A DNA stretch of 62,300 bases. It comes from Phenylobacterium sp. (lineage in GTDB: Bacteria > Pseudomonadota > Alphaproteobacteria > Caulobacterales > Caulobacteraceae). Numbering within the stretch: position 1 is the stretch's first letter; each line of letters opens with the position of its first letter. The stretch spans positions 1-62,300 of the forward strand of contig JADBYZ010000008.1 in assembly GCA_020402745.1 (NCBI GenBank), written 5' to 3'. A program made the translations under genes and the position numbers. The notes beneath the pieces were generated by a model. That model was not told where the DNA came from. It did no database searches and saw nothing but the letters and a program-made list of their open reading frames with translations. Below are positions 1 through 62,300 of this stretch, piece by piece.

Positions 1-82
1 CCCGGTCCAGAGCCGGAACCCCGCCCCGACGGGCCGCGCCAATCTCTCCAAACCCAAGCTGCCCCGTCGACTTCACTGACAT
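1..82 (-). CDS. putative transposase, N-terminal 27 residues only
   Basis: An open frame starts with ATG at 82 on the minus strand and runs off the left edge of the window. The visible residues begin MSVKSTGQLGFGEIGAAR and continue basic and glycine-rich. This opening (GQLGF followed by an RRGG segment) reminds me of N-termini of IS5-like transposases. The start is supported by GGAGG with a seven-base spacer. The position just inside a putative terminal repeat is what an IS transposase would show. Only 27 residues are visible, so the family is uncertain and another short gene cannot be excluded. Confidence 0.45.
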   Translation of the reverse strand, partial: MSVKSTGQLGFGEIGAARRGGVPALDR

Positions 83-136
83 CGCAAATCCTCCAACGCC
101 AAAGCAGGGAATCACGATCCGGGGATTTCGCAATAG
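1..136 (-). mobile_element. 5' end of an insertion sequence, truncated by the window
   Basis: Read on the minus strand from position 136, the sequence begins ACTATTGCGAAATCCCC, a terminal-repeat-like end. About 40 bases of leader follow, then a strong ribosome site GGAGG seven bases before an ATG at 82. The outer boundary abuts a REP-like palindrome (CCCCCTTGGGGG). A near-identical end, ACTGTTGCGAAAT, lies at 34040 and is joined to the same palindrome, which supports a real element terminus. The other end of the element is outside the window. Assignment to the IS5 superfamily is an inference from the first transposase residues only. Confidence 0.6.
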
Positions 137-185
137 TCCCCCAAGGGGGAGCTGTCAGCGAAGCTGACTGAGGGGGTCTACGGCG
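137..185 (-). repeat. REP-like palindromic repeat (copy E)
   Basis: The 49-base unit has a CCCCC-AA-GGGGG palindrome, a stem-loop with arms GTCAGC and GCTGAC around GAA, and the tail GAGGGGGTCTACGGCG. The same layout recurs at 34177-34226 and 34291-34332. It lies between the end of atpF and the insertion sequence, a usual position for REP elements that protect or end transcripts. Confidence 0.8.
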
Positions 186-209
186 TTGCAGGGGGCGGGT
201 TGAACGCCG

Positions 210-722
210 TCAGCTCAGCTTTTCGGCGATCAGAGGAATGGCGCGATCGACCAGCGTGTCGGACTTGGCGCCGGCGAGGCGGTCCGCAAGCACCTGCTCG
301 GCCATGCGCGCGGCGAGGTCCACGGCGGCGGCGCGCACCTCGGCTTCGGCCTGGGCCTCGGCGTTGGCGATCTTCCGTTCGGCCAACTGCTGGCGACGGG
401 CCAGGGACTCGTCCAGCCGGGCCTTGGCGTCGGCCTCGTAGGCCCGGGCCTGATCCTCGGCGGCGGCCAGCATATCGCGGACCTGCTTCTCAGCCTCGAC
501 CCGCTCCGCTTTAAGCTCGGCCAGGAGGCGTTCGGCCTCGGCGCGGATGCGGGCGGCCTCGTCCAGGTCGTTCTGGATGGCGTCCCTCTGGGCGTCGAGG
601 CGACCGGCGATCATCTGCGGCGCCTTGGCCACAAAGACCACGATGCCCAGGAAGATGATCAGGCCAGCGGCGATCCAGAACTCAGGCTTCGACGGATCGA
701 GGGAGATATGGAACGGATTCAT
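210..722 (-). CDS. atpF: ATP synthase F0 subunit b
   Basis: This is the peripheral stalk subunit of the F1F0 ATP synthase, an inner-membrane protein that ties the F1 head to subunit a. The 170-residue protein has one N-terminal membrane segment (about residues 15-32) followed by a long charged alanine-rich helix, the standard b architecture and length. Its ATG overlaps the TGA of the b' gene by one base (TGATG), so translation is probably coupled. It is the last gene of the F0 operon I-a-c-b'-b. A REP-like repeat and an insertion sequence follow it. The F1 genes are not in this window, as is normal for alphaproteobacteria with separate F0 and F1 operons. Confidence 0.95.
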   Translation of the reverse strand: MNPFHISLDPSKPEFWIAAGLIIFLGIVVFVAKAPQMIAGRLDAQRDAIQNDLDEAARIRAEAERLLAELKAERVEAEKQVRDMLAAAEDQARAYEADAKARLDESLARRQQLAERKIANAEAQAEAEVRAAAVDLAARMAEQVLADRLAGAKSDTLVDRAIPLIAEKLS

Positions 723-1303
723 CAGGCGGCTCCCTTGGCGGCGGCGCGCAGGTCAGCGGCGGAGGCCGCAGTCCCCGTGAGGCGCTGCACCATAGCCCCG
801 GCGGTCTCGACGGCGATGTCGCCGACGCTGGCCATGGCCGTGTCCCGGAGGCTCCGGATGCGGGTCTCAGCGGCCGCAAGTTCGTCGGCGATCCGGGCGT
901 CAGCTTCCGCCTGGCGGGCGGCGAATTCGGCGTTCGCCTTCGCCTTAGCCTCGGCGGCCACGGAGCGGGCGCGGGCCCGGGCCTGCTCGATCTCGGCCCG
1001 TGCAGAGGTCGCCTGGGCGTCCGCCTCATCCTGGACCCGGCGGGCCTCAGCCACCGCGGAGGCGATGGTCTCGGCCCGGGTATCCTTCACCTTCCGGAGG
1101 CGCGGGATGAAGACCCTCGACATGAGGGTGTAGAGGACGATGAAGATCAGTAGGAGCCAGACAATCTGGCCGCCCCAGTACTGGAGTTCGAACTGCGGCA
1201 GGCCGCCGCCGCCGCCAGTTTCGGCAGGGGCGGTTCCGGCATGCGCGCCGTCCAGGGCCGCAGGTGCGGCGCCGGGGGCGGTCGGGGTGTCTTCGGCGGC
1301 CAT
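722..1303 (-). CDS. atpF': ATP synthase F0 subunit b'
   Basis: This is the second, divergent stalk subunit, found in photosynthetic bacteria and alphaproteobacteria, where b and b' form a heterodimer in place of two b chains. The 193-residue protein has an alanine/proline/glycine-rich N-terminal stretch of about 35 residues, one membrane segment (about 46-64) and a long charged coiled coil. The N-terminal extension rich in A, P and G is common in b' proteins of this group. It sits between atpE and atpF in the F0 operon and overlaps atpF by one base. Confidence 0.93.
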   Translation of the reverse strand: MAAEDTPTAPGAAPAALDGAHAGTAPAETGGGGGLPQFELQYWGGQIVWLLLIFIVLYTLMSRVFIPRLRKVKDTRAETIASAVAEARRVQDEADAQATSARAEIEQARARARSVAAEAKAKANAEFAARQAEADARIADELAAAETRIRSLRDTAMASVGDIAVETAGAMVQRLTGTAASAADLRAAAKGAA

Positions 1304-1381
1304 CTGGCTACGACGTCCTCAGGATGCGGATACGCCGACAGGCCCTCGGGCCGGCCGACGTCGCCGCAGGATCAGTTGAAG

Positions 1382-1606
1382 TCAGCTGAACAGGATCAGC
1401 AGGCCCAGCACGAAGGCCAGGATGCCCAGGGCTTCGGTCAGAGCCGCGCCGAGGATCAGGTTGGTGAACTGGCCGCCGGCCGCCGACGGGTTGCGGGTGG
1501 CGCCCGCCAGGAAGTTCCCGAAGATGGTGCCGACGCCGATGCCCGCGCCGATCATGCCGAGGGTCGCCAGACCCGCGCCGATGAACTTAGCCGCTTCCGC
1601 TTCCAT
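1382..1606 (-). CDS. atpE: ATP synthase F0 subunit c
   Basis: This is the rotor-ring proteolipid that carries protons through F0. The 74-residue protein shows two membrane helices joined by the polar RNP loop (residues 38-40). The ion-binding carboxylate is Glu58 in the second helix (context ALTEALGI). The first helix has the glycine-rich GAGIGVG packing motif. No extra sodium-ring residues are evident, so a proton-coupled ring is expected. It lies between atpB and atpF'. Confidence 0.96.
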
Positions 1607-1657
1607 GATTTTGGTCCTGCTTGAGTGTTGGAAAGGGGTGAAGGATGGACCCGGCGA

Positions 1658-2425
1658 TCAGTGATGATCGCCGAGGTTGACCACGTCATTCAGGTAGACG
1701 CAGGTCAGAACCGCAAAGACGAAGGCCTGGAGGAAGGCCACGAGGAATTCGAGGGAGGTCAGGGCGACCACGCCCGCCAGCGGCAGGACGGCGCCGACGA
1801 CGCCCACGGCGCCCAGGCCCGCCAGGGCGGGGATGAAGCCGGCGAAGACCTTCAGGGCGACGTGCCCGCCCAGCATGTTTCCGAACAGTCGCAGGGCGAG
1901 GGTGACCGGCCGCAGGAAGAAGGAGATGATCTCGATCGGGGTCACCAGGAAGAGCATGTACCAGGGCACGCCCGACGGGACGAACAGCTTGTACATGTTG
2001 GCGCCGTTCCGGAGAAAACCCACCACCAGGACGATCAGGAAGGTCATCAGGGCGAGGGTGACCGTCACCGCCAGCTGCGATGTCGCGGTGAAGGACAGGA
2101 ACATTCCGAGCATGTTCATCGAAAGGACGAACAGGAAGATCGAGAAGACGTAGGGGAAAAACTTGCGGGACTCGTGCCCGATGATCCCGTGCGCCATGTC
2201 GTCGATATAGCTGAACAGGCCCTCGGCGATCAGCTGCATCCGGCCAGGAACCACCGCCGCACGGCTGGTGGCGATGGCGAAAAAGGCGATGATCAGGCCT
2301 GCCGCGATCAGCATGGCCATGATCGAGTTGTTCAGCGACAGGTCGACGAGAATGCCGCCGGGCAGCTCCACGGTGGGGAGCTGGAGGCCCTTGTGGATCT
2401 CGAACTGTTCCATCGGGCTGGCCAT
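1658..2425 (-). CDS. atpB: ATP synthase F0 subunit a
   Basis: This is the stator channel subunit that contacts the c-ring. I place the start at the ATG at 2425 (MASPMEQFEI), giving 255 residues. A longer frame upstream has unrelated composition and runs into atpI. GGAG precedes this ATG. The protein has several hydrophobic helices and the family signature LALRLFGNMLGGH, which contains the essential arginine. It follows atpI by 16 bases and precedes atpE by about 50, all in one operon. Confidence 0.95.
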   Translation of the reverse strand: MASPMEQFEIHKGLQLPTVELPGGILVDLSLNNSIMAMLIAAGLIIAFFAIATSRAAVVPGRMQLIAEGLFSYIDDMAHGIIGHESRKFFPYVFSIFLFVLSMNMLGMFLSFTATSQLAVTVTLALMTFLIVLVVGFLRNGANMYKLFVPSGVPWYMLFLVTPIEIISFFLRPVTLALRLFGNMLGGHVALKVFAGFIPALAGLGAVGVVGAVLPLAGVVALTSLEFLVAFLQAFVFAVLTCVYLNDVVNLGDHH

Positions 2426-2441
2426 GCCGCCTCGAGCTCCT

Positions 2442-2798
2442 TCAATCGTCGTCGTCCGAGGCGTCGTCGGGCAGGTCCCGGGCGGGGCCCCAATCCCGCG
2501 CCGCCTGGGCGCTGTAAATCCTGGCCGAACGCACGGCCATCCAGATCGAGATGACGAAGCCCCCCAGGACCCCGACAATCATCCCCCAGGGCGCCGAACC
2601 GACAAGGACGTCGACCGCCGCACCGAGACCCACCCCGACAAAGACCCCGCCAAGAAGCAGGGCCATGATGCGGTATCCGTAGCCCGACGCCTGAGCGCCG
2701 TGATCCGGGATGTCCCGCGTCGTTCGCGCCTCCAGGGCCGCGGCCTGCTCGTCTAGACGACGAATGGCCTCTTCCCTCGAGAGATCCGATCCTGGCAT
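2442..2798 (-). CDS. atpI: ATP synthase-associated protein AtpI
   Basis: This small membrane protein of the AtpI family assists assembly of the c-ring or ion supply to the synthase; in other bacteria it is not strictly essential. The 118-residue protein has a charged N-terminus, two membrane segments (about 43-62 and 70-88) with the glycine-rich pattern typical of AtpI, and an acidic tail ending DDDD. It is the first gene of the F0 operon. A candidate promoter lies about 65 bases upstream. Confidence 0.88.
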   Translation of the reverse strand: MPGSDLSREEAIRRLDEQAAALEARTTRDIPDHGAQASGYGYRIMALLLGGVFVGVGLGAAVDVLVGSAPWGMIVGVLGGFVISIWMAVRSARIYSAQAARDWGPARDLPDDASDDDD

Positions 2799-2860
2799 GG
2801 GTCACACGGTCTGACGGCCCTGGCGGAGGCCAGGACCCCGGGCTGGATTTCGGGCCGGAA

Positions 2861-2887
2861 CCTATAGAAGCGGTTGCAGTGCGTCAA
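2861..2887 (-). promoter_or_regulatory. candidate promoter of the F0 operon
   Basis: On the minus strand TTGACG (2887-2882) and TATAGG (2866-2861) are separated by 15 bases and stand just upstream of atpI. The spacer is short for a vegetative promoter, so this is tentative. Between here and the end of smc at 2994 there is only a weak GGCC hairpin followed by a T-rich stretch, which may end the smc transcript. Confidence 0.4.
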
Positions 2888-2993
2888 GGCTGGGCGGCCG
2901 GCTTTTAAGCCTTTGAATTCAAAAGAAAAGAATGGCCTCAAAGGGCCTGGAGGCAGCGGTCTGCCCGGCGGTCCGGGGATTCCCGCCCGACGC

Positions 2994-5900
2994 CTACTCC
3001 GCCGCCAGGGCCTCGGCCTGCCGGAGGTCCACGGAAACCAGCTGCGAGACCCCGCGCTCGGCCATGGTCACCCCGAACAGCCGGTCCATCCGAGCCATGG
3101 TGACCGGGTTGTGAGTGATCGCGAGGAAGCGGGTCTGGGTGCGCCGGCGCATCTCGTCCAGCAGGTTGCAGAACCGGTCGACATTGGCGTCGTCCAGCGG
3201 CGCGTCCACCTCGTCCAGCACGCAGATGGGCGCCGGATTGGCCAGGAACACGGCGAAGATCAGGGCGCAGGCGGTCAGGGCCTGCTCGCCGCCGCTCATC
3301 AGGCTCATGGCCGCCAGCCGCTTGCCGGGCGGGCAGGCGAGGATCTCGAGGCCGGCTTCTAAGGGGTCGTCGGACTCCACCAGGCGCAACTCGGCCTCGC
3401 CGCCTTGGAAAAGGGCCTGGAACAGGGCCTGGAAATGGCCGTTGATCACGTCGAAGGCCGCCAGAAGGCGCTCGCGCCCCTCGCCGTTGAGCTCGTTAAT
3501 GCCCTGCCGCAGCCGGGCGATGGCGCCGGTCAGGTCCGCCTGTTCCGTGCGCAGGGTGTCCAGCCGTTCGGCGTACTCGCGGGCCTCTTCTTCGGCCCGC
3601 AGGTTCACCGCCCCAAGGGCCTCGCGCTGGCGCTCGAGGTTGTAGAGGTGGGCCTCGACGCCGCCGGCCTCGGCGGGGATGGCGACGGCCTCGTCCGCCA
3701 GGGACCGCGCCAGGTCCTCGGGTTCGACCCGGGCGGTCTCGCGGATCTGGCCGGCGATCTCGGTCAGCCGCTCGCGGGCGGACTCCAGCCGGGCGTCCAG
3801 GCCCGCCCGGCGCTCGCGCACCTCGGAGGCGGCGGCCTCGGCGGCCCTCACCGCCCGGGTCGCCTCGGCCCGCTCGGCCTCGGCGGTGGAAAGGGCGTCG
3901 GAGGTGGCGGCCCGGCGGGCCTCCGCCTGGCCCAGCTCGGTCAACAGGGCCTGGAGCCGGTGGGCGTGGGTGGCGGGCTTCTCCCGGGCGGCGTCCAGGC
4001 CGGCGACGGCCTTGGCGCGCTCCCCGGCCAGGCGATCCAGGCGCTGGGCGGCAGCGGCCGAACGGCGGCTCCAGTCGTCGCGATCCTCGCAGGTTCTCTC
4101 CAGCTGGCGGCGGCGTCCGTCGCGATCGCGCACCTCGGCGTCCAGGGCCGCGCGCGCCTCGGCGGCGGCCTCCACGGCCGGAGCGGTGAGGGCGCGGGCC
4201 GCCTCCAGCCGGGCGCCGGCGTCCCCGGCGTCTCCCGCCGCCACGACCTCGGCCTCGGCGGCGGCAAGGGCCGCTTCCGTCTCGGACATCTCGGCCTGGA
4301 AGCGCCGGATCAGATCGTCGAGGGACTGCCTCTGGGCTTCGCGGCGCGCCGCCTCGCGATCATGGCGCTCCCGCGCCTGGCGGGCCTGGGCCACGACCTG
4401 TTCTGCAGCTGCGGGGCCACGGCGGGCGTTCCGGACCCCGGCTTCGGCCTCGGCCAGGGCGCTGGCCGTGGCGGTGAGGACGGCGGCGGCGGCTTCGGCC
4501 TCGGGGCGCAGGCCCGCCAGCTGGTCTTCCAGTTCGGCCAGCCGGCCGCGCTGGGTCATCCGGACGGCCGAGGCCCTCGGGGCGTCCGCCCGCGCCACGA
4601 AACCGTCCCAGCGCCACAGGTCGCCCTCGCGGGAGACGAGGCGCACGCCGGGCGCCAGGCTGGCGGCCAAGCGATCGCCTTCGCTGCGGTCCACCAGCCC
4701 GACCAGGGCGAGGCGCGCGGCCAGGGCCTGGGGCGCCTTCACCCGGCCCGCCAGGGGCTCGGCGCCCGGGGGCAGGGTGCTGAGGGGTGCTGGCGCGCCC
4801 TTCCAGAAGGCGTTGGCCCGGGGGTCCAGGGCCGCGTCGAGGTCGTCGCCCAGGGCGGCGGCGAGCGCCGCCTCAAGCCCGCGCTCGGGGGTGATGCTGT
4901 CCACCGCCGGGGCGAAGCCGTCCTCAGCGGGGTCCTTGAGCAGGCGCGAAAGACCCCGCGCCTCGGCCTCAGCCGCGTCAAGGCGGGCGCGGACCTCGCG
5001 GGCGGCGTCCTGGGCCTGGCCCTCGGCGCGGGCGGCTTCGGTCCGGGCCGCCTCAGCCGCCTCGAGGGCGCTGCGGGCCGCAGAAAGCTCGGCTTCCGCC
5101 GCAGCCAGCGCCTCGGCGGCGGCCTTCGCCTCCGGGCCTTCGGCGCCGCTGAGGGCCTCGCGCTCGCGCACGGCCTGCTCCAGGGCCCGGCGGGTCCGGG
5201 CCGCGCGGCTGCGGGCCTCTTCCGCCCGCGTCTCAGCCGCGCGGCGCTGAGCGGCCTCGGCGGCGACCTGGGCGGCCAGGGCCTCGACCTCGGCCTGGAC
5301 CCGGTCGCGCTCGACCTCCGCCAGACGCAGGGCGGACTCCAGTTCGGGGCCCCGGGAGGGGGCGGCGGCGACCTCCGCCTCCAGGCGGCTGATCTCGGCG
5401 GCCAGGCGGGCCAGGGCCTCCTCGGCGTCGGCTGTGATCTGGGTCTCGCGGGCCCGGTCGGCGTCGATGCGGGTGATGTCGGCCTCGAGCCGGCGAACCT
5501 CCTCGGCCAGGGCCTCGGCCTCGCGCTCCAGCCGGTCGCGGTCGATGGCCAGCTTGTTCAGGACAGCCGCCGCCAGGGTCTCGGCGTCCCGCAGGGCGGG
5601 CATGGCGGCCTCGGCCCGGGCCGAGCGGGCGCTGGCGCCGGCCGCGGCGCGGGCCGTGTCCTCAACGCCGCGGACCGCCTCCGCCTCCTCCTCGGATAGC
5701 CGCCGGACGGCCTCGCCCGCCTCGCTCCAGCGCGCATGCAGGACAGCGGACTGGAGGGTGCGGATCTCGCCGGAAAGCCGGCGATAGCGCTCGGCGTTCC
5801 TGGCCTCCCGCCGCAGACGGTTCAGGGCGGAGTCCAGCTCCCGGGCGATGTCGTCCAGGCGGGACAGGTTGGTCTCTGCGGCCCTGAGACGGAGCTCCGC

Positions 5901-6437
5901 CTCATGCCGGCGCGAGTGAAGGCCCGAAACTCCGGCGGCTTCCTCCAGGATCATCCGGCGGTTCTGCGGCTTGGCCGCGATCAGTTCCGAGATCTGGCCC
6001 TGGCGCACCAGGGCCGGGGAGTTGGACCCGGTCGAGGCGTCCGCGAACAGGAGCTGCACGTCCCGGGCCCGGACCTCGCGGCCGTTGACGCGGTAGGTGG
6101 AGCCCTCGCCCTTGTCGATCCGGCGGACCACCTCCAGGACAGGGCTGTCATTGTAGGCCGCCGGCGCCCGCCGCTCGGCGTTGTCGATGGTCAGGACGAC
6201 CTCGGCGTGGTTGCGGGAGGTCCGGCCGCCGGACCCGGCGAAGATCACGTCGTCCATGCCGCCGGCCCGCATGGCCTTGGCGGAATTGGCGCCCATCACC
6301 CAGCGCAGGGCTTCCAGAAGGTTGGACTTCCCACAGCCGTTCGGACCGACAATGCCCGTGATTCCGGGCTCGATTCGCAGTTCCGTCGCATCCACGAAGG
6401 ACTTGAAGCCGGAGAGCCTGAGCCGCTGGAACTGCAC
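2994..6437 (-). CDS. smc: chromosome segregation ATPase SMC
   Basis: This is structural maintenance of chromosomes protein, which dimerises and works with ScpA and ScpB to compact and segregate the chromosome. The 1147-residue protein has an N-terminal ATPase lobe with Walker A GPNGCGKS (31-38), about 450 residues of coiled coil, a central hinge, a second coiled coil, and a C-terminal lobe with the ABC signature MSGGEQ (about 1047) and Walker [12 protein letters not shown] (about 1071). Length is normal for bacterial SMC. Translation appears to start at a GTG at 6437. It is the last gene of a DUF721 - DsbA-like - smc operon. Its high GC content produces long false frames on the opposite strand. 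Confidence 0.97.
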
Positions 6438-6455
6438 CTGACCTGCCTGTCCCCC

Positions 6456-7061
6456 CTACTTCGAGGCTTCGGCGACGGCCTTCTCGAGGGCCGCCAGGCT
6501 GATCTCGCCGGAGGCGACGGCCTTGCCATTGATGAAGAAGGCCGGCGTACTGGCGATTCGGTCCTGCTTCACCGCCCGCTCGACCCGCTCGTTCAGGGAC
6601 TTGAGGGCGGCCTCATCGGTGATGCAGGCATTGAACTGGGCCTCGGTCAGGCCCGCCGACTGGGCGATCCTGAGCAGGACGCCGCGCATGTCGCCGGTCT
6701 GGAAGATCTCCTGCTGGCTTCGGAAAACAGCATCCAGGACGGTGAAGTACTTGTCCTTGCCCGCACAACGCGCCGTGAGGAAGCTCGCCGCCGCCAGCTC
6801 ATTCGGCGGGGTGAGGAACTCCTTCAGGGTGTAATGCACCTTGCCGGTGTCGATGTACTTCGCCTTGAAGGCGGGGAAGACCTCGTTGTTGAAGGTCGCG
6901 CAATGGACGCAGCTGGCCGAGGCGTACTCCACCATCTTCACCGTCGCCTTGGGGTCACCCAAGGTCATGTCCTCCGCCGACGGCGCGGGGCCGCGGGTGC
7001 AGGCCGCGAGCAGGAGGGCGCCGGCCAGGGCGACCAGGGCGAGGGGCTTGAAGCGGGACAT
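6456..7061 (-). CDS. DsbA-like thiol:disulfide oxidoreductase lipoprotein
   Basis: This is a periplasmic thioredoxin-fold protein of the DsbA/Thioredoxin_4 family. The 201-residue protein begins with a lipoprotein signal ending in the lipobox LLAAC (Cys21), so the mature protein is probably membrane-anchored. The active site is CVHC (51-54). The cis-proline loop (STPAFFING) appears near residue 175. It probably introduces or shuffles disulfides in exported proteins; CVHC is close to the CPHC of oxidising DsbA. It lies 18 bases upstream of smc and 75 downstream of the DUF721 gene. A dsbB is present at 59156-59686 in the same window and could be its partner. Confidence 0.88.
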   Translation of the reverse strand: MSRFKPLALVALAGALLLAACTRGPAPSAEDMTLGDPKATVKMVEYASASCVHCATFNNEVFPAFKAKYIDTGKVHYTLKEFLTPPNELAAASFLTARCAGKDKYFTVLDAVFRSQQEIFQTGDMRGVLLRIAQSAGLTEAQFNACITDEAALKSLNERVERAVKQDRIASTPAFFINGKAVASGEISLAALEKAVAEASK

Positions 7062-7136
7062 GACGCCTCCAGGGAACAGTCAAAGCGAAAGTAGAACGCG
7101 ATTCTCGGTCATTAGGGACGGTGGGCCAAGGGCCTG

Positions 7137-7697
7137 TCAGGGACTGCCAGGCGGGTTTCTGTGGACGGACCGCCCGAGACTGACCAGCGCGCGCCGCAGG
7201 CGATCAGTCCTCGCCGTTTCCGCCTCCCGAGCAAGCTCCGCCTCAACGGCCGCGTCCAGGGGCGGTGGACGACGTCGGCCGGCCAGCTGGGCGGGCGCCT
7301 GGACCGGGCGCAGCCGAAGGGGCCCCTGGACGACCCGGAGCCGACCCGCCGATCCCGCCCCGAGGAACAGATTGACCCGCTCCAGGATCTCGGCGCTGCG
7401 GTGCTGGATCAGGGTCGCGGACGGACCGGCGACGCGGATTTCCAGGACGCCGGGCGTCCCGCCCCGGGGTGAGGACAGCTTCACGGGCTCGGTCCGGCGG
7501 GCGAGGTCGGCTCCGACAATCTCCGGCCACCGGACCTGCAGGGCTCCGGGACCTTGCCCGAACCGCTCGTCCAGCGCCTTGAGGAGGGGCGTCAGGCTGC
7601 GCCCTGCAGGGGGCGCCGCCCTCTGTGCAGGCCGGGTCCGGCGGCGAGCCAGGATCTCCACAGCTTCGGCGAGGGTGGGCAGTCTCCGGCTCGGCAT
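7137..7697 (-). CDS. DUF721 (DciA-type) protein
   Basis: The 186-residue protein carries a DUF721 domain in its first half, with the conserved pattern RWPEIVGADLARRTEPVKL around residues 59-77 and a strand-rich section after it. DUF721 proteins include DciA, the widespread loader of the replicative helicase DnaB in bacteria lacking DnaC. The C-terminal half is arginine- and alanine-rich and poorly conserved. It is the first gene of an apparent operon with the DsbA-like lipoprotein and smc, and is divergent from mutY. A replication role is inferred from family membership only. Confidence 0.8.
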   Translation of the reverse strand: MPSRRLPTLAEAVEILARRRTRPAQRAAPPAGRSLTPLLKALDERFGQGPGALQVRWPEIVGADLARRTEPVKLSSPRGGTPGVLEIRVAGPSATLIQHRSAEILERVNLFLGAGSAGRLRVVQGPLRLRPVQAPAQLAGRRRPPPLDAAVEAELAREAETARTDRLRRALVSLGRSVHRNPPGSP

Positions 7698-7793
7698 GCG
7701 CCCAGTCTACAGCGGGAGGCGTGGGGGGAGCGAGTCCCGGTCGGGCGCAGCCGGCGCTTTCCGCCTCGCAAGGAAACCTCGTAGTCTGGCGCC

Positions 7794-8840
7794 ATGACTC
7801 CAGACCGCCTTCAGGCGCGCATCCGCGATTGGTACCGCGCCAACGCCCGGACCCTACCCTGGCGGCGACCGCCGGGCGACGGCGCCGTCACCCCGGACCC
7901 CTACCGGGTCTGGCTCTCCGAGGTGATGCTCCAGCAGACCACGGTGGTCCATGCGGCCCCCTACTACGAGGCCTTCCTGAGGCGATGGCCCACCGTCACG
8001 GCCCTCGCGGATGCGGAGGACGCCGAGGTCATGGCCGCCTGGGCGGGCCTGGGCTACTACGCCCGGGCGCGGAACCTGCTGGCGTGCGCCCGGGCCGTCC
8101 GGGACCGGTTCGCCGGTCGGTTCCCGGATACGGAGGCGGCCCTGCTCAGCCTGCCCGGGGTGGGTCCCTACACGGCCGCAGCGGTGGCCGCGATCGCCTT
8201 CGACCGTCCCGCGAACGTGGTGGACGGCAATGTCGAGCGGGTCATGTCCCGGTTGTTCGCGGTGGAGACGCCCCTGCCGGCGGCGCGCGCCCAGCTGTGG
8301 GACCTCGCCGCAGGCCTCGTGGATGGCGCCGCCCCCGGCGACTGGGCGCAGGCCTTGATGGACCTTGGCGCGACGATCTGCCGACCGCGTTCGCCGCGAT
8401 GCGATCTCTGCCCGGCCGCTGACGCCTGCGCCGCACGCGCCTCGGGCGCTCCGGAGGGCTGGCCGCGAAAGACGGCGCGAGGCGCCCGGCCCGACCGCGC
8501 CGGCGTCGCCTTCGTCCTGCGCCAGGGGGGATGTATCGCCGTCGTCCGGCGACCGCCCCGCGGCCTGCTGGGCGGCATGCTGGGCTTGCCGGGCACAGCC
8601 TGGACGGCGGGGGGGCCGGGGGCGGATGAGATCACGACCTCCGCCCCTACGGATCTGGACTGGCGGGAGGCGGGTTCGGTGGATCACGTCTTCACCCACT
8701 TCCGGCTGACCCTGCGGGTGCTGACGGCGGAGGGCGACGCCCCTGGCTCGGAGTGGCTGGCGGAAGCCGCCCTGGGCGACCTGCCCAGCGTCTTCCTCAA
8801 GGCGGCCCGGCGGGCGCTGGGGATGTCCGCCGTGGAATGA
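7794..8840 (+). CDS. mutY: A/G-specific adenine DNA glycosylase
   Basis: MutY removes adenine mispaired with 8-oxoguanine in base excision repair. The 348-residue protein has the catalytic Glu43 in SEVMLQQT, the helix-hairpin-helix LPGVGPYTAAA (120-130) with catalytic Asp144, and a [4Fe-4S] site Cys196-x6-Cys203-x2-Cys206-x5-Cys212. A NUDIX-like C-terminal domain that recognises 8-oxoG fills the last 110 residues or so. Its 3' end overlaps the 3' end of the convergent MFS gene by 44 bases. Confidence 0.96.
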   Translation: MTPDRLQARIRDWYRANARTLPWRRPPGDGAVTPDPYRVWLSEVMLQQTTVVHAAPYYEAFLRRWPTVTALADAEDAEVMAAWAGLGYYARARNLLACARAVRDRFAGRFPDTEAALLSLPGVGPYTAAAVAAIAFDRPANVVDGNVERVMSRLFAVETPLPAARAQLWDLAAGLVDGAAPGDWAQALMDLGATICRPRSPRCDLCPAADACAARASGAPEGWPRKTARGARPDRAGVAFVLRQGGCIAVVRRPPRGLLGGMLGLPGTAWTAGGPGADEITTSAPTDLDWREAGSVDHVFTHFRLTLRVLTAEGDAPGSEWLAEAALGDLPSVFLKAARRALGMSAVE

Positions 8841-9969
8841 GCAGGGTGGTCATGACCAGCCCCGCGACCGAGATGCCGATGGCCGACAGGGGAATGCCCG
8901 GTACGCCCACGGTGGCGAGGGCGAAACCGCCCACCGCCGATCCCAGGGCCTGTCCCATGGAGTTGACCGACCCGTTGACCGCCATGGCGAGGGGCGCGCC
9001 CTGGCTTGTCTGGATGATCCGCGATGACAGCACTGGCATCAGCGAGAACAGGGAGGTCGAGGCGATGAAGATGGCCATGGCCACCATCAGCTGGCTGGGA
9101 AGGCCGGGAGGCGTCAGATGGCTCGTGGCGGCGACATGCAGGCTCATGGCCAGGAGCTGGCCCAGGAAGCAGGTGATCAGCCATTCCCGGCCCTCGCCTC
9201 TGTCGCCCGCCCTCCCGCCGAGGGAGAGGCCGACAATGGAGCCCAGCCCGATCACCATCTGGAACACGCCGACCCCGGCGCCTGTGACCCCGGCGCCGAC
9301 CCGGACCACCGGGGCGATGAACAGGTTCACCGTCATGTTGGCCGCAAAGCACAGGAAGCCGCCGGCGTAGAGCGGCAGCAGGGGCGCCAGGGCGATCCGC
9401 CCGCCGGCTGAGGGCGGCGGCGGCCGGACGGAGGGCATCAGGGTGATGACCCCGGCGAAGGCGATGGCGGTCAGGGCCCCGGCGAGGACGAATGTGGACC
9501 TCCAGCCGAAGTGCGCGCCCACGAAGCTGCCAAGGGGAATTCCGATGACGAAGGCCATGGTCATGCCGCCCATCACCATGGCGACGGCGGATCCCCGGCG
9601 TTCGGGGGGCACGAGAGCGGCGGCGGCGACGCTCGCTGTTGGCCCGGCGATGGCGGCCGCCAGCCCGACCAGGGTCCTGAGCGCCAGGAGGGACTGGAAG
9701 CCCGGCGCCATCGCACAGGCCAGGTTGGCCAGGGCGCCGAAGCCGAGGGCCGCGGCCAGCACCACCTTGCGGTCCGCCTTGCCCAGCAGCCAGGCCAGGG
9801 GCGGCCCAAGGAGGGCGGAGACCAAAACATAGGAGGTCTGCAGCTGGCCGGCCACCGCGGTCGCCACCCCCAGGTCCTGCGCCATGGTCTCCAGGACGCC
9901 CGCAAAGATGAAGGCGGTCGACCCGAACGCGAAGGTGGACAGGGTCAGGACCAGGATGCGCGGGTTCAT
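8797..9969 (-). CDS. MFS drug/metabolite exporter (DHA1-like)
   Basis: This 390-residue major facilitator superfamily protein has about 12 hydrophobic segments. After helix 2 there is a loop resembling the MFS motif A (LLGKADRKVVL). The N-terminal half resembles AraJ/YdhP-type proton-driven exporters, with an opening MNPRILVLTLSTFAFG. It is probably a secondary exporter of drugs, sugars or amino-acid-like metabolites; the substrate cannot be read. It is monocistronic and convergent with mutY, sharing 44 bases at the 3' ends. Confidence 0.85.
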   Translation of the reverse strand: MNPRILVLTLSTFAFGSTAFIFAGVLETMAQDLGVATAVAGQLQTSYVLVSALLGPPLAWLLGKADRKVVLAAALGFGALANLACAMAPGFQSLLALRTLVGLAAAIAGPTASVAAAALVPPERRGSAVAMVMGGMTMAFVIGIPLGSFVGAHFGWRSTFVLAGALTAIAFAGVITLMPSVRPPPPSAGGRIALAPLLPLYAGGFLCFAANMTVNLFIAPVVRVGAGVTGAGVGVFQMVIGLGSIVGLSLGGRAGDRGEGREWLITCFLGQLLAMSLHVAATSHLTPPGLPSQLMVAMAIFIASTSLFSLMPVLSSRIIQTSQGAPLAMAVNGSVNSMGQALGSAVGGFALATVGVPGIPLSAIGISVAGLVMTTLLIPRRTSPAPAGPP

Positions 9970-10022
9970 CGGGCCAGCTTAGCCCGGAGCCCGCGGTCGC
10001 AAAGCGAAAACGCCGGCTGAGG

Positions 10023-11105
<1,083 letters not shown>

Positions 11106-11115
11106 TTAACCTGCG

Positions 11116-11133
11116 GAATCCGGAAAGGGAATC
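11116..11133. promoter_or_regulatory. pair of GANTC methylation sites in the ccrM leader
   Basis: GAATC occurs at 11116-11120 and 11129-11133, both within 40 bases of the ccrM start codon. In Caulobacter the ccrM leader carries GANTC sites whose methylation state affects transcription. The same arrangement here suggests methylation feedback on CcrM's own promoter. Confidence 0.7.
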
Positions 11134-11171
11134 CTCGCCGTGCGTGGTTTAGGCTCCGTTTCGAAACATGG

Positions 11172-11186
11172 TGAACTGAAGGTTAA
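11172..11186 (-). promoter_or_regulatory. CtrA-box-like site upstream of ccrM
   Basis: On the minus strand the sequence is TTAA-CCTTCAG-TTCA, one mismatch from the CtrA consensus TTAA-N7-TTAA. It overlaps the stop codon of rnhB and lies about 75 bases upstream of the ccrM start. Caulobacter ccrM is activated by CtrA, so a site here is expected. Assignment is by motif and context. Confidence 0.55.
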
Positions 11187-11803
11187 TCGGCGGCTTCCAG
11201 CAGGGCCCGGATCGGCGCGAAGGACCGGCGGTGGGCGGGGCAGGGCCCGAAGCGGCGCAGGGCCTCCACATGAACGCTGGAATGATAGCCCTTGTGGGCG
11301 GCGAAGCCGTAGTCCGGCCAGTCTCTGTCCAGCTCCAGCATCACGCGGTCCCGGGCGGTCTTGGCCAGGATGGAAGCCGCGGCGATGGAGACGGAGAGAC
11401 TGTCGCCCTTCACCACAGGCCGGACCGGGGCGGGCAGGTCGAACCGGTAGGATCCGTCCACGAGGATGAAGGCAGGCGCCGGGGACAGGGCCTCGACCGC
11501 CCGGCGCATGGCGAGGCCCGTCGCCTTCAGGATGTTCATCCCGTCGATCTCCTCGACGCTGGCGAAGCCGACCCCCCAGGCGACGGCGGCCGCCTTCACC
11601 TCGACCTCAAGGGCCTCCCTCCGGCGCTCGGTAAGCGCCTTGGAGTCGTCCAGGCCCACCGGAATCCGGTCCGGGGCTAGGATCACCGCCGCGGCGCTGA
11701 CCGGGCCGGCCCAGGGCCCGCGACCGGCTTCGTCGACGCCGCAGACCGGCGCCGGGGAGGCGGCCTCCAGGGCGTAGTCCGGGCCGGTCCCGGGGCGGGT
11801 CAC
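11183..11803 (-). CDS. rnhB: ribonuclease HII
   Basis: RNase HII cuts RNA in RNA-DNA hybrids and removes misinserted ribonucleotides. The 206-residue protein contains the family motif [15 protein letters not shown] with the first catalytic Asp-Glu pair near residue 20, and later the SILAKTARD and HKGYHSSVH segments. The start is GTG at 11803, overlapping the stop of tag (GTGA), so translation is coupled. The next in-frame methionine lies well inside the fold. ccrM follows after 86 bases. Confidence 0.94.
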
Positions 11804-12390
11804 CCCCCCATCTCCAGGACGCTGGCGTGACGGTGGCAGGACACCAGATGGTCGTTGACCATCCCCACCGCCTGCATGAAGGCATAGACGATGACGGGCC
11901 CGGCGAACCGGAACCCCCGCGCCTTCAGGGCCGCCGCGATCTCGCGGCTGAGGGGGGTCTCGGCGGGCACGTCGGCGAGGCCTTCCCGGAAGGTCTGGAT
12001 GGGGCGTCCGTCCGTGAAGCTCCAGAGGAAGGTGGAAAAGTCCTCCCCGGCCTCACGCATGTCGAGGAAGATCCGGGCGCCGGAGATGGCGGCGTCGATC
12101 TTGGCGGCGGAGCGGACGATGCCCGCGTCGGCGAGCAGGCGGGCCCGGTCCGTCTCGCCGAACCGCGCTACGGCCTCGGGATTGAACCCGGCGAAGGCGG
12201 CGCGGAAGGCCTCGCGCTTGCGCAATATGGTGATCCAGGCCAGCCCGGCCTGGAAGCCGTCCAGCACCAGCTTTTCCCAGAGGGCGACGGGGTCCCGCTC
12301 GGGCACGCCCCATTCCTGGTCATGATAGGCTTCGTACAGCGGGTCGCCCGCCATGCCGCGCCAGTTACATCGAATCAGGCCGTCAGACAT
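11800..12390 (-). CDS. tag: DNA-3-methyladenine glycosylase I
   Basis: Tag excises 3-methyladenine from alkylated DNA. With the ATG at 12390 the protein is 196 residues and opens [12 protein letters not shown], matching the Tag N-terminus, whose cysteine is a zinc ligand. The conserved stretch [13 protein letters not shown] follows. The C-terminal SCHRH segment provides the other zinc-site residues. In-frame sequence upstream of this ATG overlaps the ygfZ end and has no Tag character. It is the middle gene of ygfZ-tag-rnhB. Confidence 0.92.
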
Positions 12391-12415
12391 GGGATCGACC
12401 TTCGCAGGCCGCGCG

Positions 12416-13201
12416 TCATTCCGGCAAGGGCGCCTCGACCGACACAGACCGTCCCTCCACCGAGAGGGCGCCATCGATCCGGTCCAGCCGCAGGAGCGCC
12501 AGGGCCAGGCCGTCGACGCCGGACCGGACCTCCCCCGCCCTCAGCTCGCCCTTCAGGACCTCGGAACCCCGGGCCGGCGGAGGCCCTTCAAAGCGGATCG
12601 GGACCAGGCGGGTCTTGATCTGCCCACGCCGCTTCATTCGGGAGGTGGTCTCCTGCCCGACGAAACAGCCCTTGGCGAAGTCTATGCCGCCGACCCGGTC
12701 GAAGTTCAGCTCGACGGGATAGTCCCGGTCAAAGTCGAAGTCCTCGGCGTCGCCGACCCCGAAGGCGAGCCGCCGTGCGCGCCAGTCCTCCAGGCTCCCT
12801 GTCGCGGCCGGAGGGGCCGCAGGTCCCCAGGCGCGCCAGGCCAGTCCCTCCCGGCGGGGGTCGGGAACCCAGCCCGGTCCAGGAGGCTCGGGCCAGCAGG
12901 TCCAGATCCCGGCCTCCAGGGGGCGGATATCGACCCTGGCCCGCAGCCGGTAGATCTTCAGCCGGGCGAGGAGGTCGTCCCGGCGCGCCGCCGCCACATC
13001 CAGCCAGATCGCCTCCGGACGCCCCACCACGAAGAGATCGAAGAGCAGCCGCCCCTGGGGCGTCAGCAGGGCGCCGTAGCGGGCTTGTCCGGGGGACAGA
13101 TTCTCAAGGGACTGGCTCAGAAGGCCCTGGAGGAAGGAGACCCGGTCCTCGCCGGAGACCTCGACGAGGGCGCGGTCTGTCAGGGGTACGCAGATTGTCA
13201 T
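12416..13201 (-). CDS. ygfZ: YgfZ/GcvT-like folate-binding protein
   Basis: YgfZ (IBA57 family) supports assembly or repair of iron-sulfur clusters in radical-SAM and other enzymes using tetrahydrofolate. The 261-residue protein has the GcvT-like fold and the hallmark motif KGCFVGQE (about residue 180), whose cysteine is functionally required. It opens an operon with tag and rnhB and is divergent from a GT9 glycosyltransferase, with 55 bases between their starts. Confidence 0.92.
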   Translation of the reverse strand: MTICVPLTDRALVEVSGEDRVSFLQGLLSQSLENLSPGQARYGALLTPQGRLLFDLFVVGRPEAIWLDVAAARRDDLLARLKIYRLRARVDIRPLEAGIWTCWPEPPGPGWVPDPRREGLAWRAWGPAAPPAATGSLEDWRARRLAFGVGDAEDFDFDRDYPVELNFDRVGGIDFAKGCFVGQETTSRMKRRGQIKTRLVPIRFEGPPPARGSEVLKGELRAGEVRSGVDGLALALLRLDRIDGALSVEGRSVSVEAPLPE

Positions 13202-13256
13202 GCGGTGAACCTTCCGGCGGCTGGAGCCTAACCTAGGCTCCGATTATGTATCCGCA

Positions 13257-14231
13257 ATGCTGGCCTCGCCCTTTCCGATTCTCTTCATCACCGCCACGCG
13301 GATCGGTGACGCCGTGCTCTCCTCCGGCCTCATTCATCGCCTCTCTGAGGAAATCCCCGGGGCCCGGTTCACCATCGTCGCCGGCCCGGCTGCGGCGCCC
13401 CTGTTCCAGGACGTGCCCGGACTGGAGGCGATCATCCCCTTCGAGAAGTCGCGGGATGGGGGTCACTGGGTCCGACTCTGGAGCCGGGTCCGCCGCCGGT
13501 CCTGGGGGCTTGTCGTCGACCTGAGGGGGTCGGCCCTGAGCGGCTTCCTGAGACGCCGGCGCCGCGCGGTCTACCGGCGCTCGCCAGGTCCGCCCGTGCA
13601 CAAGGTCATCGAGGCGGCCCGGGTCCTGGGCCTCCAGGACGATCCCCCGGCGCCCCACATCTTCGTAGGGGAGGCCGCCGCCCGGCAGGCCGCAGCCCTG
13701 GTGGCTGGCGAAGGTCCGATCCTGGCCCTCGGGCCGGCCGCCAACTGGGTCGGCAAGACCTGGCCCGTCGAGCGGTTCGCCCAGGTCGCCATCCAGTTGC
13801 TGGGGCCGGGCGGCCCCCTGGCCGGCGGGCGACTGCTGGTGGCGGGCGGACCCAAGGACACCGCCGTCCTGCCGGCCCTCAGGGCGGTAACCCCCCGGGA
13901 CCGGTTCATCGACCTGGTGGGCAAGGTGGACCTCGTGACCCTGCACGCCGCCCTGGGCTCGGCCCGGCTCTTCCTCGGCAATGACTCCGGCCTCATGCAT
14001 CTGGCCGCCGCGGCGGGCGCGCCCACCCTCGGGCTCTTCGGGCCGTCGGACGAGCAGCTCTACGCCCCCTGGGGCGATCACGGCCGGGTGCTGCGGGGCG
14101 CACGGACCCTGGACCAGATCCGGACCCTCGATCCGGACCTCTCCCAGTCCATCTGCCACATGATGGACCTCTCCGTAGAGAGCGTCCTGGCGGCCAGCCG
14201 GAGACTGATGTCTGAGACCGAAGGCGTCTGA
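13257..14231 (+). CDS. glycosyltransferase family 9 (heptosyltransferase-like)
   Basis: The 324-residue protein has the GT-B fold signatures of ADP-heptose:LPS heptosyltransferases. An N-terminal ITATRIGDAVLSSGLI resembles the RLSSIGDVV start of WaaC/WaaF. A C-terminal FLGNDSGLMHLAAAAGAPTLGLFGPSD provides the nucleotide-sugar binding residues. It probably transfers a sugar during lipopolysaccharide core assembly at the cytoplasmic face of the inner membrane. The exact donor and acceptor are not readable. It stands alone, divergent from ygfZ. Confidence 0.88.
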   Translation: MLASPFPILFITATRIGDAVLSSGLIHRLSEEIPGARFTIVAGPAAAPLFQDVPGLEAIIPFEKSRDGGHWVRLWSRVRRRSWGLVVDLRGSALSGFLRRRRRAVYRRSPGPPVHKVIEAARVLGLQDDPPAPHIFVGEAAARQAAALVAGEGPILALGPAANWVGKTWPVERFAQVAIQLLGPGGPLAGGRLLVAGGPKDTAVLPALRAVTPRDRFIDLVGKVDLVTLHAALGSARLFLGNDSGLMHLAAAAGAPTLGLFGPSDEQLYAPWGDHGRVLRGARTLDQIRTLDPDLSQSICHMMDLSVESVLAASRRLMSETEGV

Positions 14232-14324
14232 CCCGCTCCGCCGTTGCCTCCGGAGGGTCGAGTCCCTATTTTCCGCGCAACGCGCCCAAGTGCGCTCTGA
14301 ACACAAGACCTGGAGGGTTTCCCG

Positions 14325-15953
<1,629 letters not shown>

Positions 15954-15976
15954 CCCGGTGCGCCGGCGGCGCGGTC

Positions 15977-15990
15977 TTGACCTCGATCAA
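15977..15990. promoter_or_regulatory. FNR/FixK-type box
   Basis: TTGACCTCGATCAA matches the FNR/FixK consensus TTGAT-N4-ATCAA with one mismatch and reads as an imperfect dyad. It lies 51 bases before the start of a 44-residue membrane protein and after the convergent end of nothing else, so it fits an activator site for that gene under low oxygen. Assignment is by motif and spacing. Confidence 0.6.
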
Positions 15991-16040
15991 GGCGGCGCCC
16001 GCCGCAGCGTGGAGGATGGGGGCCTCATCAGGAGGTTCAC

Positions 16041-16175
16041 ATGCCCCATCTTTCCCTCGCCGAGCAGGCCTATCTGCTGACCGCCCTCTGCGCCTTCGGC
16101 GTCTTCATCCTGGCGCTGGGCAGTGTCTCGACCCGCATCATGCTGGGTCGCAAGGACGCGCCGCCCAGGGGCTGA
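16041..16175 (+). CDS. small single-span membrane protein (44 aa)
   Basis: The reading frame opens with ATG at 16041 directly after a strong ribosome site AGGAGG with a five-base spacer. The 44-residue product begins MPHLSLAEQAYLLTALCAFG, has one hydrophobic segment (about 11-32) and a short basic tail ending RKDAPPRG. I do not recognise the family. A FNR/FixK-type box upstream suggests induction at low oxygen. The size and topology are like small subunits attached to respiratory oxidases such as CcoQ or CydX, but no oxidase gene is nearby. It ends three bases before the convergent MBL gene. Confidence 0.75.
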   Translation: MPHLSLAEQAYLLTALCAFGVFILALGSVSTRIMLGRKDAPPRG

Positions 16176-16178
16176 GCG

Positions 16179-17081
16179 TCAGGAACGCCGGTAGGTCGCG
16201 CCGGGTCCGGGTTCGCCATCGCAGGCCAGGACGCCCCGGCGCACCAGGTCGATAGCGTGGCCGAGCAGGGAGTTGGCCGCGGCCGGGTGCAGGCGCTTGT
16301 CCACCGCCGCATACAGCTCCGGCACCATGTCGGCGATCCGGCCGACCCCCTTGTCCACACACGCCAGGAACTGAGCTTCACGACCGCGTCGGTGCGCCGC
16401 ATAGGCGGCGATGAAGGGCGCGACCTCTGTGATGGGCGGGCCATGTGTCGGCCACAGGGTGTCGAACTTCCGGTCCGCCACCTTCTGCAGGCTGTCCATG
16501 TAGGCGGTCATGTCGCCGCCGGGCGGCGAGACCACCGTCGTCGACCAGCCCATGATGTGATCGCCTGAGAACAAAGCGTTCTCCTCGCGCAGGGCGAAGC
16601 AGATGTGGTTCAGGGTGTGGCCGGGCGTGGCCACAGCCTCCAGCGTCCAGCCCGGTCCGCGGATGATCTCACCGCCCCGGATCACGATCTCCGGCCGGAA
16701 GCTCTCGTCCTCGTCCGCCTCCACCACGATCCCGTCCGCGGCGCCGATCCGGGACGGGGGACAGCCGTGTATGCGGGCGCCTGTCCGGGCCTTCAGGGGG
16801 CCGGCGAGGGGGGAATGGTCCGAGTGGTGGTGGGTGATCAGGATGTCGGTGATGGTCTCCCCGGCGGTGGCCGCCAGAATGGCCTCGAGGTGGTCGTCCA
16901 GGTCCGGGCCGGGGTCGATGACCGCCACCTGTCCCCTGCCGATGATGTAGGTGCCCGTGCCCAGGAAGGTGAAGGGGCCGGGATTGTTCGCCACCACGCG
17001 GCGGATCAGGGGCGAGACCTGATCGCAGGCGCCGTACTCGAAGGTGATGTCCTTGACGAAGGGGATCATGGGGCCGCTCAC
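16179..17081 (-). CDS. metallo-beta-lactamase fold hydrolase (LACTB2-like)
   Basis: The 300-residue protein has the MBL metal motif THHHSDHS (about 82-89), further metal ligands in ATPGHTLNH and GDHIMGW, and a C-terminal winged-helix-like region of the LACTB2 group. It probably hydrolyses a phosphodiester, thioester or lactone; the substrate is unknown. The likely start is GTG at 17081, overlapping the TGA of the upstream DUF442 gene; an ATG lies 12 bases further in. The coupling to a DUF442 gene resembles the fused Blh protein of Xylella and Agrobacterium, but here the two are separate. Confidence 0.88.
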   Translation of the reverse strand: MSGPMIPFVKDITFEYGACDQVSPLIRRVVANNPGPFTFLGTGTYIIGRGQVAVIDPGPDLDDHLEAILAATAGETITDILITHHHSDHSPLAGPLKARTGARIHGCPPSRIGAADGIVVEADEDESFRPEIVIRGGEIIRGPGWTLEAVATPGHTLNHICFALREENALFSGDHIMGWSTTVVSPPGGDMTAYMDSLQKVADRKFDTLWPTHGPPITEVAPFIAAYAAHRRGREAQFLACVDKGVGRIADMVPELYAAVDKRLHPAAANSLLGHAIDLVRRGVLACDGEPGPGATYRRS

Positions 17082-17494
17082 ATCGGCCGGGGAAGGACGG
17101 CGGAGAGGTCGTAGCCCGCGCCGGCGGCCAGGGCGACCAGGGCCTCCCGGTCATGGTCGCCGGCCCTCAGGGACCCCAGGGCCCAGGCGGTGACGGACCG
17201 GGTGCCCGAGCGGCAATAGGCCAGCACCGGGCCGGGCGCCTCAGACACGGCGGCGAAGACGGCGTCGGCCGTCGAGGCGTCCGGCATGCCGGCGAAGGGG
17301 ATGTGCAGGAACTCCAGGCCCGCCGCCTGTGCGGCCGCATTCATCGTCCCGCCCGAGGGCTGGCCGGGACCTTCGCTGTCCGGCCGGTTGCAGACCACCC
17401 GCACAAAGCCCTGCAGTGCGGCGGCGGCCATGTCCTCCGGCGCGAGCTGGGGCGCGACGGAAAAGCGCTCGGTGACGCGGTGGAACTCGGACAT
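17078..17494 (-). CDS. TIGR01244/DUF442 sulfur transferase-phosphatase-like protein
   Basis: With the ATG at 17494 the protein is 138 residues. It has the DSP-like DUF442 fold with the active-site loop YCRSGTRS (Cys followed by RSGTR) near residue 99. Proteins of this family occur alone, fused to MBL domains (Blh) or next to rhodanese and persulfide dioxygenase genes, and have been linked to sulfide detoxification. No ETHE1-type dioxygenase is seen here. It is translationally coupled to the MBL gene and divergent from the oppB-like gene. Confidence 0.85.
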   Translation of the reverse strand: MSEFHRVTERFSVAPQLAPEDMAAAALQGFVRVVCNRPDSEGPGQPSGGTMNAAAQAAGLEFLHIPFAGMPDASTADAVFAAVSEAPGPVLAYCRSGTRSVTAWALGSLRAGDHDREALVALAAGAGYDLSAVLPRPM

Positions 17495-17613
17495 GGACCC
17501 ATCCTCCTGACTCCCCGCCCCTCGGATTGCGGGCGAGTGCGTTGACATCATCGGGGGGGGATGGAAGTTTCGCAATCGTCAGGCCCGCTAAAAGACCTCG
17601 TCACGGCTCCCCC

Positions 17614-18537
17614 ATGCTGCGCTTCATCGGTCGACGTCTCCTCGTGGCGGGGCCCACCTTGCTGGTGGTGATCACCCTGGCCTTCTTCATGATGCGGGCG
17701 GCCCCCGGCGGGCCGTTCGACTCCGAGCGGCGCCTGCCGCCGGCGGTGGAGCAGAACCTCAAGGCCCGCTACGGCCTCGACCGGCCTCTTCCGGAGCAGT
17801 ACCTCGCCTATCTCGGCGGCGTCGTGCGCGGGGATTTCGGTCCATCGCTGAAATACCCCGACAAGACCGTGGCCGACATTCTGAAACAGAACGCCCCCGT
17901 CAGCCTGAAGCTGGGACTGGCCTCCATGATCCTCGCCCTGGCGGTGGGGGTCTCGCTGGGCGTCCTGGCGGCCCTGCGCCGCAACGGGATCCTGGACGTC
18001 GGCGCCATGGGCCTGGCCATACTGGGCGTCTGCGTGCCGACCTTCGTCACGGCGCCCCTGCTGATCCTGCTGTTCGGGTCGACCCTGCAGTGGCTTCCCA
18101 ACGGCGGGTGGAACGGCGGGGCCCTGCCCAACATGATCCTGCCGGTCATCGTCCTGGCCCTGCCCCAGGCGGCCATCCTGTCGCGCCTGACCCGGGCCGG
18201 GATGATCGAGGCCCTGGGCGCCGGCCATGTCCGCACCGCCCGGGCCCGGGGTCTGCCGGAGGCCGCCGTCGTCCTGCGCCACGCCCTGCGCCCGGCCCTG
18301 ACCCCCCTGGTCAGCTATCTGGGGCCCGCCGCCGCCGGCCTGCTGACCGGCTCCCTGGTGGTGGAGAAGATCTTCAACCTGCCGGGCCTGGGGAAGTTCT
18401 TCGTCATCAGCGCCCTGCAGCGGGACTACACCGTGGTGATGGGCATGATCGTGGTCTATGCGGTCCTCGTCCTTCTCCTGAACCTGCTGGGCGACCTGAT
18501 GCTGGCCGTGGTCGATCCCCGGGTGCGCCTGTCATGA
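17614..18537 (+). CDS. peptide ABC transporter permease, OppB/DppB type
   Basis: This is an inner-membrane permease of the binding-protein-dependent peptide transporter family. With the ATG at 17614 (MLRFIGRRLLVAG) it has 307 residues and about six membrane helices. It shows the typical N-terminal APGGPF region and the EAA loop ALGAGHVRTARARGLPE (about residues 203-220). Its TGA overlaps the ATG of the OppC gene. Neither the two ATPases nor the periplasmic binding protein are adjacent. Confidence 0.9.
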   Translation: MLRFIGRRLLVAGPTLLVVITLAFFMMRAAPGGPFDSERRLPPAVEQNLKARYGLDRPLPEQYLAYLGGVVRGDFGPSLKYPDKTVADILKQNAPVSLKLGLASMILALAVGVSLGVLAALRRNGILDVGAMGLAILGVCVPTFVTAPLLILLFGSTLQWLPNGGWNGGALPNMILPVIVLALPQAAILSRLTRAGMIEALGAGHVRTARARGLPEAAVVLRHALRPALTPLVSYLGPAAAGLLTGSLVVEKIFNLPGLGKFFVISALQRDYTVVMGMIVVYAVLVLLLNLLGDLMLAVVDPRVRLS

Positions 18538-19415
18538 CCGACCTCGCCACCCACCCGACGCCCGCCGCGCGCGGCCGCAGCCTGACCGACGACGCCTTTG
18601 CGCGGCTTCGGGCCAACCGCGCCGCCACCCTCAGCCTGGGGGTCCTGGTCCTCCTGACCCTCTTCGCCCTGTTCGGTCCGCTCCTGAGCCCCTGGCCCTA
18701 CGACCAGGTGAACAAGGACCATGTCTGGGTCCCGCCCCTGACCGATGGCCATCTTCTGGGGACCGACGCCTTGGGCCGGGACCTGCTGGCGCGCCTCGCC
18801 ATGGGACTGCGCGTCTCCCTCGCCATCGGCCTGGTCGCCACCCTGGTCTCCCTGGTCATCGGCGTCGCCTGGGGGGCGACCGCGGGCTATATTGGCGGGG
18901 CCGTGGACGAGGCCATGATGCGCATTGTGGACGTGCTCTACGCCCTGCCTTTCATTTTCTTCGTCATTCTTCTGATGGTCGCCTTCGGGTCGAACATCCT
19001 TCTGATCTTCGTGGCCATCGGCGCCGTCGAGTGGCTGACCATGAGCCGGATCGTGCGGGGCCAGACCCTGTCGCTGAGGCAGAAGGAGTTCATCGAGGCG
19101 GCGAGGGCTGCAGGCCTCGGGCGGATGGCCATCGTCGCCCGGCACATCATCCCCAACCTCCTGGGGCCGGTGGCGGTCTATGTCACCCTGACCATCCCGG
19201 CGGTGATCCTGGCCGAGAGCTTCCTGTCCTTCCTGGGGCTGGGCGTCCAGCCGCCCTTGGCCTCGCTCGGCACCCTGATCTCGGCGGGCGCCCAGGATAT
19301 GGAGATGGCCTGGTGGCTGCTGGTCTTCCCGGCCCTGGCCATGGCGGCGACCCTCGCCGCCTTCAACTTCATCGGCGATGGTCTGCGGGACGCCCTGGAC
19401 CCCAAGGACCGCTGA
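18534..19415 (+). CDS. peptide ABC transporter permease, OppC/DppC type
   Basis: This is the second permease of an oligopeptide transporter. The ATG at 18534 overlaps the OppB stop (ATGA), giving 293 residues. A cytoplasmic N-terminus is followed by about six membrane segments, the GTDALGRDLLARL motif after helix 1, and the EAA loop EAARAAGLGRMAIVARHIIPN. The longer upstream frame is an out-of-frame reading of oppB. The heterodimer would need ATPases and a binding protein encoded elsewhere. Confidence 0.9.
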   Translation: MTDLATHPTPAARGRSLTDDAFARLRANRAATLSLGVLVLLTLFALFGPLLSPWPYDQVNKDHVWVPPLTDGHLLGTDALGRDLLARLAMGLRVSLAIGLVATLVSLVIGVAWGATAGYIGGAVDEAMMRIVDVLYALPFIFFVILLMVAFGSNILLIFVAIGAVEWLTMSRIVRGQTLSLRQKEFIEAARAAGLGRMAIVARHIIPNLLGPVAVYVTLTIPAVILAESFLSFLGLGVQPPLASLGTLISAGAQDMEMAWWLLVFPALAMAATLAAFNFIGDGLRDALDPKDR

Positions 19416-19423
19416 GCGGCCTC

Positions 19424-19448
19424 TTCCTCGCGCCTATTCCTCGCGCCT
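19424..19448. repeat. short tandem duplication
   Basis: TTCCTCGCGCCT occurs twice, at 19424-19435 and 19437-19448, separated by one base. The repeat spans the last codons and stop of the minus-strand gene that follows. It looks like a local slippage event. Confidence 0.7.
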
Positions 19449-19979
19449 GGCGCGGACGGAGCGCTGGCCGTCGACGCTCATCAGATAGCTGCCGAGGGCG
19501 GCGGCCTTGATCACCACCCGCGACCCGGGCCGGGGCTCGCGGCGCAGGCTCTCAGTGTCCGTCTGCCGCCAGACCGCGCCGTTATCCAGGGTCAGGACCC
19601 ATTTGCCGTCCCGGCCCAGCCGGGCTGAGGCGACGGACGCCTCAATCTGCCTGAGGCTCGGTTCGGGCTCCGCCGCCGCCGCCGATCCCGCGCCTGTGCG
19701 GACCCTTGGCATCAGATCTGCGATGGAGGGGATGGAGAACCCGAAGGCCTGGCGGCGGACCGCCTCCACCTTTGCCCTATCCATGACCACCACGGCGCCG
19801 CCAGCCTCAGCCTGGGCCAGAGCCGCAGATGCGCGATCGAAACAGGCCAGCCGCTCTGCATCCCCCTTCAGCGCCCGACAATCGAGCAGGGCCTCGAGAG
19901 CGCCGGTTGGCGAAGCCGCCGCCACCGCCGAGCTGCAGAAAACACCCACCAGGAAAGCCAATCCGAAAGCTCGCAGCAC
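19434..19979 (-). CDS. exported protein of unknown function
   Basis: The 181-residue protein has a clear signal peptide (about residues 1-21, cleavage near AVAAA). The mature part opens with a Cys...RLACFD segment (about 33-49), a short pattern also seen near the start of TagO/VasI-like periplasmic proteins. The C-terminal half (GKWVLTLDNGAVWRQTD) looks like a small beta-rich domain. I cannot assign a function. The gene is convergent with oppC, and its stop lies inside a 12-base tandem repeat. Confidence 0.7.
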   Translation of the reverse strand: MLRAFGLAFLVGVFCSSAVAAASPTGALEALLDCRALKGDAERLACFDRASAALAQAEAGGAVVVMDRAKVEAVRRQAFGFSIPSIADLMPRVRTGAGSAAAAEPEPSLRQIEASVASARLGRDGKWVLTLDNGAVWRQTDTESLRREPRPGSRVVIKAAALGSYLMSVDGQRSVRARREE

Positions 19980-20246
19980 GTCGAGGTCTCCTCAATTCAG
20001 CGTCGCTGCCAGCCAACTTTGGCAGAGCCTCTGCGTCAACCATCCCAATCTGTCCATGGCGATCAGACTGTGGCGATTTTGCGACACGCCGCTCGCCGAA
20101 CGCCGATCAGGGTGAAGAGCGCGTTGACCATTCTCCTCGCCCTGTGAAAGGTGGGTATCACTTGGGTCAGGATTTTTCTGGCCCACGCGACTGTTGAGCC
20201 CATTCCCGGTCCGAGCCGCTCCGGTGGACCTGTTGGAGGATAAACC

Positions 20247-23216
20247 TTGAAGATGAAGTCCATGCGCGAGCGCCTGCTGGCGACCTCGATGATCTGCGGC
20301 GCGGCCCTGCTGGCCACCCAAGCCTACGCACAGGGAGGCTCCGCCACCGTCTCGGAAGTCGTGGTCACCGGTTCACGGATCCAGACGCCCGGCATCCAGT
20401 CCGCCAGCCCGATCGTGACCGTCGGCGCCGATCAGATCCGCCAGCAGCAGACCCCGGAAGCGGAAAAGATCCTCCGCCTCCTGCCCGGCGTGGTGCCTCA
20501 AGACGGTGATGCGGTGAACAACGGGACCGCCGGCGTCACCACCCTCAACCTCCGTGGACTGGGCGCCCAGCGCAACCTGGTGCTGCTGAACGGAAAGCGG
20601 ATGACCCCCTACAACATCAATGGGGAAGTCGACCTGTCGCGGGTGCCGACCGCCCTGCTGGAGCGTGTCGATGTCATCACCGGCGGCGCTTCCGCCGTTT
20701 ACGGATCGGACGCCATCTCCGGCGCGGTGAACTTCATCACCAAGACGGACTTTGAAGGCTTTGAGGCCGACTCGAACTACTCGCTGACGGGCGATGGCGA
20801 CGGCGAGGTGATCTCGACCGCTTTCACTGTCGGCGCAAACAGCAGCGACGGTCGCGGCAACGCTGTCGTCAGCCTGAACTATTCCAAGCGGGAAGGCGTG
20901 CTTTTCGCCGCCCGTCCCCTCGGCCTGCTCGGGATCGTGACGGCTACCGGTGGCAACCTCGGCGCCTCGACCCCGCCTGCTCCGCCTGCTGGCTGCGGCG
21001 GTCCGGGTTCGGTGGCGTCGGGCGGTTCGACCACCACGGTCCCGACTCGCACCCAGATCACGGGCGTGGGCACCACAGCCGGGCAGTTCCGTGAGGACGG
21101 CTCCCTCGGCGCCAACTGCTCCGTCTTCAATTTCAACCCGTTCAACTACTATCAGACCCCGCAGGAGCGCTGGGGCGGTTCGGCCTTCGCCACCTACGAT
21201 GTGATGGACAACGTCGAGGCCTATGCGAACCTGCTCTATTCAAGAACGGAAGTCCGTCAGCAGATTGCGCCGTCGGGCATCTTCGGCAACTCGTTCTTCG
21301 TGCCGGTGTCCAACCCCTTCTTGTCCGCCTCGGCCCGGAATACCCTGCTGACCCAGGCGAATACCGCCCGCCTTGCCGGCAGTCTGCCCGCCACCAGCTG
21401 GCGTGATCTCAACGCCAACGGTGTTGTGGACTCCGCCGACGATCTCAGCCTGGTGATCCGCCGGCGCACCGGCGAGCTTGGTGAGCGCTCGAGCACCTAT
21501 CTGAACAACGCCTTCCAGTTTAATCTCGGCTTCCGGGGTGAAGTGTTCGAGTCCTGGGACTGGGATGTTTTCCTGCAGCATGGTCAGTCCGATCGCACGA
21601 ACGTCGCCGCCGGATACACCAACGTCACCAACTTCGGGAACGCCCTGAACGCCGTTGCTGGTCCGGACGGCAAGCCGGTCTGTCGGTCTGGCGGCTCCTG
21701 CGTGCCCGTCAACGTGTTCGGTGGCTACGGCACCATTACGCCGGAAATGGCGCAGTACGTGGGCGCCATCGGTATTGAAAAGCAGAACTATCGCCAGACG
21801 ATCGTCGGCGGCTCGATCACCGGCTATGCCGATGCGATCAAGCTTCCGACCGCGGCCCTCCCCGTCCAGTGGAGCTTCGGCGCCGAGTATCGTGAAGAGG
21901 CCGGCGAGACGGTTCCCGATGAGTGCCTGAAGCTGGCCCCGGCCAGCTGCCTCGGCGGCGCCGGCGGCAACACCCTGCCCATCAAGGGCGGCTTCGACGT
22001 CTACGAAATCTTCGGCGAAACCATTATTCCGGTCTTCTCCGACCTGCCCTTCGCCAAGTCTCTGGAAGTCGAACTGGGCGGCCGTTTCTCGGACTACAAC
22101 CCCTCCGGTTCGAACACGACCTGGAAGGCGGGCGTGACCTGGGAGCCGGTCGAAGGCCTGCGCCTCCGCGCCATGCAACAGCGCGCTGTTCGCGCCCCGA
22201 ATGTGGGTGAACTGGCCGCACCTCTGGTCTCCGGCCTGCGGAACGCCGTTCTGGATCCCTGCTCTGTGACCAACGCCGGCGTCCTCGCCGGAAACGCCAC
22301 CCTGCGCGCTCGCTGCATCTCTACCGGGATGACGGCTGCCCAGGTCGGCACTGTCCAGGATATCGTTTCCGGCCAGATCAGCACCTTCGAAGGCACCAAC
22401 CTCGCCCTGCTGCCCAAGCCGGAAGAGGCCGACACCACGACCGTGGGCTTCATCTGGACCCCCGATTACATTCCGGTTGTCTCGCGCCCCTTCCTGTCGG
22501 TCGATTACTACAGGATTCGGGTTGAGGGCTGGATTGGGCGCTATGAAGCTCAGGAGGTTCTCGATGCCTGCTACAACAGTGGCGTCCTGGGCCAGTGCGC
22601 CAAGGTCATCCGGATCAACGGCGACCTGGCCTCTCCGGCGTCGGGCATCCAGCTGTTTACGCAGAACCTGGACTACCGGGAAGCAGAAGGGGTCGAACTG
22701 AATACAGGCTTTGGTCTGGATTTTGCTGATCTCGGGGCTTCAGAGTCCTTGGGTCGGTTACGGTTTGAGTTGGCTCTCAACTACTACATGACCAATGAGC
22801 GCCGGTCGGACACCACCCTGGCGAAGATCGACTGCATGGGTTACTACGGTACGTCCTGCGGAAATCCGACCCACGAGATCCGCTTTGTCCAGCGCACCAA
22901 CTGGGATCTCGGCGACTTCTCGCTGGGTTACCAGTGGCGTTACCAGGATGAGGTTTCGATCGAAGAAACGCAGAAGGCCGCGACCTTCCCCAAGTTCCGC
23001 AAGATCGAAGCCTATCACTATCTCGATCTGAACGGGTCCTGGGCGGTCAACGATGCCGTTCGCCTCAGCGCCTCCGTCCGGAACGTGTTCGAGGAAGAGC
23101 CGCCGATCGTTGGCAACGAAGCCGCCACCACCTCCGCCAACAGCGGCAACACCCTGCCCTCGAACTACGACACCCTGGGCCGGGTCTTTGCGGTGGGCCT
23201 GAACGTCCGCTTCTAA
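20247..23216 (+). CDS. TonB-dependent receptor
   Basis: This is an outer-membrane active-transport receptor powered by TonB-ExbBD. The product is about 989 residues with a signal peptide (about 1-28, ending AYA). A TonB-box-like segment EVVVTGSRI (37-45) is followed by the plug domain, with NLRGLGAQRNLVLLNGKRM near 110-130. A 22-strand barrel ends in VFAVGLNVRF with the terminal Phe needed by the BAM machinery. The start is likely the TTG at 20247, seven bases after GGAGG; the ATG at 20253 is 13 bases away. It belongs to the large receptor class common in Caulobacter and sphingomonads. The ligand is unknown. A strong terminator follows. Confidence 0.93.
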   Translation: MKMKSMRERLLATSMICGAALLATQAYAQGGSATVSEVVVTGSRIQTPGIQSASPIVTVGADQIRQQQTPEAEKILRLLPGVVPQDGDAVNNGTAGVTTLNLRGLGAQRNLVLLNGKRMTPYNINGEVDLSRVPTALLERVDVITGGASAVYGSDAISGAVNFITKTDFEGFEADSNYSLTGDGDGEVISTAFTVGANSSDGRGNAVVSLNYSKREGVLFAARPLGLLGIVTATGGNLGASTPPAPPAGCGGPGSVASGGSTTTVPTRTQITGVGTTAGQFREDGSLGANCSVFNFNPFNYYQTPQERWGGSAFATYDVMDNVEAYANLLYSRTEVRQQIAPSGIFGNSFFVPVSNPFLSASARNTLLTQANTARLAGSLPATSWRDLNANGVVDSADDLSLVIRRRTGELGERSSTYLNNAFQFNLGFRGEVFESWDWDVFLQHGQSDRTNVAAGYTNVTNFGNALNAVAGPDGKPVCRSGGSCVPVNVFGGYGTITPEMAQYVGAIGIEKQNYRQTIVGGSITGYADAIKLPTAALPVQWSFGAEYREEAGETVPDECLKLAPASCLGGAGGNTLPIKGGFDVYEIFGETIIPVFSDLPFAKSLEVELGGRFSDYNPSGSNTTWKAGVTWEPVEGLRLRAMQQRAVRAPNVGELAAPLVSGLRNAVLDPCSVTNAGVLAGNATLRARCISTGMTAAQVGTVQDIVSGQISTFEGTNLALLPKPEEADTTTVGFIWTPDYIPVVSRPFLSVDYYRIRVEGWIGRYEAQEVLDACYNSGVLGQCAKVIRINGDLASPASGIQLFTQNLDYREAEGVELNTGFGLDFADLGASESLGRLRFELALNYYMTNERRSDTTLAKIDCMGYYGTSCGNPTHEIRFVQRTNWDLGDFSLGYQWRYQDEVSIEETQKAATFPKFRKIEAYHYLDLNGSWAVNDAVRLSASVRNVFEEEPPIVGNEAATTSANSGNTLPSNYDTLGRVFAVGLNVRF

Positions 23217-23239
23217 GCCTTACGGCGACCAACCTACTG

Positions 23240-23273
23240 GGGGGCGGCGGATCCTATCCGCCGCCCCCTTTTG
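23240..23273 (+). terminator. intrinsic terminator after the TonB receptor
   Basis: A perfect 13-base-pair stem (23240-23252 with 23256-23268) closes a three-base loop and is followed by TTTT. It lies only 17 bases before the GTG of the next gene, so it may attenuate rather than separate the two transcripts. Confidence 0.85.
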
Positions 23274-23289
23274 TTATCCGGAGGCGAAG

Positions 23290-24543
23290 GTGCAGGCAGT
23301 GCAGTGGGCCGAGGCGGCGCGGGCCGCAGCGCGGACAGGGCGGTGGCGCGAGGCCGAGGATCTCTGGCGCAAGGTGCTGGGCGCCGACCCCCGGCATCCC
23401 GAGGCCCTCTACAGCCTGGGGGTCCACGCCTTCCAGGCCGGCCGGCTGGAGGAGTCCGTCGATCTCCTCCGGCGGGCCTGCGAGGCCGCCCCGGGCGAGG
23501 CGACGGTCTGGGTCTTCCTGTCCGCCGTTCTGAAGGCCGCCGGCCGGGCCGAGGAGGCCTGGGAGGCTATCCAGAGCGCCCTGGTCGCCGACCCCTATTC
23601 CCTGGCCGCCCTGCTGGCCAAGGCCGGCCTCCTGGAGGAGACCTCCGGGGCGGCGTCAGCCGTCGTCAGCTATCGCAACGCCCTGAAGGTGGCCCCGCCC
23701 TCCCAGCACTGGCCGACTCATCTTCGGGAGCAGCTGGAGCACGCCTCCCGCCTGGTGGAGGCCGAGACCCGGGCCTACCAGGACTATCTGCTCCAGACCC
23801 TGGACGGCCTGATCCGCCAGGCCCAGCCCACCGACCGCCCCCGCTGGCGGGAGGCCCTGTCCATCATGGCCGGCGCCAGCCGCCCCTACCTGTCCGACGC
23901 CAACCAGCTCTATGTGCCCAGGCTGCCCGCCATCCCCTTCTTCACCCGGGAGCACTTCCCCTGGATCGAGGCGCTGGAGGCCCACACCGAACTGATCCGC
24001 CAGGAGCTGGAGGCGGCTCTGGAGGGGGCGAAGGGCGCATTCACGCCCTACATCACCTATGCGCCGGGCCAGCCGGTGAACCAGTGGGGAGAGCTGAACC
24101 ACTCTGATCGCTGGAGCACCCTCGACCTCTGGAAAAGCGGCTCTCCCATCGCCGGGAACCAGCAGCTCTGCCCGGGGACCACGAAGGCCCTTTCAGAAGT
24201 GGACCTGGCCCAGATCGAGGGCCTCTGCCCCAACGTCATGTTCTCTGCCCTGGCCCCGCGAACCCGCATCCCGCCCCACCATGGGGAGACCAACGCCCGG
24301 GTCATCGCCCACCTGCCGCTTGTCGTGCCTGAGAACTGCGAGTACCGCGTCGGCTTTGACCGGATCCAGTGGCGGCCGGGCGAGGTCATCGTCTTTGACG
24401 ACACCCTGGAACACGAGGCCTACAACGGCAGCGACTCCCTTCGCACCGTCCTGATCTTCGACGTATGGAACCCGCTGCTGTCCGAGGATGACCGCGCCAT
24501 CGTCCTAGCCATGGCGGCTGCAGCGCGGTCTTACGGCGGTTGA
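23290..24543 (+). CDS. TPR protein with aspartyl/asparaginyl beta-hydroxylase domain
   Basis: The 417-residue protein has an N-terminal half of tetratricopeptide-like helices (about 1-170) and a C-terminal 2-oxoglutarate/Fe(II) oxygenase domain of the aspartyl/asparaginyl hydroxylase family (about 220-405). Visible catalytic features are His330/His331 in PPHHGETN, the distal His375 in LEHEAYN and Arg385 for the 2-oxoglutarate carboxylate. As in AspH, the acidic iron ligand appears replaced by glycine. The start is GTG at 23290 behind GGAGG. TPR helices suggest it binds a protein substrate. It directly follows the TonB receptor and converges on sppA. Confidence 0.88.
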   Translation: MQAVQWAEAARAAARTGRWREAEDLWRKVLGADPRHPEALYSLGVHAFQAGRLEESVDLLRRACEAAPGEATVWVFLSAVLKAAGRAEEAWEAIQSALVADPYSLAALLAKAGLLEETSGAASAVVSYRNALKVAPPSQHWPTHLREQLEHASRLVEAETRAYQDYLLQTLDGLIRQAQPTDRPRWREALSIMAGASRPYLSDANQLYVPRLPAIPFFTREHFPWIEALEAHTELIRQELEAALEGAKGAFTPYITYAPGQPVNQWGELNHSDRWSTLDLWKSGSPIAGNQQLCPGTTKALSEVDLAQIEGLCPNVMFSALAPRTRIPPHHGETNARVIAHLPLVVPENCEYRVGFDRIQWRPGEVIVFDDTLEHEAYNGSDSLRTVLIFDVWNPLLSEDDRAIVLAMAAAARSYGG

Positions 24544-24553
24544 TCCGGACGGA

Positions 24554-26329
24554 TCAGGGCTGCAACGCAGGCGTCCGGACGGCTCCAGCCCCGGCCGGTA
24601 TCCGGCTCCAGGCCATTTCGTTCAGGACGGCCTCCGCCCGCGGGTCGCCCAGCACCCAGGCGGCGGCGGCCAGGGTCCGGATGGAGGCGCCGGACATTCC
24701 GAAGAGGGTCTCGAAGGCCTCAAGGGGCGTCACCTCCGTGGCCATCCACTTCAGCTCCATGTCCGCGTTGACTCCGGACAGGGCGCGGGCCCTGTCCACC
24801 GCGTCATAGAATCCCCCCACCTGGTCAATGAGACCCAGCTCCCGGGCCTGGGCGCCAGTCCAAACCCGTCCCCGGGCCAGGGCCTCCACCCGCTCTACGG
24901 GGAGGCGTCGGCCCTCGGCCACGCGAGCAATGAACCGGGCGTAGATTTGATCCATCCAGCGACCGAAGGCCGCCCTCTGGGCCTCCGTCAGGCCCGATCC
25001 TACGGAGAAGGCGGAGGCATAATCGGAGCCGACGCCAATCTGGCGGAGATCGACGCCCACCCGCGCCAGGGCCTCGCCGAGGGCGATCTTACCCCCGAAG
25101 ACGCCGATGGAGCCAGTCAGGGTGGTGGGCTGGGCGACGATGGCCGAGGCGTTGGACGAAATCCAGTAGCCGCCCGAAGCGGCGTAGGGTCCCATAGAGA
25201 CGACCACCGGCTTGCCTGCCGCCTTGGCGGCCTCCACCGCGCGCCGGACCTGTTCCGAGGCGGTGTCTGACCCGCCCGGGGAACTGACCCTCAGCACGAT
25301 GGCCTTAACGTCCTTGTCCTCGACCGCGTCGCGCAGGGTCTGTTCCAGGACGTCGGAATAGATGACGTCCTGGGCGGCGAAGGGATTATCGCCGCCGCCG
25401 CCGCCGGTAACGATTCCGCCCTCGGCGGTCACGATGGCTATGGCCGGACGCCCGGGGGGGGTCAGGTCCCGCGCCGAGCGGGCGTAGGCGCGGAAGTCCC
25501 GGAACTGGGCGTCCTGGCCAGCCCGGTCTGCCAACTGCTTGCGGGCGGCGTCAAGATAATCCACCCGGTCGATGAGGTTGAGCCGGAGGGCCTCGTCGGC
25601 CATCAGGGGGCCGGATTCCAGAGCCGCCTTCAGCTGCGCCGGAGACTGCCGACGGTCGGCTGCGGCCCGGTTCAGGGCTGAGCTGTATATCGATTCCAGC
25701 ATGGACCGGGTCGCTTCTCGGTGGGCGTCGGTATAGTCGGCGTTCAGATAGCCGTTGACGGCGTTCTTGAACTCCTTGCGCTGCTCAAAGTCCGCACGCA
25801 CACCGTACCGGTCGAAGAGCCGCTTCAGAAAGATATCCTCCGAGACCAGACCTGTGGCCTGCAGCGATGCGCCGGGCTGCATCCAGACCTGGCCGCCGGC
25901 CGCCGCCAGCATGTAGGTCGAGGGCGTCGCGCCTGCGGGATAGACCCCCTGGCTGAAGACGATCACGGGCTTGCCGGTCTTGCGGAACCGCCGGAGCGAA
26001 TCCGCGATCTCGTCCGCCATGGCTGGCTGGATGCCGGTCTCCGGCAGGCGGACCAGGAGGCCGCGGACATGATCGTCGGTCTCGGCCCTCCGGAGCGTGG
26101 TCACGATCTTCAGGACCGACAGGCTGGGCTGGCCAAAGCTGGCGAAGGGATTGGCGCTGTCCTGGTCCGTGATCACCTCGCGCAGGTCCAGCTCCACCAC
26201 GGTGCGCGCCGGGGTGGGTTCTGGGCCCGAGGCGCCGGCTGCGATGGCGATGAGCAGGATGGGTATGCCGACCAGGAAGAGCAGCAGGCCGGCGAAGACG
26301 CCGCACATGGTCAGGAGGAAGTGTTTCAT
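24554..26329 (-). CDS. sppA: signal peptide peptidase SppA, 67K type
   Basis: SppA (protease IV) degrades cleaved signal peptides in the membrane. The 591-residue protein has one N-terminal membrane anchor (about 8-32) and two tandem SppA/S49 domains. The catalytic dyad can be placed as Lys188 (EFKNAVNGY) in the first domain and Ser385 (PYAASGGYWIS) in the second, matching the E. coli arrangement. The length is that of the long enterobacterial form rather than the short one. It is monocistronic and ends 10 bases from the convergent hydroxylase gene. Confidence 0.93.
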   Translation of the reverse strand: MKHFLLTMCGVFAGLLLFLVGIPILLIAIAAGASGPEPTPARTVVELDLREVITDQDSANPFASFGQPSLSVLKIVTTLRRAETDDHVRGLLVRLPETGIQPAMADEIADSLRRFRKTGKPVIVFSQGVYPAGATPSTYMLAAAGGQVWMQPGASLQATGLVSEDIFLKRLFDRYGVRADFEQRKEFKNAVNGYLNADYTDAHREATRSMLESIYSSALNRAAADRRQSPAQLKAALESGPLMADEALRLNLIDRVDYLDAARKQLADRAGQDAQFRDFRAYARSARDLTPPGRPAIAIVTAEGGIVTGGGGGDNPFAAQDVIYSDVLEQTLRDAVEDKDVKAIVLRVSSPGGSDTASEQVRRAVEAAKAAGKPVVVSMGPYAASGGYWISSNASAIVAQPTTLTGSIGVFGGKIALGEALARVGVDLRQIGVGSDYASAFSVGSGLTEAQRAAFGRWMDQIYARFIARVAEGRRLPVERVEALARGRVWTGAQARELGLIDQVGGFYDAVDRARALSGVNADMELKWMATEVTPLEAFETLFGMSGASIRTLAAAAWVLGDPRAEAVLNEMAWSRIPAGAGAVRTPALQP

Positions 26330-26429
26330 GGCGCGCCCGACGTGGAAGATGAAAGGTTAATCTTATCCCGGGTTGCGCCGTGCGCCAATGCATCGTGCGG
26401 CGCGCTTCGCGGACCCGGACAAAGAGCCG

Positions 26430-27197
26430 TTACGGACGCCGCAGTACGGCCAGCGCCTGTTCAGGGAACTCCTGACTGCCCGGGATGATCTCCAGCAGGT
26501 CGAGGTTGGCGGTCCGCGCCAGCGCCGCGAAACGGGCGCGCGTAGTCCAGGCTGAGAGATAGTTCGAGCCTTCGAGGGCCTTGTTCCAAACCAGATAGGG
26601 ACGTGTCTTGAGAGCGGGACCAACCTCGGCAGGTCCCCAGTGTTCGGCGAAGGTCTCATCATGAAAGGTGAGCAGCGCAATTGCGCCAGGCTTCATAACG
26701 CGTGCGCATTCCGCCAGCCAGTCGACCGCGACCGCTTCCGTGAGGTGGGTCAAAACCGAATGGGCATAGACAAGATCGAACTGGCTGTCCCCCAGGGGTA
26801 GGGGAGGACGCAGGCCGTTCTCCGTGTAGACCCCCGGCAGGTTCGCAGCGCACCAACGGATCAGCCTGGGATTGAGGTCTGCGCCATGGAACCGACCCCC
26901 CCCGCGGATCACATCCTCGGCGATCCAGCGAGCCAAGCGACCGCATCCGCAACCCCAGTCCAAAACCGCAGCTGCCTTTACTCCATCGAGCCCATAGCGT
27001 TTCGCGATCTGCAGGAACTTGGCGGCGTCGGCCTTGCCGCGCTCAGAAAACCAGCGCTCGTCGGCCGTTCCGGACACAGCGACGATCAGGTCCCGGGGGG
27101 GCATCGGGCGGCCATCAATCACCGGCTCTCCGGGGCGGCGAGCGATGCGATGCTCCAGCCAACGGAAATAGGGTCCTATGAGCCCGGTGAACTCCAT
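26430..27197 (-). CDS. class I SAM-dependent methyltransferase
   Basis: From the ATG at 27197 the protein has 255 residues. The AdoMet site is VLDWGCGCGRLARW (motif I), followed by the acidic end of strand 2 in GADLNPRLIRW and by FDLVYAHSVLTHL. This is a Methyltransf_11/25-like fold acting on a small molecule or a glycan; the substrate is unknown. Protein-like sequence continues upstream to a TTG at 27269 with AGGG before it, which would give 279 residues. A modified sugar or lipid substrate is plausible but unproven. Confidence 0.82.
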   Translation of the reverse strand: MEFTGLIGPYFRWLEHRIARRPGEPVIDGRPMPPRDLIVAVSGTADERWFSERGKADAAKFLQIAKRYGLDGVKAAAVLDWGCGCGRLARWIAEDVIRGGGRFHGADLNPRLIRWCAANLPGVYTENGLRPPLPLGDSQFDLVYAHSVLTHLTEAVAVDWLAECARVMKPGAIALLTFHDETFAEHWGPAEVGPALKTRPYLVWNKALEGSNYLSAWTTRARFAALARTANLDLLEIIPGSQEFPEQALAVLRRP

Positions 27198-27528
27198 GAA
27201 CCGCCGCACATAGCGACGGGCATGCTTGAGAAACCCGGGGTGCGCCGAAGCCGCGTGTCGGTCATTCAAGCTTTCAAACCCTGTAGAGAGCGATGATCGC
27301 CTGAGGCAGATTAGATTGGGGCGAGCAGGCCGGCAATCGCGGGCGCCGTCCGAACAGTGGCAAGAGCCGCTGCGGGGAAACACAGGGCGGGTCCGCGGCG
27401 TTTCAGACCTCGGGACCGCGACGGGCGTGCGTCGTGACCGATGCGGCCATGCCAGGCCTTCCTGTCTGCGGCGACGCCTGCAGGTCTGGCCCTCGCCCTT
27501 ACACGGCGCCCATGGCCGACCCAAGCGC
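27198..27528. other. gap upstream of the methyltransferase gene
   Basis: These 331 bases probably contain the true N-terminus of the methyltransferase (TTG at 27269) and its promoter. I see no other convincing reading frame, tRNA, hairpin terminator or repeat. Frames open across it lack ribosome sites and have arginine-rich false-frame composition. Confidence 0.5.
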
Positions 27529-28377
27529 CTACAGGAACTGGGCGAGGCCGAAGACGCGCGTGAAGTCCCCGGCCCGGGCGTCGGCCTCCCGAATCCAGAA
27601 ATAGAGCCGACCGTTCTGGATCCAGTCGAAGCCTGCACCGGGATCGCTGTCGACCTGCAGGAGGAGCCGCCAGTCTCGCGCGGCCTCCAACTCCGCCGGG
27701 GTGGGATCGTCCTCGCCGACCTTGCGCGGGTCGCCGCCGCGGGCGGCGGCGGCTGCGCATTGGACCTCCATGTCATCTCCCTGGAGGTTTCCGGGATAGC
27801 CGCCGATCTGGTGGGCGGGTTCGGGCGACAGGAAGCCGAGTATGGCGGCCTCCAGGGTCCGCTCCTCGTCGCGGGTCAAACCCCTCCAGTCGATCTCGAC
27901 GCGCTCATCGGCGAAGGAGGTCCTCGGCTGGAAGGTGAGGGGAAAGGGGGCGATCCGGCTGCGGGGTTTCAGGTCCGCCGGCGGCTCAAGGGGCGCACCC
28001 TCGCCCGTCTCCCAGCGGACGACGCAGGCCCCCGGCTGTTCCGGTTCGAAGTCCTGCGCGCGCGCGCCCATGTCGAGAAAGACGTGCAGCCGTCCCTCCG
28101 CCGGCAACCAATCCGGGCCGCCGGCGGCGCACACCTCCGCCAGGTCGATCCGGGCCAGGTGGGCCATGGGGAGGCCGCCGAACCGGGGCCAGTCGCCTGT
28201 GATCTCGGGCGCCCCTCCGAACCGGGTCTGTCCCTCGCCGCCGGGAACCAGGTGAAGGCAGGGCCGGGCCTCTGCATGGATCTGGTCCAGAATGGCCTGG
28301 ACCCGCTCGGTCGGCGGGAGAACCTCCCGCGGCGGGCGGGCGAAGAGCCTGCCCAGAAAACTGAAAACGCCCGCCAT
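27529..28377 (-). CDS. DUF1963 (YwqG-like) protein
   Basis: From the ATG at 28377 (MAGVFSFLGRLFARP) the protein has 282 residues; an upstream start at 28404 is possible. It matches DUF1963/YwqG with the segments RFGGAPEITGDWPRFGGLPM, RLHVFLDMGA, HQIGGYPGNLQGDDME and LLLQVDSDPGAGFDW. The family has no settled function. In Bacillus subtilis ywqG lies beside the LXG toxin locus ywqHIJK. Here the gene follows, in the same direction and 75 bases away, a toxin-like HNH protein, so an immunity or accessory role is worth testing. Confidence 0.82.
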   Translation of the reverse strand: MAGVFSFLGRLFARPPREVLPPTERVQAILDQIHAEARPCLHLVPGGEGQTRFGGAPEITGDWPRFGGLPMAHLARIDLAEVCAAGGPDWLPAEGRLHVFLDMGARAQDFEPEQPGACVVRWETGEGAPLEPPADLKPRSRIAPFPLTFQPRTSFADERVEIDWRGLTRDEERTLEAAILGFLSPEPAHQIGGYPGNLQGDDMEVQCAAAAARGGDPRKVGEDDPTPAELEAARDWRLLLQVDSDPGAGFDWIQNGRLYFWIREADARAGDFTRVFGLAQFL

Positions 28378-28452
28378 TCCGGACTCCCTCGTTGATCCTA
28401 CCACCGCGACCTTTCGTTCCTATTCTGTTCGAAATACGGCGCGCCGCCACCC

Positions 28453-29148
28453 TCATTTCGATTTCGCGGTCGAATTCCGGCTGGAGTTCTCGACGCTGTC
28501 AGCCGTCCTGGAGGCGGCCAAAGTCGGGAAGGCCTTTTGCCAGTCGGTTGTCCCGTACCAAATGCGCCGGACGGGATCATACCGGGGCTTTCCCGCCCAA
28601 CTCCCATGCAGGCGGCGGTGAACCTCCTTGGGGAGGACCTTCAGGAAGAGGTAGTGATTCCGCCAATCCTGGACAGATCGGCCCAGGCCATCGAGGGGAA
28701 TGGAGTGGTGGACCTCCTTTCCGGGTCCCGTAAGGCCCGCCTTCTTGATCATCTTTTGCGCTGCGCCGGCGGTCACGGACCCCTTCTTTAAGACCCCAAT
28801 GCCAAGTTTCGCGGCCTTGGCGCCCTTGATCAATGGCCCAGCGGGCGTGACATCCGCGATGGCGAGTGCGGTGTTCACGCCGGCGCCGACCAGGTTTCCT
28901 TCCTGCAGGTCCGCCGCCGCCTGCCAGGCCGGCCCGACGACCGGGAACAGTGACGCTACGGGGCCTGGCTGGCGAATCCTGGGCAGGCTGTCCAGGATGT
29001 CCGGGTCAGCTTCGACAAGGTCCTGTGGAGGCGCCGAGCCATAGTCTTGAGTCTCCTGCATCCTCCGGATGCGCGCCATCTCGCGATCATAAAGCTCTCC
29101 CTCGGGGTCAGGGACCTCACGAGGCTGGCCCTTGGGCATCTTCGCCAT
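28453..29148 (-). CDS. HNH/Endo VII-type nuclease-like effector (putative toxin)
   Basis: The 231-residue protein has a charged N-terminus (1-60), a hydrophobic glycine/alanine segment LFPVVGPAWQAAADLQEG with following helices (67-120), which resembles pre-toxin linkers, and a C-terminal module with the pattern His147-His148 - Asn164 - His177 - His181 (EVHHSIPL, DWRNHYLFL, VHRRLHG). That spacing fits the metal-finger HNH/Endonuclease VII fold of many toxin tips. The ATG has GGAG six bases upstream. No Rhs, PAAR, LXG or signal sequence is visible, so an export route is not evident. It is 150 bases downstream of tRNA-Pro and followed by the DUF1963 gene. Confidence 0.65.
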   Translation of the reverse strand: MAKMPKGQPREVPDPEGELYDREMARIRRMQETQDYGSAPPQDLVEADPDILDSLPRIRQPGPVASLFPVVGPAWQAAADLQEGNLVGAGVNTALAIADVTPAGPLIKGAKAAKLGIGVLKKGSVTAGAAQKMIKKAGLTGPGKEVHHSIPLDGLGRSVQDWRNHYLFLKVLPKEVHRRLHGSWAGKPRYDPVRRIWYGTTDWQKAFPTLAASRTADSVENSSRNSTAKSK

Positions 29149-29297
29149 ATCTTGCTCCGCTAAGGTTCACGCCGGATCGGGGCGGTCCCTCCGGGTCCCG
29201 ATGGGTGTCTCACGGTGACTGGAGGCGGCAAAACAAAACATGAACATTTCGCGCGAGACCGGGTCTCGGGCGGTGATCATTGGGGGCTGGGGGGAAA

Positions 29298-29374
29298 TGG
29301 TCGGAGTGGCAGGATTTGAACCTGCGACCCCCGCGTCCCGAACGCGGTGCTCTACCAGACTGAGCCACACTCCG
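29298..29374 (-). tRNA. tRNA-Pro (anticodon CGG)
   Basis: The minus strand folds into a full cloverleaf. The acceptor arm is CGGAGTG with CACTCCG, the anticodon arm CCGCG-TTCGGGA-CGCGG has anticodon CGG, and the T arm is GCAGG-TTCAAAT-CCTGC. Discriminator A is followed by an encoded CCA (29298-29300). Confidence 0.96.
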
Positions 29375-29497
29375 ACTAAGGGGCCGGCTTATAGAGGACG
29401 GGTCGCCCCGTCGCAAGCGAGGCGGAGGCGTTGCATCCCGTCCGGCCTTGGGCTATTCCGACGCCCTCGCGCGGCCCATCTGCGTCGCCGTTCCTGC

Positions 29498-29571
29498 TGG
29501 GGAATGGTGTAATGGTAACACAGCGGTTTTTGGTACCGTCATTCTAGGTTCGAGTCCTAGTTCCCCAGCCA
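29498..29571 (+). tRNA. tRNA-Gln (anticodon TTG)
   Basis: A cloverleaf is read with acceptor arm TGGGGAA and TTCCCCA, anticodon loop TTTTGGT (anticodon TTG) and T arm CTAGG-TTCGAGT-CCTAG. Discriminator G is followed by an encoded CCA. It is divergent from tRNA-Pro, 123 bases apart. Confidence 0.96.
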
Positions 29572-29608
29572 CGAACTCCCGTCTTCCCGCCCTGGTGCGC
29601 CTGGCTGT

Positions 29609-31780
29609 TCAGGGCCGCGCCTGGCCGTCCACCGCCCAGAGGGCGAAGGCGTATTCCAGCGCCGTTTCCTTCAGGTCGTCGAACCGTCCCGCGGCGCCGG
29701 CGTGGCCGGCCTCCATGTTCATCTTGAGCAGGACGGGTCGGCCGCTCGTGGACGCCGGGCGCAGGCGCGCCACCCACTTGGCCGGCTCCCAGTAGGTGAC
29801 TCGGGGGTCTGACAGTCCGCCCGTCGCCAGGATGGCCGGGTAGGGCCGGGCGGCGATGTTGTCGTAGGGGCTGTAGGCGGCGATCGTGTCGTAGGCCGCC
29901 GGGTCGGTCAGGGGGTTCCCCCACTCCGGCCATTCGGGGGGCGTCAGGGGCAGGGAGGCGTCGCTCATGGTGTTGAGGGCGTCCACGAAGGGGACGGCGG
30001 CGACGATCCCGGCGAAGAGGTCCGGCCGCAGGTTGGCCACGGCGCCCATCAGGAGCCCCCCCGCCGACCCGCCATAGGCCACCGTATTGGCCGGCGCGCC
30101 GTACCCCTGGCGGTGGAGGTGCTCGGCGCAGGCGATGAAGTCCGTGAAGGTGTTCATCTTGCGCTCACGGCGACCGTCGAGGAACCAGCCCCACCCCTTC
30201 TCCGAGCCTCCGCGCACGCAGGCCCGGGCCCAGATCCAGCCCCGGTCCACGAGGCTGAGGGCGCGGATGGAGAAGCTGGCCTCCTGGCTGATGCCGTAGC
30301 TGCCGTAGCCGTACAGGAAGAGGGGCGCCGAGCCGTCGAGCTTCTGGCCCTTCCGCATCAGGACAAAGACCGGAACCTCTGTCCCGTCCGCGGCGCGGGC
30401 GTTCAGGCGCCGGGTCTCGTAGCGGGCGGGGTCGTGGCCCGAGGGGATATCCTGGGTCTTCACCACGGTCCGGGTGCGGGCCGCCATGTCGTAGTCCACC
30501 CAGCTTCGGGGGGTGGTCATGGAGTTGTAGACAAAGCGCAGGAGGTCGGTGTCGTACTCAAGCCCCGGATCGAGATCGAGGGCGAAGGCCGGCTCGTCGA
30601 AGGCGACGGCGTGCTCCTCGCCCTGGGCGTTGCGGATGACGATCCGGTTGAGGGCGTCGGCCTTTTCCAGCCGCACCAGCCAGCGCTTGAAGGCCAGGAC
30701 GCCCTCGACCAGCACTCCGGGCCGGTGGGGGACCATCTCGCGCCAGGCGGCGCGGCCCGGCGTGGCCTCCGGGGCGGTCACCAGCTTGAAGTCGACGGCC
30801 CCGTCCGCATTGGTGCGGATGACGAAGCGGTCGTTCCAATGCTCGAGGTCGTAGAGCACCCCTTCGCGCCGTGGCTCCAGGGGGACCGGCGCGGCGGTGG
30901 GCTGGTCGGCCGGGATCAGCAGGACCTCGCTCGTCTCCTGGTTGCCGCAGGAAATCAGGAGGAAGCGGTCGGAGGCGCTGCGGCGGACCCCGATGAAGAA
31001 GCCTTCGTCGCGCTCGGTGTAGACCAGCACGTCGTCCGCGGCGGTCCCGCGCACCGGGCGGCGATAGATGCGCGCCGGCCGGCCGTTGTCGTCGCGCCAG
31101 GTCCAGAACAGCCAGGTGCTGTCAGGGGAGAAGGTGAAGTCGCCGGTCGAGCTCTCCACAGGGGAGGGAAGGACCTTCCCGGTTTCGAGGTCGCGAATGC
31201 GGATGCGGTAGACCTCCGAGCCCTGCTCGTCGACCGCCCAGGCGTAGAGGCTGTGATCGGGCGAATGGCCCGCCGCCCCGACGCTGTAGAAGGCCTTGCC
31301 CTTGGCTTCGGCCTCCTCGTCCAGGAGGATCTCCTCCGCCCCGCCGGCCCGGGGGCGGCGAACATGCAGGGGGTGCTGGGCGCCGGCGGCGTAGCGGGTG
31401 GCGTAGGCAAAGGGACCGTCGGGCTCGGGCGCCGAGGCGTCGTCCTCGCGGATCCGGCCCTTCATCTCCTGGAACAGGGTCTCCTGGAGCGGCTCGGTCG
31501 GCGCCAGGACCGCCCGCATGTAGGCGTTCTCGGCCTCCAGGTACTGGCGGATTTCCGGCTTGAGGACGGAAGGGTCGCGCAGGACCTTCTGCCAGTCCGG
31601 ATCCTTCATCCAGGCGTACTCATCCGTCCGGGTCCGGCCCAGCTGGGTGATCGAGACCGGGTCGCGGCGGGGGATGGGCGGGGCCGGGGCGGTCATGGGG
31701 CGTGTCCTCCGTGGCGCCGCGGCCGAGGGGGCGGCGAAGGCCAGGGCGGCGGCCCCGGCGAGCCAGTCTCTGCGGTTCAT
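29609..31780 (-). CDS. oligopeptidase B-type S9 peptidase, exported
   Basis: This is a prolyl oligopeptidase family serine peptidase. The 723-residue protein has a beta-propeller N-terminal half and an alpha/beta hydrolase C-terminal half with the nucleophile in YGGSAGGLLMG (about residue 570) and the active-site His in AGHAGAAGRF. The ending resembles oligopeptidase B, which cleaves after basic residues. The N-terminus MNRRDWLAGAAALAFAA is a twin-arginine-like signal, so unlike E. coli OpdB it is probably periplasmic. It is monocistronic on the minus strand. Confidence 0.9.
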   Translation of the reverse strand: MNRRDWLAGAAALAFAAPSAAAPRRTRPMTAPAPPIPRRDPVSITQLGRTRTDEYAWMKDPDWQKVLRDPSVLKPEIRQYLEAENAYMRAVLAPTEPLQETLFQEMKGRIREDDASAPEPDGPFAYATRYAAGAQHPLHVRRPRAGGAEEILLDEEAEAKGKAFYSVGAAGHSPDHSLYAWAVDEQGSEVYRIRIRDLETGKVLPSPVESSTGDFTFSPDSTWLFWTWRDDNGRPARIYRRPVRGTAADDVLVYTERDEGFFIGVRRSASDRFLLISCGNQETSEVLLIPADQPTAAPVPLEPRREGVLYDLEHWNDRFVIRTNADGAVDFKLVTAPEATPGRAAWREMVPHRPGVLVEGVLAFKRWLVRLEKADALNRIVIRNAQGEEHAVAFDEPAFALDLDPGLEYDTDLLRFVYNSMTTPRSWVDYDMAARTRTVVKTQDIPSGHDPARYETRRLNARAADGTEVPVFVLMRKGQKLDGSAPLFLYGYGSYGISQEASFSIRALSLVDRGWIWARACVRGGSEKGWGWFLDGRRERKMNTFTDFIACAEHLHRQGYGAPANTVAYGGSAGGLLMGAVANLRPDLFAGIVAAVPFVDALNTMSDASLPLTPPEWPEWGNPLTDPAAYDTIAAYSPYDNIAARPYPAILATGGLSDPRVTYWEPAKWVARLRPASTSGRPVLLKMNMEAGHAGAAGRFDDLKETALEYAFALWAVDGQARP

Positions 31781-31841
31781 GGCGCGTATCCCGCTCAGGA
31801 GTGGGCCGGGGCGACGCAGGCGCCGCCCCGGTGGACGGGTC

Positions 31842-32291
31842 TCAGCCCGCGTAGAGGATCGACATGGTCTCGGCGACGCAGGCGGGCTTGGACTCGCCTT
31901 CGATCTCGATCGTGCATTCGTTGCGGATCTGCACGCCGCCGGCCTTGGCCTCGACGCCGATCAGCTTCTGGCGCATGCGCACGCGCTTGCCGACCCGGAC
32001 CATGTTGATGAAGCGGACCTTGTCGGAGCCGTAGTTGATGCCGCGGCTGACGCCCTTCACGGGCAGCATGCCGGCGCCGAGGAAGGGGATGAGCGACAGG
32101 GTCAGGTAGCCGTGGGCGATGGGGCCGCCTATCTCGCGGGTGGCGCGCTCGACGTCCACGTGGATCCACTGGTGGTCGCCGGTGGCCTCTGCGAACTGGT
32201 TGACCCGCTCCTGGCTGATCTCCACCCAGTCCGAGACGCCGACTTCCTGGCCGACGAGACCGGGCAGGTCCTTGATTTCCACGGGGTTCAT
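31842..32291 (-). CDS. MaoC-like (R)-specific enoyl-CoA hydratase
   Basis: This hot-dog-fold hydratase adds water to trans-2-enoyl-CoA. From the ATG at 32291 (MNPVEIKDLPG), preceded by GAGGGAG, it has 149 residues. The hydratase-2 motif is seen as NQFAEATGDHQWIHVD (about 34-49) with the catalytic Asp and His, followed by GGPIAHGYLTLSLIP. It may feed fatty acid degradation or polyhydroxyalkanoate synthesis. It is divergent from the ProRS gene. Confidence 0.9.
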   Translation of the reverse strand: MNPVEIKDLPGLVGQEVGVSDWVEISQERVNQFAEATGDHQWIHVDVERATREIGGPIAHGYLTLSLIPFLGAGMLPVKGVSRGINYGSDKVRFINMVRVGKRVRMRQKLIGVEAKAGGVQIRNECTIEIEGESKPACVAETMSILYAG

Positions 32292-32416
32292 GTCGCGCTC
32301 CCTCAAAATTGTTGCAATCGCGCCGCTAGCGATAGCATCCGCCGCCGACCGTGCAAGCGGGCTTTGCCCGGAGGGCGGGTCCGCCGTAAGGAAGGACGCC
32401 CTGCAGGAGCCTTCCG

Positions 32417-33976
32417 ATGCAACGCGCGCTCAGCGTCAGCCGCATGACCGGCAATTCGTCCACCTTCCCCGACTGGTACCAGGCCATCGTCCGCGAGGCT
32501 GACCTCGCGGAAGTCTCGCCGACCCGGGGCGCCATGATCATCAAGCCGTGGGGCTACGGCGTCTGGGAGCGAATCCAGCAGACCCTCGACCGGCGGATCA
32601 AGGAGACCGGCCACGAGAACTGCTACTTCCCCCTCTTCATCCCCCTGTCCTTCTTCGCCAAGGAGGCCGATCACGTCGAAGGCTTTGCCAAGGAGATGGC
32701 GGTGGTCACCCACCACCGGCTGAAGCAAGTGGACGGCAAGCTGGCGCCCGATCCCGACGCCTGGCTGGAAGAGCCTTTGGTGGTGCGTCCGACCTCAGAG
32801 ACCATCATCGGCGACGCCTTCTCGCGCTGGATCAAGAGCCACCGGGACCTGCCCGTGCTGATCAACCAGTGGGCCAATGTCGTGCGCTGGGAGATGCGCA
32901 CGCGCCTGTTCCTGCGCACCTCGGAATTCCTCTGGCAGGAGGGCCACACCGCCCACGCCACCGCCGAGGAGGGCCGGGAAGAGACCCTGAAGATGCTGGA
33001 GGTCTATCGCGAATTCTCCGAGACCGTCCTGGCCATGCCGGTGGTCGCGGGCGAGAAGCCCGAGAACGAGCGCTTCCCCGGCGCCGACAAGACCTTCTCC
33101 ATCGAGGCCATGATGCAGGACGGCAAGGCCCTGCAGGCGGGCACTTCGCATGACCTGGGAACCCACTTCGCCGAGGCCCAGAACATCCGCTTCCAGAACT
33201 CGGCGGGTGAGCTGGTGCACTGCCACACGACCAGCTGGGGCGTCTCCACCCGCCTGATCGGCGGCGTGATCATGACCCACGGCGACGACGACGGCCTGCG
33301 CCTGCCCCCCGCCATCGCCCCCCGGCAGGTGGTGATCGTGCCCATGCTGAGGGACAAGCCCGAGGACGCCGAGGTCCTGGCGGCGGGCGAGGCCCTGGCG
33401 AAGGCCATGGGCCAGGTGATCGCCCTGGGCGAGCCGGTGCGGGCCCTGCTCGACACCAAGGCTCAGAAGTCGGCTGAGAAGCGCTGGAACTGGGTGCGCC
33501 GCGGCGCGCCGTTGATCATTGAGCTGGGTCCCCGCGACGTGGCGGGCGGCACGATCAGCTTCATGCGCCGGGACCGTCTGCGGGACGGCGACAAGGTGGC
33601 CAGCCAGTCGATGAGTCGCGAGGACTTCCTGGCTGGCCTGCCGGCCCTGCTCGCCGAGATCCAGCAAGGGCTCTACGACGAGGCCAAGGCCCGGCTGGAG
33701 GCGAACATCCGCACGGATATCTCCACCTTCGAAGCGATGGCCGCCTTCTTCGGGGCCGCCGCCGCCGACGACGAGGAGGCGACCGCCTTCCGTGGCTGGG
33801 TGCGCGCGCCCTGGGCCCGGCCGACCGGCGATGAGCTCGAGGCCCTCGAGCAGAAGCTGAAGGCCCTGCGCCTGACCCTGCGCAACGCCCCCATGGACCA
33901 GCCGGCGACCTTCGGCCCCTGCCTCTTCACGGGGCGGCCGGGCGTAGAGGAGATCCTGATCGGGCGGGCGTACTAG
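32417..33976 (+). CDS. proS: proline--tRNA ligase, archaeal/eukaryotic type
   Basis: This class II synthetase charges tRNA-Pro. The 519-residue protein opens with IKPWGYGVWERIQQTLD, has motif 2 in TRLFLRTSEFLWQEGHTAHAT and motif 3 near GVSTRLIGGVIMTHGDD. After the anticodon-binding domain it has the C-terminal extension of the archaeal/eukaryotic form, ending in a terminal tyrosine (GRAY). The bacterial editing insert is absent. Many alphaproteobacteria instead carry a shorter bacterial-type enzyme, so this copy is either a replacement or a second ProRS. AGGAG precedes the ATG. A tRNA-Pro gene lies 3 kb away. Confidence 0.92.
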   Translation: MQRALSVSRMTGNSSTFPDWYQAIVREADLAEVSPTRGAMIIKPWGYGVWERIQQTLDRRIKETGHENCYFPLFIPLSFFAKEADHVEGFAKEMAVVTHHRLKQVDGKLAPDPDAWLEEPLVVRPTSETIIGDAFSRWIKSHRDLPVLINQWANVVRWEMRTRLFLRTSEFLWQEGHTAHATAEEGREETLKMLEVYREFSETVLAMPVVAGEKPENERFPGADKTFSIEAMMQDGKALQAGTSHDLGTHFAEAQNIRFQNSAGELVHCHTTSWGVSTRLIGGVIMTHGDDDGLRLPPAIAPRQVVIVPMLRDKPEDAEVLAAGEALAKAMGQVIALGEPVRALLDTKAQKSAEKRWNWVRRGAPLIIELGPRDVAGGTISFMRRDRLRDGDKVASQSMSREDFLAGLPALLAEIQQGLYDEAKARLEANIRTDISTFEAMAAFFGAAAADDEEATAFRGWVRAPWARPTGDELEALEQKLKALRLTLRNAPMDQPATFGPCLFTGRPGVEEILIGRAY

Positions 33977-33997
33977 GGGCGAAGCTTCGACTCGGTT

Positions 33998-34039
33998 GAC
34001 CCCCTCCGTCGCGCTGCGCGCGCCACCTCCCCCTTGGGG
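33998..34039 (+). repeat. REP-like repeat copy A, interrupted
   Basis: The unit GACCCCCTCC, a GC-rich stem with TGC loop, then CCTCCCCCTTGGGG is cut at 34039 by a 106-base insertion. It resumes at 34146 with CCCCCTTGGGG and GAGGAATTAG. It is inverted relative to copies B, D and E. Confidence 0.75.
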
Positions 34040-34145
34040 ACTGTTGCGAAATGGGGTAAAACGAGAACGATATTCCCGATCTGAATCCGTTACGTTCAGC
34101 TTGTGAATCCGATCCGTTCCGCCGTGTTCCGAATATTGCAACGGT
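34040..34145. mobile_element. 106-base MITE-like insertion inside a REP repeat
   Basis: The element begins ACTGTTGCGAAAT and its other end, read inward, is ACCGTTGCAATAT (10 of 13 match). It is flanked on both sides by the direct repeat CCCCCTTGGGG (34029-34039 and 34146-34156), as expected of a target duplication. Its left end is nearly identical to the insertion-sequence end at 136. It has no reading frame of note, so it would depend on a transposase in trans. Confidence 0.6.
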
Positions 34146-34176
34146 CCCCCTTGGGGGAGGAATTAGGGAGCCATTG

Positions 34177-34226
34177 CTCCCCCAAGGGGGAGCTCCGACC
34201 GAAGGTCGGTGAGGGGGTCTACGGCG
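34177..34226 (-). repeat. REP-like repeat copy B
   Basis: This is a CCCCCAAGGGGG palindrome, a stem-loop CCGACC-GAA-GGTCGG and the tail GAGGGGGTCTACGGCG. It forms a tail-to-tail pair with copy A, and the final 16 bases are identical to copy E at 170-185. Confidence 0.8.
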
Positions 34227-34234
34227 GCTCAGCT

Positions 34235-34286
34235 GACCCACTCCGGCCCGCTGCGCGGTCCACCGCCCCCTGGGGGGAGGAATTAG
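34235..34286 (+). repeat. REP-like repeat copy C
   Basis: This is a diverged forward copy: GACCCACTCC, a stem around TGC, then CCGCCCCCTGGGGGGAGGAATTAG. It pairs with copy D in the same way that A pairs with B. The rest of the proS to acyl-CoA ligase gap (33977-34351) holds nothing else I can support. Confidence 0.75.
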
Positions 34287-34290
34287 AAGC

Positions 34291-34332
34291 GCTCCAAGGG
34301 GGAGTTCCGACCGAAGGTCGGCGGAGAGAGTC
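34291..34332 (-). repeat. REP-like repeat copy D
   Basis: This is an inverted, partly eroded copy with CTCCAAGGGGGAG, the stem-loop CCGACC-GAA-GGTCGG and a shortened tail. It ends just downstream of the stop of the minus-strand acyl-CoA ligase gene. Confidence 0.7.
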
Positions 34333-34351
34333 AGCGGCCTGGCAGGGATCC

Positions 34352-35890
34352 TCAGACGATCTTGGAGCCTTCCTTGCCCCAGTAGGCGTCGCGGATCAGG
34401 CGCTTGTAGAGCTTGCCCGTCGGGTGCCGGGGGAGCTCCTCCATGAAGTCGATGATCCGCGGGCACTTCACGTGGCTGATGTTGGCCCGGCAGAATTCGG
34501 CGATCTCGGCGCGGAAGGCGTCGTTGGCGTCGGCCCAGTCGGCGGGCTGGATCATCGCGGCCACCTGCTCGCCCATCTCTTCGTGCGGGGCGCCGACGAC
34601 GGCGGCGTCGGTGATCTTGGGATGGGTGATCAGCAGGTTCTCGAGTTCTTGCGGATAGATGTTCACTCCGCCGGAGATGATCATGAAGCTCTTGCGGTCA
34701 GTGAGGTAGAGGAAGCCCTCCTCGTCCACCCAGCCCACGTCGCCAAGGGTGGTCCAGCCGTGCTTGTTGGTGTTCTCGGCCACCTTGTCCGGGGCGTTAT
34801 GATAGGCGAGCGGCGCGCCGCCCGCGAAATAGACCGTGCCTTCGGTGCGGGGCGGGACCTCCTCGCCGTCCTCGCCGACGATCTTGACCTCGCCCATGAC
34901 CGAGCGGCCAACCGTGCCCTTGTGGGCCAGCCAGTCCTCGGGGCCGACATAGCAGAAGCCGTTGCCCTCGGAGCCGGCATAGTACTCGTGGACCACCTTG
35001 CCCCACCACTCGATCATCTGCTCCTTGACCGGGACGGGGCAGGGGGCGGCGGCGTGGACCGCCGAGCGGATGGAGGAGACGTCGTACTTCGCCCGCACCT
35101 CGGCCGGCAGCTTCAGCATGCGCACAAAGTGGGTCGGCACCCACTGGCCGACGTCGATCCGGTACCGCTCGATCAGGGCGAGGGCGGTCTCGGGGTCGAA
35201 CTTCTCCATGACCACCACCGTCCCGCCCATGCGCTGGACGGACATGCACCAGCGCAGGGGGGCGGCGTGATAGAGCGGCGCCGGCGAGATATAGATGCTG
35301 TCGGGCCGGAAGCCGAACAGGCCCTGGGCCATCATGGCCAAGGCGTTGGGCTCATCGATGGGGGCGCCGGTCAGGGGGGGCTTGATGCCCTTAGGCCGGC
35401 CGGTGGTGCCCGACGAATAGAGCATGTCGGCGCCGGCGGTCTGGTCGGCGATGGGCTCGGCGGGCATGGCGGCGCGCGCGGCCTCGAAGCTCTCGTAGGG
35501 CGCCCGCGGCTCACCCACCATGTAGAGCTTCACACCCGGGATGAGGGCCGGAAGCTCGTCGATCACGGACCCGACGCCGGCGGAGGTGATCAGCACCTTC
35601 GCCTCGCAGTCGCCCATAATGTACTCGATCTCGCCGGCGGAGAGCTTGGACGAGATGCAGGTGAAATAGAGGCCTGAGCGCTGGGCGGCCCAGGCGATCT
35701 CGAAGTACCGGGGATGGTTGTCCAGCATGAGGGCGATGACGTCGCCGGTCTTCAGGCCGAGGGACCGGAAGAGCTGGGCGCCCTGGTTCGAGCGGTCGTC
35801 CAGTTCGCGGTAGGTGACGGTTTCCCCGGTGGCGCCCATGATGTAGGCGGCGCGGTCCGGCTGGGTCCGGGCGTGGGTTGCGGGGTGCAT
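34352..35890 (-). CDS. acyl-CoA synthetase (AMP-binding)
   Basis: This AMP-forming ligase activates a fatty or xenobiotic carboxylic acid. From the ATG at 35890 (MHPATHARTQPDRAAYIM) it has 512 residues. An ATG six bases earlier lies directly against GAGGAGG, whereas this one has a six-base spacer. Motifs are LYSSGTTGRPKGI (about 156-168), a WGKVVHEYYAGSEG adenylate region and the C-terminal SGGVNIYPQELENLL hinge. It resembles FadD3/FadD13-like and crotonobetaine-ligase-like enzymes. It is divergent from an enoyl-CoA hydratase with a palindromic operator between them. Confidence 0.9.
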   Translation of the reverse strand: MHPATHARTQPDRAAYIMGATGETVTYRELDDRSNQGAQLFRSLGLKTGDVIALMLDNHPRYFEIAWAAQRSGLYFTCISSKLSAGEIEYIMGDCEAKVLITSAGVGSVIDELPALIPGVKLYMVGEPRAPYESFEAARAAMPAEPIADQTAGADMLYSSGTTGRPKGIKPPLTGAPIDEPNALAMMAQGLFGFRPDSIYISPAPLYHAAPLRWCMSVQRMGGTVVVMEKFDPETALALIERYRIDVGQWVPTHFVRMLKLPAEVRAKYDVSSIRSAVHAAAPCPVPVKEQMIEWWGKVVHEYYAGSEGNGFCYVGPEDWLAHKGTVGRSVMGEVKIVGEDGEEVPPRTEGTVYFAGGAPLAYHNAPDKVAENTNKHGWTTLGDVGWVDEEGFLYLTDRKSFMIISGGVNIYPQELENLLITHPKITDAAVVGAPHEEMGEQVAAMIQPADWADANDAFRAEIAEFCRANISHVKCPRIIDFMEELPRHPTGKLYKRLIRDAYWGKEGSKIV

Positions 35891-35947
35891 GGTCATCCTC
35901 CTCGGTCGTCGCGCAGCTGCGGGCCGCCGGTGATCCGGCTTGCGGCG

Positions 35948-35981
35948 TGCATATGCAGGTCTTGACGGGAGGTCCGTCAAG
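35948..35981. promoter_or_regulatory. operator-like palindromes between acyl-CoA ligase and hydratase genes
   Basis: An inverted repeat CTTGACGG-GAGGT-CCGTCAAG (35961-35981) has perfect 8-base arms. A second perfect palindrome TGCATATGCA lies at 35948-35957. Both sit in the 131-base divergent intergenic region, which suits a TetR- or FadR-like repressor controlling both genes. No regulator gene is adjacent. Confidence 0.65.
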
Positions 35982-36021
35982 GCCGACCGATGCGCCGGAA
36001 ACGCCACGGAGAGAAACGACC

Positions 36022-36900
36022 ATGTCAAACTTCGAGACGATCCGCCTGGAAGTCGAGGACGGCATCGCCACCCTGACCCTGAACCGGCCGGACAAGCTGA
36101 ACGCCTTCAACACGCAGATGATGCAGGAGATGATCGCGGCCTTCGACCAGACCGACGCCGACGACAGCGTCCGCGTGGTGATCGTCACCGGTGCAGGCCG
36201 CGCCTTCTGCGCCGGCGCGGACCTGTCCGCCGGGGCGGCGACCTTCGACTATTCCGCCCGGGGCGGAGAGGAGAAGGAGGCCCGGACCGTTGAGGGCGTC
36301 CAGCGCGACGGCGGCGGCCTTCTCACCCTGCGTATCTATGACAGCCTCAAGCCCGTGATCGCGGCGGTGAATGGCGCTGCGGTCGGGGTGGGCGTGACCA
36401 TGCAGCTGGCGATGGACATTCGCATGGCGTCGACCGACGCCCGTTATGGCTTCGTGTTCGCCCGCCGGGGGATCAATCCTGAGGCCTGCTCGTCCTGGTT
36501 TCTGCCCCGCCTGGTCGGCGTCCAGACCGCCCTGGAGTGGTGCTATTCAGGCCGGGTCTTCCCGGCGCAGGAAGCCCATGACCGGGGTCTGGTCAGGTCG
36601 CTGCACGCCCCGGAGGACCTGCTGCCCGCCGCCCGGGCCCTGGCCCGCGAGATCGCCGACAACACCGCGCCGGTCTCCATCGCCCTGACTCGCCAGCTCA
36701 TCTGGCGTATGGCGGGGGCGAGCCACCCGATGCAGGCCCACATGGCTGATAGCCGGGGCATCCAGGCCCGCGGGGCCATGGCCGACGCCAAGGAAGGCGT
36801 CCTGTCCTTCCTTGAAAAGCGTCCACCAAGGTACCCGGATAAGGTTTCGGCCGACCTCCCCAATATCTGGGAGCACTGGAGCGGTCCCAGATTCCAGTGA
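36022..36900 (+). CDS. enoyl-CoA hydratase/isomerase family protein
   Basis: This crotonase-fold enzyme of beta-oxidation or a related catabolic route starts at ATG 36022 behind GGAGAG, giving 292 residues. It has the family opening DGIATLTLNRPDKLNAFN, the oxyanion-hole segments GRAFCAGADLS (about 58-68) and NGAAVGVGVTMQLAMD (about 117-132). The glutamate pair of true hydratases is not obvious from position alone, so the reaction may differ. The gene is divergent from an acyl-CoA ligase and shares its operator region. The product of the ligase would be a natural precursor. Confidence 0.88.
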   Translation: MSNFETIRLEVEDGIATLTLNRPDKLNAFNTQMMQEMIAAFDQTDADDSVRVVIVTGAGRAFCAGADLSAGAATFDYSARGGEEKEARTVEGVQRDGGGLLTLRIYDSLKPVIAAVNGAAVGVGVTMQLAMDIRMASTDARYGFVFARRGINPEACSSWFLPRLVGVQTALEWCYSGRVFPAQEAHDRGLVRSLHAPEDLLPAARALAREIADNTAPVSIALTRQLIWRMAGASHPMQAHMADSRGIQARGAMADAKEGVLSFLEKRPPRYPDKVSADLPNIWEHWSGPRFQ

Positions 36901-37106
36901 CCCCTTGGTTGACCGGTTTCTGAAGCCTCAGGGAGGCGCAGGTTCCGACAAGATTGGTGAATCTTGCGCCGAAGCGCGGGAGCGTCCCTGTAACCTCAGT
37001 AATCCGCAGATGAACGTCTTGCGGTCTGCGGAACATGTTGCTATTGCCAACGCGTGCGCGCTTGGAAGCGACGCTTTTCTATATTTCTGAGAGATGGAAA
37101 CCCATA

Positions 37107-37532
37107 ATGGATGAGAAGACTGGCGTCATCGAGATGACTGCGGATATTGTTTCCGCCTACGTTGGAAACAATACGATTTCAGCAGCCGAGCTTCCTTCGC
37201 TCATTCAGAGCGTACATCGCGCTTTGGCAGGCGTCAGCGGAGCCGCAGAGCCCGTCGAGGTCGCCCCTCGTGATCCGGCCGTGCCCGTCCGCCGGTCTAT
37301 TACTCCGGATTTCATCATCTGCCTGGAGGATGGTCGCAAGTTCAAGTCGCTCAAGCGCCACCTGCGGACGAAGTACAATATGAGCCCTGAGGATTACCGC
37401 GCCAAATGGGGTCTTCCGAAGGACTATCCCATGGTTGCGCCCAACTATGCGAAGGCGCGCTCTGAACTGGCCAAGCAGATGGGTCTTGGACAAGGGGGGC
37501 GCCAGGCTCCGCGCCGCCGCGGCAAGGCCTGA
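37107..37532 (+). CDS. mucR: MucR/Ros family transcriptional regulator
   Basis: MucR proteins are global regulators of alphaproteobacteria that bind AT-rich DNA and, in Caulobacter, act within the CtrA/SciP circuit. From the ATG at 37107 the protein is 141 residues. The DNA-binding domain is SITPDFIICLEDGRKFKSLKRHLRTKY and continues RAKWGLPKDYPMVAPNYA. Of the classical Ros zinc ligands only Cys72 and His85 are plain; the second cysteine position is Asp75 and the last histidine position is Lys89, so zinc binding is doubtful. An intrinsic terminator follows. Confidence 0.92.
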   Translation: MDEKTGVIEMTADIVSAYVGNNTISAAELPSLIQSVHRALAGVSGAAEPVEVAPRDPAVPVRRSITPDFIICLEDGRKFKSLKRHLRTKYNMSPEDYRAKWGLPKDYPMVAPNYAKARSELAKQMGLGQGGRQAPRRRGKA

Positions 37533-37562
37533 TTTCATTCGGTTTCTACAGCGGAAACAGAG

Positions 37563-37592
37563 AGCCCGGTCGCCGTCGCGGCCGGGCTTTTT
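37563..37592 (+). terminator. intrinsic terminator after mucR
   Basis: The stem AGCCCGG (37563-37569) pairs with CCGGGCT (37582-37588), with further CGC/GCG pairing inside, and TTTTT follows. It lies 30 bases after the mucR stop. Confidence 0.85.
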
Positions 37593-37707
37593 CGTGACGC
37601 CTTGGGCCTGAAGGGGTCTCGTTAACCAATTTTCGCTTGCCCCCGATTCGCGCATCAGGCGATAAACGATTCGTTAGGAATCCAAGGGGTTGCAGGGGAC
37701 TCTGAAG

Positions 37708-38199
37708 ATGGTGTCTGAACTTGGCGCGACCGTTCTTGCGGACGGCGCACAAGAGGCCCTTTACGCCTACTGGGCGGGACTGCGACGGGATGGACGTCTG
37801 CCCTCCCGCGCGGATGTGCGCCCAGCAGACATCAAATCCTTTCTACCCATGCTCAGCCTGACTGAGGTGGCCTTGGATTGTCGGTTCCAGGTTCGGTTGG
37901 CCGGTACTGGCCTGTACGGTGTGTACGGTTCTGAGATTACGGGGCGAGCCCTTCCTGAAATTTTCCCCGGGTCCGCGGCCGATTACTGGCAGCGGGAGCT
38001 TGAGGCTGTTATCAGGGACCGTCGTCCCGCCATCGGGGTCCACTCTCTGAGCTGGCGCGGCGCGTCGCATCTCTCTGTACTCTGGATGCGTTTACCCCTC
38101 GCCGCCAATGGATCTGACGTCGATATGATCCTGGGCTATGACATTGTTCTTGGAGGCGAAAAGAGCCGTAGCTTCGCCTCGGGAATTCGGGCGGCGTAA
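37708..38199 (+). CDS. PAS domain protein (PAS_5 type)
   Basis: From the ATG at 37708, with AGGGG nine bases upstream, the protein has 163 residues. It is almost entirely one PAS_5-like domain: an N-terminal helix region with YWAGLRRDGRLPSRADVRPADIKSFLPMLSL, then FQVRLAGTGLYGVYGSEITGR and WMRLPLAANGSDVDMILGYD. Such stand-alone PAS proteins are frequent in Caulobacteraceae and are probably small-ligand or protein interaction modules. No output domain is attached. A TTG at 37690 would add six residues. It converges on sufE. Confidence 0.82.
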   Translation: MVSELGATVLADGAQEALYAYWAGLRRDGRLPSRADVRPADIKSFLPMLSLTEVALDCRFQVRLAGTGLYGVYGSEITGRALPEIFPGSAADYWQRELEAVIRDRRPAIGVHSLSWRGASHLSVLWMRLPLAANGSDVDMILGYDIVLGGEKSRSFASGIRAA

Positions 38200-38226
38200 C
38201 TCGCACTTAGAGGCTATGGCTGGAAG

Positions 38227-38664
38227 TCAACTCGCCTTTGCATGAGCGCGGGCGTCGCGGCGCATCCTTTCCGCCATAGCGGCGAGCCCGTTTGATCTTT
38301 GGGAAGACAGGTTCGCGGACAGCCCCAGGCGACCGAGGGCGGCCACGGCGTCAAATCCGGCGATCTCTTCCGGGCGAAGGCCTGAAACCAATTGGAGGAG
38401 AAGGGCGATCAGCCCCCGAACGATGTGGGCGTCGGAGTCCCCACGGAAGACCAAAGCCCCTTCCTCTGAGGTCTCTGTCACCAGCCAGACCTGACTGGCG
38501 CAACCCCGCACCCGGTTGGCCTCGGACCGCTCGGCATCGGTGAGTGGGGCGAGGCCGCGCCCCAGGTCAATCACGTAACGGTAACGCTCCTCCCAGTCTC
38601 CAAGGAGTTCAAAAGTCTCGGCGAGGTCGTCGAGGCGATTGCTGAGCATGTCGGATGCTGTCAC
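38227..38664 (-). CDS. sufE: cysteine desulfuration protein SufE
   Basis: SufE accepts sulfur from the desulfurase SufS and passes it to the scaffold for Fe-S cluster assembly. The 145-residue protein has the expected fold and the sulfur-accepting Cys55 in NRVRGCASQVW. It also shows the HIVRGLIALLLQLVSGLRPEEI segment typical of SufE. The start may be the second methionine (MLSNRLDDLAE). Other suf genes are not in the window. Confidence 0.93.
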   Translation of the reverse strand: MTASDMLSNRLDDLAETFELLGDWEERYRYVIDLGRGLAPLTDAERSEANRVRGCASQVWLVTETSEEGALVFRGDSDAHIVRGLIALLLQLVSGLRPEEIAGFDAVAALGRLGLSANLSSQRSNGLAAMAERMRRDARAHAKAS

Positions 38665-38720
38665 TCGCGAAGGTCCTGAAAGTTCGGAACAGGAACCTTC
38701 CGTCCCGGTGCGGCGGGTCT

Positions 38721-38762
38721 AGATCATGTTCCGATAAGTGGGAACCGGTTATCGGATCGAAA
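38721..38762. repeat. dispersed alphaproteobacterial palindromic repeat
   Basis: The arms TCCGATAA (38730-38737) and TTATCGGA (38749-38756) surround GTGGGAACCGG, preceded by GATCATG. This resembles the short palindromes common in Rhizobiales and relatives with core CCGAAAAG...CGGTTTTCGG. It lies in the 281-base region between sufE and the histidine kinase gene, which otherwise holds only the two promoters. Confidence 0.65.
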
Positions 38763-38945
38763 CAGAATCCGACCTTATGGACTTAGAGCCTGTTCTGCCC
38801 CCTCAGACTTTCCGGCTGAAGGGAATAGCGCCTAGGGGGAGGTCGCAGCGCAGTCGCCAAACTTCACTCGCCCAGCCCGAGTTATCCACCGGCAATTCGC
38901 AAGACCAACTCCCGACCCGCCGCCGCCAGGTCTAGCCTAGGTTCC

Positions 38946-40085
38946 ATGCTGGCGAGTCGATCAGAGCTCGGAGAAGGGCGGCGTACGCATCCATCCGCGT
39001 CCCCTGCGGAGCGGATCCTTTCTGCGCTGCCCGGTTTGACCCTGCGGCTGGACGCTACGGGTCGCGTGCTCGACGTCTGGGGCCAGGGTTGTGAAGGCGC
39101 CCCGGGGCTTAAACCCGGTGATCAGCTGACCCATGTCTTCTGCTTCGCACCCGCCCTGACCCTTCTGCAGGCCCTGAGCCGCGCTCGCTGCGCCGGCGCC
39201 GCTCAGGTTCGGATTCCATTAGATGCAAGCGGCGCCGCCCAGCTCGGGCTCGACCTCGTCAGGGGCGAGGGCGACGACTTGATTGCGCGCCTGACAGGCA
39301 TGGAGGTTCCTCTTGTCCGGGAGGTGACAGCGGAGGCGGCGCGCTGCGCCTCGGAGGTGCGAAGCGCCGGGGAATCCCGGTTCCTCGCGAACCTGACCCA
39401 CGAAATGAGGACTCCCCTTAACGTCATCATGGGGTTCGCGGACACTATGCGCGAGGAGACGCATGGGCCCCTTCCCCCGCGCTACCGGGGCTATGTCGAC
39501 CTCATCCACGAGTCCGGGGAGCTGCTTATCGAGCTCATCGGCGATGTCCTGGACAGGTCGCGGATAGAGGCGGATCGCCTGGAACTGCATCCCGAGTTCT
39601 TTGACGCCCGGGAGACGGCGGCGGCGGTCATCCGTCTGATGCGAGGGCAGATTGATCGCGCGGGGCTGACCCTCGACATTCCGGAGATGCGGGAGCGGAT
39701 CGAGGTCCGGGCGGATCGAAGAGCTCTCAAGCAGATCGCCCTCAATCTTCTTTCAAACGCGATCAAGGCCACGCCCTCCGGTGGGAGGATTCAACTCTCC
39801 TGCTACGCTATGGGCGGCGATCTTGTCCTCTGTGTTTCAGACACGGGGCGGGGGATCCCGGCTGAGGATCTCTGTCGTCTGGGTCATCCCTTTGAGCAGG
39901 CCGGAAGCCCGGAGCAAAGGGCGGCGGGAACTGGACTCGGCCTGAGCCTTGTGAAGGCCCTCGCCGGCCTCCACGGCGGAAGCCTGTCGCTCCAGAGCCG
40001 CCCCTGGGAGGGGACGACGGCGACTGTTCGACTTCCAATCGCCGCAGCGGATCCGGCCCAGCAAGAACTGGACTGTCTCGGATAG
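38946..40085 (+). CDS. soluble sensor histidine kinase
   Basis: The 379-residue protein has an N-terminal PAS-like region (about 20-120), a HisKA dimerisation domain with the phosphoacceptor His152 in FLANLTHEMRTPLN, and a HATPase_c domain with N-box Asn271 (LNLLSNAIKA), G1 DTGRG (299-303) and G2 GTGLGLSL (328-335). No membrane segment is visible, so it is cytoplasmic. The HisKA sequence resembles the PleC/DivJ/PdhS family that acts on DivK-like regulators. No response regulator is adjacent. Confidence 0.9.
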   Translation: MLASRSELGEGRRTHPSASPAERILSALPGLTLRLDATGRVLDVWGQGCEGAPGLKPGDQLTHVFCFAPALTLLQALSRARCAGAAQVRIPLDASGAAQLGLDLVRGEGDDLIARLTGMEVPLVREVTAEAARCASEVRSAGESRFLANLTHEMRTPLNVIMGFADTMREETHGPLPPRYRGYVDLIHESGELLIELIGDVLDRSRIEADRLELHPEFFDARETAAAVIRLMRGQIDRAGLTLDIPEMRERIEVRADRRALKQIALNLLSNAIKATPSGGRIQLSCYAMGGDLVLCVSDTGRGIPAEDLCRLGHPFEQAGSPEQRAAGTGLGLSLVKALAGLHGGSLSLQSRPWEGTTATVRLPIAAADPAQQELDCLG

Positions 40086-40092
40086 AGGACGC

Positions 40093-40983
40093 CTATCCTG
40101 ATGTGATGGCCAGAAAGGCCCGGGCGGCGGCGAAATCTCCCACTTCGAGATAGACCCGTCGGCTTGGTGCGGATGAGATAAGGAACTCGATCTGAATGGC
40201 TTCTCGCGGGTCCAGAGCCTCCATGGCGGCTGCGGACTCTGCGGGGAAACGGAAGGCCCAACCTGAAGCAAGCCCAGGCGGCAGGAGGTCCGCCCCAGCG
40301 AGCGAGCGGCTTTCGGCCGAATAGCTCTCGAATGGACCCGCCTTCGGCATTCGCCGGGCCAGGGCGAGCCCCTTTAGGCTTTCGCCACGAGAGTCGATAT
40401 AGGCCCCGGAGGTCAACCGTCGGTCACGCAGGATAAGTCGAGCTGCATAGGGTTTGCTCCCATCCGGAAAATGCACCACCGCCATCATGTTCTCGGCGCC
40501 GGGACGTCCGGCAATCCCCAGCCGCAGCTTAACCGCGCCTTGGAGAACATCCTGGCTCAACCGCCATTGAGGCCGCTGGGCGCTCACCGAACGATCAGCC
40601 TTCCACACGCCGATGTCGCCTGGGAACTCCTGGCGGACAAGTTGAGCATATCCCTTGAATCCGCGGCGAACCCTCTCGGCGGCGATCTCGAGGTCCGGCG
40701 AGTCGCACCGCGTGGATCTGGCCCGCTCCCGGGCCCTGTCGGCTATGGCCCGCAGGCTTTGAGGAGAACTTCCCGCCCGTAGCGCGGCGCCGCGGGCCTG
40801 TTCGCGGCCGGACACGAGGGCGGCCTGAACCTGAGGCGTAAAGAGGGCGCATCGGGCGCCAGCGTCAGCCATGAGACTGCGTTGGAAGTAAAGGTCGGTG
40901 GAGGTTGAGGCCGCGACACTCGGCGATAGGGCCAGAGCCATCCCCAATGCGGCGGGATTGATGAGCGTTCGGGGATGGGGCAT
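40093..40983 (-). CDS. exported protein of unknown function
   Basis: The 296-residue protein has an N-terminal signal peptide (about 1-26, cleavage near VAAST). A helical cysteine-containing region with CALFTPQVQAALVSGREQARG and a later Cys in RSTRCDSPD follow, and then a beta-rich C-terminal half (VVHFPDGSKPYAARLILRDRR, IEFLISSAPSRRVYLEVGDF). The two cysteines could form a disulfide. I cannot assign a family. It is convergent with the histidine kinase, seven bases apart, and divergent from the DUF1491 gene. Confidence 0.75.
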   Translation of the reverse strand: MPHPRTLINPAALGMALALSPSVAASTSTDLYFQRSLMADAGARCALFTPQVQAALVSGREQARGAALRAGSSPQSLRAIADRARERARSTRCDSPDLEIAAERVRRGFKGYAQLVRQEFPGDIGVWKADRSVSAQRPQWRLSQDVLQGAVKLRLGIAGRPGAENMMAVVHFPDGSKPYAARLILRDRRLTSGAYIDSRGESLKGLALARRMPKAGPFESYSAESRSLAGADLLPPGLASGWAFRFPAESAAAMEALDPREAIQIEFLISSAPSRRVYLEVGDFAAARAFLAITSG

Positions 40984-41061
40984 GGAAACTCCCTGGCAAG
41001 GCCCGCAGGCTGCGCCCCCAAGGCCAGCGGTAGACTTTATCCTAGACCAGCGACGGGACGC

Positions 41062-41394
41062 TTGAAATTCTCAACAGACATTTGGGTCGCCGCCCTTGTC
41101 CGGCGGGCGGAATTGGGAGGAGCCTTCGCTGTCGTGGCGCACAAGGGCGATGCGCGGGCTGGATCGGTTCTCATCAAGGTTTTGGATCGCTCAAGCGGCG
41201 GAGCTCGGCTCTTCGCGGAGGCGACTAGGGCGGACGGCGAGACTGTCTGGATGCAGCCCTCCAGGGCCCAACAGGAGGCCGATCTTGATGCTTACATCAC
41301 CCGCGCCCGACGCATCGACCCGGATCTCTGGGTCGTGGAGATAGAGGACCGTCTTGGCCGTCATTTTCTTACTGAGGACGTCGATCCGGGGTAG
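41062..41394 (+). CDS. DUF1491 family protein
   Basis: The protein matches the small alphaproteobacterial DUF1491 family, with STDIWVAALVRRAELGGAFA at the N-terminus, GDARAGSVLIKVLD in the middle and DPDLWVVEIEDRLGRHFL at the end. I choose the TTG at 41062 (110 residues), because family members begin just before the SDIWVAA motif and frames further upstream run into the divergent gene. No function is established for the family. Confidence 0.82.
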   Translation: MKFSTDIWVAALVRRAELGGAFAVVAHKGDARAGSVLIKVLDRSSGGARLFAEATRADGETVWMQPSRAQQEADLDAYITRARRIDPDLWVVEIEDRLGRHFLTEDVDPG

Positions 41395-41510
41395 GGTGTT
41401 CTCTGGATTCCCCGAGAGCTTTCTCCTACCTGAAGGGCCAGTTTCGGAGCCAGTATCAGGGCCAGTGGGCCCCTTATCCTTATTGTCGAGATCGCTGGGG
41501 AGCCAAGGTC

Positions 41511-41900
41511 ATGCTATTCCTCATGAATGACTGGGTGATGCAGTATGACCAGAAGGCCATGCTCGAGGACCTGATTGGCTACAATCTCCACGAGGTGACT
41601 TTTCCCCAGGTTCTGGTGCTGGGCCAGGAGCTTTACGCGCAGGATCCACAGCTGCATCTGGGTCAGCCCCTTCAGGCGCGGAAGCTCGCTGCACTCGTGA
41701 TGGCGAAGCAACCAGCCGTGAATGCGCTCCTCTTCATCGCGCCCCACCAGGGGTGTAACCCCAGGGATGTGAGGGTTCGATACTGCAGCGTAGGCTATGA
41801 TCTGCTGGCGCAGCTCTTGAAGCTACAGGAAGACAAGAAGTCCGTCGGCTGGGCCAACAAGGAAGTCTGGAACAAGCTGGGGCGTCCCGCCCGGGCCTGA
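41511..41900 (+). CDS. conserved-looking protein of unknown function (129 aa)
   Basis: The reading frame has the codon pattern of a real gene. The product begins MLFLMNDWVMQYDQKAMLED and contains VTFPQVLVLGQELYAQDPQLH and NALLFIAPHQGCNPRDVRVRY. It is soluble, has a single cysteine in HQGCNPRD, and shows no known domain or signal peptide that I recognise. It lies between the DUF1491 gene and prfC in the same direction, with 116 bases upstream and 67 downstream. Confidence 0.7.
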   Translation: MLFLMNDWVMQYDQKAMLEDLIGYNLHEVTFPQVLVLGQELYAQDPQLHLGQPLQARKLAALVMAKQPAVNALLFIAPHQGCNPRDVRVRYCSVGYDLLAQLLKLQEDKKSVGWANKEVWNKLGRPARA

Positions 41901-41967
41901 GACTTTTCAGACCTGACGTAGGACTGGGTGAATTGCGCCCGGCCCAGCCCCGGGCTACCTCCCGCAC

Positions 41968-43569
41968 ATGAGCCAGTCCCCCGCGGCCGAGGCCGCCCGC
42001 CGCAGAACCTTCGCGATCATCTCCCACCCCGACGCAGGCAAGACGACCCTGACGGAGACCCTGCTTCTGTTTGGGGGCGCCATCCGGGCCGCCGGACAGG
42101 TTCGGGCGCGCGGCGAAAACCGCCGGACCCGGTCGGACTGGATGAAGATTGAGCGCGAGCGGGGCATCTCCGTCTCGGCCAGCGTGATGACCTTCGACCA
42201 CGACGGCCTCATGTTCAATTTGCTGGACACGCCCGGCCATGAGGACTTCTCAGAGGACACTTATCGAACCCTCACCGCCGCCGACGCCGCGGTCATGGTG
42301 TTGGATGCAGCCAAAGGTATCGAGCCCCAGACCCTCAAGCTCTTTGAGGTCTGCCGCCTCCGCGACATACCTATCGTGACCTTCATCAACAAGATGGACC
42401 GGGAAGCACAGGATCCTCTTGAGTTATTGGACGAGATCGCCGCCAAGCTGGCCCTGGATCCTGCGCCTTTGTTCTGGCCGGCGGGGTCAGGCGGGCGCTT
42501 CAAGGGCATGCTCGACCTGCGTTCAAGAGAGTTCCTGCCCTTTGAGCGTTCGGCGACCGAGCGGGAGCAGGCGGGCCACCCTCACGCCGTTCCGGCGGAC
42601 GGCGCCGCTATCGACGCTTACCTGTCTCCCGACGAGAGAGACGAGCTGCGGGAGAGCGCAGAACTGGTCACGGGCGCCTCGCCCGCCTTTGATCCCCATT
42701 CCTTCCTGGAGGGTCACATGACGCCGGTCTTTTTCGGGTCGGCTCTGCGCCGGTTCGGGGTTGAGCAGCTGCTGGACGGTTTGGGCGCCTACGCTCCGCC
42801 GCCGAGGCCCGTGGCCGCCATCCGGTCGGGGGCCGAGACGCACGTAGCGCCAGGCGACGTTGAGGTCAGCGGCTTCGTGTTCAAGGTCCAAGCCAATATG
42901 GACCCGAACCACCGCGACCGGATCGCCTTCCTGCGCCTCTGCTCCGGCCGATTCCAGCGTGGCATGAAGCTCAAGGTCCAGAGCACCGGCCGGCAGCTTT
43001 CGGTGAACGCCCCGATCATGTTCTTCGCCTCCGATCGGGAGCTGGCCGAGGAGGGCTTCGCCGGCGACGTGATCGGCATTCCCAACCACGGCGTGCTGCG
43101 TGTGGGCGACAGCCTCTCGGAGAGCGGCGTCCCGCGCTTCGCCGGCCTGCCGAACTTTGCGCCCGAGATCCTGCAACGGGTGCGGGTGAAGGACCCGCTA
43201 AAGGCCAAGCACCTGCGCCGTGCCCTGGAGGGCCTGGCGGAGGAGGGGGTGACCCAGCTGTTCCGGCCCCAGATCGGGTCTGACTTCATTGTCGGCGCCG
43301 TCGGCCAGCTCCAGTTTGAGGTCATGGCTGACCGACTGGCCAGCGAATACCAGCTGGAGGTGATCTTCGAGCCCAGCCCCTACGCCGAGGCCCGCTGGGT
43401 CTCCGGGACGGACGCCGACCTGGCCGCCTTCTCCGCCGCCTATCGCACCGCAATGGCCGAGGACATCGATTCCCAGCCGGTCTTCCTCTCCAAGTCTGGA
43501 TGGGAAACCGGATACGTGGCCGAACGCTATCCAGCCGTCAGCTTTGCGCGGACCCGCGAGCGCGGCTGA
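41968..43569 (+). CDS. prfC: peptide chain release factor 3
   Basis: RF3 is the GTPase that recycles RF1/RF2 from the ribosome after termination. The 533-residue protein has G1 SHPDAGKTTLTE (about 19-30), switch motif RGISVSASVMTF, G3 DTPGHEDFSEDTYR and G4 NKMD. The following domains are characteristic of RF3 (VNAPIMFFASDRELAEEGFAGDVIG). Length is normal. A methyltransferase gene follows seven bases after its stop. Confidence 0.95.
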   Translation: MSQSPAAEAARRRTFAIISHPDAGKTTLTETLLLFGGAIRAAGQVRARGENRRTRSDWMKIERERGISVSASVMTFDHDGLMFNLLDTPGHEDFSEDTYRTLTAADAAVMVLDAAKGIEPQTLKLFEVCRLRDIPIVTFINKMDREAQDPLELLDEIAAKLALDPAPLFWPAGSGGRFKGMLDLRSREFLPFERSATEREQAGHPHAVPADGAAIDAYLSPDERDELRESAELVTGASPAFDPHSFLEGHMTPVFFGSALRRFGVEQLLDGLGAYAPPPRPVAAIRSGAETHVAPGDVEVSGFVFKVQANMDPNHRDRIAFLRLCSGRFQRGMKLKVQSTGRQLSVNAPIMFFASDRELAEEGFAGDVIGIPNHGVLRVGDSLSESGVPRFAGLPNFAPEILQRVRVKDPLKAKHLRRALEGLAEEGVTQLFRPQIGSDFIVGAVGQLQFEVMADRLASEYQLEVIFEPSPYAEARWVSGTDADLAAFSAAYRTAMAEDIDSQPVFLSKSGWETGYVAERYPAVSFARTRERG

Positions 43570-43576
43570 CGACAAG

Positions 43577-44488
43577 ATGACGCCTCCGGTCCTCCTCTAC
43601 GGCCACCCCCCGCCGGCCCTGTTCCGCGAGCCGGAAGGGGCGCTCCAGACCTCCCCCCTGGCGCCTGAGGGCCTGGATCTCTGCGAGACGACCGAAGGGA
43701 CCTTCGCCTCGGCCCTCATTCTGGCGCCGCCCGGCCGCCTGGAGCGCGAGTGGGTCCTGGCGAGAACCCTCCAGCTCCTGCCTGCAGGCGCACCGCTCAT
43801 CGCCCTGGCGCCAAACGATCGTGGCGGACCGCGCATCGCCCCCGCTCTGCGGGCCTTCGGGTGCGAGGTCACAGATGAGCCGCGTCGGCGGCACCGCATC
43901 TGCCGGGCCTTAAGGCCCGTACATCCGGTCGGCCTTGAGGCCGCCCTAGAGGCTGGCGGGCTGCGGCTTGACCCCCGCCTTGGCCTGTGGACCCAGCCGG
44001 GCGTCTTCAGCTGGGATAGGCTGGATCCCGGCACGGCGCTTCTGCTCGGGGTGGCGCCGGCTTTCCGGGGGCGGGGCGCAGACTTCGGCTGCGGGATCGG
44101 CGTCCTCGCTCTCCACGCCCTGGAGAGCCCGGCGGTCGCCTCAATTGCGCTGTGGGACCTCGACCGACGCGCCATAGCCTGCGCCCGGCGCAACATCGCG
44201 GACACCCGCGCCAGCTTCCAGCATGGGGATGTGCGCCGGATGGTGCAGGCGGGCGGAGATCTAGACTTTGTCCTCATGAACCCACCCTTCCACGACGGGG
44301 GCCGGGAGGACCGGGCCCTGGGGGCGGCCTTCATTTCCGCCGCCGCCCGGAGGCTCAGGCCCGGAGGCGTCTGCTGGCTGACCGCCAACCGGCATCTGCC
44401 CTACGAGGCGCCGCTCGCCGAGGCCTTCTCCAGAGTGCACCTTCGCGCTGAGAGGGACGGCTTCAAGGTTTACGAGGCGATCCGATGA
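43577..44488 (+). CDS. RsmC/RlmG-like rRNA (guanine-N2) methyltransferase
   Basis: From the ATG at 43577 the protein has 303 residues with two related halves, as in RsmC. The C-terminal catalytic half carries the AdoMet site GADFGCGIGVLALHAL and the base-methylation motif LMNPPFHDGG (about 235-244). It probably methylates a guanine in 16S or 23S rRNA. Its TGA overlaps the ATG of the pseudouridine synthase gene (ATGA), and it follows prfC closely, so the three form a translation-related operon. Confidence 0.88.
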   Translation: MTPPVLLYGHPPPALFREPEGALQTSPLAPEGLDLCETTEGTFASALILAPPGRLEREWVLARTLQLLPAGAPLIALAPNDRGGPRIAPALRAFGCEVTDEPRRRHRICRALRPVHPVGLEAALEAGGLRLDPRLGLWTQPGVFSWDRLDPGTALLLGVAPAFRGRGADFGCGIGVLALHALESPAVASIALWDLDRRAIACARRNIADTRASFQHGDVRRMVQAGGDLDFVLMNPPFHDGGREDRALGAAFISAAARRLRPGGVCWLTANRHLPYEAPLAEAFSRVHLRAERDGFKVYEAIR

Positions 44489-45249
44489 GCCGTCAGCCCG
44501 CTGTCCGGCTTGACCGGCTTCTCGCCAACCTGGGCTACGGCTCGCGGCGAGAAGTCCACGCGATGGTCCGCGACCGCGCCGTTATCTTGGACGGACAGGC
44601 CGTGACCGACGCGGGCGCCCGGATTTCCCTGACCCTGGATCTTCCGGAAAGGATGACGGTGAAGGGCGCGGGTCTGGACCCTCCGGCGCCCCTGGTCCTG
44701 ATGATGCACAAGCCCGAAGGGGTGGTGTGCTCGCATCGGGAGCCGGGACGCAGCGTTTACGAGCTGCTGCCTTCACGTTGGCGGAGCCGGACGCCCTCGC
44801 TCTCCAGCATCGGGCGGTTGGACCGGGACACCACCGGCCTGCTCCTGATCACGGATGACGGGGCCTTCCTGCATCGTGTCATTTCGCCACGCTCCAATGC
44901 GCCAAAACGATACATCGCGACGCTGAAGGACCCGCTGAGGGGCGACGAGGCGGAGATCTTCGGGCGAGGTGACCTGATGCTGGATGGCGAGGAACGCCCC
45001 CTGGCGCCGGCCCGGCTGGAGAGACTTGGGCCCTGCCTCGCCCAGCTCACGATCACAGAAGGGCGATACCATCAGGTTCGACGCATGTTTTCGGCCGTCG
45101 GTAACCAGGTTCTGAAGCTCCACAGGGACCGGATCGGCGCTCTGGATTTGCCGGCGGATCTCCCGCCCGGGGCCTGGCGCCGGATGACCCCGGAGGCCTG
45201 CGCCGCAGTCCTCGCCGGAGGTTGTGAGGAGCCGCAGTCGGGGCTCTGA
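44485..45249 (+). CDS. rRNA pseudouridine synthase, RsuA/RluB family
   Basis: This enzyme isomerises a uridine in rRNA. The 254-residue protein has an N-terminal S4 RNA-binding domain (VRLDRLLANLGYGSRREVHAMV) and the catalytic domain with the motif GRLDRDTTGLLL, whose Asp is catalytic, then EGRYHQVRRMF. The HKPEGVVCSHRE segment suggests RsuA, which modifies 16S rRNA, though RluB/E/F cannot be excluded. It is translationally coupled to the RsmC-like gene. Confidence 0.92.
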   Translation: MSRQPAVRLDRLLANLGYGSRREVHAMVRDRAVILDGQAVTDAGARISLTLDLPERMTVKGAGLDPPAPLVLMMHKPEGVVCSHREPGRSVYELLPSRWRSRTPSLSSIGRLDRDTTGLLLITDDGAFLHRVISPRSNAPKRYIATLKDPLRGDEAEIFGRGDLMLDGEERPLAPARLERLGPCLAQLTITEGRYHQVRRMFSAVGNQVLKLHRDRIGALDLPADLPPGAWRRMTPEACAAVLAGGCEEPQSGL

Positions 45250-45338
45250 TCCTGTCCAAGCGACCCTTCAATGTCAGGCGCTTGAGAAGCCTTGCCCTTG
45301 GTGCGAGGTCGCTTTCCTGGCCCGTCGCCGGAGAAGGA

Positions 45339-45740
45339 TCAGAAGGTGAGTGTGTCTGGTCGGGGACAGCGGGCCCCCTGGGCCGCCCAGACCAGTCCCG
45401 CGGCGCTCCGGATAACCGCCCAGAGCCAGATCAGGCCCACTGAGACCGTGGCGAGGATCAGGAAGGGAATTCCGATCAGGATGATGGACAGCAGCGACCC
45501 CCAGAAGATGGCGATCGCGGCGACGATCCAGGCGGCGAGGCCGATCCAGAAGGTCCGGATCTGGAACCGGTAGTGGGTCGCGGCGACGGGGCCTGAAGCG
45601 CCTAGAGCCACGTGCGCCATGATGACGCCGACCAGGGCCGCCGGCGCGAAGCCCAGAAGAGAGGCGATGAAGAGCCCGTAAATGGCGAGAACGAGGGAGA
45701 GGTTCTCATCTTCAGGAAGAGGCATCGAGGTCTCGGTCAT
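45339..45740 (-). CDS. DUF4870-type membrane protein
   Basis: The 133-residue protein has an acidic N-terminus, then about three or four hydrophobic segments (about 15-45, 68-90, 94-118). It matches the DUF4870/Tic20-like small membrane protein pattern, with HYRFQIRTFWIGLAAWIV in the middle. Function is unknown. Its ATG overlaps the TGA of folB (ATGA), making it the last gene of the folate-related operon. Confidence 0.82.
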   Translation of the reverse strand: MTETSMPLPEDENLSLVLAIYGLFIASLLGFAPAALVGVIMAHVALGASGPVAATHYRFQIRTFWIGLAAWIVAAIAIFWGSLLSIILIGIPFLILATVSVGLIWLWAVIRSAAGLVWAAQGARCPRPDTLTF

Positions 45741-46117
45741 TTGGCAGGCATCTCCAGGACCAACTCCACCCCCGCAGCGTCCGCCTCAGGGGCGAGCGCA
45801 TGTGGCTTGAGGACGCAAACCCTGACACGCTGAGCAGTCCCCTGTCCAATACAGGCTTCCGCAAGGCGTTCCGCGAAGGTCTCAACCAGATCGATATGAC
45901 CGCCGGCTGCGATTTCCCGGGCGGCGGCGACCACGGCCTCATAATTGAAGGTGCCTTCGAGCCCTTCAACGCGGTGAAGCGCCAGGTCGAGCTCGACGTC
46001 GATAATCAAGGGTTGGGTCCGCCCCTGCTCGTGATCGTGGACCCCAATGCGGGCGTCCACTCTCAGCCCCCTTACAAGAACCTTCTGGCTGCGGAGCAGG
46101 GGCGGGGCGGAGGGCAA
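45737..46117 (-). CDS. folB: dihydroneopterin aldolase
   Basis: FolB cleaves 7,8-dihydroneopterin to 6-hydroxymethyl-dihydropterin in folate synthesis. The 126-residue protein has VLVRGLRVDARIGVHDHEQGRTQPLIIDVEL, the substrate-binding NYEAVV segment and the HIDLVETFAERLAEACI helix with the conserved Glu. It lies three bases downstream of the FolM-like reductase and overlaps the DUF4870 gene. Confidence 0.93.
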   Translation of the reverse strand: MPSAPPLLRSQKVLVRGLRVDARIGVHDHEQGRTQPLIIDVELDLALHRVEGLEGTFNYEAVVAAAREIAAGGHIDLVETFAERLAEACIGQGTAQRVRVCVLKPHALAPEADAAGVELVLEMPAK

Positions 46118-46120
46118 GGG

Positions 46121-46846
46121 TCAGTCCAGGTGCTGACCGCCGTCCACGGCGATCATCTGTCCGGTCACGCTGGCCGCCCCGATCAGGTAGGTCAGGGCCC
46201 GGCCGATATCGGCGGGATCGACGGCGCGCCCCAAGGGCGTGGATGCGGCCTCGGCATCGAAGTCCGCAGGCGACTGGTCGGGGTTGGCCAGAACCGGGCC
46301 GGGGCCGATGGCGTTGACCCGGATGCGCGGCGCGAGCTCGATCGCCATCATTCGGGTGGCGGACCATAGGGCCGCTTTTGAAAGGGTGTAGGAGAAGTAG
46401 TCCGGACCCGGGGCCAGCACCCTCTGATCGAGGATGTGGACGATATGACCGGCCAGGCCCTGGGCGGCCATCTCCCGCGACAGAACGAGGGGCGCCCGAA
46501 GGTTGATGTTCAGGTGCTCATCCCAGGACGCCCGCTCGGCCTCGGCGAAGGCGTCATTCCGGAACAGGGACGCGCTGTTGACCAGCAGGGTGACCGGGCC
46601 AAGCGAATCGATGACACGGCGGACAAGGCCCGTCACCTCGCCTTCGTCGCTGAGATCGCAGGTAAAGAGACCTCCCGATCGTCCGGTCTCGCGCACTTCC
46701 GACAGCGCCTCCCGGGCGTCCTCGTCCTCGCGGCGGCAGTGGATGGCGACGTCATAGCCTGCGGCGGAGCAGGCTCGGACAAGCTCCCGGCCGATCCGGC
46801 GCGGCCCGCCAGTCACCAAGGCTGTGCCGCGCGCCGACATGGGCAT
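46121..46846 (-). CDS. short-chain reductase, pteridine reductase/FolM-like
   Basis: The 241-residue SDR has the NADPH-binding motif TGGPRRIGRELVRAC (the arginine pattern of pteridine reductases rather than the common TGxxxGIG), the NSAS segment and the catalytic YTLSKAALW. This pattern and the location directly before folB suggest dihydromonapterin or dihydropteridine reduction, as in FolM/PTR1. It follows a 26-residue membrane protein gene by three bases. Confidence 0.88.
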   Translation of the reverse strand: MPMSARGTALVTGGPRRIGRELVRACSAAGYDVAIHCRREDEDAREALSEVRETGRSGGLFTCDLSDEGEVTGLVRRVIDSLGPVTLLVNSASLFRNDAFAEAERASWDEHLNINLRAPLVLSREMAAQGLAGHIVHILDQRVLAPGPDYFSYTLSKAALWSATRMMAIELAPRIRVNAIGPGPVLANPDQSPADFDAEAASTPLGRAVDPADIGRALTYLIGAASVTGQMIAVDGGQHLD

Positions 46847-46849
46847 GGC

Positions 46850-46930
46850 CTAGTCGAGCCGGCCCATGTCGATGATGTTCATCACGGCGAAGAACAGGAA
46901 GAATGGGATCACGATGAAGAGGGGGCTCAT
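46850..46930 (-). CDS. 26-residue small membrane protein
   Basis: The frame starts with ATG at 46930 directly downstream of AAGGAG with a good spacer. It encodes MSPLFIVIPFFLFFAVMNII followed by DMGRLD. About 19 residues are strongly hydrophobic and the tail is charged, so it is a one-span membrane micropeptide. It ends three bases before the SDR gene and appears to be the first cistron of the folate-related operon. I do not know a name for it. The strong ribosome site and tight fit argue that it is real. Confidence 0.7.
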   Translation of the reverse strand: MSPLFIVIPFFLFFAVMNIIDMGRLD

Positions 46931-47030
46931 GGGGCTCTCCTTGCAGCAGGACGGGCTTTAGCTGCGGTCGCCGCACTTGTCGAGGCGGCCATGCTGCGCG
47001 CAGACTGCCCGAAGTCGCCCGGAGACCGTC

Positions 47031-47963
47031 ATGCCTCTTTCGCCCATCGACACCGCCTCGTTCCGCAAGATCGCCATGGGCATAGACCGGCCGGAGGATG
47101 TGGTCGTGAGCGTGGAGGGCCGGGTCTTCGCCTCCGACCACCAGTGCGCTGTGGCCGAGATCCTGCCGGACGGGAGCTTTGTCCGCATGGGGCCGCAGGG
47201 CGGGGCGCCGAACGGCATCAACATGGACCGGGACGGCCGGATCCTGATCGCGAACTTCGGCATCTATGACCGTCAGGAGGGGCCTCTCCAGCGCTTCAAT
47301 CCGGCGACAGGCGTCCACGAGACCCTGGTCTCGGAGGTCGGGGGCCGGCGGCTGACCAGCGCCAACTATCCGATCATGGACCGGGACGGGAACATCTGGT
47401 GCGCCAACTCGACCCATGCCGAGACCTGGCCCCGGGCGTTGGACGGCCGGGCGGACGGGTTCCTGTTCGTCCTGAGGCCCGACGGGACCTGTGAGATCGT
47501 GGCCGAGGGCCTGAAGTTCCCGAATGGCCTGGCCCTTTCGGCGGACCACCGCCGACTGTTCTGCGCCCAGACCTCGGCGGCGGATGTCCTGGTCTTCGAT
47601 GTCCTGCCCGGCGGCCGGTTGGGCCCCGGGGTCCGCTATGGCCCCGTACTTGGCCAGCTGGCGGGGCCCGGCCTTCCGCCCGCCCGGGAGGAGGATCTTG
47701 GCTATACAGACGGGGTCGGCATGGACGCTGAGGGCAACCTCTGGGTCTGCCTTCCAGCTGCGAACAAGGTCATCGCGATCACGCCGTCAGGGGAGAAGGT
47801 GACCATGATCCACGATCCCTCGGGGGAGGTGGTCAACCACCCCACGAATGTGACTTGGGGCGGAGCGGACCTCCGGGACCTCTACATCGGCTCCATTCGG
47901 GCGGCCTATGTCCTGAAGGGCCGAAGCCCTGTCGCCGGCATGGCCCTGGTCCACCAGGCCTGA
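47031..47963 (+). CDS. SMP-30/gluconolactonase family protein
   Basis: This is a six-bladed beta-propeller lactonase-like protein. From the ATG at 47031, six bases after GGAG, it has 310 residues. Family segments include GRVFASDHQCAVAEILPDG, GAPNGINMDRDGRILIANFG, PIMDRDGNIWCANSTH and GLKFPNGLALSADHRRLF. The Asn and Asp residues in these loops are the usual metal ligands. It probably hydrolyses a lactone or ester. It is divergent from the folate operon and precedes an aldehyde dehydrogenase gene. Confidence 0.86.
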   Translation: MPLSPIDTASFRKIAMGIDRPEDVVVSVEGRVFASDHQCAVAEILPDGSFVRMGPQGGAPNGINMDRDGRILIANFGIYDRQEGPLQRFNPATGVHETLVSEVGGRRLTSANYPIMDRDGNIWCANSTHAETWPRALDGRADGFLFVLRPDGTCEIVAEGLKFPNGLALSADHRRLFCAQTSAADVLVFDVLPGGRLGPGVRYGPVLGQLAGPGLPPAREEDLGYTDGVGMDAEGNLWVCLPAANKVIAITPSGEKVTMIHDPSGEVVNHPTNVTWGGADLRDLYIGSIRAAYVLKGRSPVAGMALVHQA

Positions 47964-48081
47964 CGCCGCGACTTCCGAGTCTGAATCCCCCTTCCACCGG
48001 GGCGCCTGATCACTATTGTAGGAAGATGAAGGCGCTCGCGGGTTTCCCGGCGCCCGCAAGAACCACATCCCGGAGGACGCC

Positions 48082-49518
48082 ATGCGCGAGTACGTGAAAT
48101 TCTATATCGACGGCCAGTGGGTCGATCCGGTCGAGCTGAAGACCCTCGACGTCATCAATCCGGCTACCGAGGCCGTCTGCGGAAAGATCGCCTTGGGCTC
48201 GACCAAGGATGTCGACAAGGCCGTCGCCGCCGCCAAGAAGGCCTTCAAGACCTGGTCCCAGACCACCCGTGAAGAGCGCCTCGATGTCCTGAACCGCATC
48301 CTGGCCGAGTACCAGAAGCGCTTTGGCGACCTGGCCGTCGCGGTCACCGAGGAAATGGGCGCCCCCGCCTCCCTGGCCCAGCGCGCCCAGGTGCCGATCG
48401 GCCTCGGTCACCTGTCCACCGCCATCAACGTGCTCAAGGACTTCAAGTTCGAGGAGCAGCGCGGTCCGACCCTGCTCGTCAAGGAGCCGATCGGCGTCTG
48501 CGGCTTCATCACCCCCTGGAACTGGCCGCTGAATCAGATCGTCTGCAAGGTGGCTCCGGCCATCGCCACCGGCTGCACCATGGTGCTCAAGCCCTCGGAA
48601 GTGGCGCCCTTCTCCGGGCACATCTTCGCCGAGATCATGGAGGCCGCAGGCGTCCCGGCCGGCGTCTTCAACCTGGTGCATGGCGATGGCCCGGGCGTGG
48701 GCGTGGCCCTGTCCAGCCATCCCGACATCGACATGGTGTCCTTCACCGGCTCGACCCGGGCGGGGATCGAGGTGGCGCGCAACGCCGCACCCACCGTCAA
48801 GCGCGTGGCCCAGGAGCTGGGCGGCAAGAGCCCGAACATCGTCCTGGACGACGACGCCTTCGCCAAGGGCGTGGCCCGCGGCGTGGCGACCATGATGACC
48901 AACTCCGGCCAGTCCTGTAATGCGCCGACCCGGATGCTGGTGCCGAAGACCCGCATGGACGAGGCCATCGCCGTCGCCCGCGAGGCCGCCTCGCAGGTCA
49001 CCGTCGGCGATCCCAACGGCAACTCGCAGCTGGGTCCGGTGGTCTCGGAGGTCCAGTTCAACAAGATCCAGAAGCTGATCCAGGCCGGGATCGACGAGGG
49101 TGCGACCCTGGTCATCGGCGGCACGGGGCGGCCTGATGGTCTGGACAAGGGCTACTATGTGAAGCCCACCGTCTTCGCGAACGTCACCAACGACATGACC
49201 ATCGCCGCGGAAGAGATCTTCGGACCCGTCCTGTCGATCCTCGGCTACGATACCGTCGACCAGGCGATCGATATCGGCAACGACACCGAATACGGCCTGG
49301 CCGCCTACGTTCAGTCGGCTGACCTCGACAAGGCCCGGAAGATCGCTTCCAAGCTGCGGGCCGGTCAGGTGTCCATCAATGGCGGGGGCGGCGACATGAT
49401 GGCGCCCTTCGGCGGCTACAAGATGAGCGGCAACGGGCGCGAGTGGGGCGACTACGGCTTCCATGAGTTCCTCGAGACCAAGGCCGTCCTGGGCTACGCG
49501 CCCCAGGCCGCCGAGTAA
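48082..49518 (+). CDS. aldehyde dehydrogenase family protein
   Basis: This enzyme oxidises an aldehyde to the acid with NAD(P). The 478-residue protein has the cofactor-binding TPWNWP, the general base Glu245 in AQELGGKS and the nucleophile Cys279 in NSGQSCNAP. The GFxEFLETKAVLGY ending is typical of the family. Its acid product could be the substrate of the acyl-CoA ligase encoded 86 bases downstream. GGAGG precedes the ATG. Confidence 0.94.
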   Translation: MREYVKFYIDGQWVDPVELKTLDVINPATEAVCGKIALGSTKDVDKAVAAAKKAFKTWSQTTREERLDVLNRILAEYQKRFGDLAVAVTEEMGAPASLAQRAQVPIGLGHLSTAINVLKDFKFEEQRGPTLLVKEPIGVCGFITPWNWPLNQIVCKVAPAIATGCTMVLKPSEVAPFSGHIFAEIMEAAGVPAGVFNLVHGDGPGVGVALSSHPDIDMVSFTGSTRAGIEVARNAAPTVKRVAQELGGKSPNIVLDDDAFAKGVARGVATMMTNSGQSCNAPTRMLVPKTRMDEAIAVAREAASQVTVGDPNGNSQLGPVVSEVQFNKIQKLIQAGIDEGATLVIGGTGRPDGLDKGYYVKPTVFANVTNDMTIAAEEIFGPVLSILGYDTVDQAIDIGNDTEYGLAAYVQSADLDKARKIASKLRAGQVSINGGGGDMMAPFGGYKMSGNGREWGDYGFHEFLETKAVLGYAPQAAE

Positions 49519-49525
49519 GACCAGC

Positions 49526-49554
49526 GCCGCCCCGGGTCCCCGGTCCGGGGCGGC
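49526..49554 (+). terminator. possible terminator hairpin after the aldehyde dehydrogenase gene
   Basis: The stem GCCGCCCCG (49526-49534) pairs with CGGGGCGGC (49546-49554), with extra pairing in the loop. The T-tract is poor (CTGCCTTTCC), so termination may be partial. Confidence 0.4.
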
Positions 49555-49604
49555 CGCTGCCTTTCCGATGACGACCCATCCCGAAGCCGACAGACTGCGT
49601 TCCC

Positions 49605-51185
49605 ATGCCTGACGCGCCCAAAATCGTCCTGCCGGACCTCTCCAGCGCCGCAGATGTGGTCCGCCACCACGCCCGGGTCCGTCCGGAAGCGGTCGCCCTG
49701 GTCTACCAGGATGAACCTATCACCTACGCCGAACTGGACGTCCTTTCGTCTCGGTGCGCCAACGCCCTGATCGCTGCTGGCGTCCAGCCGGGCGACCGGG
49801 TCGGGACCCTGGCCCGGGGGAATGCGGACTTCTTTGTCCTCTGGTTCGGCTGCCTGAAGGCAGGCGCCTGCCTCAACCCCGTCAACTGGCGCCTGGCGCC
49901 CCCCGAAGTGGCCTTTATCCTGAAGGATGCCGGCTGCCGCCTTGCGGTGATCGGGGCGGACTATTCGGGGATGATCGAGGCCCTGGCCGGGGACCTGCCC
50001 GACCTTTCCACCCGTATCCAGTTCGAGCCGGGCCACGCCGCCTGGCCGGGCTTCCGCGACTGGATTGGCGCCCATTCCGACGTCTACCCCATGCGCACCG
50101 CCCAGCCGGATGATGACGTCATCCAGCTCTACACCTCGGGTACGACCGGCCTGCCCAAGGGCGTCCAGCTGACCGAGGCCAACTACGCCGCCTGCTTCAA
50201 GAGCGCCAGCACCGCCTGGGCCCTGATCGAGCCGGGCGATTCTGTTCTTGTGTGCATGCCGTTGTTCCATGTGGCCGGCGCCAACCTCGGCATTCTCGGC
50301 CTCCTCATGGGCGGGCGCTGCATCATCATGCGCGAGGTCGACATTGGCCTCATGCTGCGCCTCTTCGGCGAGCACGGCGTGCGCCATGCCTTCCTGGCCC
50401 CGGCCATCATCAACATGGTGCTCCAGCACCCCGAGCAGGCGCAGGCTGACCTGACCCGCCTGGACTATGTCTATTACGGCGCCTCGCCGATCTCGGAGGA
50501 GGTCCTCACCCGCGCCCAGGCCCGATTTGGCTCGCGTTTCATGCAGCTCTACGGCCTGACCGAGACCATCGGCGGCGGCGCCTACCTGCCGCCGGAGGCC
50601 CACGACCCCGCCCTTGGCAAGCTGCGCTCATGCGGGCGGCCCTCGCCGGGATTTGAGATCCGCATCCGCATCGATGGGCGTGACGCCGAAGTCGGCGAGG
50701 TGGGGGAGATCGAGATCCGGTCCGAGGGGGTCATGAAGGGCTACTGGAACCGGCCCGACGCCACCGCCCAGTCCATCGACGCTGACGGCTGGTTCCGGTC
50801 CGGCGATGCGGGCTTCTTCGACGCCGACGGCTACCTCTTCATCCACGACCGGGTGAAGGACATGATCGTGACCGGCGGCGAGAACGTCTACCCCGCTGAG
50901 GTCGAGAACGCCCTGATGTCGCATCCTTCCGTCGCCGACGCCGCGGTGATCGGCGTGCCGGACGAGCGTTGGGGCGAGGCGGTGAAGGCCATCGTCGTGC
51001 TGCGGCCCGGCGCATCCCAGGATCCCGAAGCCATCATCGCCCACTGCCGGACTCTCATCGCCGGCTATAAGGCCCCCAAGACCATCGACTTTATCGACGT
51101 CCTGCCGCGCAATCCTTCAGGCAAGGTCCTGCGGCGGGAGCTTCGCGAACCCTACTGGCGGGGCCGCGAGCGCCGGGTCGGCTGA
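49605..51185 (+). CDS. long-chain fatty acid--CoA ligase-like enzyme
   Basis: This is the third AMP-forming acyl-CoA synthetase of the window, with 526 residues. Motifs are LYTSGTTGLPKGVQ (about 169-182), the YGLTETIGGG adenylate region and the C-terminal VTGGENVYPAEVENAL. It resembles FadD3- and FadD17-like ligases used for steroid or branched acids as well as fatty acids. The neighbours, an aldehyde dehydrogenase upstream and an esterase 28 bases downstream, suggest a pathway that liberates, oxidises and activates an acid. Confidence 0.9.
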   Translation: MPDAPKIVLPDLSSAADVVRHHARVRPEAVALVYQDEPITYAELDVLSSRCANALIAAGVQPGDRVGTLARGNADFFVLWFGCLKAGACLNPVNWRLAPPEVAFILKDAGCRLAVIGADYSGMIEALAGDLPDLSTRIQFEPGHAAWPGFRDWIGAHSDVYPMRTAQPDDDVIQLYTSGTTGLPKGVQLTEANYAACFKSASTAWALIEPGDSVLVCMPLFHVAGANLGILGLLMGGRCIIMREVDIGLMLRLFGEHGVRHAFLAPAIINMVLQHPEQAQADLTRLDYVYYGASPISEEVLTRAQARFGSRFMQLYGLTETIGGGAYLPPEAHDPALGKLRSCGRPSPGFEIRIRIDGRDAEVGEVGEIEIRSEGVMKGYWNRPDATAQSIDADGWFRSGDAGFFDADGYLFIHDRVKDMIVTGGENVYPAEVENALMSHPSVADAAVIGVPDERWGEAVKAIVVLRPGASQDPEAIIAHCRTLIAGYKAPKTIDFIDVLPRNPSGKVLRRELREPYWRGRERRVG

Positions 51186-51213
51186 CCCCTCACCGCCAGC
51201 AGGAGGCGCACCC

Positions 51214-52152
51214 ATGGATCCGCATTTCAAGGCCATGCTGGAGGCGGAAGCCGCCGCTGCAGCCGGCCAGGAGGTCCCGCCCCTCGACAGCCTGCCGCCG
51301 GACATGGTCCGCGCCGGCTACGTCATGCAGCGGACCAGCCAGAACACCGGAGCGCCCAAGGATGTGGCGACCCGCGACCTGCAGGTGGACGGTGGCGCGG
51401 GCCCGGTCGGCGCGCGTCTCTACACCCCCGCCGGCGCGCCGGCGACGACTCCCGGCCTCGTCTATTTCCATGGCGGCGGCTTCGCGATTGGCAACCTGGA
51501 AACCCACGACGGGCACTGCAGGCGCCTTGCCGCCTATTCCGGCTGCCGGGTCCTGGCGATCGACTACCGCCTGGCGCCGGAGAACCCCTTCCCCGCCAGC
51601 CATGACGACTGCCTGGAAGCGACGAAATGGGCGATCGACCATGCTGCAGAGATCGGCTTCGATCCCACCCGCATCGGGGTCGGCGGTTGCTCGGCGGGCG
51701 GCAATCTCGCCGCCTCGGTCGCCATCGACCTGAAGGCGGACCAGTCCCGTCGCCTGGCCTTCCAGATGCTGCTCTATCCCTACATCTGCCCTGAGACCGA
51801 GACCGAGAGCCGCAAGCGGATGGACGGTCCCCTGCTGACCAAGGCGGCCATCGACTGGTTCGTGAAGTGCCTGGCCGCCGAGGGGCACCCGCAGATCGAC
51901 CGCGTCATCCTGGGCTCGAAGGTCGACGTCTCCGCGACGCCCGCCGCCTACATCGTGACCGCCGGCTACGATCCCCTTCAGGACGAGGGACGCGACTACG
52001 CTCGCCGGCTTGAGGCCGCAGGGGTCCCGGTGCGGCACGTCCATTACCCGGACATGCTGCATGACTTCTACATCATGGGGGATGTCTCGCCCGCAGTGGA
52101 GGTCGCCGCCCGCGAGGCGGGGGAGGCCCTGAAGGCGGCCCTGACCGCCTGA
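51214..52152 (+). CDS. alpha/beta hydrolase, hormone-sensitive lipase family
   Basis: The 312-residue esterase has the HSL-type oxyanion motif YFHGGGFAIGN (about 85-95), the nucleophile in GGCSAGGN (about 160-167) and the C-terminal Asp and His in AGYDPLQDEG and DMLHDFYIMG. The alternative HGGG start marks it as family IV. It would hydrolyse short acyl esters or lactones. AGGAGG precedes the ATG. It probably belongs with the acyl-CoA ligase just upstream. Confidence 0.92.
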   Translation: MDPHFKAMLEAEAAAAAGQEVPPLDSLPPDMVRAGYVMQRTSQNTGAPKDVATRDLQVDGGAGPVGARLYTPAGAPATTPGLVYFHGGGFAIGNLETHDGHCRRLAAYSGCRVLAIDYRLAPENPFPASHDDCLEATKWAIDHAAEIGFDPTRIGVGGCSAGGNLAASVAIDLKADQSRRLAFQMLLYPYICPETETESRKRMDGPLLTKAAIDWFVKCLAAEGHPQIDRVILGSKVDVSATPAAYIVTAGYDPLQDEGRDYARRLEAAGVPVRHVHYPDMLHDFYIMGDVSPAVEVAAREAGEALKAALTA

Positions 52153-52182
52153 CGCCAAGGGGCCCGCCTCCGGAGGGCGGAC

Positions 52183-53403
52183 CTAGCCGGGTCCGGCAGG
52201 CTTCGCCGCTTCTGCAGAGGTTCCGAGCTCGTCCCGGACCTTCTGGCTCCAGGCGAGAACCGCCATGCCCAGCGCGCCTGAGAGGATGGATCCGCCGATC
52301 ACGCCAAGGCGGACCGCACTCTGCGCGGTCGGGTTGTCAGCGTCGAAGGCGAGGGCGCCGATAAACAGGCTCATGGTGAAGCCGACGCCACAGAGCAGCG
52401 CGCAGCCGTAAATCTCCAGCCAGGTCGAGTCGGTCGGACGCCGGGCGAGCCCCAAGCGGATGGCCAGCACCGCGGCGCCGAAGACCCCGATCTGCTTGCC
52501 GATGAAGAGACCGGCGGCGATGCCGATCGCCACGGGACTGAGAAGGTTTTCCGCCGAAAGGTCCCCGAACGAGAAGCCCGCCGCTGCAAACGCGAAAACC
52601 GGCATGACGCCGTAGGCCACGTAGGGGTGCAGGCCGTGCATCATTTGCTTGAGCATCCCGGTCTCGCCGGGCCGCCGCGGTTCGATCGGAATGGTCATGG
52701 CCGCTGCGACCCCCGCGATGGAGGCGTTGACCCCGCTTTCCAGGGTGAAGGCCCAGACAAGAAAGGCCAGGACGGCGAAGAGCCCGTAGGGCGCGCCCCG
52801 CCAGCGACCGGCCAGGGCCATGAGGGCGAGCACGAAGCCCGCACCTCCCAGGGCGACGAGGTCGATCTGTTCGGTGAACAGGGTTGCGATCAGCACCACC
52901 GCGCCAAGGTCATCGGCGATGGCGAGGGTCAGCAGGAAGGTCCGCAGGGCCATGGGCAGTCTGGGGCCAGCGATGGCCAGGGCCGCGAGGGCGAAGGCGA
53001 TGTCCGTGGCGACCGGCGTCGGCCAGCCCTCAAGGGCTCCCCCGGGGCCCAGGTTGAAGGCGAGATAGACGACCGCTGGCACGACCATTCCGCCGACTGC
53101 GCCGAGGACCGGAAGGGCCAGCTTACGGGGGTTGGACAGTTCACCGCGCAGGATCTCGTGCTTGATCTCCAGCCCGACGACGAAAAAGAAGATCGTCATC
53201 AGGCCGTCCTTGATCCACTTCAGGACGGTCTTGGTGATCTCGATGTCCCCGGCCTGGAAGGTCAGGGGATGTTTGATCAGGCCGAAATAGCTGTCCGCCC
53301 AAGGGGAGTTCGCCAGCAAGATGGCCAGGACCGCCGCCAGGGCCAGGATGATGCCCGAGGCGGCTTCGGTCTTGAGGAAGGCGAGGGTGATCTTGCGGCT
53401 CAT
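52183..53403 (-). CDS. nhaA: Na+/H+ antiporter NhaA
   Basis: NhaA exchanges two protons for one sodium ion across the inner membrane in pH and salt homeostasis. The 406-residue protein has about 12 membrane segments and the ion-binding aspartates Asp134 (VATDIAFAL) and Asp164/Asp165 (IADDLGAVV), aligned with Asp133, Asp163 and Asp164 of the E. coli protein. The N-terminal EAASGIILALAAVLAILLANSPW is typical. It is monocistronic and divergent from selO. Confidence 0.96.
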   Translation of the reverse strand: MSRKITLAFLKTEAASGIILALAAVLAILLANSPWADSYFGLIKHPLTFQAGDIEITKTVLKWIKDGLMTIFFFVVGLEIKHEILRGELSNPRKLALPVLGAVGGMVVPAVVYLAFNLGPGGALEGWPTPVATDIAFALAALAIAGPRLPMALRTFLLTLAIADDLGAVVLIATLFTEQIDLVALGGAGFVLALMALAGRWRGAPYGLFAVLAFLVWAFTLESGVNASIAGVAAAMTIPIEPRRPGETGMLKQMMHGLHPYVAYGVMPVFAFAAAGFSFGDLSAENLLSPVAIGIAAGLFIGKQIGVFGAAVLAIRLGLARRPTDSTWLEIYGCALLCGVGFTMSLFIGALAFDADNPTAQSAVRLGVIGGSILSGALGMAVLAWSQKVRDELGTSAEAAKPAGPG

Positions 53404-53482
53404 CGTTTCGGGTTAGCATGCGTCGGGCGATTGGCAAGGATCAGGACTTGCGACCCGGCCGCGTCGCAGTCATTTCGACTCT

Positions 53483-54907
53483 ATGCCTTTCTCTCCGGAT
53501 TACTCGCCTGACCCCCGCCTCGTACAACTCGGCCCCGACTTCGCCGATCCGGTCCGGGCCGCCGACTTTCCCCGGCTGGACCTGCGCTGGCGAAACGACC
53601 GAGCGGCGGCGAGCGTCGGGCTGGCCGAACTCAACGGTGCCGAATGGGCCGATCACTTCGGCCGGTTCCAGCCGCTTCCCGGCAATCTGCCCGAGCCCCT
53701 GGCCCAGCGGTATCACGGACACCAGTTCCGGGTTTACAACCCCGATCTCGGGGATGGCCGGGGCTTCACCTTCGCCCAGCTGCGCGAGACCGGCTCCGGC
53801 CGCCTCCTTGACCTCGCCACCAAGGGATCCGGCGTCACGCCCTGGTCGCGCAGTGGGGACGGACGACTGACCCTCAAGGGCGGCGTGCGCGAGGTGCTGG
53901 CGGCGGGCATGCTCGAGGCCCTGGGCGTTCCCACCTCCCGAGCCTTCTCCCTGATTGAAACGGGAGAGGACCTGGTGCGGCAGGACGAGCCGAGCCCCAC
54001 GCGCTCGGCTGTCCTGGTCCGGCTCAGCCACAGCCACATCCGGTTCGGGACCTTCCAGAGGCCGGCGGCCCTGGAGCGCCCGGACCTGGTCCGTAGGCTG
54101 GTGGACTACACCCTGGAGATCTACTTCCCCGCCAGGGTGGGGGAGGCTGATCCTGGCGCGGCCCTGCTGGACGAGGCTTGCCGGGGCGCCGCCCGCCTGA
54201 CCGCCGCCTGGATGGCCGCAGGGTTCGTGCATGGTGTCCTGAACACCGACAACATGAACATCACCGGGGAGAGCTTCGATTACGGGCCTTACCGGTTCCT
54301 GCCGCACAGCGATCCCAACTTCGTGGCCGCCTATTTCGACCATGCGGGCCTCTACAGCTTTGGCCGCCAGCCGGAGGCCGTCTTCTGGAACCTGCGCCAA
54401 CTGGCGGGATGTCTCCTGATGGCGGGATCGCCCGAGGATGCGCTGGTGGAGGTTCTGAACGGCTTTGGAGATCTCTATCGGGAGGCGCTGGCCCGGGCGG
54501 TGGTGCGTCGCCTGGGCCTGACCTTCCGGGGGGATGGTTCGGACGCCCGGCTGGTCGGCGCCGCCTTCGCCGCCCTGGCCGCGGGCGGTGCGGAGATCCG
54601 CTGGGAGCCGTTCTTCTTCGACTGGTTTTGCGGCGACGAGGCCCGGGCCCTGGCCGGCCCCAGGGGAGAGATCTATCGCAGGCCGGAGTTCGAGGACTTC
54701 CGCCGGGAAGTGGCCGGGGCTGAGCCAGACCGTCCTGAGCGGCTGGATCACCCCTTCTTCCGGCGCGAGTCGCCGGTCGAACTCCTCATCGACCGCATCG
54801 AGGGGATCTGGGCGCCCATCGCCGCCGCGGATGACTGGTCCCTTTTCAACTCCGCCATGGCGGAGATCGAGGAGGCCAGGATGGCCTGGGGGCTTCAGCC
54901 AGGCTGA
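53483..54907 (+). CDS. selO: SelO-type protein adenylyltransferase (YdiU/UPF0061)
   Basis: SelO is a pseudokinase that transfers AMP to proteins and has been linked to redox stress responses. The 474-residue protein shows YHGHQFRVYNPDLGDGRG, the LDLATKGSGVTPWSRSGDGRLTLKG segment and the metal-binding NTDNMNITGESFDYGPY. Length matches bacterial SelO. The C-terminal selenocysteine of vertebrate forms is absent. Its 3' end overlaps the convergent DMT transporter gene by 13 bases. Confidence 0.93.
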   Translation: MPFSPDYSPDPRLVQLGPDFADPVRAADFPRLDLRWRNDRAAASVGLAELNGAEWADHFGRFQPLPGNLPEPLAQRYHGHQFRVYNPDLGDGRGFTFAQLRETGSGRLLDLATKGSGVTPWSRSGDGRLTLKGGVREVLAAGMLEALGVPTSRAFSLIETGEDLVRQDEPSPTRSAVLVRLSHSHIRFGTFQRPAALERPDLVRRLVDYTLEIYFPARVGEADPGAALLDEACRGAARLTAAWMAAGFVHGVLNTDNMNITGESFDYGPYRFLPHSDPNFVAAYFDHAGLYSFGRQPEAVFWNLRQLAGCLLMAGSPEDALVEVLNGFGDLYREALARAVVRRLGLTFRGDGSDARLVGAAFAALAAGGAEIRWEPFFFDWFCGDEARALAGPRGEIYRRPEFEDFRREVAGAEPDRPERLDHPFFRRESPVELLIDRIEGIWAPIAAADDWSLFNSAMAEIEEARMAWGLQPG

Positions 54908-55764
54908 GCGGCCGGGCGCGCCGCCCGCTGGGCCAGGACGACCCCGGTCAGGGCGATGGCGCCGCCCAGCATCTGGCCGGGTCCGAAGACCTCTCCGAAC
55001 AGCAACCAGCCAAGGACCGTCGCCACCACCGGCTGGACCAGGACGACGACCGAGGTGACCGAGGCGGGCAACCGGCCCAGCGCCCAGGCGATGGCGCCCT
55101 GTCCAGTCACGTGCATGATCCCAAGACCCACGCAGGCGGCCCAGCCACCGGGTGTCGCGGGCATCAGGCGTTCGCCCAGCAGGCCTGAAGCCGCCAGAAG
55201 CAGGGGCGCTGCGGTGAGGCTGGACCAGAACATGACCTGGGCGGCCCCCCGGGTCCGCCGGGCGTTCTGCACCGCCAGGAAGTAGAGGGCATACCAGACG
55301 GCCGTCATCGCCGAGAAGGCGTCTCCCAGGGCAGGGTTGACCCCCGGCAGGCCCGGGTCGCGCGCCAGGGTCATGAGGCAGGCGCCGCCAATCGCCAGGG
55401 CGACCGCGGCCAGGAAGAGGGGGCGGACCCGCTCGTGGAAGACAAGCCAGGCCACGCCAGTCACGATCACCGGCGTCAGATTGGACAGGATGGTCGCCTT
55501 GGCCACGGAAGTCAGGGCGATCCCGTAGTGCCAGAAGGCCAGGTCCAGCGCGAAGGCGGCCCCGGCGAGCCCGAGCACCCATCCCGGCGGGCCGACGCCT
55601 CCGCTTTCCCGCCGCGCAAGCAGGGCCAGGAGGGGCAGGGCGAAGAGCATGCGCCAGAACCCGACCGCGGCGGGCCCGGCGTCGGCCAGGCGCACGAGGA
55701 TGGGGGCGAGGCCGATGATGCAGGCGCCAGCGACGAGAACGATCATGGCGGTGCGGCGTTCCAC
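54895..55764 (-). CDS. DMT superfamily (EamA) transporter
   Basis: This is a ten-helix drug/metabolite transporter with two EamA repeats, about 289 residues from the GTG at 55764 or 283 from the ATG at 55746. The opening VLVAGACIIGLAPILVRLADAGPAAVGFWRM and the second-repeat segment VTSVVVLVQPVVATVLGWLLFGE are typical. It probably exports a metabolite or amino acid, but the substrate is unknown. It follows the gluQ gene within 10 bases. Confidence 0.86.
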   Translation of the reverse strand: MERRTAMIVLVAGACIIGLAPILVRLADAGPAAVGFWRMLFALPLLALLARRESGGVGPPGWVLGLAGAAFALDLAFWHYGIALTSVAKATILSNLTPVIVTGVAWLVFHERVRPLFLAAVALAIGGACLMTLARDPGLPGVNPALGDAFSAMTAVWYALYFLAVQNARRTRGAAQVMFWSSLTAAPLLLAASGLLGERLMPATPGGWAACVGLGIMHVTGQGAIAWALGRLPASVTSVVVLVQPVVATVLGWLLFGEVFGPGQMLGGAIALTGVVLAQRAARPAAQPG

Positions 55765-55774
55765 ACCGCCGCTC

Positions 55775-56626
55775 TCAGCGATCTCCGTCAAGGTCAAGCT
55801 CCGCGATAAGCCAGTCCGGGCTGACGCCCTGTTCGCGAAGCGACTGCAGGGTCTCCGCACGATCCCGCTTGGCGTAGCGCTTTCCATCGGGTCCGACCAG
55901 CAGCCGGTGGTGTCGATAGACGGGCTCTGGCAATCCAAGCAGGACCTGGAGCAATCTCTGGACGTGGGTCGCTGCGAAGAGGTCGCACCCACGGACGACC
56001 GTCGTGACCTCCTGGAAGGCGTCGTCCACGACGACGGCGAGGTGGTAGGCTACGCCTATGTCCCTGCGGGCCAGGACAATGTCCCCCGCCGAGTCCGTCT
56101 GGGCGATCTGGCGCCCGGTCTCACCCGCAGGTCCCGCCCCGGTCTCGAGGAAGCTGAGGGGCCCCGAGCGTTCAGCCGCCGCACGGACGTCGAGCCGCCA
56201 GGCGAACGCCTCGCCTGCCGCGAGGCGGGCCGCCTCCTCCTGTTTCGGCAGGCGCTCACCGAAGAACACGACCTCGTCCCCGTGCGGCGCCCGGGTCATG
56301 GCGTCGGCCACCTCACGCCGCGTCCGAAAGCAGCGATAGGTGAGCCCCTCCTCAGCCAGGTGGGCCAACGCCGCCTCATAGGCCGCCCCGCGTCCGGACT
56401 GGCGCAGGACCGGACCGTCCCAGTCCACACCTAGCCATGCGAGGTCTTCAAGGATGCCCGCTTCGAACTCCGGGCGGCAACGGACCCTGTCGATATCCTC
56501 GATCCGCAGCCGGAAGGCACCTTTGGCCGCCCTGCAGGCGCGCCAGGACATCAGCGCCGAAAAGGCATGACCCCGATGAAGACGCCCGGTGGGCGAAGGC
56601 GCGAACCTGAAGACCGGCCCCGCCAC
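55775..56626 (-). CDS. gluQ: glutamyl-Q tRNA(Asp) synthetase
   Basis: GluQ-RS attaches glutamate to the queuosine base in tRNA-Asp. The 283-residue protein is a truncated class I synthetase with FAPSPTGRLHRGHA (HIGH-type motif 17-20), RIEDIDRVRC and a KRYAKRD motif in place of KMSKS. No anticodon-binding domain is present, as expected. The start appears to be GTG at 56626. It lies nine bases downstream of a TetR gene and just upstream of the DMT transporter, an apparent operon. Confidence 0.93.
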   Translation of the reverse strand: MAGPVFRFAPSPTGRLHRGHAFSALMSWRACRAAKGAFRLRIEDIDRVRCRPEFEAGILEDLAWLGVDWDGPVLRQSGRGAAYEAALAHLAEEGLTYRCFRTRREVADAMTRAPHGDEVVFFGERLPKQEEAARLAAGEAFAWRLDVRAAAERSGPLSFLETGAGPAGETGRQIAQTDSAGDIVLARRDIGVAYHLAVVVDDAFQEVTTVVRGCDLFAATHVQRLLQVLLGLPEPVYRHHRLLVGPDGKRYAKRDRAETLQSLREQGVSPDWLIAELDLDGDR

Positions 56627-56635
56627 GTCAGCTTT

Positions 56636-57268
56636 TCAGCCGGCGGCGACCGCGGATCTCGGACGGAACAGGTCCAGCTGGCTGAAGATCGCCCGAAGGA
56701 AGGCTTCCTCTCCGCCCAGGCGGGCCTGAAGGGGCCCGAACTCCTTGAAGCCCACCATCTCGGCGACCCCGTGGGCGGCGCACCAGATGGCGACGGCGGC
56801 AAGCTCCAGGCCGACTTCGTCCCTGGGGTCGATACCGGACTCCACGAGGGTGTCGCAGACCAGGCGGTAGGCGCCCTCGTCGCGCAGCTTCTCCGGCATG
56901 GATTCATGACTCTGGCTGCAGTTGAACATCACCCGGTAGATGGCGGGGTTCATCCTGGAGAACCGCACATAGGCGACGCCCAGAGTGACCAGTCGATCGC
57001 GACCGGGCGCAGCCTCGGCGAGGGCGGCTCGCATCTGTTCTGCAAGCTGGTCCCATCCCTCGAAGGCAAGGGCGTCAAGGAGTTCGCTCTTGTCTCGGAA
57101 GTGATGATAGGGGGCGGCTGGGCTGACGCCAGCCTCCCGGGCCACCGCCCTCAGGGAGATGCCCGCGCCGCCTTCAACCTCCAGAAGGCGCCGACCGGCG
57201 TCGACAAGGGCGCGCCGCAAGTCGCCGTGGTGATAGGGGCGGGCTTCAGTCAGTTGGGCCTGTTCCAT
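56636..57268 (-). CDS. TetR/AcrR family transcriptional regulator
   Basis: The 210-residue repressor-type protein has the N-terminal helix-turn-helix GISLRAVAREAGVSPAAPYHHFRDKSELLDAL (about 36-67). Its ligand domain of the WHG class contains FSRMNPAIYRVMFN. It heads an operon with gluQ and the DMT transporter. Upstream and divergent lies the first of two LIDR mini-genes, and operator-like palindromes are found near the second mini-gene promoter. It could therefore control these or its own operon; the ligand is unknown. Confidence 0.9.
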   Translation of the reverse strand: MEQAQLTEARPYHHGDLRRALVDAGRRLLEVEGGAGISLRAVAREAGVSPAAPYHHFRDKSELLDALAFEGWDQLAEQMRAALAEAAPGRDRLVTLGVAYVRFSRMNPAIYRVMFNCSQSHESMPEKLRDEGAYRLVCDTLVESGIDPRDEVGLELAAVAIWCAAHGVAEMVGFKEFGPLQARLGGEEAFLRAIFSQLDLFRPRSAVAAG

Positions 57269-57360
57269 GAAATCTCAGTAATGGGGAACAGAAACCGGGG
57301 CAAGCCAATCTTGACAACGATCAGATCAGCCCCATCTCGCAAGTGCAGCAAAAAAACGGC

Positions 57361-57374
57361 CCCGCTCCCCCGGG
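57361..57374 (+). promoter_or_regulatory. shared 5' UTR element, copy 1
   Basis: CCCGCTCCCCCGGG occurs here, 35 bases before the ATG of the first LIDR gene, and again at 57661. It can form a CCCG/CGGG stem with a C-rich loop, extended here to GCCCCG/CGGGGC. The loop could pair with ribosome binding sites. Confidence 0.6.
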
Positions 57375-57395
57375 GCGCTAACTCAAAGGTGTGTC

Positions 57396-57503
57396 ATGTC
57401 TCTCATGTCTGTTCTGCGTCTCATCGATCGCCTGACCCCGGCCTATCTCCTGGCCCTGGTCTTTCCCCTGGCCTTCGCCTCGCTGGCGTCGTTCACGGGA
57501 TAG
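57396..57503 (+). CDS. small LIDR membrane protein 1 (35 aa)
   Basis: The frame from ATG 57396 encodes MSLMSVLRLIDRLTPAYLLA followed by LVFPLAFASLASFTG. It has an LIDR motif and then one hydrophobic span. A weak ribosome site (AAAGGTG) precedes it; an internal ATG at 57405 is an alternative start. It is followed 19 bases later by an intrinsic terminator, so it forms a single-gene unit. A second unit of the same design begins 300 bases downstream. I do not recognise the family; function is unknown. Confidence 0.65.
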   Translation: MSLMSVLRLIDRLTPAYLLALVFPLAFASLASFTG

Positions 57504-57521
57504 GCCTCTCGCATACGGCGC

Positions 57522-57549
57522 AAAGGGCCCCTGTTCGGGGCCCTTTTTT
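57522..57549 (+). terminator. intrinsic terminator of LIDR gene 1
   Basis: The stem AAAGGGCCCC (57522-57531) pairs with GGGGCCCTTT (57537-57546) around a five-base loop, followed by TTT. It is a strong rho-independent terminator. Confidence 0.9.
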
Positions 57550-57593
57550 GTTGCCGGGTGCGCCGGGTCGGAAGGGCGCTGGAGCGCGCCTGA

Positions 57594-57659
57594 ACATTTT
57601 TACAAATGTATCTTTACATCGCTCAGATGTCTGGTATCTAAGCGGTGTTCAAATTGAAC
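57594..57659 (+). promoter_or_regulatory. promoter and operator region of LIDR gene 2
   Basis: A promoter can be read as TTTACA (57613-57618), 16 bases, TATCTA (57635-57640). Upstream is the inverted repeat ACATTT-TTAC-AAATGT (57594-57609), similar in style to AcrR operators. At the expected transcription start is GTTCAA-A-TTGAAC (57647-57659), a perfect palindrome. Both are likely protein-binding sites. The region is strikingly AT-rich for this genome. Confidence 0.65.
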
Positions 57660-57660
57660 G

Positions 57661-57674
57661 CCCGCTCCCCCGGG
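57661..57674 (+). promoter_or_regulatory. shared 5' UTR element, copy 2
   Basis: This is an exact second copy of CCCGCTCCCCCGGG, 39 bases before the ATG of the second LIDR gene and just after the predicted transcription start. Its match with 57361-57374 supports a common regulatory or processing element. Confidence 0.6.
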
Positions 57675-57699
57675 TTCCTCCAAAAGAAGGTTTACGTCC

Positions 57700-57822
57700 A
57701 TGTCCTCGCTCCCCGCCCCCCTCGCCTTCGCCGTCAACCTGATTGATCGCTCCGGATCGATCTTCCTCCTGTCCCTGGGCCTCGTGGCCGCGATCGGGAA
57801 CCTGATCCTGATCCTCCCCTGA
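57700..57822 (+). CDS. small LIDR membrane protein 2 (40 aa)
   Basis: The frame from ATG 57700 encodes MSSLPAPLAFAVNLIDRSGS followed by IFLLSLGLVAAIGNLILILP. Like its upstream neighbour it has an LIDR motif just before a hydrophobic span. AGAAGG lies nine bases before the ATG. It has its own promoter, operator-like palindromes and an intrinsic terminator 33 bases after the stop. The two products look paralogous though diverged. Function is unknown. Confidence 0.68.
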   Translation: MSSLPAPLAFAVNLIDRSGSIFLLSLGLVAAIGNLILILP

Positions 57823-57854
57823 TCACCGGTCTCTCCATTCCAGACTCCTCCCCT

Positions 57855-57887
57855 GGGGGCCCTGTCAAAGGGCCCCCTCTTTTTTTG
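57855..57887 (+). terminator. intrinsic terminator of LIDR gene 2
   Basis: GGGGGCCCT (57855-57863) pairs with AGGGCCCCC (57869-57877) across GTCAA, followed by TCTTTTTTT. It is similar in sequence to the terminator of LIDR gene 1. Confidence 0.9.
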
Positions 57888-58023
57888 TCTCGGAACCGTC
57901 ACTGGGCGCCGCCGCGAGAATCGTCACCATACTGGAGCGGCACAGGTTGGAGCGCAGGGAGGCGTATCTTCACACGGCGACCTCAGACTTCAGTCCACAA
58001 GGCCTGTGCGATGGGAATGGTCC

Positions 58024-58584
58024 ATGCAGGTCCTTGACCAGGCTCCGTCCGGGTGGCCCGCGCTTGTCCTCAACGCGGACTTCCAACCCCTGAGCTATTA
58101 TCCTCTGTCGCTTTGGTGCTGGCAGGATGTCGTGAAGGCGGTTTTTCTGGACCGTGTGGATGTGCTTTCCACCTACGACCAAGAAGTCCGGTCGCCCGCC
58201 TTCTCAATGCGCTTGCCTTCGGTCATCTCCCTGAAGTCCTACGTCGCCCAGGACCGCGCGCCCGCCTTCACGCGCTTCAACGTCTTCCTTCGCGATGGCT
58301 TCGCCTGCGCCTACTGCGGTCGCGCCGAGGACCTGACCTTCGACCATGTGGTTCCACGGTCGAGAGGCGGACGAACGAGCTGGGACAACATCGTGGCCGC
58401 CTGTTCCCGCTGCAATCTCGACAAGGGCGGGCGCACCCCGGAGGAGGCCCAGATGTCCCTCAGGCGCCGGCCGGTGCGCCCGACCACCTGGCGCCTCCAG
58501 GAACAGGGGCGGCGCTTCCCGCCGCATCATCTGCACGAGTCGTGGATGGACTATCTGTACTGGGACGTCGAACTGGATCCCTGA
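58024..58584 (+). CDS. HNH endonuclease family protein
   Basis: From the ATG at 58024 the protein has 186 residues. The N-terminal half (VLNADFQPLSYYPLSLWCWQD) is typical of a widespread HNH family of alphaproteobacteria and cyanobacteria. The C-terminal half has the zinc-knuckle HNH core: CAYCGR, LTFDHVVPRSRGGRTSWDN and CSRCNLDKGG. It is a predicted DNA nuclease of unknown physiological role, usually a stable housekeeping gene rather than a mobile one. A GTG at 58006 is a less likely start. Confidence 0.9.
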   Translation: MQVLDQAPSGWPALVLNADFQPLSYYPLSLWCWQDVVKAVFLDRVDVLSTYDQEVRSPAFSMRLPSVISLKSYVAQDRAPAFTRFNVFLRDGFACAYCGRAEDLTFDHVVPRSRGGRTSWDNIVAACSRCNLDKGGRTPEEAQMSLRRRPVRPTTWRLQEQGRRFPPHHLHESWMDYLYWDVELDP

Positions 58585-58601
58585 CCGGGCGTTATCCGCC
58601 G

Positions 58602-59159
58602 TCAGATCTTCTCGCTGATCCGGATCGCCGCCCGGCATCCAAGCCGGATGGCCGCCGCAAGGAGCGGGTAGCCTGGCGCCTCCCGTGCGCCCTCCTCCAC
58701 GGCGAGGTCCCGATGCGCCAGTTCCTCGTCGCGAAAGCCTGAGAGTTCCGCCGCAAGCTCAGGATCCCGGTCCGCCAGTTCAGCGACCTGCCGGGCGTAG
58801 TGGTCTCCGATCACCGTCTCCACAGCCTCGGTACAGGCGTGAGCGGCCTTCTCCCCCAATAGGGCGGTCCCAGCCCCGAGGGTGAAGCCCGCCAGGCGCC
58901 AGAGCGGCGTCATCAGTGTGGGACGGACCCTCCGTTCCGCAAGCAGGGCCTCGAACCTCGCCAGGTGGCGAGCCTCATGGGACTCCATTTCCTCCAGCTG
59001 ACCGGCGATCCGCTCCTTTCCGGGGGCCTCGCCGAGGATGGCCCGCTGGCCCCGATAGATGTGGACAGCGCCCAGCTCGCCGGCGTGGTCCACCCTCAGG
59101 ATCTCGGCGAGACGGGCCTGGCCCGCCCCGGCGCCGGGCCGTCGGGGTGCTTGCATCAT
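58602..59159 (-). CDS. coq7: demethoxyubiquinone hydroxylase COQ7
   Basis: COQ7 hydroxylates the ring of demethoxyubiquinone in ubiquinone synthesis, using a di-iron site. From the ATG at 59159, which overlaps the dsbB stop (ATGA), it has 185 residues. Di-iron ligands are visible in VDHAGELGAVHIY, EEMESHEARHL, EAVETVIGDHY and FRDEELAHRD, the ferritin-like four-helix pattern. AAGGA precedes the start. It is the last gene of feoA-feoB-dsbB-coq7. Confidence 0.93.
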   Translation of the reverse strand: MMQAPRRPGAGAGQARLAEILRVDHAGELGAVHIYRGQRAILGEAPGKERIAGQLEEMESHEARHLARFEALLAERRVRPTLMTPLWRLAGFTLGAGTALLGEKAAHACTEAVETVIGDHYARQVAELADRDPELAAELSGFRDEELAHRDLAVEEGAREAPGYPLLAAAIRLGCRAAIRISEKI

Positions 59160-59686
59160 GGTGACTTTCCTTCCCAACGCCAGGCAAGGGCGCCCAGGCC
59201 TGCGAACACCAGTGAGGCCAGGGCGTTCCAGCCCGCCATGGACAGGCCCAGCAGACGCCAGGCGGCGTTATCGCAGGCCGGCGGCCTGACCTTCAGCGTA
59301 CCGTCCAGAAGGCCGGCCATGTTCAGGCTGGACACCGATCCCCCGACCCCCGAACAGGCGCCTGGACCCGCCCACCACTTCCACTCCACCCCGGCGTGAT
59401 AGGCGGCGAGGCCGGCGCCGAAAAGGAAGATCGCGGCGATGAGGAGCGCCAGCCATGGCCGGACACTCTGCGCCTTCGGGGTTCTGAGCAGGCCGATCCC
59501 GACGAGGGCGACGGCGCCCGCCACCCAATAGACCTCTCTCTGCCTCAGGCAGAGCAGGCAGGGCGCATAGCCCCCGAACCGCTCGAAGGCATGGGCTGTC
59601 GCCAGCATGAAGGCGCTGAACGCCAGGGCGACCGCCGGCCAGGCGGCCGGCAGTCTGTCCCTCAGTCCTGCAGGGAAGTACGCCAT
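59156..59686 (-). CDS. dsbB: disulfide bond formation protein B
   Basis: DsbB reoxidises DsbA and passes electrons to ubiquinone. From the ATG at 59686 the protein has 176 residues and four membrane segments. The first redox pair is Cys43-x2-Cys46 (PCLLCLRQR) and the second is Cys111 and Cys138 (GACSG, PPACDN). The longer upstream frame overlaps feoB and lacks membrane character. Its acceptor quinone links it to the coq7 gene next door, and the DsbA-like lipoprotein at 6456 could be its partner. Confidence 0.92.
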   Translation of the reverse strand: MAYFPAGLRDRLPAAWPAVALAFSAFMLATAHAFERFGGYAPCLLCLRQREVYWVAGAVALVGIGLLRTPKAQSVRPWLALLIAAIFLFGAGLAAYHAGVEWKWWAGPGACSGVGGSVSSLNMAGLLDGTLKVRPPACDNAAWRLLGLSMAGWNALASLVFAGLGALAWRWEGKSP

Positions 59687-59778
59687 GAACGCCTTATCCT
59701 CCGAAACCGGGTCCGGACCAAGTGGCCCCTCATCCCGCCGGGGTCCCGCCCATCCGGGCGAGCATGGCCCGGAAGACC

Positions 59779-61638
59779 TCAGGCCAGCCCGAGCGCGCGG
59801 GACGCCTGGAAGACCAGGAAGGCCGCTGCGTAGGCGAGGCCGAGCATGTAGGCGAACATGATCGATGGCCAGAGCCATCCGCCTGTCTCGCGTTTGACCA
59901 CCGCCAGGGTCGCAACGCATTGGGGAGCAAAGACATACCAGGCCAGGAAGGCGAGCCCTGAAGCCAGGGACCACTGTCGAGCAAGGATACCGGCGAGAGC
60001 CCCTTCCTCGCCACCCACGGCGTAGATGGCCCCGAGGGCGGCGACAGCGACCTCACGGGCCGCCATGCCGGGGATGAGGGCCACCACCATCTCCCAGCTG
60101 AATCCGATGGGAGCGAAGATGGGCTCCAGCCAGTGACCGAGACGTCCGGCGGCGCTGTAGGCGATATCCGGTCCCTCCGCCCCTTCAGGGGGCGCCGGCC
60201 AGCTGGAGAGGGCCCAGACCAGCACCATTAAGGGCAGGATGATCCGTCCGGCCCGGCTGATGAAGGCCCAAGCCTTCTGACCGAGGTTGCGCAGGACATT
60301 TCCGGGTTCCGGCCGCTTGTAGTCCGGCAGCTGCATCATGAAGGGCTCGCTGCCGCCCCGCCAGAATACCTTTCGGATCAGAAAGGCCACCCCCAGTGCA
60401 GCGAGGATTCCCGCAGCGTAGAGGCTGAACATCACAAGACCCTGCAGGCTCAGCACGCCCCCCACGGTGCGGTTCGGAATCAGGGCGCTGATGATCAGGG
60501 TGTAGACCGGGATCCGGGCGGAACAGGTCATGAGCGGCGCGGTCAGGATGGTGGTCAGCCGGTCTCGCCGACTGTCGATCACCCGGGTCGACATGATGCC
60601 CGGGACCGCGCATGCGAAGCTGGAGAGCAGGGGAATGAAGGCCCGGCCATGCAGCCCGGCGCCGCCCATGATCCGGTCCATGAGAAAGGCCGCCCGCGCC
60701 ATGTAGCCGGAGTCCTCGAGGAGCAGGATGAACAGGAAAAGGATGAGGATCTGCGGCAGGAAGACAAGGACTGATCCGACGCCGGCGATGAGACCATCGA
60801 CCACCAGCCCCGTCATCCAGCCGTCCGGCAAGATGGCCTCGGCGCCGACGCCCAGCGCTGCAAACCCGGCCTCGATGAGGTCCTGGGCAGGGGCCGCCCA
60901 GGTGAAGACGGCCTGGAACATCAGGAAGAGCAGCCCAAGCAGGACAGCGACGCCGCCCACGGGGTGAAGCAGGAGCGAGTCGAGGCGGCCGGTCAGGGTG
61001 TCCGGCCGGCTGGGCGGACGCACGGCCGTGCGCATCAGATCCCGTGCCTGGCGGTGCGCGACGCGGACCTCTGAGGCTGCAGGTTCGCGCCAGCCGGAAG
61101 GCGGGGTTGCGGACGATCCGTCGGCCTGGGTGGCGGCGAGTTCGAGAAGGGCCTCCAGCCCCTTCTTCCGGGTCGCCACGGTTGCAGTGACCGGGGCTCC
61201 CAGTTCCCTGGACAGGGCCTCAACGTCGATCTCGATCCCCTGACGCTCGGCGATATCGATCATGTTCAGCACGAAGACCATGGGCAGGCCGGTGGTCTTG
61301 AGCTCCAGCGCGAGGCGCAGCACCAAGCCCAGGTTGGTGGCGTCGGCGACGCAGATGATCACATCCGGCGGCGGCTCGCCGGCCAACCGTCCCAGGACCG
61401 CGTCCCTGGTGATCACCTCGTCCGGAGAGCGCGCCCGGAGGGAATAGGTTCCCGGTAGGTCGAGGATCCGAAGCTGGCGTCCCGTGGGAAGGTTCGCCAG
61501 GCCTTCCTTCCGCTCCACTGTCACGCCTGCGTAGTTGGCGACCTTCTGGCGGCCGCCTGTCAGGGCGTTGAACAGGGCCGTCTTGCCGCAGTTTGGATTA
61601 CCAACAAGGGCGACGGTGGCGATCCTGGTAGGGGTCAC
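59779..61638 (-). CDS. feoB: ferrous iron transporter FeoB
   Basis: FeoB imports Fe(II). The 619-residue protein has an N-terminal G-domain with G1 GNPNCGKT (13-20), G3 DLPG (60-63) and G4 NMID, then a membrane domain with two gate motifs, visible as PLLSSFACAVPGIMSTRVI and GMAAREVAVAALG. The short length fits FeoB forms without an added FeoC-like or NfeoB extension. The start is GTG at 61638, overlapping the feoA stop (GTGA). Confidence 0.95.
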   Translation of the reverse strand: MTPTRIATVALVGNPNCGKTALFNALTGGRQKVANYAGVTVERKEGLANLPTGRQLRILDLPGTYSLRARSPDEVITRDAVLGRLAGEPPPDVIICVADATNLGLVLRLALELKTTGLPMVFVLNMIDIAERQGIEIDVEALSRELGAPVTATVATRKKGLEALLELAATQADGSSATPPSGWREPAASEVRVAHRQARDLMRTAVRPPSRPDTLTGRLDSLLLHPVGGVAVLLGLLFLMFQAVFTWAAPAQDLIEAGFAALGVGAEAILPDGWMTGLVVDGLIAGVGSVLVFLPQILILFLFILLLEDSGYMARAAFLMDRIMGGAGLHGRAFIPLLSSFACAVPGIMSTRVIDSRRDRLTTILTAPLMTCSARIPVYTLIISALIPNRTVGGVLSLQGLVMFSLYAAGILAALGVAFLIRKVFWRGGSEPFMMQLPDYKRPEPGNVLRNLGQKAWAFISRAGRIILPLMVLVWALSSWPAPPEGAEGPDIAYSAAGRLGHWLEPIFAPIGFSWEMVVALIPGMAAREVAVAALGAIYAVGGEEGALAGILARQWSLASGLAFLAWYVFAPQCVATLAVVKRETGGWLWPSIMFAYMLGLAYAAAFLVFQASRALGLA

Positions 61639-61937
61639 GCCGCCTCCCGTTTAAGGATCACATTCATCGCCTCGGCCCGGCGAAGGGCGATCCGGATACC
61701 GTCGACACGCACGGCGATCGGGTCACCTCCTATCGGGCCTTCGTGCAGCACTTCAACCCGGGCGCCCTCGACAAAACCAAATTCCAGGAGCCGCAGTTCG
61801 ATCTCTCGGGCCGTCAACTCATCCGGATCCCGGTCGCCGCCTGTTCGAACCTTGATGATCACGCCCAGGTCCCCAGGGTGAGCCTCACCGAGGATGAACG
61901 GATTCGTTCGCTCGGGGTCTGGAACAGCGTTCGGCAT
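61635..61937 (-). CDS. feoA: ferrous iron transport protein FeoA
   Basis: FeoA is a small SH3-like cytoplasmic partner of FeoB. From the ATG at 61937 (MPNAVPDPERTNPF) it has 100 residues with the family pattern LRLLEFGFVEGARVEVLHEGPIGGDPIAVRVDG. It is translationally coupled to feoB. The 130 bases upstream separate it from a truncated gene; no clear Fur box could be read. Confidence 0.92.
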   Translation of the reverse strand: MPNAVPDPERTNPFILGEAHPGDLGVIIKVRTGGDRDPDELTAREIELRLLEFGFVEGARVEVLHEGPIGGDPIAVRVDGIRIALRRAEAMNVILKREAA

Positions 61938-62069
61938 CAGTCGGGGGTTCCGGGGAAACGAGTGGGTCCGGCTCTTGTGGCTGTACCCCCCTGAATTCGC
62001 AATGTCGCCGGTTGAGTGAACAGACCCGCACGAAAACCCGCCCGGAACTTCCAACCCAGGTCGCCGGCC

Positions 62070-62300
62070 CTACCCGAGACGCGACAGGTCCGCAGCCGCC
62101 TGTTCCAGGATCGGAGACCATTTCCCTGGCTCAGGTTGCCGGTAAAGCCTTGCGTTCGGGTACCAGGGGCAGTCTTCCCGGTCCAGCAGCCAGCGCCAGT
62201 CCGGGACACAGGCCAGAAGCACCCAGGTCGGCCTTCCGAGCGCTCCCGCCAGATGCGCGACGCTGGTGTCGATGCTGATCACCAGGTCCATCAAGTCGCA
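62070..62300 (-). CDS. C-terminus of a TPR/glycosyltransferase-9-like protein (truncated by window)
   Basis: The reading frame enters from the right edge and ends at 62070; about 76 residues are visible. They contain LVISIDTSVAHLAGALGRPTW, the GT9/GT-B nucleotide-sugar site, followed by VPDWRWLLDREDCPWYPNARLYRQ. This ending is typical of large TPR proteins with a C-terminal glycosyltransferase-like domain. The N-terminal part lies outside, so the domain order and length cannot be given. Confidence 0.8.
   Translation of the reverse strand, partial: CDLMDLVISIDTSVAHLAGALGRPTWVLLACVPDWRWLLDREDCPWYPNARLYRQPEPGKWSPILEQAAADLSRLG

Follow-up and report, generated by a model that had tools for sequence, protein, structure and literature searches.

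The locus described here, part of a 62,300-nucleotide window (the whole stretch of DNA analyzed), is best explained as a TetR-repressor/micropeptide module that is conserved in the Caulobacteraceae and whose peptide gene is tandemly duplicated in this genome; we give the explanation as a whole a probability of roughly 0.7. The TetR protein, encoded on the minus strand, probably binds 19-bp palindromes (ATCTnnRCnnYGnTYAGAT) that would cover the micropeptide –35 box, and in most promoters also the –10 box, and that occupy the gap shared by tetR and unit 1. Because the palindromes lie over the predicted promoter boxes and in the shared gap, we propose that TetR represses the micropeptides and probably itself too. 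The repression reading follows from the layout of a TetR repressor with its target, for which Streptomyces offers a precedent: regulators with a divergent neighbor closer than 200 bp usually repress it, according to the portion of the source available (PMC3511530). A small ligand would release TetR, and de-repression would yield a short mRNA that starts with a hairpin exposing the loop CUCCCC (the transcript start being itself a predicted position), continues with a ribosome site (AAGGTGTGTGTC or similar) and the frame, and ends at an intrinsic terminator. The encoded peptide of 33 to 40 aa, whose N-terminus is short and charged (FERxxDR) and which has one putative membrane span, would most likely reside in the inner membrane and modulate a membrane protein or the membrane itself. 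As a secondary output, the C-rich loop, where present, would most likely pair in trans with G-rich leaders. With operator-like sites, an RNA element under constraint, and the repressor presumed to control it all attached to one micropeptide, the inducer, the target protein, and the target RNAs become directly searchable. Since micropeptide relatives are not confined to the window's genus, a common laboratory strain of the family should serve for this.

In the window, the two micropeptide units lie among genes for TetR, HNH, and COQ7 proteins (Table 1). Each unit holds a frame with an LIDR motif and one hydrophobic span, as an earlier note on this DNA had described, and each frame is followed, again as described, by a terminator-like stem-loop with a T-run (57522–57546 and 57855–57877), the second of which separates unit 2 from the downstream HNH gene. 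The 1.4-kb region contains 5 terminator-like sites compared to a mean of 1.1 in shuffles; among relatives, a terminator-like site within 130 nt of the stop was found for 63 of 82 genes of the window's genus versus 6 of 20 of the others. The identical 14-mer CCCGCTCCCCCGGG is present at 57361–57374 and 57661–57674, 35 and 39 bases ahead of the ATGs, and these are its only exact copies in the 2.87-Mb genome. The 300-base distance between the two copies is exact here but is a coincidence that relatives do not conserve, with start-to-start distances of 258 to 471 nt for 41 of the 43 adjacent pairs listed. The units had also been called self-contained, which they are not: they are paired divergently with a conserved TetR gene and equipped with operator-like palindromes. 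On the minus strand (57376–57345), the unit 1 hairpin followed by CGTTTTTTTG resembles a terminator and would halt leftward transcripts ahead of tetR.

Table 1. Features of the TetR/micropeptide locus, in window coordinates
Feature	Position	Strand	Remark
TetR-family regulator gene (210 aa)	56636..57268	-	Pfam TetR_N, TetR_C_33; divergent from unit 1
Operator-like palindrome O1, unit 1, ATCTTGACAACGATCAGAT; –35 like TTGACA inside	57308..57326	.	Exact consensus match
Second site of unit 1, degenerate, at –10 position	57334..57352	.	Poor match; same 26-bp offset from O1 as in relatives
Unit 1 leader hairpin GCCCCG-CTCCCC-CGGGGC	57359..57376	+	MFE and centroid hairpin; covariation in relatives
AAGGTGTGTC, presumed ribosome-binding stretch ahead of unit 1 ATG	57386..57395	+	
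Micropeptide 1, 35 aa	57396..57503	+	Homologues in relatives; in-frame pN/pS 0.43
Intrinsic terminator, unit 1	57522..57549	+	Stem-loop and T-run
Operator-like palindrome O1, unit 2, ATCTTTACATCGCTCAGAT	57610..57628	.	Exact consensus match
Operator-like palindrome O2, unit 2, ATCTAAGCGGTGTTCAAAT; overlaps –10 like TATCTA	57636..57654	.	One mismatch; 26 bp from O1
Unit 2 leader hairpin GCCCG-CTCCCC-CGGGT	57660..57675	+	MFE and centroid hairpin
Micropeptide 2, 40 aa	57700..57822	+	Homologues in relatives; in-frame pN/pS 0.68
Intrinsic terminator, unit 2	57855..57887	+	Stem-loop and T-run

Both frames look coding when compared with their homologues. They are conserved in relatives: a profile matched 143 distinct genes in the fetched loci (102 found by protein and 41 from loci picked by the leader motif itself), and the constraint on them is frame-specific. 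The family consensus is MSL..FER.FDR followed by one span, and LIDR, taken at first as the signature, is the local form of FERxxDR. All 143 genes encode a 19-residue window with mean hydropathy of at least 1.75, free of charge in 141; the best 19-residue Kyte–Doolittle means are 1.87 for micropeptide 1 and 2.64 for micropeptide 2. With sequence pairs pooled irrespective of kinship, in-frame pN/pS was 0.43 for the unit 1 group (12 sequences; 1.09 and 1.9 in the other frames), 0.68 for the unit 2 group (11 sequences; 0.89 and 1.45 in the other frames), 0.51 for a 34-aa group (27 sequences), 0.39 for a 37-aa group (9 sequences), and 0.49 for nine sequences from outside the genus, so that in-frame values of 0.39 to 0.68 in five groups compare to out-of-frame values of 0.89 to 1.9 in the three groups for which these were obtained (unit 1, unit 2, and 34-aa). 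Between unit 2 of the window and unit 2 of the related locus L003, there were 7.0 nonsynonymous changes over 83.8 sites and 3.0 synonymous changes over 36.2 sites, a ratio near 1; because nonsynonymous change is no rarer than synonymous in this pair, we regard unit 2 as the less constrained unit. The proposal of a duplicated small-protein unit holds up, with tandem pairs in many relatives and a frame-specific constraint that is weaker for unit 2.

Both peptides turned up in close relatives when 101 genomes of the genus were searched at the protein level, and micropeptide relatives extend beyond the genus, with FERxxDR and the span conserved across several genera. The profile search matched 127 of 249 Caulobacteraceae genomes at E ≤0.05, the weakest of which (E about 0.02–0.05) may be chance, and 24 of 200 genomes of the order, 23 of these in the same family and one a weak match outside it (E 0.0019); among 289 genomes of the class searched at E 0.001, none matched except the window's own. 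When named genomes were scanned with a DNA pattern, 57 stretches came back under the titles Phenylobacterium, Caulobacteraceae, Alphaproteobacteria, or Pseudomonadota. The micropeptides submitted to the Pfam, NCBIfam, PHROGs, and PADLOC models gave no match better than E 0.06, no description of the family was found among the matches listed from open-licence papers, and the family is apparently unnamed. Ribosome profiling of Caulobacter crescentus revealed 94 previously unknown coding sequences, most of them shorter than 50 aa, as given in the accessible part of that report (PMC4117421), and one of these could be a micropeptide gene.

The window's regulator matches TetR_N (PF00440) at 6.9e-12 (45.4 bits versus a cut-off of 24) and TetR_C_33 at 3.5e-9, and its closest solved sequence is 3on2 (E 2.1e-21). 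Its gene starts 127 bp from the start of unit 1, on the opposite strand. Seventy protein-found loci, window included, hold a micropeptide; 66 of them also hold TetR, and the other four are dispersed paralogues. In all 66 loci with both genes, window included, the two are divergent, at a median distance of 133.5 nt (<200 nt in 65 of 66), and an HNH gene lies within the fetched stretch in 59. The family loci read have the same chromosomal neighbors around them, and the gene beyond tetR in most TetR–micropeptide loci is one that we take to encode a GluQ-type tRNA synthetase. TetR was present in 72 of 119 family genomes, of which 71, the window's own included, had a micropeptide by some route (53 from the profile search); this is a count of presence in the genome, in many cases by search matches (E up to 0.05), and not of adjacency to tetR. 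The sole TetR-positive genome without a micropeptide, G154, carries a distant TetR. Eighteen regions next to TetR genes were retrieved, chiefly for genomes in which the peptide search had given a weak result or none; 17 of them contain the small frame and 15 a same-strand palindrome (strict expression).

For 97 of the 102 protein-found genes, the upstream 170 nt contain the palindrome expression ATCT...C...G..YARAT, in 50 cases at least twice; the same holds for 138 of all 143 genes, while the reversed expression, used as a control, occurred upstream of none of the 102. In the aligned promoters (103 of 143, those holding AGAT-N5-8-ATCT, a core that is consequently fixed by the selection), two 19-bp palindromes, ATCTtgaCacCGctTAGAT over the predicted –35 and ATCTaaGCactGtcCAGAT over the predicted –10, lie 26 bp apart in 79 of 103. 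A stricter consensus has two exact matches in the window's genome, both at the locus and one per unit. A composite of both palindromes matched 20 of 24 chosen genomes (control 0), and the listing gives 31 places: 2 lie ahead of a DUF418 gene, and the other 29 were assigned to micropeptide genes by coordinate or inspection, with only a weak relative in one case (G012) and some of them cut by contig ends. The composite missed four genomes and also unit 1 of the window, whose second site is poor.

Dispersed paralogues (MTF..FER and similar), for which the fetched stretch contains no tetR, carry the hairpin as well as the palindrome (L021, L024, L048, and L058; also, for example, L103, L107, and L133). 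Several of those in genomes G006 and G043 lie at contig ends, as expected of repeated sequence, and ten proteins encoded next to dispersed copies showed no shared function in Pfam searches. A second type of downstream paralogue (L043, L047, L053, L082, L145, and others; e.g. MTNRSIPAFARAADLIVAVLFVSLSLAIAGAS..) is without the CTCCCC loop.

The 14-mer forms a hairpin with the loop CUCCCC, and the RNA-level feature suspected in the earlier note took shape as a covarying hairpin in which this loop is constant. We limited the counts of this motif to the 102 protein-found genes and left out the 41 motif-picked genes to avoid circularity. The leader element is conserved in relatives: CTCCCC, the commonest 6-mer of these leaders, lies no more than 100 nt from the start in 68 of 102 (mean 7.0, maximum 16 in 200 dinucleotide shuffles) and is flanked by at least four pairs in 62 of 102 (mean 0.1, maximum 2 in 200 such shuffles). 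Across 40 distinct 18-mers, taken as one window per leader around the CTCCCC nearest the start with pairing not required, stem pairing was seen in 207 of 240 cells versus 158 on average and 173 at most in shuffles; across 57 distinct 22-mers, it was seen in 269 of 285 cells at the true register versus at most 180 when slid. All five inner stem pairs show changes on both sides (22, 4, 6, 6, and 8 cells, counted irrespective of kinship). When leaders were anchored by the stem only, the best hairpin had CTCCCC as its loop in 50 of 101 distinct leaders, every other loop in the list occurred at most twice, and 14 leaders had no such hairpin. Of the 67 distinct leaders that contain the motif, 55 have MFE folds in which all six loop bases are unpaired. 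Folding energy alone did not mark the leaders as unusually stable (z –0.01 and –0.54), and the RNA evidence is thus the covariation together with the identity of the loop. AAGGTG is present in 63 of 102 leaders, counted over their final 100 nt, and GGTGTGTGTC stands immediately 5′ of the ATG in 44 of 102. Rfam gave no match at gathering score in 52000–62300 and, for six loci at E up to 0.5, only mir-1538 and sR44, far below gathering scores. Among 12 close relatives, with the window counted as one, 6 have no such loop in unit 1, and 8 of 20 chosen loci outside the genus are also without it; CUCCCC therefore cannot be essential to the module. One locus outside the genus (L277) has tandem units with a hairpin each.

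The full complement of the loop, GGGGAG, lies downstream in none of the 68 transcripts with the loop, and GGGAG in 7 of 68, which rules out cis pairing of the loop as a conserved switch and favors a partner in trans, or a protein. A hairpin that acts in cis only, whether as a 5′ cap against decay, in setting translation, or as a protein-binding loop, and that has no target RNA in trans, is a real possibility at somewhat less than even odds: the hairpin adjoins the ribosome site and is close to where the translated mRNA presumably starts, and the peptide and operator are kept where the loop is lost. Beyond the missing cis complement, this account has to face a loop that stays CUCCCC while the stems change on both sides, although a simple cap needs no constant loop, and two leaders from outside the genus (L157 and L163) that each carry two such hairpins with unrelated stems. 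Protein binding by the loop is conceivable, being compatible with the constant loop, the missing cis complement, and the double hairpins alike. We prefer pairing in trans, for which GsrN, an sRNA of Caulobacteraceae, provides a precedent: in the part of that work available, its C-rich 5′ loop, held in a hairpin and the best conserved part of the molecule, pairs with the G-rich katG leader (PMC5869019). GsrN differs in being an sRNA that is usually encoded near general stress regulators, whereas the loop here belongs to a peptide-coding transcript beside tetR. The alphaR8 sRNAs SisA–D also have an anti-Shine–Dalgarno-like C-rich core and several copies per genome, but, as described in the accessible text (PMC12559287), their core is single-stranded UUUCCUCCCU in noncoding RNAs with unrelated promoters, whereas CUCCCC here lies in a hairpin ahead of a frame and the palindromes are shared. 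None of the 143 leaders, taken at lengths of up to 170 nt, contains the alphaR8-type TTTCCTCCCT. Possible, though in our judgment less likely than not, is a wider reading in which one TetR sensor de-represses dispersed mRNAs, each with a membrane peptide and a GsrN-like CUCCCC hairpin that silences or activates G-rich mRNAs in trans; if this were so, one signal would change membrane and translation together.

Ldr and Ibs are type I toxins, short hydrophobic peptides encoded in tandem copies, and the locus resembles them in both respects, but differs in its TetR linkage, its conserved chromosomal place, and in that no antisense gene was identified. Small hydrophobic toxins silenced by antisense RNAs could account for short single-span peptides, tandem copies, and terminators, as well as for the minus-strand terminator-like site inside unit 1; the constant chromosomal neighbors in the family loci read and the tie to a TetR gene speak against such an array, as does the T-run of the minus-strand site, which is present in close relatives and absent from the more distant leaders read. 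One 34-aa member used as a query matched none of 50,697 phage and 72,556 plasmid records, a result to be read in light of the insensitivity of so short a query, and a scan with the sigma-70 consensus, covering that promoter type only, found no antisense promoter-like site within the units. We judge a toxin array very unlikely. It is scarcely credible that the units are a pair of noncoding sRNAs with fortuitous frames: a structured leader, a terminator, and short length do resemble an sRNA, but the constraint is frame-specific, FERxxDR and the span recur across several genera, and relatives that have lost the loop still have the peptide. Attenuation of a downstream gene by leader peptides would likewise involve short frames 3′ of structured leaders, yet in the window both units come with upstream palindromes and a terminator of their own, the HNH gene lies behind a terminator, and neither peptide has a run of one regulatory amino acid, leaving this account with a negligible share of the probability.

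AcrZ and KdpF are small regulatory single-span membrane proteins, and the micropeptides are like them in size and in having one hydrophobic span; in the window, however, no transporter gene lies directly beside the locus. The preferred reading, a TetR repressor acting on micropeptide genes, shares with the TetR/tetA paradigm the TetR_N domain, a divergent target less than 200 bp away, and palindromic sites over the promoter, so far as the available portion of the source describes it (PMC3511530). It departs from the paradigm in that the target is a 33–40 aa membrane peptide and not a pump or enzyme, in that micropeptide paralogues elsewhere share the palindrome, and in that a DUF418 gene joins in the close clade.

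The palindrome pair stands ahead of this DUF418 membrane protein gene in the window's genome (G000:C33:14544–14587; L179 and L224) and in G046. We rejected DUF418 as a core regulon member because the first palindrome is upstream in only 5 of the 9 orthologue leaders printed. Read by eye, these leaders contain GGGGAG in G046, G088, G085, and G005, GGGAGG in G000 and G047, and neither in G007, G045, and G015. DUF418 mRNA was likewise rejected as a conserved target of the loop, three GGGGAG leaders besides that of G046 being without operator; as the GGGGAG leaders mostly have no operator, regulation and complementarity do not go together for this gene. Across the whole genome, the palindrome pattern with up to two mismatches has 111 sites, well beyond the micropeptide loci, compared to 16 for the reversed control. 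In many promoters, for example L155, a half-site pair (GTAAAGAT/ATCTTGAC) overlaps and precedes the first palindrome, which suggests that the repressor may bind as an array.
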